Origin: Natronorubrum sulfidifaciens JCM 14089
GTDB taxonomy: Archaea; Halobacteriota; Halobacteria; Halobacteriales; Natrialbaceae
Assembly: GCF_000337735.1 (NCBI RefSeq)
Contig: NZ_AOHX01000047.1
Location: 78,743 to 127,196, forward strand
Reading direction: 5' to 3'
Length of the DNA stretch: 48,454 bases
The stretch's first letter is position 1. The number at the start of each line of letters is the position of its first letter. Made by a program: the position numbers and the translations under genes. Shown here in pieces: positions 1 through 48,454 of this stretch. A model generated the notes under the pieces. It had not been told where the DNA came from and made no database searches. It saw nothing but the letters and a program-made list of their open reading frames with translations.

Positions 1-867
1 CCCCGCCATGCCGTCGTTGACCTCCCTCGCGTGCGCAATCAGGTCAATCTCGTCCGAGTCGTGACCGAGAAACCACGGATCGATCGGCAGGCAGTGTCCC
101 CCGACGCCCGGTCCTGGCTGGTGGATGTCGACTCGTGGATGTGTGTTCGCCAGTTGAATCGCCTCGCGAGAGTCGACGCCGTAGTCGGCTGCCAGCATGG
201 CGATTTCGTTTGCCAGCGCGATGTTCGCATCCCGGTAGGTGTTCTGAATCAGTTTGACGAACTCGGCCGTCGTCGCGTCGACCATCGTTCTGATTTCGCT
301 TTCGACGAACGTCTCGTAGAGACGAACGGCCGCCGCCGTCGAGACGCCGTTGACGCCCCCGATGATTCGTTCGTTCTCCGTGAGTTCCGTGATAATGTTG
401 CCCGGCATAACCGTCTCCGGGCAGTGAACGAGGGCGATGTCTTCACCAGCATCGAGCCCTGAGCGCTCGAGGATCGGTTTGACGGTGGAGACCGTTGTCC
501 CGGGTGGAACCGTCGACTCGAGAATTACGGTATCGCCGGTTCTGAGCGTCGGTGCGATGCCAGCCGCAGCCTCCTCGACAGCCGAGAGGTTCACCCGTTT
601 GGTCTCGTCGTCGAGCGGCGTCGGGACGCAGATGATATGGTATTCCGACGACGGAATCTCGTCGTCGATCGTCAACTGGCTGGAGTCAAGCGCCTGATTG
701 ACGAACGCTCTGAGACCGGGCTCATCGATCCGGATTTCGCCGCTTTTGAGTTCCGAAACCAGCTGGTCGTTGACGTCGAACCCGACGACATCGTGGCCGT
801 AATTGGCGAACATCGCAGCTGTCGGAAGGCCGATGTAGCCGAGCCCGTGGACGCAAATGCTACTCAT
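1..867 (-). CDS. wecC: UDP-N-acetyl-D-mannosamine/UDP-sugar dehydrogenase, 3' part missing
   Basis: NAD-dependent nucleotide-sugar dehydrogenase, probably oxidising UDP-ManNAc to UDP-ManNAcA for surface glycans. The 289 visible codons start MSSICVHGLGYIGLPTAA, a Rossmann GxGxxG loop at residues 8-13. They continue with CVPTPLDDE, LVHCPETVMPGN, the central-domain helix FVKLIQNTYRDANIALANE and the catalytic-cysteine motif GVGGHCLPIDP (Cys259). The frame is still open at base 1, ending in REVNDGMAG, so the UDP-binding C-terminal domain lies outside the window. The ATG at 867 overlaps the stop of wecB (864-866) by an ATGA junction, so the two are translationally coupled. The wecB pairing argues for ManNAc rather than glucose as substrate. 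That choice is inference; the family assignment is firm. Confidence 0.9.
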   Translation of the reverse strand, partial: MSSICVHGLGYIGLPTAAMFANYGHDVVGFDVNDQLVSELKSGEIRIDEPGLRAFVNQALDSSQLTIDDEIPSSEYHIICVPTPLDDETKRVNLSAVEEAAAGIAPTLRTGDTVILESTVPPGTTVSTVKPILERSGLDAGEDIALVHCPETVMPGNIITELTENERIIGGVNGVSTAAAVRLYETFVESEIRTMVDATTAEFVKLIQNTYRDANIALANEIAMLAADYGVDSREAIQLANTHPRVDIHQPGPGVGGHCLPIDPWFLGHDSDEIDLIAHAREVNDGMAG

Positions 868-1976
868 CCCGCTACCCTCGCGGGCGTCTCCGACTGACGG
901 ATGACATCGACGATCCGCGCTGCCGCGTCGCCGTCGCCGAACGGGTTTTCCCAGTTTGGCGACCGATCTAGCATCTCTCGAGCGCCCTCATAGATCGACT
1001 GTGGGTCCGTCCCAGCGAGTACGTTGGCGTCGACGGCGAGCGTCTCGGGTCGCTCCGTATTCTCACGCAGGGTTACACAGGGGACACCCAGAATACACGC
1101 TTCTTCTTGCACACCGCCCGAATCCGTCAGAATCAGCGTTGCCCCACTCTCGAGTGCAAGGAAGTCGATGTAGTCGAGCGGATCGACCGTTCGGACACGG
1201 TCTGGTATCTCGAGTCCGAACTCCGCGACTGCGTTTGCAGCCCGTGGATGGATCGGATAGAGCACGTCCTGGTCGAGTCGCTCGGCGACGCGACCGACGC
1301 CCTCGAGAAGCGATGCGAACCGACCCTCGTCGTCGACCGTCTCGGCCCGATGAGCCGTGAGCAGACAGTACTCGCCACGGGTGAGATCGTAGTCGTCGAA
1401 CACCGACGTCTCTGCCATCGCGACGCGTTTGTGCTGTCTGACTGCGTCGACAACCGTGTTGCCGGTGACGTGTATCCGGTCGTCGTCGATCCCTTCCTCA
1501 CGCAACGAACGCTTCGATTGTGCCGTGGGCGCAAACAAGTACTCCGAGGCGTGATCGGCAAGCACGCGGTTTCGCTCTTCGGGCATCTCCCGGTCACGGC
1601 TTCGCAAACCGGCTTCGACGTGGCCCAGCTCGATCGAGAGTTTACAGCACGCGATCGCACCCGAGAGAACGGAGTTCGTGTCTCCCTGAACGAGCACGAC
1701 GTCGGGCTCTTCCTCGAGTAACACCGCCTCGATGTCGATAATCATCTGTCCCGTCTGTTGGCCGTGCGTGCCGGAGCCGACCGAAAGTTCGTACTCCGGT
1801 TTCGGGAGCGATAGCTCCTCGAAAAAGACGCTCGTCAACGAGTCGGAGTAGTGTTGACCGGTGTGGATGACTGTGTACGGAATCGACTGTGCCTCACACT
1901 CGCGAATGATCGGTGCCAGTTTGATGATCTCGGGTCGTGTCCCGAGGACGATCGCGATCTCCCGCTCGTTACTCAT
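864..1976 (-). CDS. wecB: UDP-N-acetylglucosamine 2-epimerase (non-hydrolysing)
   Basis: Interconverts UDP-GlcNAc and UDP-ManNAc in the cytoplasm, feeding the dehydrogenase directly downstream. The 370-residue protein has the full-length family layout: GTRPEIIKLAPII near the N-terminus, HTGQHYS, VQGDTNSVLSGAIA, HVEAGLRS, MPEERNRVLADH, and the C-terminal UDP-binding TDSGGVQEEA. I take ATG 1976 because a GGTGA Shine-Dalgarno-like stretch precedes it. An in-frame GTG at 1985 would add three residues. It is the first gene of a minus-strand operon with wecC, which continues off the left edge. Confidence 0.93.
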   Translation of the reverse strand: MSNEREIAIVLGTRPEIIKLAPIIRECEAQSIPYTVIHTGQHYSDSLTSVFFEELSLPKPEYELSVGSGTHGQQTGQMIIDIEAVLLEEEPDVVLVQGDTNSVLSGAIACCKLSIELGHVEAGLRSRDREMPEERNRVLADHASEYLFAPTAQSKRSLREEGIDDDRIHVTGNTVVDAVRQHKRVAMAETSVFDDYDLTRGEYCLLTAHRAETVDDEGRFASLLEGVGRVAERLDQDVLYPIHPRAANAVAEFGLEIPDRVRTVDPLDYIDFLALESGATLILTDSGGVQEEACILGVPCVTLRENTERPETLAVDANVLAGTDPQSIYEGAREMLDRSPNWENPFGDGDAAARIVDVIRQSETPARVAG

Positions 1977-2549
1977 CTGTCTCACCCCCCGCTCGTGGAT
2001 CGGAACGTGTGTTGCTCATAATCAATTGGATCGGCGCCATCCGGAGCCCCCGCCGACGTGAACCGCAGTGGTCCAGGATCAGTCGGATCGACGCCGTAGA
2101 GTACTGTGATATTCCGCACCGACCGCTTAAATTCCCATTTTGGTTGTTCTGTACAGTTCCGCCTCGAGAACAAATCAGCGTGTTTGACAGTCGCTGCATG
2201 AAACTATTGAATCGTGAATCAGTCCGGAAGCTCCGCGATTTCCGACACATCACTAGCGTTCCTGTTTCGGACAACATCGTCAGCCAACAGCCGTCCGTCG
2301 CCGATTCAGCCGATGTTGCACGGAGCCAACAGTGGATTTACTTGTGGAACTCGAGGCGACCCGCCGTCGTCGACGAGCCGCCACGGACGGTGGTTGTGGG
2401 CTGTCACGCTCGAATCGACCAGTCTCGAGCACCACGCCGCTCACCGGGGGCGAATCGAGTTCATCGAACCGAAGTGTCGTATTAGGGCCCCTGTTCAGGC
2501 CGAGTATCTAATACCGTCCCTGTCGACCGCCACGGCACGCGAGTGAACA
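1977..2549. other. 573-bp divergent intergenic region
   Basis: No convincing gene lies here. Short open frames exist on both strands, but none resembles a protein family and several overlap wecB. A TTTAAG-type AT stretch near 2127-2135 could be the wecB promoter read on the minus strand. Close to 2479-2514 an inverted repeat GTATTAG/CTAATAC (22-nt spacing) overlaps the likely TATA element of the following plus-strand gene. Confidence 0.5.
2504..2514 (+). promoter_or_regulatory. putative TATA element of the first FemAB-like gene
   Basis: GTATCTAATAC lies about 40 bp before ATG 2550. That would place a transcription start near 2535 and leave a leader of about 15 nt, as is common in haloarchaea. 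It forms the right arm of a 7-bp inverted repeat (left arm 2479-2485), which could be an operator. Judged by spacing and composition only. Confidence 0.3.
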
Positions 2550-3602
2550 ATGGGACACGGAATGCAGGAGCTATCAGACCTCAGTGCAGCGCGTATCGAG
2601 ACAGTCGACAGCGTCAATCGGAATCAGTGGAACCACGTCGTCGAGCAAGCACCCCACGGCAGCGTCTTCCACCGCTACGAGTGGCTCGAGGCCATCGAGA
2701 CGGGAACGACACACACACCGAAACACGCTGTCGTCTACAAAAAGGACAACCTCGTCGGCATCTTTCCGAACGTGGTCTCGCCGATCGGGAACACGCCGTT
2801 TCGACGCCTCACCTCGATCGAGCCGGGGTTCGGTGGGCCACTGGTGACCACCGACGAGGAGGCGTCGCTCACGCTGTTATTTGAGCAAATCCAGGCGATC
2901 TGTGGCCGAGAGGTGATCACTCACCTCTTTCAGCCAGTCGATCCCGAAGCGGTTCGCTATCAGTCGACGTTCGACACAGTGGGTTACCAGCCGACCGTTG
3001 CAAGCTGTCGCTTCGAAGTCGACCTCCGGAAAGGCTGGGAGACGATCCTCGCCGACATGGCAAGCTCCCGTCGCCGAGCCATTCAGAACGCGGACACCGA
3101 GACGGTGGACGTCATCGACGAGGAACTGACGCGGGAAACGATAGAACAGTTCTACACCCGGTATCGCTCGGTCATGGACCGCCTCGAGGAGACCGCGTAC
3201 CCGCGGTCGTTCTTTCTGGCACTGCTCGAGATGCGCGACCGGCTCAAACTGTTCTCGCTCTCTGCCGACGGCGAAACCCGGGGAATGCTCCTCTATCTGC
3301 TCGATGACGAGCAATCAGCCATGCACTATTTTTTCTCTGGCGTGACCGAATCGGACTTCGAGTACGACGCCTCGGAGTTGCTTCACGAGCGTGCAATCAA
3401 CTGGGGAATCGAAAACGGCTATGAAACGTACGATTTCGGCGCAACGCGGGCAGATTACAGTCACGGGCTGTTCAAATTCAAATCGAAGTTCGGCGGCGAG
3501 GTCGTGCCGATCGTCTCGTGGGAGAAGGGGTACTCACGCGCGTTGTGGCCGCTGTTTCGTACGGGGAGGGAACTCTATCAGCGATACACAGCAGCTGACT
3601 GA
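2550..3602 (+). CDS. FemAB/GNAT-fold aminoacyl- or acyltransferase-like protein (copy 1)
   Basis: A 350-residue cytoplasmic protein of the FemAB/GNAT_6 superfamily. Bacterial relatives add amino acids to peptidoglycan precursors. Archaea lack murein, so the acceptor here is more likely an amino group on a glycan precursor or a protein (inference). Visible landmarks are RNQWNHVVEQAPHGSVFHR near the N-terminus, the central MASSRRRAIQNA stretch, and the C-terminal YDFGATRADY followed by LFKFKSKFGG. The last two are shared with the copies at 21160-22170 (close) and 9546-10574 (distant). An ATG four codons in (2562) is an alternative start. It probably opens the plus-strand run with the GT4 gene 94 bp on. 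Confidence 0.75.
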   Translation: MGHGMQELSDLSAARIETVDSVNRNQWNHVVEQAPHGSVFHRYEWLEAIETGTTHTPKHAVVYKKDNLVGIFPNVVSPIGNTPFRRLTSIEPGFGGPLVTTDEEASLTLLFEQIQAICGREVITHLFQPVDPEAVRYQSTFDTVGYQPTVASCRFEVDLRKGWETILADMASSRRRAIQNADTETVDVIDEELTRETIEQFYTRYRSVMDRLEETAYPRSFFLALLEMRDRLKLFSLSADGETRGMLLYLLDDEQSAMHYFFSGVTESDFEYDASELLHERAINWGIENGYETYDFGATRADYSHGLFKFKSKFGGEVVPIVSWEKGYSRALWPLFRTGRELYQRYTAAD

Positions 3603-3696
3603 CGTTGCGCCTGTCTCCAACCTCGACAAACCGTGTGGAACCATGGTGTAGACTTTTGTGTCCCGCTGTGTCAGAACGCCCACGCCGTGATCGCAG

Positions 3697-4842
3697 ATGT
3701 CGAAACCCAATTTAACGATCGTTAACGCTGATCTCGAGATCGATGGCGTCAGCCGAGCGTTCGTGAATCTCGCGACCGAATTCGACGCGCGCGGATACGG
3801 TGTCGAACTCGTGTTGACGCGGGCGACGGGAGACCTGCTCGCTGCCGTGCCCGACAGCGTCCGGATCGTCGAGCTTGAGCGGGCTGGCGTGCCGGGTCCG
3901 GAGATGGTCTCGTATGCACCGTCGCTGACACGGCACTTGCGAACAGTCCAGCCTGATGCCGTGCTCGCGGCACAGGCGCACACAAACCCGCTTACAGCGG
4001 TTGCCACCCGTGTCGCCGGCATCGATGCACGGACCGTCGTCTGCATCCAGACGATGACCTCACACCAACTCGCCCAGCGCGATCGACACCATCGAACGTG
4101 GACTCGACTCACGAGACACTGCTATCGACTGGCAGATACCGTTATCGCCGTCTCCGAAGAAGTGAAACGCGATGCTGCAGCGTCACTCGGTATTCCGACC
4201 GATTCGATCTCCGTCGTCCACCAGCCGACGGTCACGCCGTCGCTGCTCGAGCAGTCACGGGAGCCGATCGACCACCCGTGGTTCGGCGACGGGTCACCGC
4301 CCGTCGTTCTCGGTGTCGGGCGACTAGACCCACAGAAGAACTTCAGGTCGCTGATAACCGCGCTCGAGCGGGTTCGAGAAACCGAAGACGCTCGACTGGT
4401 AATACTCGGCGAGGGGGAGATGCGACCGACGCTCGAGCGACACGTCGATCGACTCGGCCTCGAGGACGTGGTATCGATGCCCGGGACGATACCGAACCCG
4501 TACCCGTACATGAGACAGGCGTCGGTGTTTGCACTCCCGTCTCGAACCGAGGCGGTCCCACTCGCGTTAATCGAAGCACTCGCCTGTGAGTGTCCTGTCG
4601 TCTCGACGAGATGCTCGAGTGGTCCGGTCGAAGTTCTCGAGAACGGAACGTACGGTGAACTCGTTCCGGTGGACGAGCCGTCAGCGCTGGCGAAAGCGAT
4701 CGTCTCGACGCTGCAAGCGCCGCCACCGAAGTCGCTGCTTCGTGAGCGCTCCCGTGAGTTTTCGGTGACGACCATTGCCGACGAGTACGAGCATGTGCTG
4801 TTTCCCGAACAAAGACACAGACAGGCGGCTAAAACGGCGTAG
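3697..4842 (+). CDS. glycosyltransferase family 4 (GT-B fold)
   Basis: A 381-residue retaining GT4 enzyme, expected to transfer a nucleotide-activated sugar to a lipid-linked glycan at the inner membrane face. The N-terminal Rossmann half has the acceptor-side loop DLEIDGVSRAFVNLA (residues 11-25). The C-terminal half starts with PVVLGVGRLDPQKNF, a classic GT4 signature, then LVILGEGEMRP. The EX7E motif lies in SRTEAVPLALIEALACECP. Neither signal peptide nor TM segment is visible. It lies 53 bp before the flippase gene on the same strand, consistent with an assembly operon. Donor and acceptor sugars cannot be read from sequence. Confidence 0.9.
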   Translation: MSKPNLTIVNADLEIDGVSRAFVNLATEFDARGYGVELVLTRATGDLLAAVPDSVRIVELERAGVPGPEMVSYAPSLTRHLRTVQPDAVLAAQAHTNPLTAVATRVAGIDARTVVCIQTMTSHQLAQRDRHHRTWTRLTRHCYRLADTVIAVSEEVKRDAAASLGIPTDSISVVHQPTVTPSLLEQSREPIDHPWFGDGSPPVVLGVGRLDPQKNFRSLITALERVRETEDARLVILGEGEMRPTLERHVDRLGLEDVVSMPGTIPNPYPYMRQASVFALPSRTEAVPLALIEALACECPVVSTRCSSGPVEVLENGTYGELVPVDEPSALAKAIVSTLQAPPPKSLLRERSREFSVTTIADEYEHVLFPEQRHRQAAKTA

Positions 4843-4895
4843 ACGTGGATAAGCCAGCCACGGGTCTAGATCGTTTCGTAGCGACCGTCGAATAG

Positions 4896-6386
4896 ATGTC
4901 CCGGAATCTCATCCGTGGTGTTCTCTCTATCGCGGGAGCAAACGTCGTCGTAATGCTTCTTGCGTTTCCGCTGACGCCGGTGTTGGTTCGGACTCTTGGA
5001 AGCGCCCAGTACGGCGAGTACGCGTTTATGCTCTCATTTCTCGGCGTTGCATGGGTGTTCGTCAACGGCGGTGTTTTCGACGGCGTACGAAAGTACATCG
5101 CCGAGGATCGAGCGGATGAACACTGGCAGAACTACGTGTTCGGGTTCTACTTTCGTATTGCGATCCTATTCGTCGTCCCGAGTTCGATCGTCGTCGCGCT
5201 CGCGGCGTATTCGGGTGTCGTGTCGTCCATACTTGGAACGCAGTTCACGACGTTTTTTTATCTCGTTGGACTGTTGCTCATCGCGAGACAGCTACGGGCC
5301 GTGGGACGGAGCGTCTTGATGGGGCTCGGCAACGAGCATCTCTCGGAACCGTTGCTGATCGCAGAGAAGTTCGTTTTCTGGCCGATCGCGATCGGGCTCG
5401 CCGCTGCCGGCGTCGGCGTCGCCGGAGTATTGATTGGACACATCGCTGCAGCGTTTCTCACCGCGGTTGCCGCGTTTGTGCTGCTCTCCCGATCACTTTC
5501 GCTCTCGTCGGTTTTCCACCGAGCGCCGTCTGATTTTCCGCGGCGAACGCTCCTCGGTTTCAACAACCAGACGATCGTCTTGATGTTTCTGTTAAATTCG
5601 CTTCTGTACACGGATATCCTCCTGCTCCAACCGATCGCAGGAAGTGACCAAGCCGGCTACTACCAAGCTGCGCTGGTGGTTGCTGAATTCCTCTGGGTTG
5701 TCCCTATCGCCGCCCAGACTGTACTCCTCCACACCTCGTCCGAGCTGTGGTCGAGTGATCAACAGGAACGAATCACGACGATGTCTGCCACTGTGACACG
5801 GTACGTGTTTCTCGTCACGATGCTGTTGAGCGTTGGTATCGCGGTGCTTGCTGACTCGTTCGTCCCACTCTACTACGGTCCCGATTTCGAGGCATCGATC
5901 ACACCGCTTCGACTGCTCCTTGTCGGTGTCGTCGGCTACTCAGTTGCGCGTCCGATTCTGGCGATCGGACAGGGGAAAGGGGCGCTTCGGGCACTCATCT
6001 ACGCAACGAGCGGTGCGGTCGCCCTTAATCTCCTGCTCAACATCATCCTCATCCCGCTGTACGGGATGCGCGGTGCAGCGGTCGCCACGAGCATCGGATA
6101 CGGCTCGATGCTCGTGTTTCACGTCTGGTGTGCTCGCCGGATTGGCTTCGAGCCACTGTCTGATCTTCGGGTTGGGCGTATCCTCGCGGCAGCACTTGTC
6201 ACCACAATCGTCATCTACCCGCTCGATGCTGCCATCGCCTCGAGTCTCCTCTCTTTGCTGGTCGTGCCGCCCATCGGGCTCGTCGTCTACGTTGGGACCG
6301 CGATCGCAGTCGGCGCGCTCGACCACGACGACATTGACGATCTGTATGAGCGTACTCCCGATCGCGTCGTGAAGCTGTTTTCGTGA
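4896..6386 (+). CDS. Wzx-type polysaccharide flippase (MOP superfamily)
   Basis: A 496-residue integral membrane protein with about 12-14 hydrophobic segments, the usual length for a lipid-linked oligosaccharide flippase of the MOP/Wzx type. It starts MSRNLIRGVLSIAGANVV and has the conserved early pattern of two TM helices, then LGSAQYGEYAFMLSF (the family's G..YG.Y motif). The later ILIPLYGMRGAAVATSIGY motif (P..G..GAA.A) is typical of the C-terminal half. It would move the glycan lipid across the cytoplasmic membrane after the GT steps. The homologous haloarchaeal role is played by AglR-type proteins. Neighbours are a GT4 gene and the GT-C-like membrane protein. Confidence 0.88.
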   Translation: MSRNLIRGVLSIAGANVVVMLLAFPLTPVLVRTLGSAQYGEYAFMLSFLGVAWVFVNGGVFDGVRKYIAEDRADEHWQNYVFGFYFRIAILFVVPSSIVVALAAYSGVVSSILGTQFTTFFYLVGLLLIARQLRAVGRSVLMGLGNEHLSEPLLIAEKFVFWPIAIGLAAAGVGVAGVLIGHIAAAFLTAVAAFVLLSRSLSLSSVFHRAPSDFPRRTLLGFNNQTIVLMFLLNSLLYTDILLLQPIAGSDQAGYYQAALVVAEFLWVVPIAAQTVLLHTSSELWSSDQQERITTMSATVTRYVFLVTMLLSVGIAVLADSFVPLYYGPDFEASITPLRLLLVGVVGYSVARPILAIGQGKGALRALIYATSGAVALNLLLNIILIPLYGMRGAAVATSIGYGSMLVFHVWCARRIGFEPLSDLRVGRILAAALVTTIVIYPLDAAIASSLLSLLVVPPIGLVVYVGTAIAVGALDHDDIDDLYERTPDRVVKLFS

Positions 6387-6513
6387 TCGGTACGGGGAGC
6401 AACGGACGCCTGTCTATCAGACACTGGAAAGGCGTGATTTCTCCCGTTCGAACGCCACTAACTAGCGTTACTATGCCAACCGTCATTACGGATGCTCCGG
6501 TAGCACGGGCCGA

Positions 6514-8304
6514 ATGAGCTCACGTCGCGATCTCTCTTTGAAACTACTGCTGGCCGTTGGGATCGCCTTGCTCTCGTATGCGTCGGTCGTCGTCGCGATG
6601 ACGCCGCCAGCTTCGGGCTACGAGATCTCGATCTATACTGCCTACCCCGTCGCATTCTGGATTTCGATTATCGTGACGATCGTTGCCGGACAGCTACTCG
6701 TTCTCGAGGACGTGCTCCGGTCGGAGCCCGCTGGCTACTGGAAGCGGGGGTACGCGCTGATCGTCGCTGCCAGCGGGCTGCTCTTGTTTTTGCCGACGAT
6801 GCGCTACCAGTACGTCATGGGGCGGGCGGATACGCTCACGTTCGCCGGCTCTATCGATTACATCACGGTCAATCACGCACTCCAGCCGGACAACTACTAT
6901 CCGATGTTGCACCTGCTTGCGGCGACGCTCTCGTTTCTCACGGGTATCGAACCGATCAGGATCATGCAAACGATTCCACCGCTGTTTTCGCTGGCGTTTC
7001 TGCTTGGGACCTACTGTCTGATTCGATATCTGTTCCCGGCGCGGCGTGAGTGGATCGTTGTTCTCCCGTTCGTCTCACTCCTGTTTGTCGGATTCGAGCA
7101 CCTGCACTTTACGCCGTACAATATGAGTTTTCTGTTGGTTCCGCTCGTTCTTCTCTACTGTCTGAAAGCGCAGGAACGAGCCGCAGTCTGGTCGAAAATC
7201 GTGATGGTCGTCTTGGTGACTGCGCTCGTATTCTATCACCCACTGACCGGGCTCCTCATCGTCGCTCTGTTCGCCATCGCACAGGTTCTCTCGAGGGTGC
7301 CGCGGTCGCTTCGGTTCGTCTCAGAACGCAAAGCCGTGCCGTCGGTGACGGTCAGTCTCCTCGTGCTCGTCCTGTTGTTCGCGTGGTATTCACGGTTCGA
7401 CACGATCGTTCTCAGCGCGAGTTCGATCGTTCTCGGCCGCGGTCCCTCCCAGTTCGAACACGCGACGGACGTTGCAGATCGGGTCTCGCCGACAGTCACC
7501 GATCTGCTCCGGGCCGGATTCACCACGTACGGTATGGAAGCACTTATCGGCGCAGCGACGGTCGCATTTCTCGGCATCCTCGTCTACAGTCATTACAGAC
7601 GACGGACACCCATCGATACCTACGTCGCGTGGTTTGCCGGGATTTTCACCGTCACCTTCGCTCTCGGTGCCGTCGCGTTTTTGGTTGACGTCATTTTCGA
7701 CCCGCTTCGATTCACCCGATACGGCATGCTTGCGGGTGGTGCCATCATCGGTGTCGGATTCCTGTTGCTGTACCGGTCGCGTGCCAGCACACGCTCGAGA
7801 CACGCGCTCCGGCTCTCGATGTATACGTTCCTCCTGGTTCTCGTCTCCATCTCAGTGGTCTTGCTCTTTCCGTCACCGGTTGCTGACACCGCGAACCTCC
7901 AGGTGACCGAACGAGAGGTCGAGGGGATGGACTGGGCCGTCACCAACGAGAACGAGACGATGCCGACACAGGACCACGGCGTCTTACAACACCGCCACAT
8001 CGACTACCTCTCGGACGGAACGGCATCGACGTGGGAACTGCGGGAACGGGACACGGCACCGCCGGACCACTTCGGCTACGACGAGCACGCGACGGCCGGA
8101 GAACACGAGAAGTACGATGAAGACACGTACCTCCTCGTCACGGAACTCGCTCGAGTCGAAAATCCGGCCCTGTATCCGAACTATCCCGACCATTGGCGTC
8201 ATACGCCCGCGGAGTTCCAGCGACTCGAGTCCGATCCGACGGTCGATCACGTGTATACGAATGGCGAGTTCGATACCTACATCGTCCGACCAACGAGCGA
8301 GTGA
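6514..8304 (+). CDS. large multi-spanning membrane protein, GT-C/polymerase-like
   Basis: A 596-residue protein with roughly 11-13 hydrophobic segments from residue 9 to about 455, followed by a soluble tail of about 140 residues rich in acidic residues, His and Tyr. The first large loop holds YVMGRADTLTFAGSIDY and QPDNYYPMLHLLAATLSF. An acidic first loop followed by a Y-P-helix resembles archaeal GT-C transferases or Wzy-like polymerases acting outside the membrane on dolichol-linked sugars. The tail contains EREVEGMDWAV and ends DHVYTNGEFDTYIVRP, like the extracytoplasmic ends of such enzymes. The exact family was not recognised. The flippase gene ends 127 bp upstream, which supports a role in glycan assembly. 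Confidence 0.6.
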   Translation: MSSRRDLSLKLLLAVGIALLSYASVVVAMTPPASGYEISIYTAYPVAFWISIIVTIVAGQLLVLEDVLRSEPAGYWKRGYALIVAASGLLLFLPTMRYQYVMGRADTLTFAGSIDYITVNHALQPDNYYPMLHLLAATLSFLTGIEPIRIMQTIPPLFSLAFLLGTYCLIRYLFPARREWIVVLPFVSLLFVGFEHLHFTPYNMSFLLVPLVLLYCLKAQERAAVWSKIVMVVLVTALVFYHPLTGLLIVALFAIAQVLSRVPRSLRFVSERKAVPSVTVSLLVLVLLFAWYSRFDTIVLSASSIVLGRGPSQFEHATDVADRVSPTVTDLLRAGFTTYGMEALIGAATVAFLGILVYSHYRRRTPIDTYVAWFAGIFTVTFALGAVAFLVDVIFDPLRFTRYGMLAGGAIIGVGFLLLYRSRASTRSRHALRLSMYTFLLVLVSISVVLLFPSPVADTANLQVTEREVEGMDWAVTNENETMPTQDHGVLQHRHIDYLSDGTASTWELRERDTAPPDHFGYDEHATAGEHEKYDEDTYLLVTELARVENPALYPNYPDHWRHTPAEFQRLESDPTVDHVYTNGEFDTYIVRPTSE

Positions 8305-8459
8305 CTGTGTGCGCCGTGTTCTCACTTGTGTTTTATTACGTACGCTCCCGTGTTCACACGCATGTCGGAAAAGACACACTATGAGTCAACGCGGCAGTCT
8401 CGGTTATCCGGCATCGTCGTTCCCAACCGCACACCAGCAGGCCGTTCGCAGTCGTCCAC

Positions 8460-9533
8460 ATGAGAACGATTCAGTCGCTGCTGGCTCCCGAGTCACCGAT
8501 TCAGGACCTGCGGTGGAAAGCCGGGGAGACGATCACTCGTGGACTCCAGTCGACCCGACGGAGCACCCCGACAGGGAACGGGCACGATGCGATCATCGAC
8601 GGAACGGGCGGAGAAACCGTTCCTCCGTTCGCCAGTTCGTTCCCAACGCGCAACCCACTGTCACCGCGCCCTGCCGTCGACGTCGAGAATCCGGTGTTGA
8701 CCGTCGACGACGTTTCCGGACACGGTGATGCGGACTTCGTTGCCGACCCGTTCCTGTTCGTCGAGGAGGGTGTCTGGCATCTGTTCTTCGAAATATCGAA
8801 CAGACACCGCGACCCTCCCGCCGTAATCGGCCACGCGACGAGTACGGATGCCGGCAGGACATGGTCGTTTACCGACGTCGTCCTCCGGACGGACACACAC
8901 CTCGCCTTCCCGTACGTCTTCGAGTGGGACGGGACGCAGTACATGATCCCGGATCGATGGGACCACGTCAACGGCGAGCCACGGGACATCAAACTGTACC
9001 GCGCGACATCGTTTCCCGACTCGTGGGCCGAAATAGCGACGCTCGTCTCGCCGACACACCGTCTGAACGATTTCGTTGCGTTTCGGTTCGACGACCGCTG
9101 GTGGGGGATCGGCGGCGACGGCCGCGAGCTGTATGCCTACTACAGCGACGAGCTGACCGCTACCGACTGGACGCCACATCGTGAGAACCCGGTCGTCTCG
9201 AACCGTCCACGCGGGGCTCGTCCGGGCGGACGGCCGATCGTCAGTGATGACCGGGTGTTGCTCTTTTTGCAGGATTGTGTTGCCCGGTACGGCTCGAAGC
9301 TCAGGGCGTTCGAGGTCGTGACGCTCACTCCCGCCGAGTACGACGACCACGAACACCCACGCTCGCCCGTCCTCGAGCCAAACGATACCTCACTCGGCTG
9401 GAACGCTGGCAAAATGCACCACCTCGATCCGGTGTACGTCGACGGCAGCTGGCGATGTGCGGTCGACGGCAACATCGGTCTTCAACGCGCGTTCGGGACC
9501 CACCACTGGTCGATCGGAATCTTCGATGCGTGA
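8460..9533 (+). CDS. GINT1 N-terminal-like beta-propeller protein of glycan clusters
   Basis: A 357-residue protein that, after about 75 variable residues, resembles the GH43-like five-bladed propeller found at the N-terminus of glucosamine inositolphosphorylceramide transferase 1 and in formyltransferase-linked bacterial proteins. Landmarks are FVADPFLFVEEGVWHLFFE, IGHATSTDAGRTW, HLAFPYVFEWDGTQYMIPD, DIKLYRATSFPDSW, DDRWWGIGGDG and the late GWNAGKMHHLDPVYVDG. Blade-like W-x-F/Y repeats are visible throughout. No signal peptide is seen. Its role, sugar binding or transfer on a glycan precursor, is inferred from neighbours. Family recall is from memory and should be checked with a profile search. 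Confidence 0.6.
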   Translation: MRTIQSLLAPESPIQDLRWKAGETITRGLQSTRRSTPTGNGHDAIIDGTGGETVPPFASSFPTRNPLSPRPAVDVENPVLTVDDVSGHGDADFVADPFLFVEEGVWHLFFEISNRHRDPPAVIGHATSTDAGRTWSFTDVVLRTDTHLAFPYVFEWDGTQYMIPDRWDHVNGEPRDIKLYRATSFPDSWAEIATLVSPTHRLNDFVAFRFDDRWWGIGGDGRELYAYYSDELTATDWTPHRENPVVSNRPRGARPGGRPIVSDDRVLLFLQDCVARYGSKLRAFEVVTLTPAEYDDHEHPRSPVLEPNDTSLGWNAGKMHHLDPVYVDGSWRCAVDGNIGLQRAFGTHHWSIGIFDA

Positions 9534-9545
9534 GTCGGCCGAGCG

Positions 9546-10574
9546 CTATCGGACGATCGACTGAATCGAAGCGGGTATCTGCTCGATCAGTCCGGTTGCT
9601 GCCTTCACACCGGCGGACTTTCGAGTCACCTCGAACAAGGGAGTCACGGCAGGATCGAACTTGGATTTATACTCGGTTACACCCTGCTCCATCGCCCCGT
9701 GGAGATCGTAGCGGCTGAGCCCTTCCTCGATCCCGTCCTGCATGATCTGCCAGTCGACCGCTTCGTTGATCGGGAGATCAGTCGTCGGTGTTACCCCACC
9801 GACCCATCCGTACAGTGTCTCGCCTTCTATAAGTACGAACGTGCCACCAACGACGTCTCCATCGTGTCGACAGACGTACGGCCGGACGCGCTCGCTCCCG
9901 AGTTCGTCGTAGATCGACGAGAGCATCTCCGCAGAAAGGTCGTACTGCACCCCTTTCTCCTCGAGTCGCGATCGAATCAGGTCGTTGAGCGGTTCGATAA
10001 CCGACGGTCCGCCGATCTCAACGTCGACATCACGTTCTTCGGCGCGGCGAATACTCCGTCTTGCGTCCGATGAAAACGACGCGAGCAACGCGTCGGGCGC
10101 TCGCTCGAGGTCGACGACGTACGTGTACGACGGTGTCACGTCGAACCCGTTCCAGAGAAACGGACGAACGTCGGTGAAGCCATCAACGCACCGAATCTGG
10201 ACGAGTTCCGGTTCGATTTCGGTGTCGATCCAGTCGATGACGCCCTCGATGAAGCGTCGCTGTTCTTTCTCGATCTTTCGCTGTTTCCGCCCGTTGTCGG
10301 CGACCCGTATCGGACCGAGATATGCTACTCCGGTGTTCGATGGAGGTGATGCGACAGTCGTAAACGGTCCCTCTTTCGTTTCGAACAGCGGAAACAGTCC
10401 GAACGGTTCTTCGCCTTTGTACCCAACCAGCGGATACCACGTCAGTTCGTGATGGCGAGCGATCAGTTCGAGCACCGAGCGGCGATGAAACGGCGACGCG
10501 TGAACGGATCGGTCGACGTACGAATCCCACCGCTCGAGTTCATCGCCCGCTGCCCGCTCGATCCGAATACTCAT
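9546..10574 (-). CDS. FemAB/GNAT-fold aminoacyl- or acyltransferase-like protein (copy 2)
   Basis: A 342-residue member of the FemAB/GNAT_6 superfamily, the most distant of three copies in this island. It reads MSIRIERAAGDELERWDSYV at the start, has SSDARRSIRRAEERDVDVE in the middle (aligned with MASSRRRAI of copy 1) and ends with YDLHGAMEQGVTEYKSKFD. The frame stays open upstream to 10766, but that extension runs into the MITE at 10754-10939. The family start pattern fits ATG 10574, so I reject the longer form. It is convergent with the propeller gene, leaving 12 bp between stops. Likely acceptor: an amino group of a glycan or surface protein precursor (inference). Confidence 0.75.
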   Translation of the reverse strand: MSIRIERAAGDELERWDSYVDRSVHASPFHRRSVLELIARHHELTWYPLVGYKGEEPFGLFPLFETKEGPFTTVASPPSNTGVAYLGPIRVADNGRKQRKIEKEQRRFIEGVIDWIDTEIEPELVQIRCVDGFTDVRPFLWNGFDVTPSYTYVVDLERAPDALLASFSSDARRSIRRAEERDVDVEIGGPSVIEPLNDLIRSRLEEKGVQYDLSAEMLSSIYDELGSERVRPYVCRHDGDVVGGTFVLIEGETLYGWVGGVTPTTDLPINEAVDWQIMQDGIEEGLSRYDLHGAMEQGVTEYKSKFDPAVTPLFEVTRKSAGVKAATGLIEQIPASIQSIVR

Positions 10575-11056
10575 GAGATGTGCGAAGGTGAACGCCGACA
10601 TAATGGTGTAGGTCCGGTACAGGGGAAAGATGTCGTTGCTGCACCACGACACCGTTCGAGCCGACTTGAACGTGACCCACGCTCGTTCTAACGAACTGAC
10701 GAGTATGTGACGTGGAGAGTGCGAGAGGCCGATATCGCGGTACAGTTCGCTGTCTATAGTAGCCACTGACAGTCACTGTACACCGCATCGCACGACGAGA
10801 GCATGGGTCGACGTGACCGTCGGAGCGTGCGCGGGTCGGAGCGAACGACGTGAGCGAGAACCGCGAACGAGCAAGCGGGGAACGACGTGACCCGTGCGCT
10901 ATGCGATGCGTGTGTACATCGGTTCAGTTGTTACTATAGCGGTGAAACTGGCTTCATTGCCCACTCTCCCGAGTCGGTGTTGTCCGCTCAAATCGTTCGT
11001 TACGGGTCAAGAACATCCTCCACAGCTAAATAGCGACTCCTGTTGCAACTGCTACA
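10575..11056. other. 482-bp intergenic region carrying a MITE
   Basis: No gene is supported. The left 180 bp hold the upstream region of the minus-strand FemAB-like gene. The middle is filled by the inverted-repeat element described separately (10754-10939). The right part up to ATG 11057 should contain the promoter of the nucleotide-sugar operon; CTAAATAGC at about 11026-11034 is a TATA candidate roughly 25 bp before the start codon. Confidence 0.5.
10754..10939. mobile_element. MITE-like element with imperfect terminal inverted repeats
   Basis: The two ends are imperfect inverted repeats about 35-40 bp long. The left begins CTATAGTAGCCACTGA and the right, read in reverse, CTATAGTAACAACTGA. 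Both then share TGTACAC-(AC)-GCATCGCA with a small indel. The element is 186 bp, carries no gene, and its interior has a repetitive GAACGACGTGA-type sequence. CTATAG is its own reverse complement and occurs at both edges, so it may be the target duplication rather than part of the repeat. Related half-ends occur at 15680-15718 and 46887-46938. No transposase is present in the window. Confidence 0.6.
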
Positions 11057-12400
11057 ATGTCGGGACAGAGTGATGTAACTGAGGCAAACGATACAACTGA
11101 GGCAAATGATTCCGCCAGCGTGGACAACGTCTTGGCTACCGTCTCGGATGATATTGAGGCGTGTATAGGGGACCCGCTCACTGATGACCGATCGTTCGAC
11201 CCGGAGGTGGAAACGATCTCGTTGAACGCCCCGAGTTACGGCGCTCCAGAAGTTCTGGAAGCGCTCGAGTCGATGCTTTCGACCTGGGTAACGATGGGCG
11301 AGAAAGTCGCACAGTTCGAAGACGGGTTCGCCGAGTACCTCGACGCAGCCGGGGCGATGATGGTTAACTCGGGCTCGTCAGCGAACCTCGTCGCCTTGCG
11401 AGCACTGCAAAGCGATCGGCACGGAATCGAACTCGCTCCTGGCGACGAAGTCATCGTCCCGGCCTGCACGTGGTCGACCAGCGTGGCCCCGATTATCGAC
11501 GTCGGTGCCACGCCAGTGCTCGTCGACTCCGACCCGGACACGTTCGCCCTCGATATCGATGCGGTCTCGGAGGCGATCACCGACGATACGGCCGCGATCA
11601 TGGCCGTCCACCTACTTGGAAATCCGGCCCGCATGGATGCGCTGACCGACCTCTGTGCGGACCACAATCTCGTCCTGCTCGAGGACTGCTGTGAAGCCCA
11701 CGGGGCGGCGTTCGACGGGCAGCGCGTCGGAACGTTCGGCGAATACGGGACCTACAGCTTCTTTTTTTCCCACCATATCAGCACGATGGAGGGTGGCATG
11801 GTCGTCTCAAACGATCACGAGCGAATCGAGGCGGCAAAGCCGATCAGGGCCCATGGCTGGGTTCGGGAACTCGACGACCGTGAGGAACTCGCTGACGATC
11901 ATCCAGACATCGACGAGCGGTTTCTGTTCGTCGACTCCGGGATGAACGTTCGGCCGACGGACGTTCAAGGTGCGTTCGGCATCCACCAACTCGAGCGACT
12001 CGAGCCGTTTATCGAAATCCGTCGCGACAACGCCGAGCGCCTGTCTACGGAACTGGCGGCTTACGACGATGTCCTCGAGTTCCAACACGAACAACCCAAC
12101 GGTCGCCACACCTGGTATGGGTATCCGCTCGTGGTCGCGGCCGATGCGCCGTTTTCCCGCGCGGAGCTGACCGCCCATTTCGAAGCCAACAACATCGAGA
12201 CGCGGCCGATCATGGGTGGCAACCTCGCCGAACAGCCGGCGTTCGAGCACCTCCGCGAGCGAGCCGGACCGTTGCCGGTCGCCGCGGGCTTGCACGAGCG
12301 CGGGTTCTTTTTCGGCAACCACCATCGGATGGGGGACGAGCATATCGACCACATCGTCGATGTCGTCGACGAGTTCGTCGCCGAACACGCGAGCCGATGA
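11057..12400 (+). CDS. DegT/DnrJ-fold sugar 3-dehydratase-like protein (catalytic Lys replaced by His)
   Basis: A 447-residue fold-type I PLP protein of the DegT/DnrJ/EryC1/StrS family. After about 45 poorly conserved acidic residues it shows VNSGSSANLVALRAL, VIVPACTWSTSVAPI, and the PLP-nitrogen-binding LLEDCCEAHGA. The expected internal-aldimine lysine is His239 in SFFFSHHISTMEGGM. A His at this place is the hallmark of PMP/PLP-dependent sugar 3-dehydratases (ColD, DdhC/RfbH), not transaminases. The downstream cysteines that bind [2Fe-2S] in RfbH are not visible, so a ColD-type mechanism fits better. It heads a tightly overlapping operon: its stop overlaps the next ATG at 12397. The product may be a 3-deoxy sugar (inference). 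Confidence 0.82.
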   Translation: MSGQSDVTEANDTTEANDSASVDNVLATVSDDIEACIGDPLTDDRSFDPEVETISLNAPSYGAPEVLEALESMLSTWVTMGEKVAQFEDGFAEYLDAAGAMMVNSGSSANLVALRALQSDRHGIELAPGDEVIVPACTWSTSVAPIIDVGATPVLVDSDPDTFALDIDAVSEAITDDTAAIMAVHLLGNPARMDALTDLCADHNLVLLEDCCEAHGAAFDGQRVGTFGEYGTYSFFFSHHISTMEGGMVVSNDHERIEAAKPIRAHGWVRELDDREELADDHPDIDERFLFVDSGMNVRPTDVQGAFGIHQLERLEPFIEIRRDNAERLSTELAAYDDVLEFQHEQPNGRHTWYGYPLVVAADAPFSRAELTAHFEANNIETRPIMGGNLAEQPAFEHLRERAGPLPVAAGLHERGFFFGNHHRMGDEHIDHIVDVVDEFVAEHASR

Positions 12401-13371
12401 AGGTCCACATCACAGGCGGGGCCGGGTTCGTCGGCTCCCACCTCGCCGACCGACTCGTCGATGCCGGCCACGACGTCACCGTCTTCGACAACGTCAGTCG
12501 CGGCGGGCGGGACCGACTCGAGGGAATCCTCGACGAGATCCGGTTCGTTGAGGGCGACGTTCGTGACCACGATGCGTTTGCCGACGCCGTCGACGATCCC
12601 GACGTCCTGTTCCATCTGGCCGCGATCAACGGGACGAAACACTTCTATGACCGTCCGCGGGCGGTCCTCGACGTGAACCTCGAGGGGGTCAAACACGCGA
12701 CACAGATCGCCGCCGGGCAGGATATCGACCGACTCGTGTTCGCGTCGTCCTCGGAAGTGTACGGGTTCCCGGAAACGTTCCCAACGCCGGAAACGCATCC
12801 GCTCCAACTGATGGACCCGACGAACCCCCGTTACAGCTACGCCGGCACGAAGATCCTCGGCGAACAGTACGTCATCCAGACGGCAGCGGCACACGAGTTC
12901 GCCTACACCATCGTTCGACCGCACAACTTCTACGGCGAGGCGATGGGGTACGACCACGTCATTCCGGAGTTCATCGAGCGACTGGTGACAGGGTCCGAAT
13001 TCACCATCTACGGCGACGGCACACAGACTCGGAGCTTCTGTTACATCGACGATGGGATTGACGCCATCGAACGAGCCGGGTTTGCCGACGCCGCTCGAGA
13101 TGAAATCTTCAACGTTGGCACGCAAGACGAGATTACGATCACCGAACTCGCATCAGCGCTGTTCGACGTGACAGGACGACGACCCGAGGTGACACACATC
13201 GAGTCCAAAGAGTTGTCAGGGTCGCCGGATCGTCGCCAGCCGGATCTCTCGAAAGCGCGCGACCTGTTGGGGTACGAGCCAACGACGTCGCTCGAGACGG
13301 GGCTTCGCCGGACCTTCGAGTACTATTATCGAGACCTCACCGGAAACGAGCCGGAACAATGGGAGTTCTGA
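12397..13371 (+). CDS. NAD-dependent epimerase/dehydratase (extended SDR)
   Basis: A 324-residue extended short-chain dehydrogenase acting on a nucleotide sugar. The Rossmann loop is TGGAGFVGSHLADRL (residues 6-20), followed by the acidic FDNVSRGG strand end, FHLAAINGTKHF, FASSSEVYG and the catalytic Y148-x3-K152 in YSYAGTK. IYGDGTQTRSFCYIDD is the usual substrate-domain motif. SSSEVYG instead of the dehydratase S-T/S-D-E-VYG leans toward an epimerase, but 4,6-dehydratase activity cannot be excluded. Such activity would supply the 4-keto sugar needed by the upstream dehydratase-like protein. Start and stop overlap both neighbours, so it is in the middle of the operon. Confidence 0.87.
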   Translation: MKVHITGGAGFVGSHLADRLVDAGHDVTVFDNVSRGGRDRLEGILDEIRFVEGDVRDHDAFADAVDDPDVLFHLAAINGTKHFYDRPRAVLDVNLEGVKHATQIAAGQDIDRLVFASSSEVYGFPETFPTPETHPLQLMDPTNPRYSYAGTKILGEQYVIQTAAAHEFAYTIVRPHNFYGEAMGYDHVIPEFIERLVTGSEFTIYGDGTQTRSFCYIDDGIDAIERAGFADAARDEIFNVGTQDEITITELASALFDVTGRRPEVTHIESKELSGSPDRRQPDLSKARDLLGYEPTTSLETGLRRTFEYYYRDLTGNEPEQWEF

Positions 13372-14258
13372 TCACTGGCGCGACCGGACTGGTCGGCTCA
13401 CAGTTGGTCGATCGACTCGCCGCCGACCGAACGGTGTTCGCCGGCGTCCGTCGGCCCGCCGACACCGAGCTCGAACGCGCCACGCCGGTCGAACTGCAGT
13501 TGGGCCGACACGGCCTCGAGACGACGCTGGATTGGACACGCGTCGACGCCGTTGTCCATACGGCAGCGTACACGGATGCACACGGAAGCGTCGACGAGCC
13601 CCTGCGCTGTTTCGACGTTAACGCAACTGGAACGGCGGCAATCCTCGAGGCGGCTCGCTCGGCATCAGTCGACCGCGTCGTCGCGCTCTCTTCGTACCAC
13701 GTCTACGATGGGAGTCAAACCGGTCGGCTCTCGGAGTCAGCTGCGACGGACGCCGGCACGCCGTACGCGGCGAGTAAGCTGGCTGCCGACGCCCAGTGTT
13801 GCGCATATGATCGGCAGTACGACATGACCGTCAGCGTCGTCCGGCCGTTCAACGTGTACGGCCCCGGCGGACGGCCCCATCAGGTCGTCCCGTCGTTTAT
13901 TTCACAGGCACTCTCGGATGGCGTTATCGAGCCCTATCCCGGCAATCCGGTCCGGGATTTCCTCTACGTCGACGATCTGTGCGATGCGATCGTCGCCTTG
14001 CTCGAGCGAGAGGTGTCGGGGCCACTCAACGTGGGACGAGGAACGGGAACGTCGATCCACGAGCTCGCACAGACGGTCGCGTCGATCGCCGAAGCACATA
14101 CCGACCGGTCGATTCGTGTCATTCATGACGGCGACCTCGAGCCGACCGATCCCACGATTGCGGACCCATCGAGAATCGAACACGAACTGAACTGGACCGC
14201 GGAGACCACGCTTTCGGACGGACTCAATCAAACGATAACCTATGAACGAACGAGATAA
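13359..14258 (+). CDS. NAD-dependent nucleotide-sugar epimerase/reductase (SDR)
   Basis: A 299-residue SDR with TGATGLVGSQLVDRL at residues 6-20, VHTAAYTDAHGSVDEP, ALSSYHVYDGS and the catalytic Y136-x3-K140 in YAASKLAAD. VRPFNVYGPGG and RDFLYVDDLCDAI are normal substrate-side motifs. It is shorter than its operon partner and resembles 4-reductases or epimerases finishing a deoxysugar. The ATG lies 13 bp inside the preceding gene and its own end overlaps the next by 17 bp, so the three are very probably made from one mRNA. The exact sugar is unknown. Confidence 0.85.
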   Translation: MGVLITGATGLVGSQLVDRLAADRTVFAGVRRPADTELERATPVELQLGRHGLETTLDWTRVDAVVHTAAYTDAHGSVDEPLRCFDVNATGTAAILEAARSASVDRVVALSSYHVYDGSQTGRLSESAATDAGTPYAASKLAADAQCCAYDRQYDMTVSVVRPFNVYGPGGRPHQVVPSFISQALSDGVIEPYPGNPVRDFLYVDDLCDAIVALLEREVSGPLNVGRGTGTSIHELAQTVASIAEAHTDRSIRVIHDGDLEPTDPTIADPSRIEHELNWTAETTLSDGLNQTITYERTR

Positions 14259-15639
14259 CGAGACACTCGAGAAACGAAACGTCTGCGTCCTCGGACAGGG
14301 ATACGTCGGACTCACGTTGTCCGCCGTGCTCGCCCAGTCCGGGTTCGACGTCGTCGGTCTCGAAAAAGACGACGAACGGTATGAAAAATTGACACAGGGC
14401 GTCCCACACTTCGACGAGCCGGAACTCGAGAAAACGATCTCGACCCAGTGCGAACTCGGCACGCTCCGATTCGGACGGTCGACCGACCATCCCGACGCGG
14501 GACACGCCTCGGCGTACATCATCGCCGTCGGCTCGCCGCTCGATGAGAACAAGACGCCGAATACGTCGATCGTTGAATCAGCGGTCGACTCGGTCACTGA
14601 GGTTCTCGAGTCGGGCGATTTGGTCGTCCTTCGGTCGACGATTCCGGTCGGGACGTCCGAACGAATCGTCGACCAGATCGAGACTGAAACCGGTCTCGAG
14701 GTGGGCAAGACACTCTCGCTCGTTCACGCACCCGAGCGGACGCTGCAGGGGGCAGCGCTGCGAGAGCTTCGCCACCTCCCGCAGGTGATCGGCGCTGACG
14801 ACAGAGGCTCGGTCATCGAAGCCGAGCGCCTCTTCAGACACGTCACCGACACGATACTGCGCGTCGAGTCGCTGCGTGCCGCGGAGTTGGTCAAACTGAT
14901 GGACAATACGTATCGCGACGTGACGATCGCACTCGGGAACGCGTTCGGCGAAATCGCACGATCACACGGGTTAGACGGGACACGACTGATCGAAGCCGCA
15001 AACAAGGGGTACGATCGAAATCAGATCAAATCGCCGGGGCTCGGCGTCGGTGGTGGCTGTCTCCCCAAAGACCCCTATCTCGTCCTCGAGAGTCTCCCCG
15101 ACGAAACCGAGCCCGGCCTGTCAGCGGCAACGTCTCTCATTCGGGATGCGAGACAGCTCAACGAGTCGATGCCACACATCGCGACCGACCAACTCGAGGC
15201 GGCGCTCTCCGGTCTGGGCAAGGAGCCGGGCGAGTTGCGATCGCTCGTATTCGGGATCGCGTTCAAAGGTGAGCCGGCGACGAACGACATCCGACACACG
15301 CCTGCTGCGCCGGTGATCGACTTCCTCGCCGAGCGCGGCCCAGTCGACGGCTACGATCCGAACGTCGAGCCCGAAAAAATCGCATCCCTCGGTGCCCGAC
15401 CGGTAACGGACGACGACGCAACCGTCACGGACGTCGCGACACGTGATGCCTACGACGTGATCGTGCTCGCGAACAACAATCCGACGTTCAAAGAACTCGA
15501 GTTGGCGTCCGTCGCGGATGCAGCGCCACCGGACGCAGTGCTTCTCGACGGCTGGAACCTCCTCGACGAGCGGACGGTCGAACAGATGGGACTGTCTTAC
15601 GTCGCCATCGGCGGTGACGTGACGTCTCGTCGGTTCTGA
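14242..15639 (+). CDS. nucleotide-sugar dehydrogenase (UDP-glucose/GDP-mannose dehydrogenase family)
   Basis: A complete 465-residue NAD-dependent dehydrogenase making a uronic acid nucleotide. Seen are VCVLGQGYVGLTLSAV (N-terminal Rossmann), IIAVGSPLDENKTPN, LRSTIPVGTSE, LVHAPERTLQG, LVKLMDNTYRDVTIAL, the catalytic cysteine in GVGGGCLPKDP (Cys273), and the C-terminal GIAFKGEPATNDIRHTP that binds the nucleotide. It is distinct in sequence from the partial wecC-like gene at the left edge, so the island can make at least two uronic acid donors. It is the last gene of the overlapping four-gene operon. ManNAc, GlcNAc and glucose are all possible substrates. Confidence 0.9.
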   Translation: MNERDNETLEKRNVCVLGQGYVGLTLSAVLAQSGFDVVGLEKDDERYEKLTQGVPHFDEPELEKTISTQCELGTLRFGRSTDHPDAGHASAYIIAVGSPLDENKTPNTSIVESAVDSVTEVLESGDLVVLRSTIPVGTSERIVDQIETETGLEVGKTLSLVHAPERTLQGAALRELRHLPQVIGADDRGSVIEAERLFRHVTDTILRVESLRAAELVKLMDNTYRDVTIALGNAFGEIARSHGLDGTRLIEAANKGYDRNQIKSPGLGVGGGCLPKDPYLVLESLPDETEPGLSAATSLIRDARQLNESMPHIATDQLEAALSGLGKEPGELRSLVFGIAFKGEPATNDIRHTPAAPVIDFLAERGPVDGYDPNVEPEKIASLGARPVTDDDATVTDVATRDAYDVIVLANNNPTFKELELASVADAAPPDAVLLDGWNLLDERTVEQMGLSYVAIGGDVTSRRF

Positions 15640-15679
15640 CCGTCACTGGCGGATACTGCAAAGCAATGCACACTGGCAC

Positions 15680-15718
15680 GACAACTGCGCGATGCATGCG
15701 TACCCCGGTTCAGTTGTC
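15680..15718. repeat. short palindrome related to the MITE ends
   Basis: GACAACTG (15680-15687) and CAGTTGTC (15711-15718) form an 8-bp inverted repeat around a 23-nt loop that contains GCGATGCATGCG. The right part, read in reverse, starts GTGACAACTGAACCGG, close to the right end of the element at 10754-10939. It lies in the 89-bp gap between two convergent genes, so it may be an element remnant, a transcription end hairpin, or both. Confidence 0.5.
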
Positions 15719-15728
15719 ACGCTCGTTC

Positions 15729-16886
15729 TCACTCGTGTTTCGAGTCAGTCGGTTCCACAACCGACCGTCGTGTCGGTGACCGCTCGCTGAACGGAACGTT
15801 CTCGAGCAGTAGCTTACCGATATGGTCGACGGAAAACACTGTTTCGTGGAGCGTTCGTCCGCCACGAGCGATCCGCTCTCGAAGCATCGGATCATCGCGA
15901 AGCGTTCGGATGGCCGCCGCCAGCGCGGTGGGATCTTCCGGCGGTACCAGATAGATGTCTTCAGTGTGTGTAAACCAGCGCTGAATCGGGGGAGAGTCCA
16001 TCGTTATTACTGCCGATCCGGACGCGATCCCCTCCGACACCTTGTTGGTGATACTCGCCTGAGCACGCAGGTCATCGGAGAAAATCCCCATCGTCACATC
16101 GGCCCCGGCTGCGGCACGCCCCAGCGTCTCCCACGGTGCTCGACCCCAAAATTCGACGTTCTCGAGCCCGTGTTCGGCCACTCGCCGTTCGATCCGGTCT
16201 TTTCCGACACCCTCGCCAATAAGGACGAACTGAATGTCATCGGCCGCTAGCTCGGCTGCGGCATCGACGATTGTCTCGACGCCGTGATGTGGTAAGAACG
16301 CACCCCAGTACACCACCGTAAAGCGATCGAACGCCGTTCCACCGTCTTCGCGGGGATGGAACCACGTGTCATCTGCCCCGATTGGAATCCCGACGATTCG
16401 GGAGCGTGGCAACGAGTACAGCGTCGCGTACAGCCGTGCGTACTCGGCAGTTTCCGTGAGATGATAGTCCGGCAGCCGAAACGTCAGCCACTCGAGCCAG
16501 TAAATAAGTGTTACCTGCCACCGTGGATAGTCCTGCATGTCGGCGGTTCGATACAGCGAGACGAACAGATCGTAGACGAGTAGTGTGTCCAAACGACGTG
16601 CAAACAGGGCCGCGATCGGAAGGACTGAGATATTGAATTTCGTGACGAGGATCGCATCGATAGCAGACTCCTCGCGGGCGAGACGGCGCATTTGCCTCCA
16701 GATGCGGACGTAAAACAGCGGAAGCAGTAGGAACTTCTTCAGGCCGACCGACAGCGGCTCGTCCCGAAACCGGCATTCGAGGACTGTTATTCCCTGTGAC
16801 CGGAGCCCATCACGGAGCGACAGTTCACGGTAGTAATCGTAATCATAGTCTCCGAGAAGGACCACTGTTTCGGTATCGGAACGCAT
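15729..16886 (-). CDS. glycosyltransferase family 4-like protein
   Basis: A 385-residue GT-B protein. The N-terminal half begins TVVLLGDYDYDYYRELSLRD and contains a hydrophobic, amphipathic stretch (SVGLKKFLLLPLFYVRIW, ILVTKFNISVLPIAALFA) suited to membrane association. The C-terminal half has FTVVYWGAFLPHHGVETIV, FVLIGEGVGKDRIE, ENVEFWGRAPWETLG and then SITNKVSEGIASGSAVITM, the degenerate EX7E region. ATG 16886 is chosen over a TTG at 16898, which would add four residues. It stands alone on the minus strand and converges with the nucleotide-sugar operon. Sugar specificity is unknown. Confidence 0.82.
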   Translation of the reverse strand: MRSDTETVVLLGDYDYDYYRELSLRDGLRSQGITVLECRFRDEPLSVGLKKFLLLPLFYVRIWRQMRRLAREESAIDAILVTKFNISVLPIAALFARRLDTLLVYDLFVSLYRTADMQDYPRWQVTLIYWLEWLTFRLPDYHLTETAEYARLYATLYSLPRSRIVGIPIGADDTWFHPREDGGTAFDRFTVVYWGAFLPHHGVETIVDAAAELAADDIQFVLIGEGVGKDRIERRVAEHGLENVEFWGRAPWETLGRAAAGADVTMGIFSDDLRAQASITNKVSEGIASGSAVITMDSPPIQRWFTHTEDIYLVPPEDPTALAAAIRTLRDDPMLRERIARGGRTLHETVFSVDHIGKLLLENVPFSERSPTRRSVVEPTDSKHE

Positions 16887-16998
16887 GGTTCGACACAACT
16901 GGCAACGTGAATCGTGAATAAGCGCCAGTATCGTCTACCGGTCGCAATCTCTCGTTGTGTTCGACGCGGGCGGGGACCCGCGACGACGGTCGTGGACT

Positions 16999-17889
16999 TC
17001 AGCCTTCGTCGCCGTTGATCCGGACGACGAGATCGTCGAATAGTATCCAGTTGTCTCTGGGCGAGTCGTACATTCCGCCCCAGTACACGTTGAACCAGTA
17101 GTCTTCGATCCGTAACTCGGGCGTGGTCCGGAAGCGAATCGAGCGATGATCGTACGCTGGCTCCCCATCGACCCACCCCATGAGGACGCCGTCGGCCCGC
17201 TCGGGGTCGTTCAACAGAATGTACTGGTCGATCCGATACCATTGCCCTTTCCAGAGGGACCGATCCCAAATAAAGAACTCACCGTACTCGTCGTCCATTC
17301 CGGCATGATAGATGTAGTATTGGAGTCCGATTTCGTCCGACTCCGTGTCTCGAAACCCCATCCGGGCGGACCAGCCGTTCCTGCCGTTTGACCGTCGTCC
17401 ACCCCAGCCGCCGGCTCCGTACGTTCCGGCCGGGCCGGGGAGTTTGCCCACTTGATCGGTAACTTCGAACGATTCCGGGAAGTAAAGATAGTAACTGGCC
17501 CAGAGTTCTTCGGGCTCCGACGATTCTTCGTCAAACCAGTAGTGAAGTGAGGCACCGTCGCTTTCTCCTTCCGGGATATCGACGCGAAGCGAGCGGTCGT
17601 CGTATGCCTCATCCGACACCAACTCGAGGTGGTCAGTGATGTCGGATTCAGTGAACTCGTCAATCCACGACCAGTCGTGAAAATCGATAGATAACTCGGT
17701 CACCGTCTGTTCCTCGGTGACTGTCGAGCCGTCAGCGGTGCGATCATCGGCGGTTGTGTTGGGTTGTGCGGACCCTTCGGAACTGTCTGGATTGGTTCCC
17801 GGCGACAGCGCGGGCGACCCGGTTAGCCCCGATACTCCTCCTGCGGCTAACCCCGAGAAGATGAGCAACTCTCGCCGTGTGTGATTCAT
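16999..17889 (-). CDS. secreted polysaccharide-lyase-like (PL14/PL20-type jelly roll) protein, copy A
   Basis: A 296-residue exported protein. MNHTRRELLIFSGLAAGG is a Tat-type signal (RRELL), then a Ser/Thr/Asp-rich linker to about residue 80. The remainder matches, by eye, the polysaccharide lyase 14/20-like domain shared with 19312-20970 and 22237-22962: KLPGPAGT, NGWSARMGF, YYIYHAG, then GQWYRIDQYI and DGVLMGWVDGEP. Relatives cleave uronic-acid polymers such as alginate or glucuronan by beta-elimination; activity here is not shown. Start ATG 17889 follows the Tat signal; the frame extends to 18000 but that part is not signal-like. Placed in a biosynthetic island, it may trim or release the cell's own glycan. 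Confidence 0.65.
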   Translation of the reverse strand: MNHTRRELLIFSGLAAGGVSGLTGSPALSPGTNPDSSEGSAQPNTTADDRTADGSTVTEEQTVTELSIDFHDWSWIDEFTESDITDHLELVSDEAYDDRSLRVDIPEGESDGASLHYWFDEESSEPEELWASYYLYFPESFEVTDQVGKLPGPAGTYGAGGWGGRRSNGRNGWSARMGFRDTESDEIGLQYYIYHAGMDDEYGEFFIWDRSLWKGQWYRIDQYILLNDPERADGVLMGWVDGEPAYDHRSIRFRTTPELRIEDYWFNVYWGGMYDSPRDNWILFDDLVVRINGDEG

Positions 17890-18100
17890 AACAGGTCGAC
17901 TCTCGTTATGCCACTGGTGGATAAATCGCTTGTCCCGGCACAACTGGTCACTCTCTCGATCCAACTGCTTCGGTACGCTCGAAACTAAATCTGGTAACAC
18001 GTCTCACGCCATCAATCGCATGCGAATGGCGTTACAGTCAGCCTGATCGCTCGTCAATATTGATAGTCAGTAAATCTAAATTCTAGCAACCTGAAAATAT

Positions 18101-18149
18101 GCATATACTAACTATGAGTCTTATATTTAGTCACTGTTGGCATATACTA
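18101..18149 (+). promoter_or_regulatory. AT-rich promoter with a 10-bp direct repeat
   Basis: CTTATATTTA (18120-18129) is a good haloarchaeal TATA box about 25 bp before ATG 18151, implying a leaderless or nearly leaderless mRNA. GCATATACTA occurs twice, at 18101-18110 and 18140-18149, flanking the TATA box with a 39-bp period. The second copy ends one base before the start codon. This could be a tandem operator, but only the repeat itself is seen. Confidence 0.45.
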
Positions 18150-18150
18150 G

Positions 18151-19215
18151 ATGGTCGATCCGTTCCCAGAGCGTTCTTCACCTGCCTACACTGTTTCGGG
18201 AAGTGCCGCACTCGAGCGAGTCATCCAACGCGAATCACTCCGTGGATCGAGGCTCCTCGTGCCTGCGTTCATCTGCGAACGGTTCCTGCAACCGATCGTC
18301 GACCAGTACGAGATCGAGCCCGTATTCGTCGATGTCGACACGGAAACCTACCACCTCGAGTTCGATCACGCGCGACCGCACTTACGGGACGTCGACGCCG
18401 CGTTGTTCGTGCACGCCTTCGGTTTGCCAGCACCCATCGAACGCTGGGTCGACCACTGTCGGGAGCACGATGTTGTGGTAATCGAAGATTGTGCGAGGGC
18501 GCTGTCCGCACGATGTGACGGGCAATTGGTCGGTGGCTGCGGCGATTACGCCATTTTTTCGCTGTCGAAGGTCGCACCCGTGTTCACGGGTGGTGCGCTT
18601 TTGACCCATTCCGAACGGCCGCGAGTCGAACTCGCGCCCGCCACGATTTCAGTTGATCTGTTCGTCAAGTTCCTGTACACTGCACTGCCGTGGGAGCTTC
18701 CGTATAAAAACCGGCTCAGTGCGTTGTACGAACGACTCATCGGAAACAGACGGTACGTAACCCAAGACCCCGAATTTGGATACCAAAATGCGGACGAGAC
18801 GCCGTCCGTTCGGGAACTCGACCCGATCAATCGTTGGCTCTTCGAGTGCTACCTTCGCCGAGCGTTTCCACACGCTCTCGGGAGACACCGATCGATCGCT
18901 GACTCACTCCGGACGGTGCTCGAAAGGTACGGGCTCGACGTTCAACCCGACGCACCCGGCCGAGCCAACTACGTCCTTCCGGCAACCGTCCCCGGAGACC
19001 GCGACGCGCTCGTCGACTATCTCCGTGCTCGAGGCACGCCGGTACAGGTCATCTGGAACGAGCCGTGGGGGTTGTCCGCCGACCAGTCACACGCCGATCG
19101 ATATCCTGGAACGCAGTTTCTGGCCGAGAACATAATTACGATTCCGATCGCAGCGCTGACCCGATCCGAGACAGCACGACTTATCCAGAATCTCCACGCA
19201 TACTACCAGGGCTGA
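18151..19215 (+). CDS. DegT/DnrJ/EryC1/StrS-family PLP aminotransferase
   Basis: A 354-residue fold-type I PLP protein, probably aminating a keto-sugar nucleotide. Motifs: YTVSGSAALERVI, LLVPAFICERFLQPI, FVDVDTETYHLEF, VVIEDCARALSA (PLP pyridine-N aspartate) and the lysine-bearing FSLSKVAPVFTGGALL, with Lys140 as the Schiff-base residue. It keeps the catalytic lysine that the paralogue at 11057-12400 lacks. The middle (DLFVKFLYTALPWELPYKNRL) is unusually hydrophobic for the family. It is monocistronic between two minus-strand lyase-like genes. The amine made might be the acceptor for a FemAB-like neighbour (inference). Confidence 0.83.
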   Translation: MVDPFPERSSPAYTVSGSAALERVIQRESLRGSRLLVPAFICERFLQPIVDQYEIEPVFVDVDTETYHLEFDHARPHLRDVDAALFVHAFGLPAPIERWVDHCREHDVVVIEDCARALSARCDGQLVGGCGDYAIFSLSKVAPVFTGGALLTHSERPRVELAPATISVDLFVKFLYTALPWELPYKNRLSALYERLIGNRRYVTQDPEFGYQNADETPSVRELDPINRWLFECYLRRAFPHALGRHRSIADSLRTVLERYGLDVQPDAPGRANYVLPATVPGDRDALVDYLRARGTPVQVIWNEPWGLSADQSHADRYPGTQFLAENIITIPIAALTRSETARLIQNLHAYYQG

Positions 19216-19278
19216 GACGATCTCTGGTCCCACTTTCCCAGTGGCCTCGTAAGGCAGTCGCGGGTACCCCCGGACTAC

Positions 19279-19291
19279 ACTGTCAGACAGT
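19279..19291. repeat. short palindrome resembling an insertion-element end
   Basis: ACTGTCAGACAGT is a 6-bp palindrome with one central base, followed by ATGAC. The 35703-35811 element ends with the very similar CTGTCCGACAGTATGAC. It lies between convergent genes (stops at 19215 and 19312). It could be a solo remnant of that element, or chance. Confidence 0.35.
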
Positions 19292-19311
19292 ATGACTAAC
19301 AGGAGTCCGAA

Positions 19312-20970
19312 TCAGAGCATCTCGCCCTGTTCAGCCCAACACTGGTACTCGTCGGTGTAGATGTGGTACGTGTTGCTGGCCGTTCCGTTTCCACCGTGAT
19401 AGAAGTCGTGCCAGAACGCGTGGACCGGCAGGTCACTCGTCTCTCGCCATCGCCAGTTCGAACGCGAGTAGACTTCTTCACCGTCGACCCATCCTTTCAG
19501 CACGCCGTCGTTCCGGCCTGGCGTGTTCAGGTCGATGTACTGGTCGATCTGGTACCAGCGACCCCGCTGGAGAGTCACTCCCCAGCGGTCGTACGTTCCC
19601 CACCAGCTCGACTGGTCGGCGTGGTAGACGTAGTATCCGGGTTCGACGCCGCCGGACGTGGCGTGGTACGACCCGCGCGCCGACCACCCGTTGTATCCGT
19701 TCGGCTCGGTTGTTCCGGAGAGGTTTCGGTTCGGGTCGCCGCTGAACCCGGGTGCCTTGCAATCGTCGCTCGGGTACGCATTCTCGCCGAAGTACACCCA
19801 GTACCGCTGGTGGAGTTCGTCGGGGCGATAGCCGATCACCCGGTCCATCTCGATGTATCCGTGGCCGCCGACGTGGTCTCCACCGTGGATCGTCGTCCGC
19901 AGAGCCGTCCCGCTCGAGTCGGGGGATGTAGGAGAGGACACGGCCGTCATCGTATCCATCCGCCAGCCGCTGTGGAACGCTTCCGGTCCCGAATCGAACG
20001 ATTCTACGAAGTCGGGCGTCGGTCCGCTCGCAGAGACTGGATCGTCGGTCCACTCGCTCGGCTCCAGCGGTTCGTCGGTGAGCAGGTCGTCGCCGATCTC
20101 GACGCCGCCTTGCTCGACCCACATCAGATCGGCGTCCTCGAGCCAAACGGCGACGACCTCGCCGGTCACGTCGAACGCATCACCGAAGCCCTCGCCAGTG
20201 GCTCCGCCCGCGTGGATCACGTCGTCGCTTACCTGGTCGATGAAGTCCTCTGCCGGCCACGTGCCGCCTTCGATCCCCTGACCAGTCGGCGAGTCGTAGC
20301 CCGCGTCGGTAAACGCAACGTCGAGTTCGCCGTTACTGGGTTTGACGATCATCTCGTGTGAGAGGCTCTGAGCGTTCTCGTCGGTAATGAAAGACCACAC
20401 CGAGTTCGCTGGCTCAGTCACCTGCGCAGTTTCGTCGTTGGCTGTCGACTCTTGTGGCCACTCGTCCGGGTTCGGTGGCTCGTCGGCAAATAGTTCTCTA
20501 TCTGTGACAGTCGAACCGTCTCGTTCGGCCCACATCTGATCAGCGTCCTCGAGCCAGATCGCGACGACCTCGCCGGTCACATCGAACGCGTCACCGAATC
20601 CCTCACCGGTAGTCCCGCCCGCGTGGATCACGTCGTCGCTTACCTCGTCAATGAAGTCCTCCGCTGGCCACGTGCCACCCTCGACCCCCTGGCCAGTCGG
20701 TGAGTCGTAGCCAGCGTTTGCAAACTCCACTGCAAGCCCATCGGCGCTGCGTTGGACGACAAACTCGTACGAAATCGTCTGTGCGCTCGGTTCGGTAATA
20801 AACGCCCAGATCGTGTCTTGGGAACTACCGGTGTCAGCAGCCGCAACCGAGGCGGTGGCGAGTGATAGCGACCCCGCACCAAGCAGTTTCAAGAGCGATC
20901 GACGCCTGAAGTCGCTTCGTTCCGTGACTGTCCGCGACGTATCAGGGTCTGTCTCTCTCTTTTTGGACAT
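19312..20970 (-). CDS. Tat-exported protein: two tandem unknown domains plus a polysaccharide-lyase-like domain, copy B
   Basis: A 552-residue exported protein. The Tat signal is FRRRSLLKLLGAGSLSLATA (residues 21-40), cleaved probably after ASVAAAD. Residues 53-147 and 190-284 are two copies of an unrecognised domain, about 137 residues apart; the shared core AGYDSPTGQG, EGGTWPAEDFID, VSDDVIHAGG and TGEGFGDAFDVTGEVVA is almost identical. Residues from about 320 form the lyase-like domain with KAPGFSGD, NGWSARGSY, YYVYHAD, RWYQIDQYIDLN and DGVLKGWVDGEE. ATG 20970 was chosen because the longer frame to 21012 has no signal-like residues and crosses the promoter. The tandem domains may bind glycan or the cell surface. 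Function is inferred only. Confidence 0.68.
   Translation of the reverse strand: MSKKRETDPDTSRTVTERSDFRRRSLLKLLGAGSLSLATASVAAADTGSSQDTIWAFITEPSAQTISYEFVVQRSADGLAVEFANAGYDSPTGQGVEGGTWPAEDFIDEVSDDVIHAGGTTGEGFGDAFDVTGEVVAIWLEDADQMWAERDGSTVTDRELFADEPPNPDEWPQESTANDETAQVTEPANSVWSFITDENAQSLSHEMIVKPSNGELDVAFTDAGYDSPTGQGIEGGTWPAEDFIDQVSDDVIHAGGATGEGFGDAFDVTGEVVAVWLEDADLMWVEQGGVEIGDDLLTDEPLEPSEWTDDPVSASGPTPDFVESFDSGPEAFHSGWRMDTMTAVSSPTSPDSSGTALRTTIHGGDHVGGHGYIEMDRVIGYRPDELHQRYWVYFGENAYPSDDCKAPGFSGDPNRNLSGTTEPNGYNGWSARGSYHATSGGVEPGYYVYHADQSSWWGTYDRWGVTLQRGRWYQIDQYIDLNTPGRNDGVLKGWVDGEEVYSRSNWRWRETSDLPVHAFWHDFYHGGNGTASNTYHIYTDEYQCWAEQGEML
20119..20403 (-). repeat. intragenic tandem repeat, unit 2 (partner 20530-20814)
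   Basis: This 285-bp segment encodes residues 190-284 and matches 20530-20814 (residues 53-147) with an offset of 411 bp. The last roughly 62 residues differ at about five places by eye, and much of the DNA is identical, including several silent positions. This points to recent duplication or gene conversion inside the gene. Confidence 0.75.
20530..20814 (-). repeat. intragenic tandem repeat, unit 1 (partner 20119-20403)
   Basis: First unit of the duplicated domain, directly after the Tat signal peptide. The two units are separated by a Glu/Pro/Asn-rich linker (residues 148-189). Similarity is weakest in the first 33 residues and strongest from AGYDSPTGQG onward. Confidence 0.75.
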
Positions 20971-21020
20971 ACTATCTTCTTTTGATGAACAACAAAAGAG
21001 CTTGAGAGTCATATGTTGAG

Positions 21021-21034
21021 TCTTTTTAAGTAGA
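21021..21034 (-). promoter_or_regulatory. putative TATA element of the copy-B lyase-like gene
   Basis: On the minus strand the sequence reads CTACTTAAAAAGA in a distinctly AT-rich stretch (20971-21060). It would set a transcription start near 21000 and leave a leader of about 30 nt, holding a small CTTTTG/CAAAAG hairpin. Confidence 0.35.
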
Positions 21035-21159
21035 AATATCTTTCAAAATAGAAGTGTACAATATCCAACCATGACGGCTGCGGCGTTGTCGTGTGATAGC
21101 TCCTGGCCAACGCTTTTGCGTACGCATCCCGTCGGAGAACAGCACTCCGTGGTTCGTAC

Positions 21160-22170
21160 ATGTCACTCGAGGTTACAACGATTGAGACGATCGAAGACGT
21201 CGACCGGAATCAATGGAATCACGTCGTTGATCACGCCGCCGTTAGCAGCGTGTATCACCGGCACGGATGGCTTCGGGCTATCGAGTTCGGCACTGATTAC
21301 GAGCCGAGACATATCCTCGTCTTGAAGAAGAACAACCCCATCGCCATTTTCCCGAACTTTCTCGTCGAAGACGATCGGTTCTTGGTCTCTCATCTCACGT
21401 CCATCGAACAGGGCTCAGGCGGCCCGATTGCAACCACAGAAGAAGAACGGGCCATCCAACTGCTCCTCGACGAGGTCGAAGATGTGTGCGACGCGACGGT
21501 GCTTTCAAACCAGATTCAGACGCGTGGCCAGCGATATGCGCGATATCATGGACTGTTCGAAGAGAACGGGTATAGACAAAAGCTCGCGGATTGTGACTTC
21601 GAACTCGACATCACTCGAGAGTGGGAAACGATTCTCTCCGAGATGGACAGCTCGAGGCGACGTGCTATTAAACAGGGCCACGACAACGAGTTCGAAATCA
21701 TCGACAAAGCGATTACGGCCGAGACGATGTCGACGTTCTATGAGGGGTTTCAGTCCGTGATGAAACGTGTCGGCGGGGATATCCCGCCGCGTCAGTTCTT
21801 CCTCGAGTTAGTCAACTTTTCCGATCAAATAAAGATATTTGCGCTCCATGCCGACGGCACAGAGCGTGGCTCCATACTGCTGCTCTTGGATGACGAGCAG
21901 GAAATCGTACACTATCAGGAGTCTGCGGTCGAGCAAGCACATTTTGAGTACAATGCATCGGAGTTGCTCCACGAACACGCGATCAAGTGGGGACAGGAGA
22001 ACGGCTATCGAACGTACGACTTCGGTGGGACGGAACTGGACTTCAGAGACGGCCTGTACCAGTTTAAAGCGAAATTTGGCGCGCGACCGGTTCCGGCGTT
22101 GATCTGGGAGCGTGGCTGTTCAACGCCACTGTGGCCTGTATACAGGGCCGGGCGCTATCTGTATCAGTGA
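21160..22170 (+). CDS. FemAB/GNAT-fold aminoacyl- or acyltransferase-like protein (copy 3)
   Basis: A 336-residue close paralogue of the 2550-3602 protein, alignable over its whole length: DRNQWNHVVDHAAVSSVYHR, LTSIEQGSGGPIATTEEE, EMDSSRRRAIKQG, LLLLDDEQEIVHYQES, FEYNASELLHEHAIKWG, and YDFGGTELDFRDGLYQFKA. No TM or signal is visible, so it acts in the cytoplasm. Being 66 bp upstream of lyase-like copy C on the same strand suggests a two-gene unit. The family transfers aminoacyl or acyl groups; the acceptor here is unknown. Duplication of this gene within the island implies at least two related modifications. Confidence 0.77.
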   Translation: MSLEVTTIETIEDVDRNQWNHVVDHAAVSSVYHRHGWLRAIEFGTDYEPRHILVLKKNNPIAIFPNFLVEDDRFLVSHLTSIEQGSGGPIATTEEERAIQLLLDEVEDVCDATVLSNQIQTRGQRYARYHGLFEENGYRQKLADCDFELDITREWETILSEMDSSRRRAIKQGHDNEFEIIDKAITAETMSTFYEGFQSVMKRVGGDIPPRQFFLELVNFSDQIKIFALHADGTERGSILLLLDDEQEIVHYQESAVEQAHFEYNASELLHEHAIKWGQENGYRTYDFGGTELDFRDGLYQFKAKFGARPVPALIWERGCSTPLWPVYRAGRYLYQ

Positions 22171-22236
22171 CCGAAACAGTCACTCACTGTGAGGGGCAGA
22201 AGATTGACGACAGGGTGGCGGATACGGAGCCACAGC

Positions 22237-22962
22237 ATGCAAGCCAGCCTCTCGTTCGACGACCCCACCGCGTTCGAGTCGTTTACCGAGCGCTTTCACG
22301 ACGAGTTCGTCTCGATCAACGACGACTCCAATACTGACTCCGGCCCCGATCGGACGTCGTGTGAAGTGTTCTTTCCGGCGGGGTCACACTACGGTGCGGA
22401 TCTCAGCTACCAGTTCCAAGACGACCTCGAGAGAGAACCGGACTCGATGTACGCCTCATACTGGCTCTATCTCGACGAGACGTTCCAGCCGGCAACCGAC
22501 GGCAAACTCCCCGGGTTTGCCGGTCGATACGCTGGTACGGCCCGCGAGGGGGGATGGGGCAGTCGGATCACTGATGGCACGAACGGCTGGTCGGCTCGCG
22601 GCGTCTTTGACACCCCTGATGCGGACGGCAACATCCGAATCGGAAACTACGTCTACCACGTTGGGATGGGGACGTATGGCACGTTCGCGTGGTGGGACGT
22701 CACGCTCGAGCCGGGTCGCTGGTATAAAATCGACCAGTACATCGAGCTGAACACGCCGGGTGAAAGCGACGGCGTATTAGAGGGCTGGGTCGACCAGAAG
22801 CAGGTCTATACCAGCGATGATTGGCACTGGCGAGACGAGGCCGACATCGGGATTCAGGAGTTCTGGTGCAACTTCTACCATGGCAACGTCGACCCAGCAC
22901 CACAGGCGATGACGCTGTATATGGACAACCTCTACTTCGAAACACGTTCCGAAGGGGTCTAG
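22237..22962 (+). CDS. polysaccharide-lyase-like (PL14/PL20-type) protein without signal peptide, copy C
   Basis: A 241-residue protein that is almost entirely the lyase-like domain: FDDPTAFESFTERFHDEF at the start, YASYWLYLDETF, KLPGFAGRY, NGWSARGVF, NYVYHVGMG, then GRWYKIDQYIELN and DGVLEGWVDQKQ. It lacks the Tat signal of copies A and B, so it would be cytoplasmic or exported by an unseen route. ATG 22237 gives the domain start; an in-frame GTG at 22189 adds 16 basic residues (MRGRRLTTGWRIRSHS) that do not look like a signal. It sits downstream of a FemAB-like gene. An internal location in a synthesis cluster is unusual for a lyase and may indicate a non-catalytic or editing role. Confidence 0.65.
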   Translation: MQASLSFDDPTAFESFTERFHDEFVSINDDSNTDSGPDRTSCEVFFPAGSHYGADLSYQFQDDLEREPDSMYASYWLYLDETFQPATDGKLPGFAGRYAGTAREGGWGSRITDGTNGWSARGVFDTPDADGNIRIGNYVYHVGMGTYGTFAWWDVTLEPGRWYKIDQYIELNTPGESDGVLEGWVDQKQVYTSDDWHWRDEADIGIQEFWCNFYHGNVDPAPQAMTLYMDNLYFETRSEGV

Positions 22963-23172
22963 ACGACTCGACGCGTCGGTTCACGTCCGCGCTTCTCGAT
23001 ACAGAGCATCACCCCGACGTGGGATTGGTCTCAGCAAACCGCAGTTGCTGTCACAAGCCTGCCTCGAGCGGCTGTCGGTACCATCAAAACCAACCGATGC
23101 CGGTACATCTATGTACGCGCCAGCCATATTCAGATGTGGTAGCATCTAGCACAGATAATGACTGAGGCTAGC

Positions 23173-23199
23173 AAAAAAACTATCCGCTCAGGAAGCGGA
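23173..23199 (-). terminator. hairpin followed by a T7 tract on the minus strand
   Basis: TCCGCT (23183-23188) and AGCGGA (23194-23199) pair around a 5-nt loop. Read on the minus strand the hairpin is followed by TAG and seven T residues (23179-23173), the form of an intrinsic terminator. No minus-strand gene ends here. It could equally be a structure in the 5' leader of cdc48, or terminate an unseen antisense RNA. Confidence 0.3.
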
Positions 23200-23228
23200 G
23201 TCATTGACATCGCCGTCCATCCCGAATC

Positions 23229-25457
23229 ATGAATGAAGTTCAACTGGAGGTTGCGAAGGCATACCCGAACGACTCGGGTCGTGGTATCGCCCGACTCGAT
23301 CCGGACACGCTGTTGCATCTGAAGCTGAGTCCGGGCGACATTATCGAAATCGAAGGCGCGGACACCACCGCCGCGAAGGTGTGGCGCGCCGACCGGCAGG
23401 ACTGGAACACGGATACAGTCCGTATCGACGGCTTCACCCGGCAGAACGCCGACGTGGGGATCGGCGAGCGGGTGACGATCCGGAAAGCGGAAGCCACGAA
23501 GGCGGACAAGCTCGTTCTCGCCCCACCGGAGGAGGCGTCGGTCCAGTTCGGTTCCGACGCGGCTGGCATGGTCAAACGCCAGATCTTGAAACGGCCGGTC
23601 GTCGGTCGCGACATCGTCCCCGTGATGAGTTCGACGAACCACCCGTTTATGCGCTCACCCGGGCAGGCAATTCCGCTGATCGCCGTCGAAACCGAACCCG
23701 AGGGCGTCGTCCTCATCACCGAGGACACCGACGTCGAACTCCGCGAGGAGCCGATCAGCGGCTTCGAGAAGACCGGTGGCGGCATTACCTACGAGGACAT
23801 CGGTGGCCTCCAAGGAGAGATCCAACGCGTGCGGGAGATGGTCGAACTCCCGATGAAACACCCACAGATCTTCAAGAAGTTGGGGATCGAGCCGCCACAG
23901 GGTGTCTTGCTCCACGGCCCACCTGGTACGGGGAAGACGCTGCTGGCGAAAGCGGTCGCCAACGAGACCTCCGCGAGTTTCTTCTCCATTGCGGGGCCGG
24001 AGATCATCTCGAAGTACTACGGCGAGTCCGAACAACAGCTTCGGGAGATCTTCGAGGACGCAAGCGAGGAGTCGCCGTCGATCATCTTCATCGACGAACT
24101 CGATTCGATCGCACCGAAACGCGAAGACGTCACCGGCGAGGTCGAACGCCGTGTCGTCGCCCAGTTGCTGACGATGATGGACGGCCTCGAGGCACGGGGT
24201 CAGGTCATCGTCATCGCAGCGACCAACCGCGTCGATTCGGTCGACCCCGCGCTGCGTCGACCCGGCCGGTTCGACCGTGAGATCGAAATCGGTGTGCCCG
24301 ACGAGGTGGGTCGCGAGGAGATCCTCCAGATCCACACGCGCGGGATGCCACTGTCGGATGACGTCAACCTCGGCCATCTGGCCGACGAGACCCACGGCTT
24401 CGTCGGGGCGGACATCGAGTCGCTCACGAAAGAGGCGGCGATGAAGGCGCTCCGACGGTACTTACCGGAGATCGACCTCGACGAGGAGGATATCCCGCCG
24501 AGCCTGATCGACCGGATGATCGTCAAGCGCCAGGACTTCCGTGGCGCACTCAACGAGGTCGAACCTTCGGCGATGCGGGAGGTGCTCGTCGAACTCCCGA
24601 AGATCTCTTGGGACGACGTCGGCGGTCTCCACGACGCCAAAGAGCAAGTCCAAGAGTCCGTCGAGTGGCCACTGAACAACCCCGAGCGGTTCAGCCGGCT
24701 GGGCGTCGATCCGCCATCCGGCGTCTTGCTGTACGGCCCGCCGGGCACCGGGAAGACCCTCATGGCGAAAGCCGTCGCCAACGAGACCAACGCGAATTTC
24801 ATCTCGGTGCGTGGCCCACAACTGCTCAGCAAGTGGGTCGGCGAATCGGAGAAGGCCATCCGACAGACCTTCCGCAAGGCGCGGCAAGTCTCGCCGACGG
24901 TGATCTTCTTCGACGAACTCGACGCGCTCGCACCCGGCCGAGGCGGCGAAGTCGGCTCGAACGTCTCCGAGCGGGTCGTCAACCAGCTGCTGACCGAACT
25001 CGACGGGTTAGAGGAGATGGAGAACGTGATGGTCATCGGCGCGACGAACCGCCCGGACATGATCGACCCCGCACTGCTGCGCTCGGGTCGATTCGACCGC
25101 CTCGTCATGATCGGCGAACCCGACGTCGACGGCCGCGAGCGCATCCTCGATATCCACACGGAGGACACGCCGCTGGCCGCCGACGTCACGCTCCGTGAGA
25201 TCGCCGAGATCACGGACGGCTACGTCGGCAGCGACCTCGAGTCGATCGCCCGAGAGGCGGCAATCGAGGCGCTGCGCGAAGACCACGAGGCCGACCTCGT
25301 CGAGATGCGTCACTTCCGACAGGCGATGGAGAACGTCCGGCCGACGATCACCGACGACATCCTCGAGTACTACGAGCAGATCGAAGAGGAGTTCAAAGGT
25401 GGCTCGAGCGGGCCGGACCCGACGGGACGCCGCGGAAGTCGGATCGGCTTCCAGTAG
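23229..25457 (+). CDS. cdc48: Cdc48/p97/VCP-type AAA+ ATPase
   Basis: A 742-residue hexameric unfoldase that works with the archaeal proteasome in protein quality control. The Cdc48 N domain covers about residues 1-180. D1 has GPPGTGKT starting at Gly230 and the Walker [11 protein letters not shown]2 has GPPGTGKT starting at Gly503 and [16 protein letters not shown]. Both carry the sensor-1 ATNR and Arg-finger RPGRFDR/RSGRFDR segments. The C-terminal tail is Gly/Ser/Arg-rich. Length and order match archaeal Cdc48 fully. It is a housekeeping gene at the border of the glycan island, with its own 270-bp upstream gap. Confidence 0.97.
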
Positions 25458-25769
25458 CCCTGCCGTGTCGGAAGCGGCGGGCACAGCGGCTTGAGACGGC
25501 AACGATCGCTCTCGAACCACGTGTTCTGTCACAGACTGTGCTGGTCGCCCCCGTTCGGGGAGTCCACGTCGAGTGTCGTGACAGTAGCCACTGATTACTG
25601 ACCGGATACCTCGGGGTCGCGACGGGTCTCGAGCCGGGAGAGACAGCTACGAACCGGGTACAGCCGGTGTAAGCCGACCTTACGCAGAGTGAATGCGGTA
25701 TAATTGTGTGCAACGTTCGCGCCGGTATATTTGCTCGGCCTGAGAATCGAAACTACCTTGAGTAGTTCG
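25458..25769. other. 312-bp intergenic region without a visible gene
   Basis: No open frame here resembles a protein. AGTAGCCACTGA at about 25586-25597 matches 12 bases of the left end of the MITE at 10754, but no second end is seen nearby. GGTATAATTG near 25699-25708 could be the TATA box of the following small gene. Confidence 0.4.
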
Positions 25770-26045
25770 ATGTCGAACCCTCCTTCAGCCCCGAACCGAG
25801 ACCCGTCGGCAGCCCGTGAATCGGCGGTCGAACAGGACAGCGTGGACGGAACACTCGAGAAGGTCGCCCCAGCGCTCGCCGGTCCGATTCGGACGACCGG
25901 GTTCTGGGGGGCGATCATCCTGCCAATCCTGTACATTCCGGTGTTGATAACCGGCCTGTCGACCTCGTTCGAAGCGAGTGTCTTTCTTGGCTTACTCGTC
26001 TTGAATCTCGCTGCGCTGTACGTCGGGCATGCACATCGCCAGTAG
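25770..26045 (+). CDS. small two-TM haloarchaeal membrane protein, unknown function
   Basis: A 91-residue protein with a hydrophilic, Ser/Pro/Ala-rich N-terminus (MSNPPSAPNRDPSAARES) and two hydrophobic helices: TTGFWGAIILPILYIPVLIT and EASVFLGLLVLNLAALYVGH. A GTLEKVAPALAGPI amphipathic stretch precedes them. The start at 25770 is preferred because the longer frame upstream crosses the likely promoter. No family was recognised. Small proteins of this form are common in haloarchaea and usually uncharacterised. The gene ends 26 bp before the end of the convergent EamA gene. Confidence 0.7.
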   Translation: MSNPPSAPNRDPSAARESAVEQDSVDGTLEKVAPALAGPIRTTGFWGAIILPILYIPVLITGLSTSFEASVFLGLLVLNLAALYVGHAHRQ

Positions 26046-26071
26046 CTTCGGGAACGAGTTGCGTTGGTGAC

Positions 26072-26998
26072 TCAGTCGCTCGAGCGACGCCACCCGACCC
26101 GTCCGAACGCGTCACGTAACGCCTCGCGCTTGACGAGGACGAAGCCGACGGCGATGAGTCCGAAGCCGACGGCAGTCGTCGCATCGATGACTTCGCCCAG
26201 ATAGAGCCACCCGACCAGCGCGGCGAAGATCGGCGCAACGTATGAAACCATGTTGATCTCGACGGCACCGAGGCGCTCGAGGAGATCGAAATACAACAGG
26301 AAGCCGAGCGCGCTCGCGACGACCGCGAGATAGCCGAGTGCGCCGAGCGCTTCGGGATGGACCCACGCTGTGGGCTCGAGTGGCTCGCGCAGTGCCAGAC
26401 TCACGCCGTGCATCAGGACGGCACCACCGAGCATCGACCATGCCTCCATCGTCTCGATCGGCAACGAGGTCTCGGCCCGACGGGTGAGGACGCTCCCGAG
26501 TGCGAACGCGGCCGCCGCACAGAAGACCAAGAGCGTGGCAACGACGTCTGCAGCGAGCAGGTTCGACGGGTCTGGTCGGGCGATCACGCCGACGCCAACC
26601 AGCCCGATGAGTAAGCCACCGACCCCAAGCGGCGACAGCGCGTCGGATGGGACGAGCACCCGAGCGAACCCGGTCGTCAGGACCGGTGAGAGACTTACGA
26701 CGATCGCGGCCGCCGCTGCCGTGGTGTTCTGTTGGCCGATGAACAAGAAGACGTGATAGGCCGCAATCAACAGCGTTGCGCCGACGGCGACCAGCCCCCA
26801 CTCAGCACGGCCTCGCGGGTACCAGTCGTCGACGGCGTAGGCCGCGTAGGCGAGCATGAGTATCCCGGCGATATCGTATCGGAGGGCCGCAAACAACACA
26901 GGTGGGAAGTGCTCGAGACCGGCACTGATCGCGACGAACGCCGTTCCCCAGATCGCAGCGAGTGCCAGAAAGAGCCCGAGATTTCGATAGCGACGCAC
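26072..26998 (-). CDS. EamA/DMT-family transporter
   Basis: A 308-residue inner-membrane exporter with about ten TM helices in two EamA repeats. The first repeat begins LGLFLALAAIWGTAFVAISA, and the second ends VVASALGFLLYFDLLERLGA then VSYVAPIFAALVGWLYLGEV, the family's usual end. DMT proteins of this group export amino acids, nucleobases or other metabolites; the substrate cannot be told. It starts with GTG at 26998, no better ATG being present. Monocistronic, convergent with the small membrane-protein gene. Confidence 0.9.
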   Translation of the reverse strand: MRRYRNLGLFLALAAIWGTAFVAISAGLEHFPPVLFAALRYDIAGILMLAYAAYAVDDWYPRGRAEWGLVAVGATLLIAAYHVFLFIGQQNTTAAAAAIVVSLSPVLTTGFARVLVPSDALSPLGVGGLLIGLVGVGVIARPDPSNLLAADVVATLLVFCAAAAFALGSVLTRRAETSLPIETMEAWSMLGGAVLMHGVSLALREPLEPTAWVHPEALGALGYLAVVASALGFLLYFDLLERLGAVEINMVSYVAPIFAALVGWLYLGEVIDATTAVGFGLIAVGFVLVKREALRDAFGRVGWRRSSD

Positions 26999-27232
26999 AC
27001 CGAACGTCTCGTCAGTCGACGCCTACGTGTTTCGGTTTGGAATCGCAAAACGCTCGTCGCACAGACGGCTGTGTCGCGACGGTCGGACCCCCGAACAGAG
27101 AGGCCGACAGGATGCGGTGTTCGAACCCGTTTACTGATGAACAGGCGCAACGCCTCGCTGTTCACCATAGACACCCTCACCAGCAGCATCGTGAATTAGG
27201 TTCGGCGTCTACTGTTCAGCGTGGGGAGGACG

Positions 27233-27598
27233 TCAAAGCGAGGACTGCTGGCGGAGTTTCGGATCGTCTTCGGTCTGTTTGAACTGCTCTAACAGTGGTT
27301 TGATATCGTCGAACCCGTTGGACAGGACGATATCTCCGCTTCGCAGATCGTACTCGATGATGCCGTGATCTGCGAGTCGAGGAAGGTGATTGTGGACCAG
27401 TGAGATATAGAGGCGCTGTTTGCGCTCCGAGTCGACCTGCGATGGCTGGGTGTCGTGTTCCCACGCGGCGAGCTGGCTGACGACGTCCTCGAGATTCGCG
27501 CCTCGGTGGGTCGCCAGTTCGTAGAGCAGGTATCGGCGTTCCGACTCTGCGAGGAGAGAACAGGCTGCTTCCATCCGAGTGGCGGTTGCGTCGTTCAT
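27233..27598 (-). CDS. DUF7344-type winged-helix regulator-like protein
   Basis: A 121-residue protein resembling the haloarchaeal DUF7344 winged-helix domain. MEAACSLLAESERRYLLYEL is helix 1, LEDVVSQLAAWE the helix before the recognition region, and ERKQRLYISLVHNHLPRLAD then GIIEYDLRSGDIVL the recognition helix and wing. These small proteins are thought to be transcription factors, often acting on nearby genes. It is divergent to the RNase HI-like gene (241-bp gap), so either may share a control region. No effector domain is present. Confidence 0.75.
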   Translation of the reverse strand: MNDATATRMEAACSLLAESERRYLLYELATHRGANLEDVVSQLAAWEHDTQPSQVDSERKQRLYISLVHNHLPRLADHGIIEYDLRSGDIVLSNGFDDIKPLLEQFKQTEDDPKLRQQSSL

Positions 27599-27839
27599 AC
27601 CCGCTCAACGAACGCCGTCATATTACACCTGCTGCCAACACAGATTGGGTCTCCTCGCTGAACGATCGATCACGGCTCATCGAGAATATCCGCACACCGG
27701 TCGACACAGACGATCTATGTCCAGCTTCCCGCCAAAGGGGTTGCTGGAACTGCGATCGAACGACGCCCGTTTTGGTCTTCATTTGCAACTCGTTAGCATG
27801 CACAAAACAGTTAAGTGTCATAGACAACTACCGATTATC

Positions 27840-28481
27840 ATGGCCGCTCACGGCCGGTCCGCACTGCGGGACCTGTTCGACGAGTCGCCCACACCGCACA
27901 TCGCCCATCCCCCGCGGACCCATCATCGTGACTTCTACGTCGCTACCGATGGGTCGTTCCGGGAGTCGGGCGGTGGGCTGGGCGCCGTTATCGAAACGCG
28001 CGACGGCACCCGTGTTGCCCGCGTCGCAACCACGGACATGCCGCCTGACAACAACGTCGCCGAGTATCGCGCACTCCATCTCGGCCTCGACGTACTGGCT
28101 GCTCGTGCCCCTCAAGACGCCCGCGTTGGTGTCCTTATCGACCACGACGAACTCGCCAGCAACGTCAACAGCACGATCCTCGCGACGAACCATCCCGACG
28201 GAAAACCGCCACGCCCCGTCTCTATCCCTGCCGCGACACGGTATCACTGGCGGGGTATTCTGGCCCGACTCCACGGCTTCGGCGAGGTTCGGGCCGCACG
28301 CATCGATAGCGACCAAAACCCCGCTCACCCGCTCGCGAACACGCCCGACCGCTACCAGCACGTCAATCAGGAGCCAAACCGCTGTGTGCTCCCCGAAATG
28401 CCGGAGCCGTCGGCAGCACGGGCCCAGTTCCCGCCGCCGTCCCGTGCCGACCGCAACACCGGCGGCCGCGCTTCGGACTGA
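27840..28481 (+). CDS. RNase HI-like protein (RNase H superfamily)
   Basis: A 213-residue protein with an RNase H fold from about residue 36. The catalytic carboxylates are visible: Asp in YVATDGSFRESGGG, Glu in NNVAEYRALHLGL, Asp in VLIDHDELASN and the last Asp/His region in IDSDQNPAHPLAN. It degrades RNA in RNA-DNA hybrids if active. ATG 27840 is chosen because it gives the usual haloarchaeal N-terminus; the frame is open upstream to 27579 but that region is intergenic-like. The C-terminal 45 residues are Pro/Ala/Arg-rich and look disordered. TTAAGTG near 27811 may be the TATA box. Confidence 0.85.
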   Translation: MAAHGRSALRDLFDESPTPHIAHPPRTHHRDFYVATDGSFRESGGGLGAVIETRDGTRVARVATTDMPPDNNVAEYRALHLGLDVLAARAPQDARVGVLIDHDELASNVNSTILATNHPDGKPPRPVSIPAATRYHWRGILARLHGFGEVRAARIDSDQNPAHPLANTPDRYQHVNQEPNRCVLPEMPEPSAARAQFPPPSRADRNTGGRASD

Positions 28482-28563
28482 CCGCGCGGTGGGACGCGGT
28501 TCCCAGTGACGGACGCGACCGGAACCGCCACCGTTATTTCGTCGTTCGGAAGATGCATACTCG

Positions 28564-29031
28564 ATGAGCCTCCGCGTCGCCGTTGCTGCGCCGTTTCTCC
28601 AGAACGGCACCCAGCGACTGCAGGAAAACGAGTTCGTCGTCGCGCTCTCACTCGACCGGGACTGGTTTTCGCCCGACCAGTCAAAACGCCTGATCGATAT
28701 CGCGACACAGGAGGGGCTCCTTGAGCGAGTCGATGGGACCCTCGAGGCGACGTTCGACACGGCCGACGTGACGGTCCACGAGGAGTTCGTTCCCGGCGAG
28801 GAACTCCTACAGGAACGCTCCGCGTTCGAACGCGTCCTCGAGAGCCTCGTCGCCGAAGGCGTCGAGAAACACGAGGCCGTCGGCGCGATCAACACGCTCC
28901 AGCAGGAACTCGGGGTGACGATCGAAGTCGCCGCCGTCGTCTACGCTCGCCGGGAAGGTGTCGACATCTCCGATCTGCTCCCCGTCGCCCGCTCGACGCT
29001 CCGTGATGACGGGCAAGCCGAAGGGCGTTAG
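28564..29031 (+). CDS. DUF2240 family protein
   Basis: A 155-residue acidic protein of the archaeal DUF2240 type, recalled from memory. It opens MSLRVAVAAPFLQNGTQRLQ, followed by FVVALSLDRDWFSPDQSKRL and a helix-rich C-terminal half (LESLVAEGVEKHEAVGAINT, DISDLLPVARSTLRDDG). The N-terminal half resembles a small winged-helix module. No enzyme motif is seen. Its stop is followed 23 bp later by the next gene on the same strand, so they may be cotranscribed. Confidence 0.78.
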   Translation: MSLRVAVAAPFLQNGTQRLQENEFVVALSLDRDWFSPDQSKRLIDIATQEGLLERVDGTLEATFDTADVTVHEEFVPGEELLQERSAFERVLESLVAEGVEKHEAVGAINTLQQELGVTIEVAAVVYARREGVDISDLLPVARSTLRDDGQAEGR

Positions 29032-29054
29032 TTGCCGGCCGACCGACCACGCGT

Positions 29055-29450
29055 ATGGTCGAGGAACGGATCACCGATGGCCGCCGGATCGCCGAACTAC
29101 TTGCGTCTGAACTCGACGGCCGCGAGGACGGAGTCCTCGAGTCGGTTCAGGTCACGAACGCCGACCGCGACGTCGAGCCGACGGTCGACGGCGAGCGCGC
29201 ATACGACGTCACGTTCTCCGATGAGCGAATCGCCCGGGTGTTCGTCCACGACGACCGGGCTCGCCTCGAGTTCGAGGCCGGACAGGACGTCGCCGCCGAG
29301 ACAGCCGAGGAGTTGGAACTTCGCGTGCGACCGAAGGCGACCGAGCCGCCTCGGACGCTCGTCTTCGTCGAACACGGCGCGGCCGCCAAGCGAGGATCGG
29401 ACGTGGTGCAGGCAGTGTGTCGCTCGCTGCAGACCGACTCGAGCGAGTAA
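29055..29450 (+). CDS. acidic protein of unknown function
   Basis: A 131-residue, strongly acidic cytoplasmic protein. MVEERITDGRRIAELLASEL is a helix, followed by beta-rich VLESVQVTNADRDVEP, YDVTFSDERIARVFVHDDRA and LELRVRPKATEPPRTLVFVE. That may be a small alpha/beta domain. I do not recognise a family and see no cysteines arranged for metal nor a nucleotide loop. Codon use is like its neighbours, so it is a genuine gene. It lies downstream of the DUF2240 gene. Confidence 0.65.
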   Translation: MVEERITDGRRIAELLASELDGREDGVLESVQVTNADRDVEPTVDGERAYDVTFSDERIARVFVHDDRARLEFEAGQDVAAETAEELELRVRPKATEPPRTLVFVEHGAAAKRGSDVVQAVCRSLQTDSSE

Positions 29451-29477
29451 CGCGCCGCAAAACAGCCCGTTTCGTTC

Positions 29478-30143
29478 TTATCGTGTCTCGAGTGTCCCAA
29501 CGACGTCAGGAATCCGCTCGCCGACGGCCGCCTGCTCGACGTGGGCGGTGGCCCGCGGGTCGGGGTTGGGGCCGTCCTCGAGCAGCACCTGCACGGCCTC
29601 GAGGCCGGCGTTCGTCGCGCCGTAGATGTCGGCCTCGACCTCGTCGCCGATGTAGACGGCCTCGTCGGGGGCGACGTCGAGTTCGCCGACGATCGCATCG
29701 AACGCACGCCGGTCCGGTTTGCCGGCCTCGAGTTCGCCGGTGACGAGCGCAGCGTCGAAGGCTCGTTCCCAGCCGAGCGTCGACAGTTTGTCCCGCTGGG
29801 CGCGAACGGGACCGTTGGTGAGCAGTCCGACGCGATACTCCGCTTTGAGATCCTCGAGCATGGCTTCGACGCCGGGTAACGGCTCGAGCGTCTCGGCGAT
29901 CGTCTGCCGGTAGGCGTCGGCGACGGCGGCCGGCTCGGCGTCGGTCTCCCGGCCCTCGAGCAGGTCGGCGAAAATCGGTTCTCTGGTCTCGCGCGTGAGA
30001 TTGCGCCGATGGGCCTCGAGATACGCCTCGCGTGTCAGCGGTGGCGCACCGGCAGTGGCGGCTGCCTCCTGCAGAATTGTGGTTCGGTCCTGTGTGGGCA
30101 CGGCGAGTGTGTAATCGAGGTCGAAGACGACCGCCCGTGGCAT
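29478..30143 (-). CDS. HAD superfamily hydrolase
   Basis: A 221-residue HAD phosphatase of the class with a helical cap. Motif I is VFDLDYTLAVP (nucleophile and acid Asp), motif II lies in VGLLTNGPV, motif III is the Lys region near FDAALVTGELEAGKPDRRAF, and motif IV is EAVYIGDEVEADIYGATNAG. The cap contains LEPLPGVEAMLEDL. Phosphoglycolate- or haloacid-type substrates are possible. ATG 30143 replaces a GTG at 30152, since MPRAVVFDLDYTL is the standard start. Neighbours give no hint to substrate. Confidence 0.88.
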   Translation of the reverse strand: MPRAVVFDLDYTLAVPTQDRTTILQEAAATAGAPPLTREAYLEAHRRNLTRETREPIFADLLEGRETDAEPAAVADAYRQTIAETLEPLPGVEAMLEDLKAEYRVGLLTNGPVRAQRDKLSTLGWERAFDAALVTGELEAGKPDRRAFDAIVGELDVAPDEAVYIGDEVEADIYGATNAGLEAVQVLLEDGPNPDPRATAHVEQAAVGERIPDVVGTLETR

Positions 30144-30244
30144 AGCAGTCACAGGGGGCTCGAGCAGATTGAAACTATCCCTTTTCGATGGCGTCGAAAC
30201 CTGCTCGAAAACGGACGGAAAATCGTTCGGCCGATCGCTGCAGG

Positions 30245-31522
30245 TCAGTCGTCGCTTGGGTGGGCCGACGGCTCGCTGTCGCCTTCGAGCAACGGAACGA
30301 CGGCGGCTTCGATCCTGTCCGAGTACTGCATGAGCGTGGTTCCAAGGATGCTCATGAACAGGACGTAGCCGACAGCGAACGCGTAGATGTCGTCCGCGAC
30401 GCCTTCAGCGAGTCCGATGCCAGCGCCAGCGAGTGCGATACTCGCAATGATGAGCGAGAACTCGCCACGGGTGGTCATCCCGAGTCCGACCCGGAGCGAT
30501 CGGCGTTCGTCGAGGTCGTAGATCCGCCCACCGAGGTAGCCACTGACCAGCTTTGTCGGAGTGGTCAGTAGGACGGCCGCCGCGATGAGCCACAGGACGT
30601 CGAGAAACAGCGTCGGATCGGTGATCAGCCCGATCCAAAAGAAAAACACGGCTGCGAAGGTGTCACGGAGCGGCTCGAGCAAGTTTTCTAAGTCGTGGAC
30701 GTGTGCCGTTGAGGAGAATGCCATCCCGACGAAGAACGCGGCCACAGCTTCACTGACCCCCAGCGAGAGTGCTGCCCCCGAAATGAGGACTGTAATGCCG
30801 AGCGCTCGCAGGACGGTGAACTCGTTGGAGTCGGTTTCCAGACTGCGCTGAAACCACGCCGTCCCCAGATAGACTAACAGCAGCAAGACGATAATGAAGC
30901 CGACGGCGATCCCGATCTGACCCAGCGCCTCGCCGACGTCACCGCCGCCGAGAACGAGTGCCGACGCAATCGCCAGATAGACCGCGATAAACAGGTCTTC
31001 ATAAACCAACGTCCCGAGCATCGGGTTCGACTCGTCGTTTGCGATCCAGCCCAGATCGATCAAGGATTTCGTGATGATCGCACTCGAGGAGATGTAGACG
31101 ACCCCCGCAGTGAGAAAGGCTGGGAGAAAGGAACCAAAGAGGACGTAGCCAAGGACCAGCCCGGCACCGAAATTGATCACGAGATCGACGGTCCCGGCCT
31201 TCCCGATCTGTTCTTTGGCGGCGATGAGCCGATCGAGATTGAACTCGAGACCGAGGAAGAACAACAGGAGGACGATCCCAAGCTCGGCACCCACATAGAT
31301 GAAGTCGGTCTCGAGCAGGGCGAGCTCGGCACCGTGTGGGACGAGATCCGTCCCGAGCAGCGCCGGGAAGTCGATTCGTCCGAGAACGTACTCCCCGAGA
31401 ACCATGCCGATGACGATGTAAAACGGTATCACCGACTGATTGATCCGGTTTGCCAACAGTCCAGCAAGGGCAACAGCAGCGAAGAGCACACCGACGTCGA
31501 GTAGTGCGGTTTCACCAGCCAC
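30245..31522 (-). CDS. CPA2 cation/proton antiporter, KhtU-like (no RCK domain)
   Basis: A 425-residue membrane protein with about 12 TM helices of the monovalent cation:proton antiporter-2 family. Landmarks are LLANRINQSVIPFYIVIG, LLLFFLGLEFNLDRLIAA, and AFFVGMAFSSTAHVHDLENL, all typical for KefB/KhtU. It has no C-terminal nucleotide-binding domain; the regulator is the separate gene 37 bp upstream. GTG 31522 is preceded by GGAGGTG at a normal distance, which supports this start. In Bacillus, KhtU exports potassium in exchange for protons and is controlled by KhtT. Ion specificity in this organism is inferred. Confidence 0.87.
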   Translation of the reverse strand: MAGETALLDVGVLFAAVALAGLLANRINQSVIPFYIVIGMVLGEYVLGRIDFPALLGTDLVPHGAELALLETDFIYVGAELGIVLLLFFLGLEFNLDRLIAAKEQIGKAGTVDLVINFGAGLVLGYVLFGSFLPAFLTAGVVYISSSAIITKSLIDLGWIANDESNPMLGTLVYEDLFIAVYLAIASALVLGGGDVGEALGQIGIAVGFIIVLLLLVYLGTAWFQRSLETDSNEFTVLRALGITVLISGAALSLGVSEAVAAFFVGMAFSSTAHVHDLENLLEPLRDTFAAVFFFWIGLITDPTLFLDVLWLIAAAVLLTTPTKLVSGYLGGRIYDLDERRSLRVGLGMTTRGEFSLIIASIALAGAGIGLAEGVADDIYAFAVGYVLFMSILGTTLMQYSDRIEAAVVPLLEGDSEPSAHPSDD

Positions 31523-31559
31523 TGTCGGCCACCTCCACCGTCGTCATTCCAGCCATGGA

Positions 31560-32063
31560 TTAGTCCAATCCCGACCCGTCGTCGCCGCTAAGCAGCGTTT
31601 TGAACTGTTCGAGGTCCTCGTTCGTCCCGACAGCGATGATCGTGTCTCCCTCGTCGAGACGTTTTTCAGGTTCTGACGCCGGAATCACGTCCTCGCCGCG
31701 CTGGACGGCGACGATAGCGACATGGATTCGGCCATCCGCAAGCACCTCGGCGAGGGACCGTCCCTCGAGCGGGGAGTCCGCCGGCACGTCGAACCATTCG
31801 ATGTTGGTTCCGTCCCCCAGCGTCGTCGCCTTGTCCTCTGTCTTGATCGGCTGGAAGTACGCCCCCTCGAGGATGGTTCCGACCGTCCGAGCGAGCTGGT
31901 CGGACAGTTCGAACAGCCGCTCTGAGTCGGCATCGTCGTCCGCTTTCAGGAACACGTCACGCCTGCCCGTGTTGTGGGTGACGATGACGAGCGTCTTGCC
32001 GTCCTCGAGGTCGATTTCAAACTTCTTCCCGACGCCAGGAAGGTCGGTTTCGGTAATCGGCAT
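31560..32063 (-). CDS. KhtT-like TrkA-C regulatory subunit
   Basis: A 167-residue cytoplasmic protein. Its N-terminal 80 residues form an alpha/beta region (ETDLPGVGKKFEIDLEDG, LARTVGTILEGAYFQP). The C-terminal part is a TrkA-C (RCK-C) domain with FDVPADSPLEGRSLAEVL, IVAVQRGEDVIPASEPEKRL and EGDTIIAVGTNEDLEQFKTL. TrkA-C domains bind nucleotides or other ligands and gate antiporters. The gene is upstream of the KhtU-like antiporter in one operon. It diverges from the paired antiporter operon at 32211, with a 147-bp shared upstream region. Confidence 0.88.
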   Translation of the reverse strand: MPITETDLPGVGKKFEIDLEDGKTLVIVTHNTGRRDVFLKADDDADSERLFELSDQLARTVGTILEGAYFQPIKTEDKATTLGDGTNIEWFDVPADSPLEGRSLAEVLADGRIHVAIVAVQRGEDVIPASEPEKRLDEGDTIIAVGTNEDLEQFKTLLSGDDGSGLD

Positions 32064-32210
32064 ACGTCAGTGGCTCTCGCAGTCCCTATTAAAACAATGC
32101 CTGGTTGCTCGCTCGAGCCCCGTCGCTCGGCGTCGCTTCCGTGTCACAGCGGAGAGACGCGGCCCAGCTTTCGATACTGTTAATCCACTTCGACAGAACG
32201 ACCCCAACGA

Positions 32211-33965
32211 ATGGTTTCCGAGGCAGTCCTTACTGTCGATCTCGCGATTATCCTGCTCGCGGCGACACTTGTCGGATTTATTGCAAAGCAGACGGGCCAG
32301 CCGACGGTCATCGCCTACATCATTACGGGAGTGATCCTGGGACCGGCAGCCCTCGGCATCGTTGAAGTCACCGAGATGACGGAACTGCTCTCCGAGTTGG
32401 GGCTTGCGTTCTTGCTGTTCTTGCTCGGGATCAAGATGCGACTCGACGAGATTCGTCACGTCCTCGTCCCGATCGTCAAAATATCGATTCCACAGATGGC
32501 GGCGGTTGCCATCGTTAGCATGGGTGTTTCGATGGCACTCGGCTTTAGCCTCCTCGAGGCGTTTATTATCGGGCTCGCGCTGATGTACAGCTCGACGGCA
32601 GTCGTCATCAAGATGTTGACTGATAAGGACGACGCGACCTCTCTACACGGCAAAATCGACGTCGGGGTGTTGCTCGTCCAGGACGTCGTCGTCGTTATTC
32701 TGCTGGCCGTGCTGGCAGCCGGTCGACCCGACGATGTGGCCGAGATCGCGACGACGCTGGCCGTCGTGCTCACGCTGGTTGCGATCATTACCGTCGCCGC
32801 GATCGGGGCCTCTCGCTACCTGTTGCCGGTCGTCTTCCGCCGGATCGCGGACAACAAGGAGGTCTTTTTCCTGATCGCCATCTCGTGGGCGTTCATCTTC
32901 GTATTCGTCTCCGACAACATCAACCTCTTTCTCGCACCGCTTGGCATCGAGGCCTACATGTCTATCGAGATGGGCGCGTTCTTGGCCGGGTTGGCGATCG
33001 CCCAACTCCCCTACAGCAAGGAGCTCAAAGACCGTGTTAACCCGCTGACTGACCTGTTCGTCATGGTGTTTTTCGTCACGGTCGCACTGGACCTTGAGCC
33101 GAGTCAGTTGCTTGCCTACTCACAGGAAGCCGTCATCGCCGCGCTGGTGTTGATGCCCGCCAAATTCGTCATCTTCTTCCTGCTGATCGACTGGCAACAG
33201 TTCAGCCTCGAGACGACGTTTCTGGGCAGCATCAACATGATGCAGATCAGCGAGTTCGGAATCATCGTCACCGCCGTCGCCGTCGAAGGTGGCTTCGTCG
33301 GCGCGGAGGTGCTCGGCTTCGTCACCTTACTCGCGCTGTTCACGATGAGCGCGTCGGTGTATTTCATCGAGTACAACCGCCAGCTGTTCGCCCGCCTCAG
33401 ACCGGCGCTCTCGCGGTGGGACACCGATGACGAGTTCGAGGGAGGCGGCCGAGAATACCGCGACCACGCCGTCGTTATCGGCTACGACGAGGTCACTCGT
33501 CGCGCCCTCCCGATCCTCGCCGCCCACTACGACGATGTTATCGTCGTCGACCGGACGGTCGAACACATCGAAGCGCTCGATGATGAGGGGTATGACACGC
33601 TGTACGGTGATTTCCGAAATTCGACGATCCGGAAGGACGCGGCCCTGAAAAAGGCCGACTTCGTCCTCTCGTCGTCGGTCGAACCTGCAGTGAGTAAAGC
33701 GCTCCTCAGAGAGGCCGGCGAGGACGCGACCGTCTTCGTCGAGGCCGAGCAAATCGATGACGCACACGACCTCTACGACCACGGTGCCCACTGTGTAATC
33801 ATGAGCGACCACCTCGCTGCCGAACGACTCGCGGAATCGCTCGAGACGTATCTCGAAGACGAGGAGACGCTGATGGAAGCCATCGAGGACGACCTCGAGC
33901 TGTTGCACCGCTCGGTGACGTTCCCGAATGCGATCGACCACACTGGAGGTGAGGTCGATGACTGA
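32211..33965 (+). CDS. CPA2 antiporter with degenerate TrkA-N domain (pair 1, subunit 1)
   Basis: A 584-residue protein with about 12 TM helices (residues 1-390) of the KefB type: IAKQTGQPTVIAYIITGVIL, LLFLLGIKMRLDEI, and AFLAGLAIAQLPYSKELKDR. A cytoplasmic RCK region follows. The expected NAD loop GxGxxG is replaced by GYDEVTRR (from Gly424), with FVLSSSVEPAVSKAL and VFVEAEQIDDAHDLYDHGA after it. A non-binding or altered RCK is likely. Its stop overlaps the start of the next gene by 8 bp, so both are made together. The paralogue at 37544-39280 has the same loop. Probably a potassium or sodium/proton antiporter (family knowledge). Confidence 0.9.
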   Translation: MVSEAVLTVDLAIILLAATLVGFIAKQTGQPTVIAYIITGVILGPAALGIVEVTEMTELLSELGLAFLLFLLGIKMRLDEIRHVLVPIVKISIPQMAAVAIVSMGVSMALGFSLLEAFIIGLALMYSSTAVVIKMLTDKDDATSLHGKIDVGVLLVQDVVVVILLAVLAAGRPDDVAEIATTLAVVLTLVAIITVAAIGASRYLLPVVFRRIADNKEVFFLIAISWAFIFVFVSDNINLFLAPLGIEAYMSIEMGAFLAGLAIAQLPYSKELKDRVNPLTDLFVMVFFVTVALDLEPSQLLAYSQEAVIAALVLMPAKFVIFFLLIDWQQFSLETTFLGSINMMQISEFGIIVTAVAVEGGFVGAEVLGFVTLLALFTMSASVYFIEYNRQLFARLRPALSRWDTDDEFEGGGREYRDHAVVIGYDEVTRRALPILAAHYDDVIVVDRTVEHIEALDDEGYDTLYGDFRNSTIRKDAALKKADFVLSSSVEPAVSKALLREAGEDATVFVEAEQIDDAHDLYDHGAHCVIMSDHLAAERLAESLETYLEDEETLMEAIEDDLELLHRSVTFPNAIDHTGGEVDD

Positions 33966-35625
33966 CCTACTCACCGCAGTTTCGATAATTTTCATCATCG
34001 CCGGCCCGTTCTTGCTGGTAGCAAACCGATTCAAACTGCCGACAGTCCCGCTGTTAATTCTCGCAGGGATCATCGCGGGCCTGTTCATCGACGAAGGGGC
34101 GACGCTGGAACTTGCTCAGTACGGGATCGCCCTGCTCGTGTTCTCCTTTGGCCTCAGTATCCAGTTCTCCGCCGTTCGGACGGTGTTTGCCGACAGCGAA
34201 GTCGCTGCGGTCGGGCAGGTGTTCGTGATTGGCACACTCGGAGTCGGCTCCGGGCTCGTCCTTGGGGTTCCGCTCGCGGAATCGATCTACCTCGGAATCG
34301 CTGCGGCGCTTTCATCGACGATCGTTGGAACCGCACTGCTCGATACGGAGATTCGACGGAATCTCGTTCACGGCCGACTCGCCAAATCGATCCACTTCAT
34401 TCAGGATCTGCTCGCGATCGTCTTCCTGCTCGTGTTGGGTGCCGGCACACTCGCCGCAGACCCGATCGCGGCCCAACTCGGCTACGGGCTCGCGTTGCTC
34501 GCCGCTGCCGTGCTCGTCAACCGATACCTGTTCGACATGATCGGGCGGTTTGCCGGCGGCTCGGACGAGTTGATGATCATCAGTGTCATCTCACTGCTCG
34601 TGGTGTTCGTCGGCGCAGCCGAAAGCGCTGGCATCTCCATCGTCGTCGGGGCGTTCGCTGCCGGCCTCGCGGTCCGTCACGAGCCCACGGAGTATCTCGG
34701 CCTGTTTAACGGCCTCGAGTCGATCAAGGACTTCTTTGTCGCGATCTTCTTCCTTACGGTCGGCGCGCTCGTGGCGTTTCCGACCCTCGAGAAGCTCCTC
34801 ATCGTCGCTGTCCTCGTGGTTCTGACGGGGGTCGTGAAACCAGCGGTCGCGACAGCGATTCTGATGTACAAGGGGTATGAGGCACGGTCGGCAACGCTGA
34901 CCAGTTTGAGCACTGACCAAGTCAGCGAGTTCGCACTCATCATCGCGATCGAAGCGTTGCTGTTGGGCTTGCTCTCTCAGTTGGTATTCGATGCGATCAT
35001 CTTCGCCGCGGCCGTGACGATGATCACCTCGAGTGTGAGCCAACGCTATGACGAACGAATCCACCGGGGGCTGGCAAGCCGTGGCTTGCTCAGGGGCACC
35101 TACGGCAAAATCGACGAGTGGAGTGCGGTCCCCGAAACGATCTCAGATCACGTCATCATCGCCGGATACGGTCGGCAAGGACGGTTCCTAGCCGAGACCT
35201 GTGAGCGGCTCGGACAGCCGTACGTCGTGATCGAGAACGATCCGGTTCGCCGGCGCACAGTCGAATCCGAGTGTGCGGCGTTCGTCTTTGGCGATGCAAT
35301 GGAGTCGTACACTTGGGAGAAAGCGAACGCCGAGGAGGCCAAACTCATCGTCTCGACGGTCGATTCCGAGCCCGTTTCCAGGCGTCTCCTCTCACTTGAG
35401 TTTTCGGCGGACGTTATCCTACGGGAAAGCGACCGAACGACGGCACTGGATCTGTTCGAGGCAGGTGCACTGTACGTCAGTGTCTCGGAACTGCTCGCCG
35501 GGCAACGGCTGTCCCAACAGCTCCAAGACGTGTTAGACGGTAAGCTGACGCCTGCGGAACTTCGCGACGAACAGCTGACCGACCTCAGGCCACGCACCGA
35601 CGCGGTCTCCCACCGCCAGCGCTAG
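33958..35625 (+). CDS. CPA2 antiporter with intact TrkA-N domain (pair 1, subunit 2)
   Basis: A 555-residue protein with about 12 TM helices starting MTDLLTAVSIIFIIAGPF; landmarks include VANRFKLPTVPLLILAG, FSFGLSIQFSAVRTVF and VGAFAAGLAVRHEPTEYLG. The C-terminal RCK domain keeps the dinucleotide loop GYGRQGR (from Gly403), then YVVIENDPVRRRTVE and LIVSTVDSEPVSRR. ATG 33958 overlaps the preceding stop, so translation is coupled. The frame is open to 33928, but the extra residues overlap the upstream gene and are not family-like. With its partner it may form a heteromeric transporter. It ends before a MITE and a mirror-image second operon. Confidence 0.9.
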   Translation: MTDLLTAVSIIFIIAGPFLLVANRFKLPTVPLLILAGIIAGLFIDEGATLELAQYGIALLVFSFGLSIQFSAVRTVFADSEVAAVGQVFVIGTLGVGSGLVLGVPLAESIYLGIAAALSSTIVGTALLDTEIRRNLVHGRLAKSIHFIQDLLAIVFLLVLGAGTLAADPIAAQLGYGLALLAAAVLVNRYLFDMIGRFAGGSDELMIISVISLLVVFVGAAESAGISIVVGAFAAGLAVRHEPTEYLGLFNGLESIKDFFVAIFFLTVGALVAFPTLEKLLIVAVLVVLTGVVKPAVATAILMYKGYEARSATLTSLSTDQVSEFALIIAIEALLLGLLSQLVFDAIIFAAAVTMITSSVSQRYDERIHRGLASRGLLRGTYGKIDEWSAVPETISDHVIIAGYGRQGRFLAETCERLGQPYVVIENDPVRRRTVESECAAFVFGDAMESYTWEKANAEEAKLIVSTVDSEPVSRRLLSLEFSADVILRESDRTTALDLFEAGALYVSVSELLAGQRLSQQLQDVLDGKLTPAELRDEQLTDLRPRTDAVSHRQR

Positions 35626-35702
35626 GGGCTGCGTTCGTCACGTTCGGAGACTGGACCGTCAGCGTCGGTGACCCGTCGCGGAACGCGACAAACGGTTGAT
35701 TG

Positions 35703-35811
35703 ATACTGTCGGACAGAAGTCAGTAAGAAGTCAATCGCGAATTCGCGGCCGTCACTCTCGGGACGGCCGCAGTAGAGCGATCGATCTTCGAATAGTTCTG
35801 TCCGACAGTAT
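35703..35811. mobile_element. MITE-like element with perfect 16-bp terminal repeats
   Basis: ATACTGTCGGACAGAA at 35703-35718 is repeated in inverse orientation at 35796-35811. A second, internal hairpin has 9-bp arms GCGGCCGTC (35745-35753) and GACGGCCGC (35762-35770). The 109-bp element has no coding sequence and fills the middle of the 237-bp gap between two convergent antiporter operons. The ends remind me of haloarchaeal IS4/ISH8-type elements, but this is memory, not a match. No clear target duplication was found. Confidence 0.65.
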
Positions 35812-35862
35812 GACCACTGGCGGATCGCAACACAACGAGGAGACAGCCGAAGCCGTCTCCGG

Positions 35863-37551
35863 TCACTCCGTGTCGCCCCACCGACCGCGACTCGCGAATC
35901 CATGTCGCTCGAGGGCGTCGAAGTAGTCGAGATGGTCGTCTTTGAGCGTCTCCGTGTCGGTCTTGTTGGTTCCAATGGCGTAGACGAGTTCTGTGAGGTG
36001 ATCTCCGGCGAGCACGTTCGGAACGCTCACGTAGGTCGCACCCTGCTCGAGTAGCGCCGTCGCTTCGGCCGCGGTTTCCGATCGCAGTATCACGTCCGCG
36101 TCGGTTTCGACCTCGAGGACGGCCTCGGAGACGGGACGGTGGTCGACAGTCGAGACGACCAGCGACGCCTCACTGACGCGAGCTTTCGTCCACGGATAGG
36201 TGGACAGGGCATCGCCGAACACGTAGTTGTGACACTCCGAGCGCACGTCGTCCCAGAGCACGGGGTCGTTATCCATGACGACGTACTCGCGGCCGAGGCG
36301 TTCACAGGTTTCGACGACGCGACGTCCCTGCCGGCCATAGCCGACGATGACGATATGATCCTCGAGGTCGTCGTCGACCGCACTCCGTTCGTCGATCTTG
36401 CGCGTCTGTCGTCCGGCGACGAGCCGCTCGATAAGCGACCGATAGACCGGCTCCTCGTACCGTCTGGCAACCGATGTCAGGATCATCGTCGCAGCAGCCG
36501 CGAGGATGATCGCATCGAAAAGCGTCTCGGAGATGCTTCCGAGCAACAGCGCCTGAATCGCGACCACGAGCGACAGTTCGCTGATCTGGTTGAGACTCGT
36601 ACTCGAGAGGAACGCGGTTCTGGCGTCGTACCCCTCGTAAACGAACGCGAGCATGAGCACGAGCGGGTTGGCAACCAACACGAGGACTGCGAGCGTAAGC
36701 GCCACCACGAGCACGCTGGCACTGGGTATCGACACGAGTGCGCCGAGCGTGACGAAGAAGATTGCGACAAAGAAGTCACGAATGGATGCGATCCCGTTTT
36801 GAACGCCGAGCGCGGAGACGTCGTCTCCCCGAATCGCGATCCCAGCGGCGAACGCTCCGACGACGATCGAGACGCCGGCGAGTTCGGCCCCTGCAATGAA
36901 CCCGATAAGGATCGAGATACTCCCCATCATCACGAGTTCGTCCGAGCCACCGGCAAGTCGGACGAGCAGCGGGAATCCGTGTCGGTAGATCAAAAGCGCC
37001 ACGAGCAGGAAGATCACGCCGTAGCCGATCTTCGAGGTCACGAGCGTCGACGTGTACTGCTCGGCCGAGAGAACGACGATCAGGCCGATCGCGAGCAGAT
37101 CGTCGAAGAAATGAACTGAGGAGGCGAGTCGGCCATGGACGAGGTTGCTCCGAATCTCTTGCTCGAGTTCGCGTGCGCCGACGATGGTCGAACTCAGCGT
37201 GGCGGCGATCGCGAAGTAGACCGCGTTCTCGAGGCCGAAGCCGAACACGAGATGGGCCACGCCGAACGCGATCGGGCCGACGACGAGGAGCTGTGTGACG
37301 GCTGCCGTCTCGGCGTCTCTGAGCACCGACTCAACGGAACTGAAGTCCGTCCGGAAGCCGAACGTGAACACCAGAAACGCGATCCCCCACTGGGCAAGCT
37401 CGATAAGCTGTGGCTCCGCGACAATCGTGCCGGTGACCAGCCCCGCCAGTAGATAAAACGGGATCGGCGAGAGCGAGAACTGATTGGCGATCAGCAGGAA
37501 CACACCAGCTGTCACAAAGACGACCGCGAGTGCAGTGATCAGGTCAGTCAT
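35863..37551 (-). CDS. CPA2 antiporter with intact TrkA-N domain (pair 2, subunit 2)
   Basis: A 562-residue paralogue of 33958-35625. It begins MTDLITALAVVFVTAGVF, has LLIANQFSLSPIPFYLLAGL, FTFGFRTDFSSVESVL and VGAFAAGIAIRGDDVS in the membrane part. The RCK domain keeps the intact dinucleotide loop GYGRQGRR (from Gly404), then YVVMDNDPVLWDDV and LVVSTVDHRPVSEAVL. Start 37551 is preferred, with an ATG at 37557 giving two more residues; both overlap the preceding stop (37544-37546). It is convergent with pair 1. The membrane segments and gene order match pair 1, so the operon appears duplicated. Confidence 0.9.
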   Translation of the reverse strand: MTDLITALAVVFVTAGVFLLIANQFSLSPIPFYLLAGLVTGTIVAEPQLIELAQWGIAFLVFTFGFRTDFSSVESVLRDAETAAVTQLLVVGPIAFGVAHLVFGFGLENAVYFAIAATLSSTIVGARELEQEIRSNLVHGRLASSVHFFDDLLAIGLIVVLSAEQYTSTLVTSKIGYGVIFLLVALLIYRHGFPLLVRLAGGSDELVMMGSISILIGFIAGAELAGVSIVVGAFAAGIAIRGDDVSALGVQNGIASIRDFFVAIFFVTLGALVSIPSASVLVVALTLAVLVLVANPLVLMLAFVYEGYDARTAFLSSTSLNQISELSLVVAIQALLLGSISETLFDAIILAAAATMILTSVARRYEEPVYRSLIERLVAGRQTRKIDERSAVDDDLEDHIVIVGYGRQGRRVVETCERLGREYVVMDNDPVLWDDVRSECHNYVFGDALSTYPWTKARVSEASLVVSTVDHRPVSEAVLEVETDADVILRSETAAEATALLEQGATYVSVPNVLAGDHLTELVYAIGTNKTDTETLKDDHLDYFDALERHGFASRGRWGDTE

Positions 37552-39280
37552 CGCCATCACCTCCCGGGCCGGTCCGCCGACGCTGGCGATCGGTCGGATC
37601 ACTGCGTGCACGCTCGGTGATCCGTTCGATGTCACGTTCGACTGCTTCGTCGAACGATGCCGGGTCGGAGATGTACCACTCGAGGTACTCGCTCAGCTTT
37701 TCGGCGGTCAGGTAGGTACTCATGATCACGTATGCTGCGCCGCGGTCGTAGAGTTCGCGTGCGTCGTCGATCCGCTCGGCCTCGACGAAGACGGTCGCAT
37801 CGTCACTCACCTCATTGAGCAGCGCCTTGTTCACGTCCAACTGAACGGTCGAACTCAGGACGAACGAGGCGTTTTTCAGATTTGACTCCTTACGAATCTC
37901 GCCGTGACGGAAATCGCCGTAGATATAGTCGTACCGCCCTTCCTCCTCGAGTTCCTCGATATGGTCCGTCTGGCGGTCGATGATGACGACGTCCCCGTAC
38001 TCTTCCTCGAGCAACGGCAACACCTGCTGGGTGACCTCGTCGTAGCCGATGGCAATGGCGTGGTCGTCGTACGATTTCAGATCGATATCGGTTTTCGATT
38101 CGGACTCGAAGCGGCTGAACCACGGCTTCGATCTGGCGTAGAGCGTGTGGTTGTAGTTGATGATGTACGTCGAGACGCTCATCGTCATGAGTGCCATCAG
38201 ACTCAGATAGCCGAGGACGTCCGTGTCGATGTAGCCCTGCTGGACTGCAAGCGCACCGACGACCAGCGAGAACTCACTGACCTGAACCATGTTGATCGCC
38301 CCGAGGAAGGAGGTTTCGACGCTGAAATCCTCCCGGTCGATCAGATAGAACATGATCCAGAAGTTGCCGACCATCAACACCACCGAGGCGACGATCGCCT
38401 CGAGCCAGTAGGCAAGCAGGTCGTCGGCCGCGAGTCGCAGCCCGATGCTGGCGAAGAACACGAGGATAAAGAAGTCCGTGATCGGCGTAATTCGATCCTC
38501 GAGTTCCTTGCTGTAGGGCAACTGGGCGAGGCTGATGCCGGCGAGGAAGGCCCCGACCTCGAGGGAGAGATCGAACTGTTCGGAGACGGCAATAAAGAGG
38601 AAGGCCCACGCGATGGAGACGACGAGGAAGACGTCCTTGTTGTCCGCGATCCGGCGGAACAGTTTCGGCAGGAGATACCGCGAGGAGGCAATCGAGAAGA
38701 CACCGATAAACGTCATCATGACGGCGATGACGCCGAGTGTGGTCGCAATCTCGCTTGCGCTGCCGAGTTCGTCGGCACCGAGCAAGGCGAGGATGATGAC
38801 GAGATAGATGTCCTGAACGATGAGGACGCCGACGTCGATCTTGCCCGGTAGTGCGGTGATCTCGTCTTTGTCGGTCAGGATCTTGACGATAATCGGCGTC
38901 GCGCCGAAGACGGTCGCCAACGCGATGATGACGACTTCCGTGGGATCGAACCCGAGCGCCCACGCGACTGCGAGTGCGAGTGCCGTCTGGAGGATCGTCT
39001 GCCAGACGGCGATGTTGATGATCGGGCGTAAAATCTCCCGAATGTCGTCGAATCGCATCTTCATCCCGAGCAAAAAGAGCAAGAATCCGAGCCCGAGTTC
39101 GGCCATGCTCTCGACGAGGCCCTCCTCGGTGACGATGTCAAACATCACCGGGCCGAGGATCAGCCCTGTCAGAATGTAGGCGATGATCGTGGGCTGGCCC
39201 GTCTGGCGGGCGATCAGGCCGACGATCGTCGCGACGACGATAATAATCGCAAAGTCAGCCGCGAGGGCAATTTCACTCAT
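37544..39280 (-). CDS. CPA2 antiporter with degenerate TrkA-N domain (pair 2, subunit 1)
   Basis: A 578-residue paralogue of 32211-33965. IARQTGQPTIIAYILTGLIL, LLFLLGMKMRFDDIREIL and AFLAGISLAQLPYSKELEDR identify the KefB-like membrane part. The cytoplasmic RCK loop is GYDEVTQQ (from Gly412), lacking the glycine pattern needed for dinucleotide binding. The region after it reads FVLSSTVQLDVNKAL and VFVEAERIDDARELYDRGA, just as in pair 1. ATG 39280 is taken as start; a GTG at 39295 would add five residues. It is cotranscribed with, and overlaps, the second subunit. A methylglyoxal synthase gene follows 149 bp upstream on the same strand, so cotranscription is possible. Confidence 0.9.
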   Translation of the reverse strand: MSEIALAADFAIIIVVATIVGLIARQTGQPTIIAYILTGLILGPVMFDIVTEEGLVESMAELGLGFLLFLLGMKMRFDDIREILRPIINIAVWQTILQTALALAVAWALGFDPTEVVIIALATVFGATPIIVKILTDKDEITALPGKIDVGVLIVQDIYLVIILALLGADELGSASEIATTLGVIAVMMTFIGVFSIASSRYLLPKLFRRIADNKDVFLVVSIAWAFLFIAVSEQFDLSLEVGAFLAGISLAQLPYSKELEDRITPITDFFILVFFASIGLRLAADDLLAYWLEAIVASVVLMVGNFWIMFYLIDREDFSVETSFLGAINMVQVSEFSLVVGALAVQQGYIDTDVLGYLSLMALMTMSVSTYIINYNHTLYARSKPWFSRFESESKTDIDLKSYDDHAIAIGYDEVTQQVLPLLEEEYGDVVIIDRQTDHIEELEEEGRYDYIYGDFRHGEIRKESNLKNASFVLSSTVQLDVNKALLNEVSDDATVFVEAERIDDARELYDRGAAYVIMSTYLTAEKLSEYLEWYISDPASFDEAVERDIERITERARSDPTDRQRRRTGPGGDGDD

Positions 39281-39429
39281 CAGTGAGTAGTTCACTCATG
39301 CATAGGTTCACTGCTGTTGTTATAGGTTGTCTTCTCCGTTCGGAACCGCTCGCACGTCGTGAGCGCTTAGACGGACTACTGGCGGCACGGCCACCGATCC
39401 CGCCGCCCGTGATCGGGTCACAGCCCGTC

Positions 39430-39798
39430 TCAGTCGGCCAACCCCTCGATCAGAAACGTCGCGGACGCAAGATTCGTCGCCAGTGCGGTGTCGTGGACGT
39501 CACAGATCCGCAACAGCGCGGAGATGTCGGGCTCGTGGGGCTGGGCGCGCAGTGGGTCTCGAAGGAAGACGATCCCATCGAGTTTGTTTTCGGCGACCTC
39601 CGACCCGATCATCAGGTCCCCACCGAGCGGCCCCGACTCCTTGCGCTCGACCTCGAGGTCGGTTGTCTCCATCAGTCGCTTGCCGGTCGTCCCGGTTGCG
39701 ATCAGGTCGTACGCAGCCAACTGCGTTTCGTGTGCCTGTGCAAACTCGAGGAGGTCCGGCTTCTTCTCGTCGTGGGCGATGAGTGCGACGCGAGTCAT
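39430..39798 (-). CDS. mgsA: methylglyoxal synthase
   Basis: A 122-residue enzyme converting dihydroxyacetone phosphate to methylglyoxal and phosphate, a bypass of lower glycolysis. Motifs are complete: LIAHDEKKPDLLEFA, LIATGTTGKRLME (phosphate site), SGPLGGDLMIG (catalytic Asp), and RDPLRAQPHEPDISALLRIC followed by DVH. Length fits the family. ATG 39798 starts at MTRVALIAHDEKK; the longer frame to 39912 is not family-like. It diverges from a glyoxalase-like gene (112-bp gap), so the maker and a possible remover of methylglyoxal are side by side. It also lies upstream of the pair-2 antiporter operon. Confidence 0.92.
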   Translation of the reverse strand: MTRVALIAHDEKKPDLLEFAQAHETQLAAYDLIATGTTGKRLMETTDLEVERKESGPLGGDLMIGSEVAENKLDGIVFLRDPLRAQPHEPDISALLRICDVHDTALATNLASATFLIEGLAD

Positions 39799-39910
39799 AT
39801 CGGATCGTTGATCGCCGGAACGATAACTGTGTGTGATGTGACCAGTCCCCATGTACTTGTTCTCGACCGGAGCCGAACGTTTTTCGTGGCTGCTCGCTCG
39901 ACCACTTGCC

Positions 39911-40336
39911 ATGACAGCTTTCGAGCCCAGTGCCCATCACGTCGGTATCACCGTCAGCGACCTCGAGGAAACCCTGCCGTTTTACCGGGACGTCATCGGC
40001 CTCGAGGTCGTCGATCGGTTCAGCGTCGGCGGTGAGGCCTTCTCCGATGCCGTCGGCGTCGAGGGCGCACGCGGTGAGTTCGCCCACCTCGAGGCGGACG
40101 GATGCCGGATCGAACTCGTCGAGTACGAGCCACAAGCGCGGGGCGTGTCTGCAGCAGGGCTCAACCAGCCCGGCGCGACACACGTCGGCCTCGCTGTCGA
40201 CGACCTCGAGGCCGTCGCCGACGCGTTGCCGGACGACGTCCCGATCATCAGCGGACCGCGGACGACCGAAAGCGGAACGACAGTCATGTTCGTGCGAGAT
40301 CCCGAATCGAACCTGCTCGAACTGCTCGAGTTCTGA
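39911..40336 (+). CDS. glyoxalase I-like VOC protein
   Basis: A 141-residue vicinal-oxygen-chelate protein with two beta-alpha-beta-beta-beta modules. Possible metal ligands are a His in AHHVGITVSDLEE, Glu in CRIELVEYEP, His in ATHVGLAVDDLE and Glu in LLELLEF, arranged as in glyoxalase I or methylmalonyl-CoA epimerase. GLNQPGATHVGLAVDD resembles the epimerase-like subgroup too. Being divergent from mgsA makes methylglyoxal detoxification the best guess; the thiol cofactor in haloarchaea would be gamma-glutamylcysteine, not glutathione (established for the group). ATG 39911 chosen over 39851, whose extra residues overlap the divergent promoter region. Confidence 0.82.
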   Translation: MTAFEPSAHHVGITVSDLEETLPFYRDVIGLEVVDRFSVGGEAFSDAVGVEGARGEFAHLEADGCRIELVEYEPQARGVSAAGLNQPGATHVGLAVDDLEAVADALPDDVPIISGPRTTESGTTVMFVRDPESNLLELLEF

Positions 40337-40378
40337 TCCAGTCGGTGTGCACACGGGGAGAGAAACGATAGGACCGGC

Positions 40379-40663
40379 TTACGGCCCGTTGGCGGACGAC
40401 CGCAGCGTCGAGCGGACTTCTTCGACGGTGTCCTCGCAGTGTGAACACGTCTGCTTTTCTGAGTCGATGTAGACGGTCCCACACGACGAACACTGAAAGA
40501 GATTTCCGGGTGCGTCCGGGTCCGCCGTCCGCTCGGCTGGTTCCGTCGACTCGACGTCAGCGTCGTCTGCCACCGGTTCGTCGCCGGTGAACAACGTCGA
40601 CCGGATGCGTGCACGGAGCCGAGCGAGTGGCGAGTTGGATTTCCCGTCGGTTCGAGTAGCCAT
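40379..40663 (-). CDS. small zinc-ribbon protein
   Basis: A 94-residue protein with a basic N-terminus (SPLARLRARIRSTLF), an acidic, Thr/Glu-rich linker and a C-terminal zinc ribbon: CSSCGTVYIDSEKQTCSHC, two CxxC knuckles 12 residues apart. Haloarchaea have many such proteins; they bind zinc and may contact nucleic acid or protein. ATG 40663 is used, since the frame open up to 41116 overlaps pyrF and its promoter. Function is unknown. Confidence 0.78.
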   Translation of the reverse strand: MATRTDGKSNSPLARLRARIRSTLFTGDEPVADDADVESTEPAERTADPDAPGNLFQCSSCGTVYIDSEKQTCSHCEDTVEEVRSTLRSSANGP

Positions 40664-40700
40664 ACTGTAGTCGTCGGCTAGATTACCGAAGTAGTTGCTG

Positions 40701-40714
40701 TCTAAAATATTTGG
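40701..40714 (-). promoter_or_regulatory. putative TATA element of the zinc-ribbon gene
   Basis: On the minus strand the sequence reads CCAAATATTTTAGA, about 40 bp before ATG 40663, implying a short leader of about 15-20 nt. The rest of the 207-bp gap to pyrF shows no gene. Confidence 0.4.
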
Positions 40715-40870
40715 TCGATGCAATAGCGTCTCACGCACACCTCGACACGGAACCGACGGACGGCTCCCCGCTGCCCTCGCATTTGCCCACCGATTCTCGT
40801 CCCGTCGCCCTCGAGACACACACCAACCGGGATAGCAACCTTTTCGACCGTCGGGAAGCCACTCGCTCGC

Positions 40871-41671
40871 ATGAACTTCTTCGATCGCTTGCACGACCGC
40901 ATTCGGACGGTCGACAGCGTCGTCAGCGTCGGCCTTGATCCCGACCCATCGCGTATTCCCGACCACCTGCAGGACCATGACCTCCCACGGTGGGCGTTCA
41001 ACCGCCGGATCATCGACACCACTCACGAACACGCAGCCGTCTACAAACCCAACGCCGCCTTCTACGAGGACCCCGACGGCTGGCGGGCGCTCGAGGAAAC
41101 GATCGCCTACGCTCACGGCAAGGACGTCCCCGTCTTGCTCGACGCGAAACGAGCCGACATCGGGAACACGACCCGCCAGTACGCCGAGATGCTCGAGACC
41201 GTCGACGCGATCACGGTCAACCCGTATATGGGCCGGGACTCGCTGCAGCCGTTTCTCGCAGACGAGAAGTCAGGCGTCTTCATCCTCTGTCGAACCTCGA
41301 ACCCCGGCGGTGCGGACATTCAGGACCTCGAACTCGAGACGGGCGAACCCGTCTACGAGCGCGTGGCCGCGCTGGCGGATCTCTGGAACGACAACGACAA
41401 CGTCGGCCTCGTCGTCGGCGCGACAAAACCCGAAGAACTCGAGGAGTTGCGCGAACAGGTACCCGACCTGCCCTTCCTCGTGCCCGGTGTCGGCGCACAG
41501 GGCGGCGATGCCGAAGCCGCAGTCGAATACGGCCTCGCAGACGGCGTCGGACTGGTCAACTCCTCGCGCGGGATCATCTTTGCCGGCGAGGACCGCGGCG
41601 AGGAGTTCGCGAAAGCGAGCGGGCAGGCCGCAAAGCGGCTGAAAAACCGGCTGAACCAGTATCGAGCGTAA
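40871..41671 (+). CDS. pyrF: orotidine 5'-phosphate decarboxylase (subfamily 2)
   Basis: A 266-residue TIM-barrel enzyme making UMP from OMP, the last step of de novo pyrimidine synthesis. SVVSVGLDPDPSRIP is the start of the barrel, the catalytic D-K-x-x-D is in LLDAKRADIGNTTRQYA, and LVPGVGAQGGDAEAAVEYG holds the phosphate loop. Length and NPYMGRDSLQPFLAD fit the longer subfamily-2 enzymes usual in haloarchaea. No pyrimidine genes are adjacent. Start ATG 40871 agrees with the family N-terminus (MNFFDRLHDRI). Confidence 0.95.
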   Translation: MNFFDRLHDRIRTVDSVVSVGLDPDPSRIPDHLQDHDLPRWAFNRRIIDTTHEHAAVYKPNAAFYEDPDGWRALEETIAYAHGKDVPVLLDAKRADIGNTTRQYAEMLETVDAITVNPYMGRDSLQPFLADEKSGVFILCRTSNPGGADIQDLELETGEPVYERVAALADLWNDNDNVGLVVGATKPEELEELREQVPDLPFLVPGVGAQGGDAEAAVEYGLADGVGLVNSSRGIIFAGEDRGEEFAKASGQAAKRLKNRLNQYRA

Positions 41672-41770
41672 ACGGACGCTGCGTCGCACTCAGACGAACT
41701 CCTGTTCGTCGGTGTCGGCGGAACTGCAGGATAGTCGTTGGTACACCGCACGCTGGGATACCAGTCCGTC

Positions 41771-41863
41771 TCAGGCGACCGAACTGAAGCGAACGAACAC
41801 GATGACTGTCAGTAGTGCTGCGCCGACGAGCATTCCGAGGAGGACCTTCGTTTCGTCTCTCAT
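41771..41863 (-). CDS. possible 30-residue single-TM protein
   Basis: An ATG at 41863 opens a 30-codon frame encoding MRDETKVLLGMLVGAALL, then TVIVFVRFSSVA and TGA. It is a short charged head and one clear hydrophobic helix, just what a small membrane protein would be. It lies 29 bp downstream of a minus-strand gene and could be its cotranscribed partner. No Shine-Dalgarno is visible. Such genes are often missed by annotation, but short hydrophobic frames also arise by chance. Confidence 0.4.
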   Translation of the reverse strand: MRDETKVLLGMLVGAALLTVIVFVRFSSVA

Positions 41864-41892
41864 GCGATCGGGCAGGCGTGTCCGTGTCACTG

Positions 41893-42153
41893 TCAGTCGT
41901 TTTGCTCGCGGCCAGCCGCGACGACGCGACCCGCGATCCGTCCGTCGACGACGCGATCGAGGAGTTCGACCGCGACTGGTTCCGTCGGCGGTCGCTCCTC
42001 GAGTCGCTCGAGGCCCTCGACGACGGCGATATCCATCGGACTCGCGTCGTTGGGGTGGTCGGCGACGAGGCGGCCGTCACGTTCCTCGAGCGTGAGGTAA
42101 ACTCGATCACCGATCGCGAGTGACTCGCCCAGCAGGTCACGAATAGACGTCAC
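41893..42153 (-). CDS. small acidic protein coupled to a HIT-type zinc-finger gene
   Basis: An 86-residue protein, starting at GTG 42153, two bases after the stop of the zinc-finger gene. It has TSIRDLLGESLAIGDRVYLT, LEERDGRLVADHPND and PVAVELLDRVVDGRIAGRVV: a beta-rich fold, no cysteines or known motif. The tight spacing suggests translational coupling and a shared function. The frame extends upstream to 42282 but that portion overlaps the zinc-finger gene in another frame. The family is not recognised. Confidence 0.6.
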   Translation of the reverse strand: MTSIRDLLGESLAIGDRVYLTLEERDGRLVADHPNDASPMDIAVVEGLERLEERPPTEPVAVELLDRVVDGRIAGRVVAAGREQND

Positions 42154-42155
42154 GG

Positions 42156-42335
42156 TTAGAGTCGAGTGATGTCTACGTCGTCCGACTGTCGACTCGGGTC
42201 CGCCTGTGCGAAGCAGTCGGTACACAGCCCCTTCGTCTCGTTGTAGTGAACCGTACAGACGAGCGCACCACAGTTTTGACACTGCTCTTCGGCGGGCCGT
42301 GACTCACAGACTTGACAGAGGCCGCTCACGCTCAT
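42156..42335 (-). CDS. HIT-type zinc-finger protein
   Basis: A 59-residue protein with a zf-HIT-like pattern: LCQVCESRPAEEQCQNCGAL, then CTVHYNETKGLCTDC, giving CxxC, CxxC, C-x3-H and CxxC ligand pairs as in eukaryotic zf-HIT (two interleaved zinc sites). Haloarchaea carry such short proteins of unknown function. ATG 42335 is preferred to the upstream ATG at 42383. It is the first gene of a small minus-strand group and divergent from the GTPase gene. Confidence 0.8.
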   Translation of the reverse strand: MSVSGLCQVCESRPAEEQCQNCGALVCTVHYNETKGLCTDCFAQADPSRQSDDVDITRL

Positions 42336-42470
42336 ACCCACAGTAGGGCCTCGAATCCCTTGAAACCGGGGCTGGAACTGCACCGATGGAGTCGGCTCGA
42401 GACAGTCTATTGTGTGCTATGTTCACAATCCACGGGAAGGCTTTTGCCATGTGGCGAACTACCGGGGCAC

Positions 42471-44126
42471 ATGAGCCGTGACCGGGCTCTTCTCAAGCGA
42501 GCCCTGGACCGTGGCGAACAGAACGGTGGCAACGTCGAATTCAAGGAGCGACTCTCACGTGATGTCCACCTCGAGGGCGGACGACGGGAGAGTCTGGCCG
42601 CACAACTGCGCCACCGACTGCTCTCCGGCGATGGCGAGGCGACCTATGTCGTTGGTGTAACGGACGACGGCGGCATCGCCGGCATCGACCCTGACACGTT
42701 CTCGGAGACGATGGATGTCCTCTCGTTGCTCGCCGAGGAAGCCGACGCCCATATCGACGACGTCCAGACATGGGGGATCAACGGCGAATCGAAGCCACTC
42801 GAGTCCGAATCGGACTGGGAAGCAGGGAGCCACAGCCGTGGCCTCGTTGGTATCGCGATGATTCAAGAGGGTGGCGTCCTCGAGACGGACGACGAACACG
42901 TCGTCGTCGGCACGGCGGGTCACGTCGACCACGGCAAGAGTACACTCGTTGGATCGCTCATCACTGGCACGCCGGATGACGGCGACGGTGCCACACGCAG
43001 CTTCCTCGACGTCCAACCCCACGAGGTCGAACGGGGACTTTCGGCTGACCTCTCCTATGCCGTCTACGGCTTCGATGAGGATGGCCCGGTCCGAGTCAGA
43101 AACCCGAACCGAAAGGCGGATCGAGCCGCGGTCGTCGAAAAAGCGGATCGGCTCGTCTCCTTCGTCGACACCGTCGGTCACGAGCCGTGGCTCCGGACGA
43201 CCATTCGCGGCCTCGTCGGTCAGAAACTCGACTACGGGCTGCTCGTCGTCGCCGCCGACGACGGCCCGACCCGAACCACGCGCGAACACCTCGGCGTCTT
43301 GCTCGCAACGGAGCTGCCGACGCTTGTCGTGATCACGAAAACCGACACCGTCGACGACGAGCGCGTCGAGGAGGTCGAACGCGAGGTCGAGCGACTCCTG
43401 CGCGAGGTCGACAAATCGCCGCTGCGAGTCGCCCGTCACGGCGTCGACGCCGCGATCAACGAAATCGGCGAACGCGTCGTCCCGATCGTCGAAACGAGCG
43501 CAATCACAATGGACGGCCTCGAGACGCTCGACGAACTGTTCGATCGCCTCCCCAAAACGTCACAGGACACCGGCGAGTTCCGAATGTACGTCGACCGGAG
43601 CTACTCCGTGACCGGCGTCGGCGCGGTCGCCTCGGGAACGGTGATGTCCGGCGAGGTCGAAGCCGGCGACGAACTCTTGCTTGGGCCGATGCCCGACGGC
43701 CGTTTTCAGGAGGTCGAAGTCCGCTCGATCGAGATGCACTACCACCGTGTCGACAAGGCGCAGGCGGGTCGGATCGTCGGCATCGCCCTCAAAGGCGTCA
43801 AAGAGAGCGCCATCGACCGCGGCATGGTCCTCTTGCCACGCGACGCCGATCCCGACCCTGTCCGGGAGTTCGAGGCCGAAGTGATGGTGCTCAACCACCC
43901 CACTCGAATCGGCGAGGGGTACGAACCCGTCGTTCACCTCGAGACGATCGGCGAGGCTGCATCTTTCACTCCCGAAGACGGCCGTCTCCTGCCGGGCGAT
44001 ACCGGCGAGACGACGGTTCGGTTCAAGTTCCGCCCGTACCTCGTTGAGGAAGGTCAGAAGTTCGTCTTCCGCGAGGGCCACAGCAAGGGCGTTGGCACGG
44101 TAACCGACGTCTACCCGATCGAGTGA
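42471..44126 (+). CDS. GTPBP1-like translational GTPase
   Basis: A 551-residue EF-Tu-like GTPase of the archaeal GTPBP1/GTPBP2 type. After an N-terminal domain of about 145 residues (SRDRALLKRALDRGEQNGG) it has G1 VGTAGHVDHGKSTLVGSLIT, G3 DTVGHEPWL, and G4 VVITKTDTVDD. Domain 2 carries YSVTGVGAVASGTVMSGEVE, and domain 3 ends FVFREGHSKGVGTVTDVYP. Eukaryotic homologues work in ribosome rescue or mRNA turnover and can deliver tRNA; the archaeal role is not settled. ATG 42471 fits the domain start; the upstream frame is intergenic. It is convergent with mch (49-bp gap). Confidence 0.9.
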   Translation: MSRDRALLKRALDRGEQNGGNVEFKERLSRDVHLEGGRRESLAAQLRHRLLSGDGEATYVVGVTDDGGIAGIDPDTFSETMDVLSLLAEEADAHIDDVQTWGINGESKPLESESDWEAGSHSRGLVGIAMIQEGGVLETDDEHVVVGTAGHVDHGKSTLVGSLITGTPDDGDGATRSFLDVQPHEVERGLSADLSYAVYGFDEDGPVRVRNPNRKADRAAVVEKADRLVSFVDTVGHEPWLRTTIRGLVGQKLDYGLLVVAADDGPTRTTREHLGVLLATELPTLVVITKTDTVDDERVEEVEREVERLLREVDKSPLRVARHGVDAAINEIGERVVPIVETSAITMDGLETLDELFDRLPKTSQDTGEFRMYVDRSYSVTGVGAVASGTVMSGEVEAGDELLLGPMPDGRFQEVEVRSIEMHYHRVDKAQAGRIVGIALKGVKESAIDRGMVLLPRDADPDPVREFEAEVMVLNHPTRIGEGYEPVVHLETIGEAASFTPEDGRLLPGDTGETTVRFKFRPYLVEEGQKFVFREGHSKGVGTVTDVYPIE

Positions 44127-44175
44127 CGCTGTCGCGTGTCCACGCCTCGTCGGGAAACTGGTTCGAATCGTCCGA

Positions 44176-45108
44176 CTACAGATCGAACGACTCGACGAGC
44201 AGTTCCTCGTCCGTCTCGCCGTAGACGTACGTTGGGCCGCCGATGACATCGATCGTCACCTTCGCGGGCGCGAAGAGATCCGATGGCACTTCTGCGAACT
44301 CCCACTCGAGGTCGTCGAAGATCTCTCCGAACGGCCGGCCGTGGCCCTCGGCGGCCGTCGACGGCACCGAGTCGAAGACATCGGCGTCCTCACGGACCGT
44401 CAGGTGTGCCGTGCCGCCGTAGGCGATGGCGTCGTTCGTGCGCGCGATGGCAGTCTGCTCGTCGCCAGCGACCGGCGCGACCGGCGCTCGCCCCGTCGCC
44501 GAGACGATATCCATCGGATCGTAGCCAAGCTCGGAGAGGCGGAACGTCGCGAGTTCGGCCGTGCGAGCCGCGTTCGTAATGGACCCAACGTGGCTCGCGG
44601 TCGGATACGCAAGCAAGAAGACGCCGCTGGTCTCGACTTCAGCGAGGTCAGCGACCTGTTCGGCGGCGGCTTCGGTTGGGTCCTGATCCGTTTCGACAGC
44701 CAGCGCCGTCAGATCGAACGCGTCCGTGTACCCGACTTGTCGAAACTCCGACTCCTCGGCTACGAGCGCACGTGCGGGCCCGCTCCCAAGCCCCTCGAAA
44801 TCCTCGGTCGTCAGCTCCCAGCCCGCCTTCTGCGAACAGAGCAGCGACAGCGCTGGCTGGTCCGTCGAGAGTTCGACGTACGGGATCGGCGCACCGCCGA
44901 GTTCGCCGAGGTCGTGACTTGGCGTTGCCATTCCCGCCGTCTGAATCTCCGTCAGCAACAGCCCTGCCTCGATCCCGCCGGCGAACTCGAGTCCGAAGTC
45001 GAGTACTGTCGCCTCGTTGTCGAGGTCGTAGCCACCGATGTTCAACTCCTCGGCGTACTCGAGGGCCTCGTCGACCAGCTCGATCGCCATCCGGTTGAGA
45101 CTTTCCAT
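44176..45108 (-). CDS. mch: methenyltetrahydromethanopterin cyclohydrolase
   Basis: A 310-residue enzyme that opens methenyl-H4MPT to formyl-H4MPT; in haloarchaea it acts on folate/pterin C1 carriers. The opening MESLNRMAIELVDEALEYAE, FAGGIEAGLLLTEIQTAGMA, LSTDQPALSLLCSQKAGWEL and GLGSGPARALVAEE are family features, and ATGRAPVAPVAGDEQTAIAR lies near the C-terminal third. Full-length. It is monocistronic, with an 80-bp gap to the metallochaperone gene upstream. C1-transfer use in halophiles is from family knowledge. Confidence 0.95.
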   Translation of the reverse strand: MESLNRMAIELVDEALEYAEELNIGGYDLDNEATVLDFGLEFAGGIEAGLLLTEIQTAGMATPSHDLGELGGAPIPYVELSTDQPALSLLCSQKAGWELTTEDFEGLGSGPARALVAEESEFRQVGYTDAFDLTALAVETDQDPTEAAAEQVADLAEVETSGVFLLAYPTASHVGSITNAARTAELATFRLSELGYDPMDIVSATGRAPVAPVAGDEQTAIARTNDAIAYGGTAHLTVREDADVFDSVPSTAAEGHGRPFGEIFDDLEWEFAEVPSDLFAPAKVTIDVIGGPTYVYGETDEELLVESFDL

Positions 45109-45188
45109 AGCGGAGGGTTCATCCTCCGACCTAAAACAGTTTGTCAGTTCGAGTCCACAGAACCCACCACCGTCAGTCGAGGCCGACT

Positions 45189-45398
45189 TCAGGCCGCCAC
45201 GTTGTAGCCCGCGTCCTCGATTGTCCCACTGATCGTCGCCACATCGACGCTCGTTTCGTCGTGTTCGACGGATACCTCGTCTGCCTCGTGGTCTGCCGTC
45301 GCCGACGTGACACCCTCGAGCGCCTCGAGCGCCTCGGTTACGTTCGCTTCACAGCCGTCACAGGCCATCCCAGTTACCTCGAGTGTTAGCTGTTTCAT
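45189..45398 (-). CDS. CopZ-like heavy-metal-associated (HMA) protein
   Basis: A 69-residue metallochaperone-like protein made of one HMA domain, with LEVTGMACDGCEANVTEALE (CxxC, the Cu(I) site) and beta-alpha-beta-beta-alpha-beta spacing up to GTIEDAGYNVAA. It would deliver copper to a P-type ATPase or sense metal. No ATPase or regulator gene is adjacent, so its partner lies elsewhere. ATG 45398 is the natural start; the frame open to 45512 adds residues without HMA character. Confidence 0.9.
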   Translation of the reverse strand: MKQLTLEVTGMACDGCEANVTEALEALEGVTSATADHEADEVSVEHDETSVDVATISGTIEDAGYNVAA

Positions 45399-45685
45399 CG
45401 CCCGTCTCTCTGGTCTCGATGGACGTGAGCGTTCTGTTTTCGGAGAGATCAGACACTGCACACGGGTGTTCTCTGTGTGGGAGATGTCGCGTGGCTCTCG
45501 ACAGTCGGCCACGCTCGATCACAGCAGTTATTTCGACGACTGTTCGTGTGTCGTGTACTCGTGGCTCTCAATCATGTTCCGTTTGCCGTCGTATTCGACG
45601 GCAGAGTCCTGTTGTACACCTGTCAGTTCCGAGGAACCGACCGGCAGCCGACCAGCACTGATGCTGATCGAGTGACGGGGGCGCA

Positions 45686-46894
45686 ATGAGCAACGTCGTC
45701 AGATCACGACTTCAAGTGCAAGGGTGGAAAGGGTACACTGCACTCATCCTTCTGTGGCAGGTGACCGCAAGTATCTGTTTTTACTCAGTGTATGCGGTGA
45801 CGCCGTTCATCCGTGATGAGTTTGGCATTTCTGCGACCTATATCGGCGTGATGATGACGACGCTGACACTCGGGTATACGCTCTTTTTGCTCCCGGTCGG
45901 GTCGATCATCGACGAGTACGGGGAGGATCGAGCGTTGGTCCTCGGATTGCTCGGCCTTGCCGTCGGTGCCGTTGGCGTAACAGCAGCACCGACGTATCTC
46001 ACCTTGCTCGCGGCCGTGTTCATCCTTGGCGCGTTCTACGCGACGGCGATGCCGGGCACGAATAAGGCGGTTTTCAACGCGATTCCAGCCGATCGACTCA
46101 ACACGTCGATGGGGATCAAGCAGGTGGGAGTGACTGCCGGAAGCGGGATCAGTGCCGTTCTCGTCCCGTGGTTCGGTGCCGCACACTTCGGCTGGGAAGT
46201 CGCGTTCTTGCTTGCGGCGGGTTGGGCAGTGATTATCAGCGTCGTCTTCTGGATGATCTATGATGCTGGCAGTCGCGGCGGCGACAGCGACCGGCACGGT
46301 ATCCGCGGCCATCTCGCGAATCCGGAGTACGTGCTGTTGGCAGCTGCCGGATTCGCGCTTGGCGCAGGCCTGTTTACGACGATCGGCTACACCATCCTCT
46401 ACGTCGATGAGAACGTCGGTGCAAGCGTCGTTCTCGCTGGTGTTACCCTTGCCGCCGCGCAGGTCTTTGGCAGCGCTGGCCGTATCGGATTCGGCTGGCT
46501 CGCCGATTATCTCTCGATGCCGCTGACCGCATCGACACTTCGTATCCTCTGTCTCCAAGCAGGTGCCTCAGCAGTCCTGTTCCTCGCAGTGACGTTCGTT
46601 GACAGCCCAACCGTCGCGCTCGTCCTCTTTTCCCTGCTCGGATTTTTCGTGCTCGGCTTCACTGGTGTCTACTACTCCTGTATTGGCTCGCTCGTTCCCA
46701 CCGAAGAGATGGGAAGTGCGACCGCCGGTGGACAGATCGCGCTCAACTGCGGTGCCTTGCTCGCACCGCCCGCATTCGGCCTCATCGTCGATACTCGCAG
46801 CTACGAGGCGGCGTGGACGATGCTCGCGGGCGCGTCGTTCGTTGCCCTCGTGTTTCTCGTCGTTCTCCTCTGGCGAACACATAGGGACAACTGA
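45686..46894 (+). CDS. MFS transporter
   Basis: A 402-residue membrane protein with about 12 TM helices. TLTLGYTLFLLPVGSIIDEY is the MFS motif A region between TM2 and TM3 (G-x-x-x-D), and MGIKQVGVTAGSGISAVLVP and ALNCGALLAPPAFGLIVDT are typical of the NarK/oxalate-type MFS. The substrate is unknown. A perfect 21-bp inverted repeat (46887-46938) starts within the last three codons and contains the TGA stop, so the protein's end may have been set by that element. The gap upstream (287 bp) has no convincing gene. Confidence 0.88.
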   Translation: MSNVVRSRLQVQGWKGYTALILLWQVTASICFYSVYAVTPFIRDEFGISATYIGVMMTTLTLGYTLFLLPVGSIIDEYGEDRALVLGLLGLAVGAVGVTAAPTYLTLLAAVFILGAFYATAMPGTNKAVFNAIPADRLNTSMGIKQVGVTAGSGISAVLVPWFGAAHFGWEVAFLLAAGWAVIISVVFWMIYDAGSRGGDSDRHGIRGHLANPEYVLLAAAGFALGAGLFTTIGYTILYVDENVGASVVLAGVTLAAAQVFGSAGRIGFGWLADYLSMPLTASTLRILCLQAGASAVLFLAVTFVDSPTVALVLFSLLGFFVLGFTGVYYSCIGSLVPTEEMGSATAGGQIALNCGALLAPPAFGLIVDTRSYEAAWTMLAGASFVALVFLVVLLWRTHRDN

Positions 46895-46938
46895 AACGGT
46901 TTACACACGCCTCCGGATGTGTAAACCGTTTCAGTTGT
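46887..46938. repeat. perfect 21-bp inverted repeat over the MFS stop codon
   Basis: Left arm 46887-46907 and right arm 46918-46938 are exact reverse complements, around a 10-nt loop. The arms read ACAACTGAAACGGTTTACAC plus A. The MFS stop TGA (46892-46894) lies in the left arm. Read in reverse, the right side begins GTAACAACTGAAACGG, matching the right end of the MITE at 10754-10939. In RNA it would be a very stable hairpin, useful for transcript end or protection. Origin as a solo mobile-element end is likely. Confidence 0.75.
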
Positions 46939-47055
46939 TACGATCGTATAACACACCGCTCCCCAGCGCTCGAGCACCCTGTTGTCCCGCTGGCCACTGG
47001 CTCGCGCGCCGTACAGGATATCAACCGTTATGAACACAATGACAATAATACACGT

Positions 47056-47427
47056 ATGGAGCTCATCCATACTGCAATCTGGGTCGACGATATCGACGCG
47101 ACGAGAACCTTCTACTGCGATGTCCTCGGACTCGAGGAGACGTGGGGGTTTACGGCCGACGACGGCGTCGAAAACGTCTACATCGGCACCGCTGACGGTG
47201 CCGAGATCCAGTTCAAGCACGACCCCGACGGAGATACATCCGATCCAGTTGGCATCGACCACCTCGCACTCGGTGTCGATGACACTGACGACGTTTTCGA
47301 CCGCGTCGTCTCGGAAACCGACTGTGATGTCCTCGAGGAGCCGACGACGATGGAGGCAATCGATCGGCGAGTTGCGTTCGTTCGTGATCCGAACGGCTAC
47401 GTCGTCGAGTTCGTCGAACGCGTCTAG
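47056..47427 (+). CDS. glyoxalase I-like VOC protein (second)
   Basis: A 123-residue VOC protein with the glyoxalase-I ligand pattern: His5 in MELIHTAIWVDDID, Glu in GAEIQFKHDP, His in GIDHLALGVDDTD and Glu in YVVEFVERV. FYCDVLGLEETWGF and FVRDPNGYVVEF are typical of lactoylglutathione-lyase-like members. Methylglyoxal or another alpha-ketoaldehyde is a plausible substrate. It is about 7 kb from mgsA, with its own upstream gap; TTATG near 47030 could be part of its promoter. Confidence 0.82.
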   Translation: MELIHTAIWVDDIDATRTFYCDVLGLEETWGFTADDGVENVYIGTADGAEIQFKHDPDGDTSDPVGIDHLALGVDDTDDVFDRVVSETDCDVLEEPTTMEAIDRRVAFVRDPNGYVVEFVERV

Positions 47428-47529
47428 CTCCGGACTCGTTGCACTGCCAAATAATTTCTTTACCACTGCTAGCAAAATACAATTCCACAATAAACACTCA
47501 AAACACTTTCTCGTATACAAACATATGAT

Positions 47530-47570
47530 GATTGATCATAGATCATGGTCAATCCAACATAGTTAAACCA
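47530..47570 (+). promoter_or_regulatory. inverted repeat and TATA upstream of the TAXI gene
   Basis: GATTGA (47530-47535) and TCAATC (47549-47554) form an inverted repeat with TGATCA and GATCAT words inside. ATAGTTAAACC (about 47559-47569), a plausible TATA box, follows, giving a transcription start close to ATG 47594. The whole 166-bp gap is unusually AT-rich. An operator or activator site for uptake control is possible. Confidence 0.35.
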
Positions 47571-47593
47571 CGCAAGTGCAAGCATGTGAGTAC

Positions 47594-48428
47594 ATGGCAG
47601 ATATGACGCAGCTGAATCGGCGTACTGTTCTTAAAGCAACTGGTGCAGCAGGAATCGCTGGTCTTGCTGGTTGTCTCGGCAGCGATGGTGAAACGGTCAC
47701 GATCGGTGCCACCTCCGAAAACAGCTCGAGCCAGCAGGCGGCACAGGCGCTTGCACGTGCGGCAAACGAGCACAGCGAGGACGTGAACGTCTCGCCGCAG
47801 GTTACAAGCGGCTGGACCGCAAACCTCGACGAGTTCGACAACGATAACATCCCCGCGATGGCCGTCGACAACAACTCGCTGTCGAAGGCGATGAACGAAG
47901 AAGACCCCTTCGACGAGGACCCTGTCGACGACTTCCCGATGCAGGGATTCGTGTTCACGAGCCTCGAGATGTACTGGGTCGCCACTGAAGACTCGGGCAT
48001 CGAATCGACCGCAGACATCGTGGACGGCGACTACGATATCTACCCGATCCAGCCCGGATTCGGTACCCGACTGCTGACCGAGGAGGTCATCGACCGAGCC
48101 GGTATGTGGGAACCGCTCGACGACGAGGGCCGAATCTACAACGGCGACACCGGCGACGTTGCTGGTGCGGTCGAGGAAGGCCGAGTGGACGCACTGTGTG
48201 TCTACGGCGCAAACGGCGTCGACCTCACCTCGTGGGCCGAAGAAGTCGACGTCCAAGCGGACCTGCAGGCGATCCCGATCCACGACGAGTTCGAAGAGGC
48301 AATCGACAACACGCCTGGCGCGCTGAAAACGGAGTTCGAGCCCTACGGCTGGAACCAGGACGTCACCGAAATCACAGACACCGTCACCAGCTGGGCACTC
48401 GGTGCACAGTGGGCGTTCGGCCCCGAAG
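47594..48428 (+). CDS. TAXI-type TRAP transporter solute-binding lipoprotein, 3' end missing
   Basis: Extracytoplasmic binding protein of a TRAP transporter of the TAXI subtype. RRTVLKATGAAGIAGLAGCL is a Tat signal with a lipobox, Cys at the end, which anchors it outside the membrane. GETVTIGATSENSSSQQAAQ begins the mature fold, with NNSLSKAMNEEDP, YPIQPGFGTRLLTEEVIDRA, and VDALCVYGANGVDLTSW in the body. The frame reaches the contig end, but the last residues (SYTHL) come from adaptor sequence, so real sequence stops at about 48428. The permease genes must lie beyond the window. ATG 47594 is chosen; the frame from GTG 47576 adds six unlikely residues. Substrate, probably an organic acid or amino acid, is unknown. 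Confidence 0.85.
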
Positions 48429-48454
48429 CTGTCTCTTATACACATCTCTGAGCG
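48429..48454 (+). other. Nextera/454 adaptor sequence at the contig end (artefact)
   Basis: CTGTCTCTTATACACATCT (48429-48447) is the Tn5 mosaic end, and the following CTGAGCG continues into the early Nextera 454 B-type adaptor (reverse complement). It is not genomic. It makes false translations, SYTHL at the end of the plus-strand frame and MCIRDS at the start of an antisense frame. Confidence 0.95.

Follow-up and report, generated by a model that had tools for sequence, protein, structure and literature searches.

Paired CPA2 antiporter genes of haloalkaliphilic archaea: a candidate two-subunit exchanger with one intact and one charge-inverted RCK site

Two neighbouring operons in the window analyzed here, a stretch of 48,454 nucleotides from Natronorubrum sulfidifaciens, each encode two CPA2 antiporters with an RCK domain, one retaining the nucleotide-binding loop GxGxxG and the other lacking it, and the question is what keeps two such unequal proteins together. 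The first gene of each pair is designated F and the second S; the pairs are convergent, each reading F then S, with the S genes tail-to-tail (Table 1). The earlier note had described both pairs, with GYDEV in the first protein (Gly424 and Gly412), GYGRQG in the second (Gly403 and Gly404) and an 8 bp gene overlap in each; all of this was reproduced, Gly412 of F-II being placed by alignment and the overlap being exact, ATGACTGA in both pairs.

Table 1. Coordinates of the antiporter genes and related features in the window.
Feature	Position	Strand	Remarks
F-I: CPA2-RCK subunit, QD + Lys transport site, GYDEVT loop (Gly424)	32211..33965	+	clade F, 100 support
S-I: CPA2-RCK subunit, intact GYGRQG loop (Gly403), QD + Lys	33958..35625	+	clade S, 100 support
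F-I/S-I overlap, 8 bp, ATGACTGA = S start + F stop	33958..33965	+	
F-I RCK domain, acidic pocket D426, E427, D447, D467, E511	33456..33962	+	
F-II: CPA2-RCK subunit, QD with Asn for Lys, GYDEVT loop (Gly412)	37544..39280	-	
S-II: CPA2-RCK subunit, intact GYGRQG loop (Gly404), DD with Asn for Lys	35863..37551	-	
F-II/S-II overlap, 8 bp, same ATGACTGA	37544..37551	-	
KhtTU-like operon: CPA2 membrane protein (30245-31522) and TrkA_C protein (31560-32063)	30245..32063	-	not part of pair

All four window proteins match PF00999 (the membrane domain, E 1e-31 or better) and PF02254 (TrkA_N, the RCK N-lobe) above the curated cut-offs, and the domain search returned no match to TrkA_C (PF02080, the RCK C-lobe) in any of them. 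PF00999 is matched nine times in the genome, and five of the matches lie inside the window. Against the NCBI subfamily model TIGR00932 the four proteins score 160, 166, 72 and 75 bits, all below the cut-off of 238.3, and are thus divergent members of CPA2; the best score against the KefC/KefB equivalog is 146 bits for a cut-off of 752. A KefC-like fold is predicted for both F and S, as both AlphaFold2 models match KefC first and then NapA (pLDDT is 82 for S and 69 for F, the F model being only moderate). Profile comparison of the RCK domains places F nearest to GsuK and YbaL, and S nearest to YbaL, GsuK and KefC. Sequence identity is 52% between F-I and F-II, 49% between S-I and S-II and about 25% between F and S, which indicates an old duplication of the whole pair and not a recent repeat.

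To trace the distribution of the two genes, F and S were searched for independently (threshold 1e-30), and both searches gave one and the same set of 25 among 145 Halobacteria genomes, with nothing beyond it. The loci that were fetched comprise 216 raw pairs, including some loci reached twice, of which 188 are full and 158 non-identical. Gene order is always F then S across the 216 pairs, no pair is split, no F-S gene fusion was seen, and 136 of the 158 non-identical pairs have an overlap of exactly 8 bp. Each F has an S next to it save at a contig end, an N run or a broken gene; the five F genes without a mate are accounted for by contig ends (L066, L084), an N run (L154), an insertion (L038) and a stop (L043). 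No lone S occurs in the fetched loci; the S search did return a short piece of an S gene lying on a contig of its own (G054 C18). The tail-to-tail arrangement of S genes is found at 23 loci in the genome survey, that of the window counted. In the interrupted F gene of L038 the insertion (14985-15380) contains stops, measures a few hundred bases and lies near the TM5 QD motif, with the reading frame well kept on either side.

By the earlier note, its proposal would have been refuted had the pairs been rare or had the GYDEV form occurred alone as a functional transporter; neither outcome was observed. In a larger sample F is present in 65 of 391 Halobacteria genomes and 36 of 86 genera, including 7 of 10 genomes of the window's genus and 5 of 52 of another genus (Halorubrum, judging by its named members), and no intact GYDEV form was found alone. 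Three contigs binned as Salinibacteraceae, Bacteroidetes and Gemmatimonadetes MAGs (L062, L064, L067) also bear F, at about 69% identity; this is likely to be mis-binning of the bacterial MAGs, and gene transfer may be the alternative.

Phylogenetic analysis resolves F as one clade and S as another, each with 100 support, and their internal branching largely matches, so that the pair arose in a single event and was afterwards duplicated as a unit; the F-S pair is older than its duplications. Two loci (L042, L085) are mixed, their F falling with type I in the tree and their S with type II (the types are defined below by their transport motifs), which may reflect a change of partner; the partners are thus apparently exchangeable. 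The nearest relative of F outside the family in the phylum sample (L118, 6780-8441) belongs to a genome outside Halobacteria and is a single unpaired gene whose GMGRFG loop is intact, and no unpaired relative of S above about 234 bits was found in the same sample. This suggests that site loss in F arose along with pairing, and L118, whose place in the tree is unsure, is a candidate representative of the unpaired ancestral condition.

The asymmetry of the RCK loops is as regular as the pairing: GxGxxG is present in none of the 158 F proteins and in 135 of their 158 S partners, a pattern that, with the recurring 8 bp overlap, lies very far outside what chance would give. In KefC the phosphate of AMP is bound by R409 and R496 and its ribose by D429 and D472 (PMC11150392). 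At the position aligned with R409, S has Arg (R406) in 127 of 158 and F an acidic residue (E/D427) in 125 of 158; at that of R496, Arg (R489) is found in 149 of 158 S proteins and an acidic residue (E511) in 133 of 158 F proteins. The acidic residue aligned with the ribose aspartate D429 is kept in both (E/D426 in 156 of 158 S, D/E447 in 158 of 158 F). The substituting residues of F are conserved in their turn (D426, beside E/D427, in 143/158, D447-R448 in 143/158, E511 in 133/158), which indicates a pocket that is charge-inverted and not merely decayed. The conclusion of the earlier note that the asymmetry is kept for function is borne out to this extent, selection on the loop difference between F and S being well supported; its term "degenerate" holds for the F loop in that GxGxxG is lost throughout, and undersells the conserved, charge-inverted pocket. 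Its proposal that half of the sites bind nucleotide agrees with the 135 pairs in which S alone has GxGxxG, but S lacks the motif in the other 23 of 158, so that a single nucleotide site does not hold for every pair. The residue aligned with the glutathione-binding R498 of KefC is variable in S (Arg in 20/108) and mostly acidic in F.

Fourteen of the 23 pairs whose S lacks GxGxxG form a type III clade, with R427 in F and D403 and E/Q405 in S. The loops there read GY(S/N)R in F and D(F/L/Y)(E/Q)(H/Y)GG in S, the loop charges being swapped between the partners (L011, L012 at 12934-14730, L028, L134, L135, L161, L165, L177, L178, L181, L184-L186 and L188). Loop charges in F and S are associated (Fisher p about 1e-15), an association carried by the type III clade and one further case; coevolution of charge between F and S was not significant once the tree was taken into account, and the association is suggestive at most. 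The acids E511 and E513 of F align with E210 and E212 of MthK exactly or one residue off, in a local match that is weak (E 1.5). In MthK these two residues are Ca2+ ligands, and an MthK-like Ca2+ site in F can be put forward as a hypothesis.

The TM5 aspartate of the transport site is present in 155 of 158 F and in all 158 S. KefC carries QD, the K+/H+ motif, and ND or DD is found in Na+/H+ exchangers (PMC11150392). Type I pairs have QD and the lysine in both subunits, as does KefC; in type II pairs F has QD, S has DD, and Asn replaces Lys in both. Matching of the membrane lysine between partners (K with K, N with N) was considered as evidence of coupling and rejected, as it was not significant in a tree-corrected test and the changes on the tree are too few. 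QD is kept in 155 of 158 F proteins, and the remaining three, all of one clade, have QN (L022 at 5664-7349, L113 at 4917-6602, L187 from 301) beside S partners that keep Asp. The D156N variant of KefC has no bound K+ (PMC11150392), and the QN forms of F are natural candidates for transport-dead subunits. The transported ion and the stoichiometry are not confidently readable from these motifs.

The reading that we prefer, at somewhat better than even confidence, is that F and S together form a single antiporter in which both are obligate, most likely as an F:S heterodimer that has one nucleotide site. This antiporter would be a Kef-like (CPA2) cation/H+ exchanger whose subunits, encoded by overlapping genes, are produced in step and joined through both their membrane domains and their RCK domains. 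The RCK domain of S would bind adenine nucleotide, as that of KefC binds AMP; that of F, with its Rossmann fold kept and acids in place of the phosphate arginines, would not be expected to bind nucleotide phosphate and would more likely present a surface to its partner S, perhaps with a cation bound. A single nucleotide site per dimer would in that case control the exchanger, and the system would serve the homeostasis of pH, K+ and Na+, mainly in haloalkaliphiles. A more elaborate form of the same arrangement, which we regard as rather doubtful, is a two-input gate in which S senses adenine nucleotide and the acid-lined pocket of F (Table 1) senses a cation, each dimer having one site of either kind; its asymmetry would be comparable to that of heterodimeric ABC exporters in which one of the ATP sites is degenerate.

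Strict operon pairing could also reflect two homodimers that are needed together, and the pair might accordingly encode two separate homodimeric antiporters whose activities are both required (for example for different ions or pH ranges), with F under cation control or none and S under nucleotide control. RCK homodimers are usual, the transport motifs of type II partners do differ (QD in F versus DD in S), and the correspondence of E511/E513 to the MthK ligands would suit a separately controlled F. Against this stand the lack of a single split pair among 216 despite many duplications of the pair, the same transport motif in both partners of type I, and the QN forms of F, which would be idle alone; retention of that clade while S always keeps Asp is what would follow if F is able to rely on its partner. 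Separate antiporters are on this balance unlikely. Simple decay of the F loop into a functionless remnant, to which the disappearance of GxGxxG from every F might point, is highly improbable, because decay would scatter the replacements and D426, D447-R448 and E511 are instead conserved.

A comparably unlikely arrangement is that F2 and S2 homodimers come together via their RCK domains in a larger complex containing both, in the manner of TM1088A/TM1088B, the Trk gating ring of Thermotoga maritima. That system, the closest precedent for an RCK pair from two genes, likewise has overlapping genes and one RCK protein without a site: one binds AMP through two arginines, the other does not, and A:A and B:B homodimers are assembled within an octamer (PMC4380455). 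However, TM1088A and TM1088B are soluble Trk regulators with no fused transporter. Neither F nor S has a match to the TrkA_C lobe, and the RCK domain of KefC forms a dimer and not a ring (PMC6957272), which makes both docked homodimers and the hetero-oligomeric RCK ring of the earlier note improbable; docking would moreover mean that dead F2 dimers are kept in the transport-dead F clade.

Comparison with other known systems brings out what would set an F:S heterodimer apart. The E. coli K+/H+ exchangers KefC and KefB (8BXG, 8BY2) share fold and domain order with F and S, and KefC resembles them further in the QD motif of F and type I S and in the AMP phosphate arginines that S retains. KefC itself, however, forms a homodimer that has two sites for AMP and works with the soluble KefF (PMC11150392), whereas the F-S pair consists of two distinct antiporter proteins, the charge of the F site is inverted and R498 is not conserved. 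GsuK, a K+ channel and by profile the closest solved relative of the F RCK domain, combines an RCK1 that has no GxGxxG with an RCK2 that is intact, and nucleotide is found on RCK2 only (PMC3510474); although it has both RCK domains on one chain and a ring assembly, it shows that one degenerate and one intact RCK domain can make a working pair. KhtTU-type antiporters are also two-gene CPA2 systems, and a relative adjoins the window's pairs (Table 1), but their second gene encodes a small soluble TrkA_C regulator and not an antiporter.

KhtTU-like genes recur beside pairs in about ten other loci. The type II pair of the window is adjoined by mgsA (methylglyoxal synthase) and a glyoxalase-family gene, and in the region 29478-39798 the antiporter block parts a HAD hydrolase gene from mgsA. 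The distance between mgsA and the HAD gene is 0.1-2.6 kb in all seven related genomes known to be without pairs and 4-16 kb, with the antiporters in between, in 11 of 13 genomes with pairs; the block thus sits at an old mgsA-HAD junction. A link to methylglyoxal, which recalls Kef physiology, was therefore discarded, mgsA being a neighbour by position only. The named carriers include Natronococcus, Natrialba, Natronorubrum, Natrarchaeobius, Natronolimnohabitans, Halorubrum vacuolatum, H. alkaliphilum and soda-lake MAGs; they are mostly haloalkaliphiles, those of Natrialba being alkaliphilic, which makes it likely that the pair serves cation balance and pH homeostasis under alkaline conditions. 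Exceptions to this trend, such as Halorientalis salina, Saliphagus and Halobium, have divergent forms of the pair.

To our knowledge, the CPA2 exchangers of known structure are homodimers. A search of the open-access literature found no described heteromeric CPA2 pair, in line with the earlier note, which knew of none of this kind, nor a heteromeric RCK assembly in a CPA2 exchanger; hetero-RCK assemblies are already known, and it is an obligate heteromeric CPA2 exchanger that would be new. If heteromeric, the F-S pair would provide a naturally asymmetric exchanger whose protomers and RCK sites are open to mutation one at a time, an approach that is difficult with homodimeric KefC. The antiporters of haloalkaliphilic archaea are poorly known, and the F-S family points to a defined set of genes for the control of pH and cations in these organisms.
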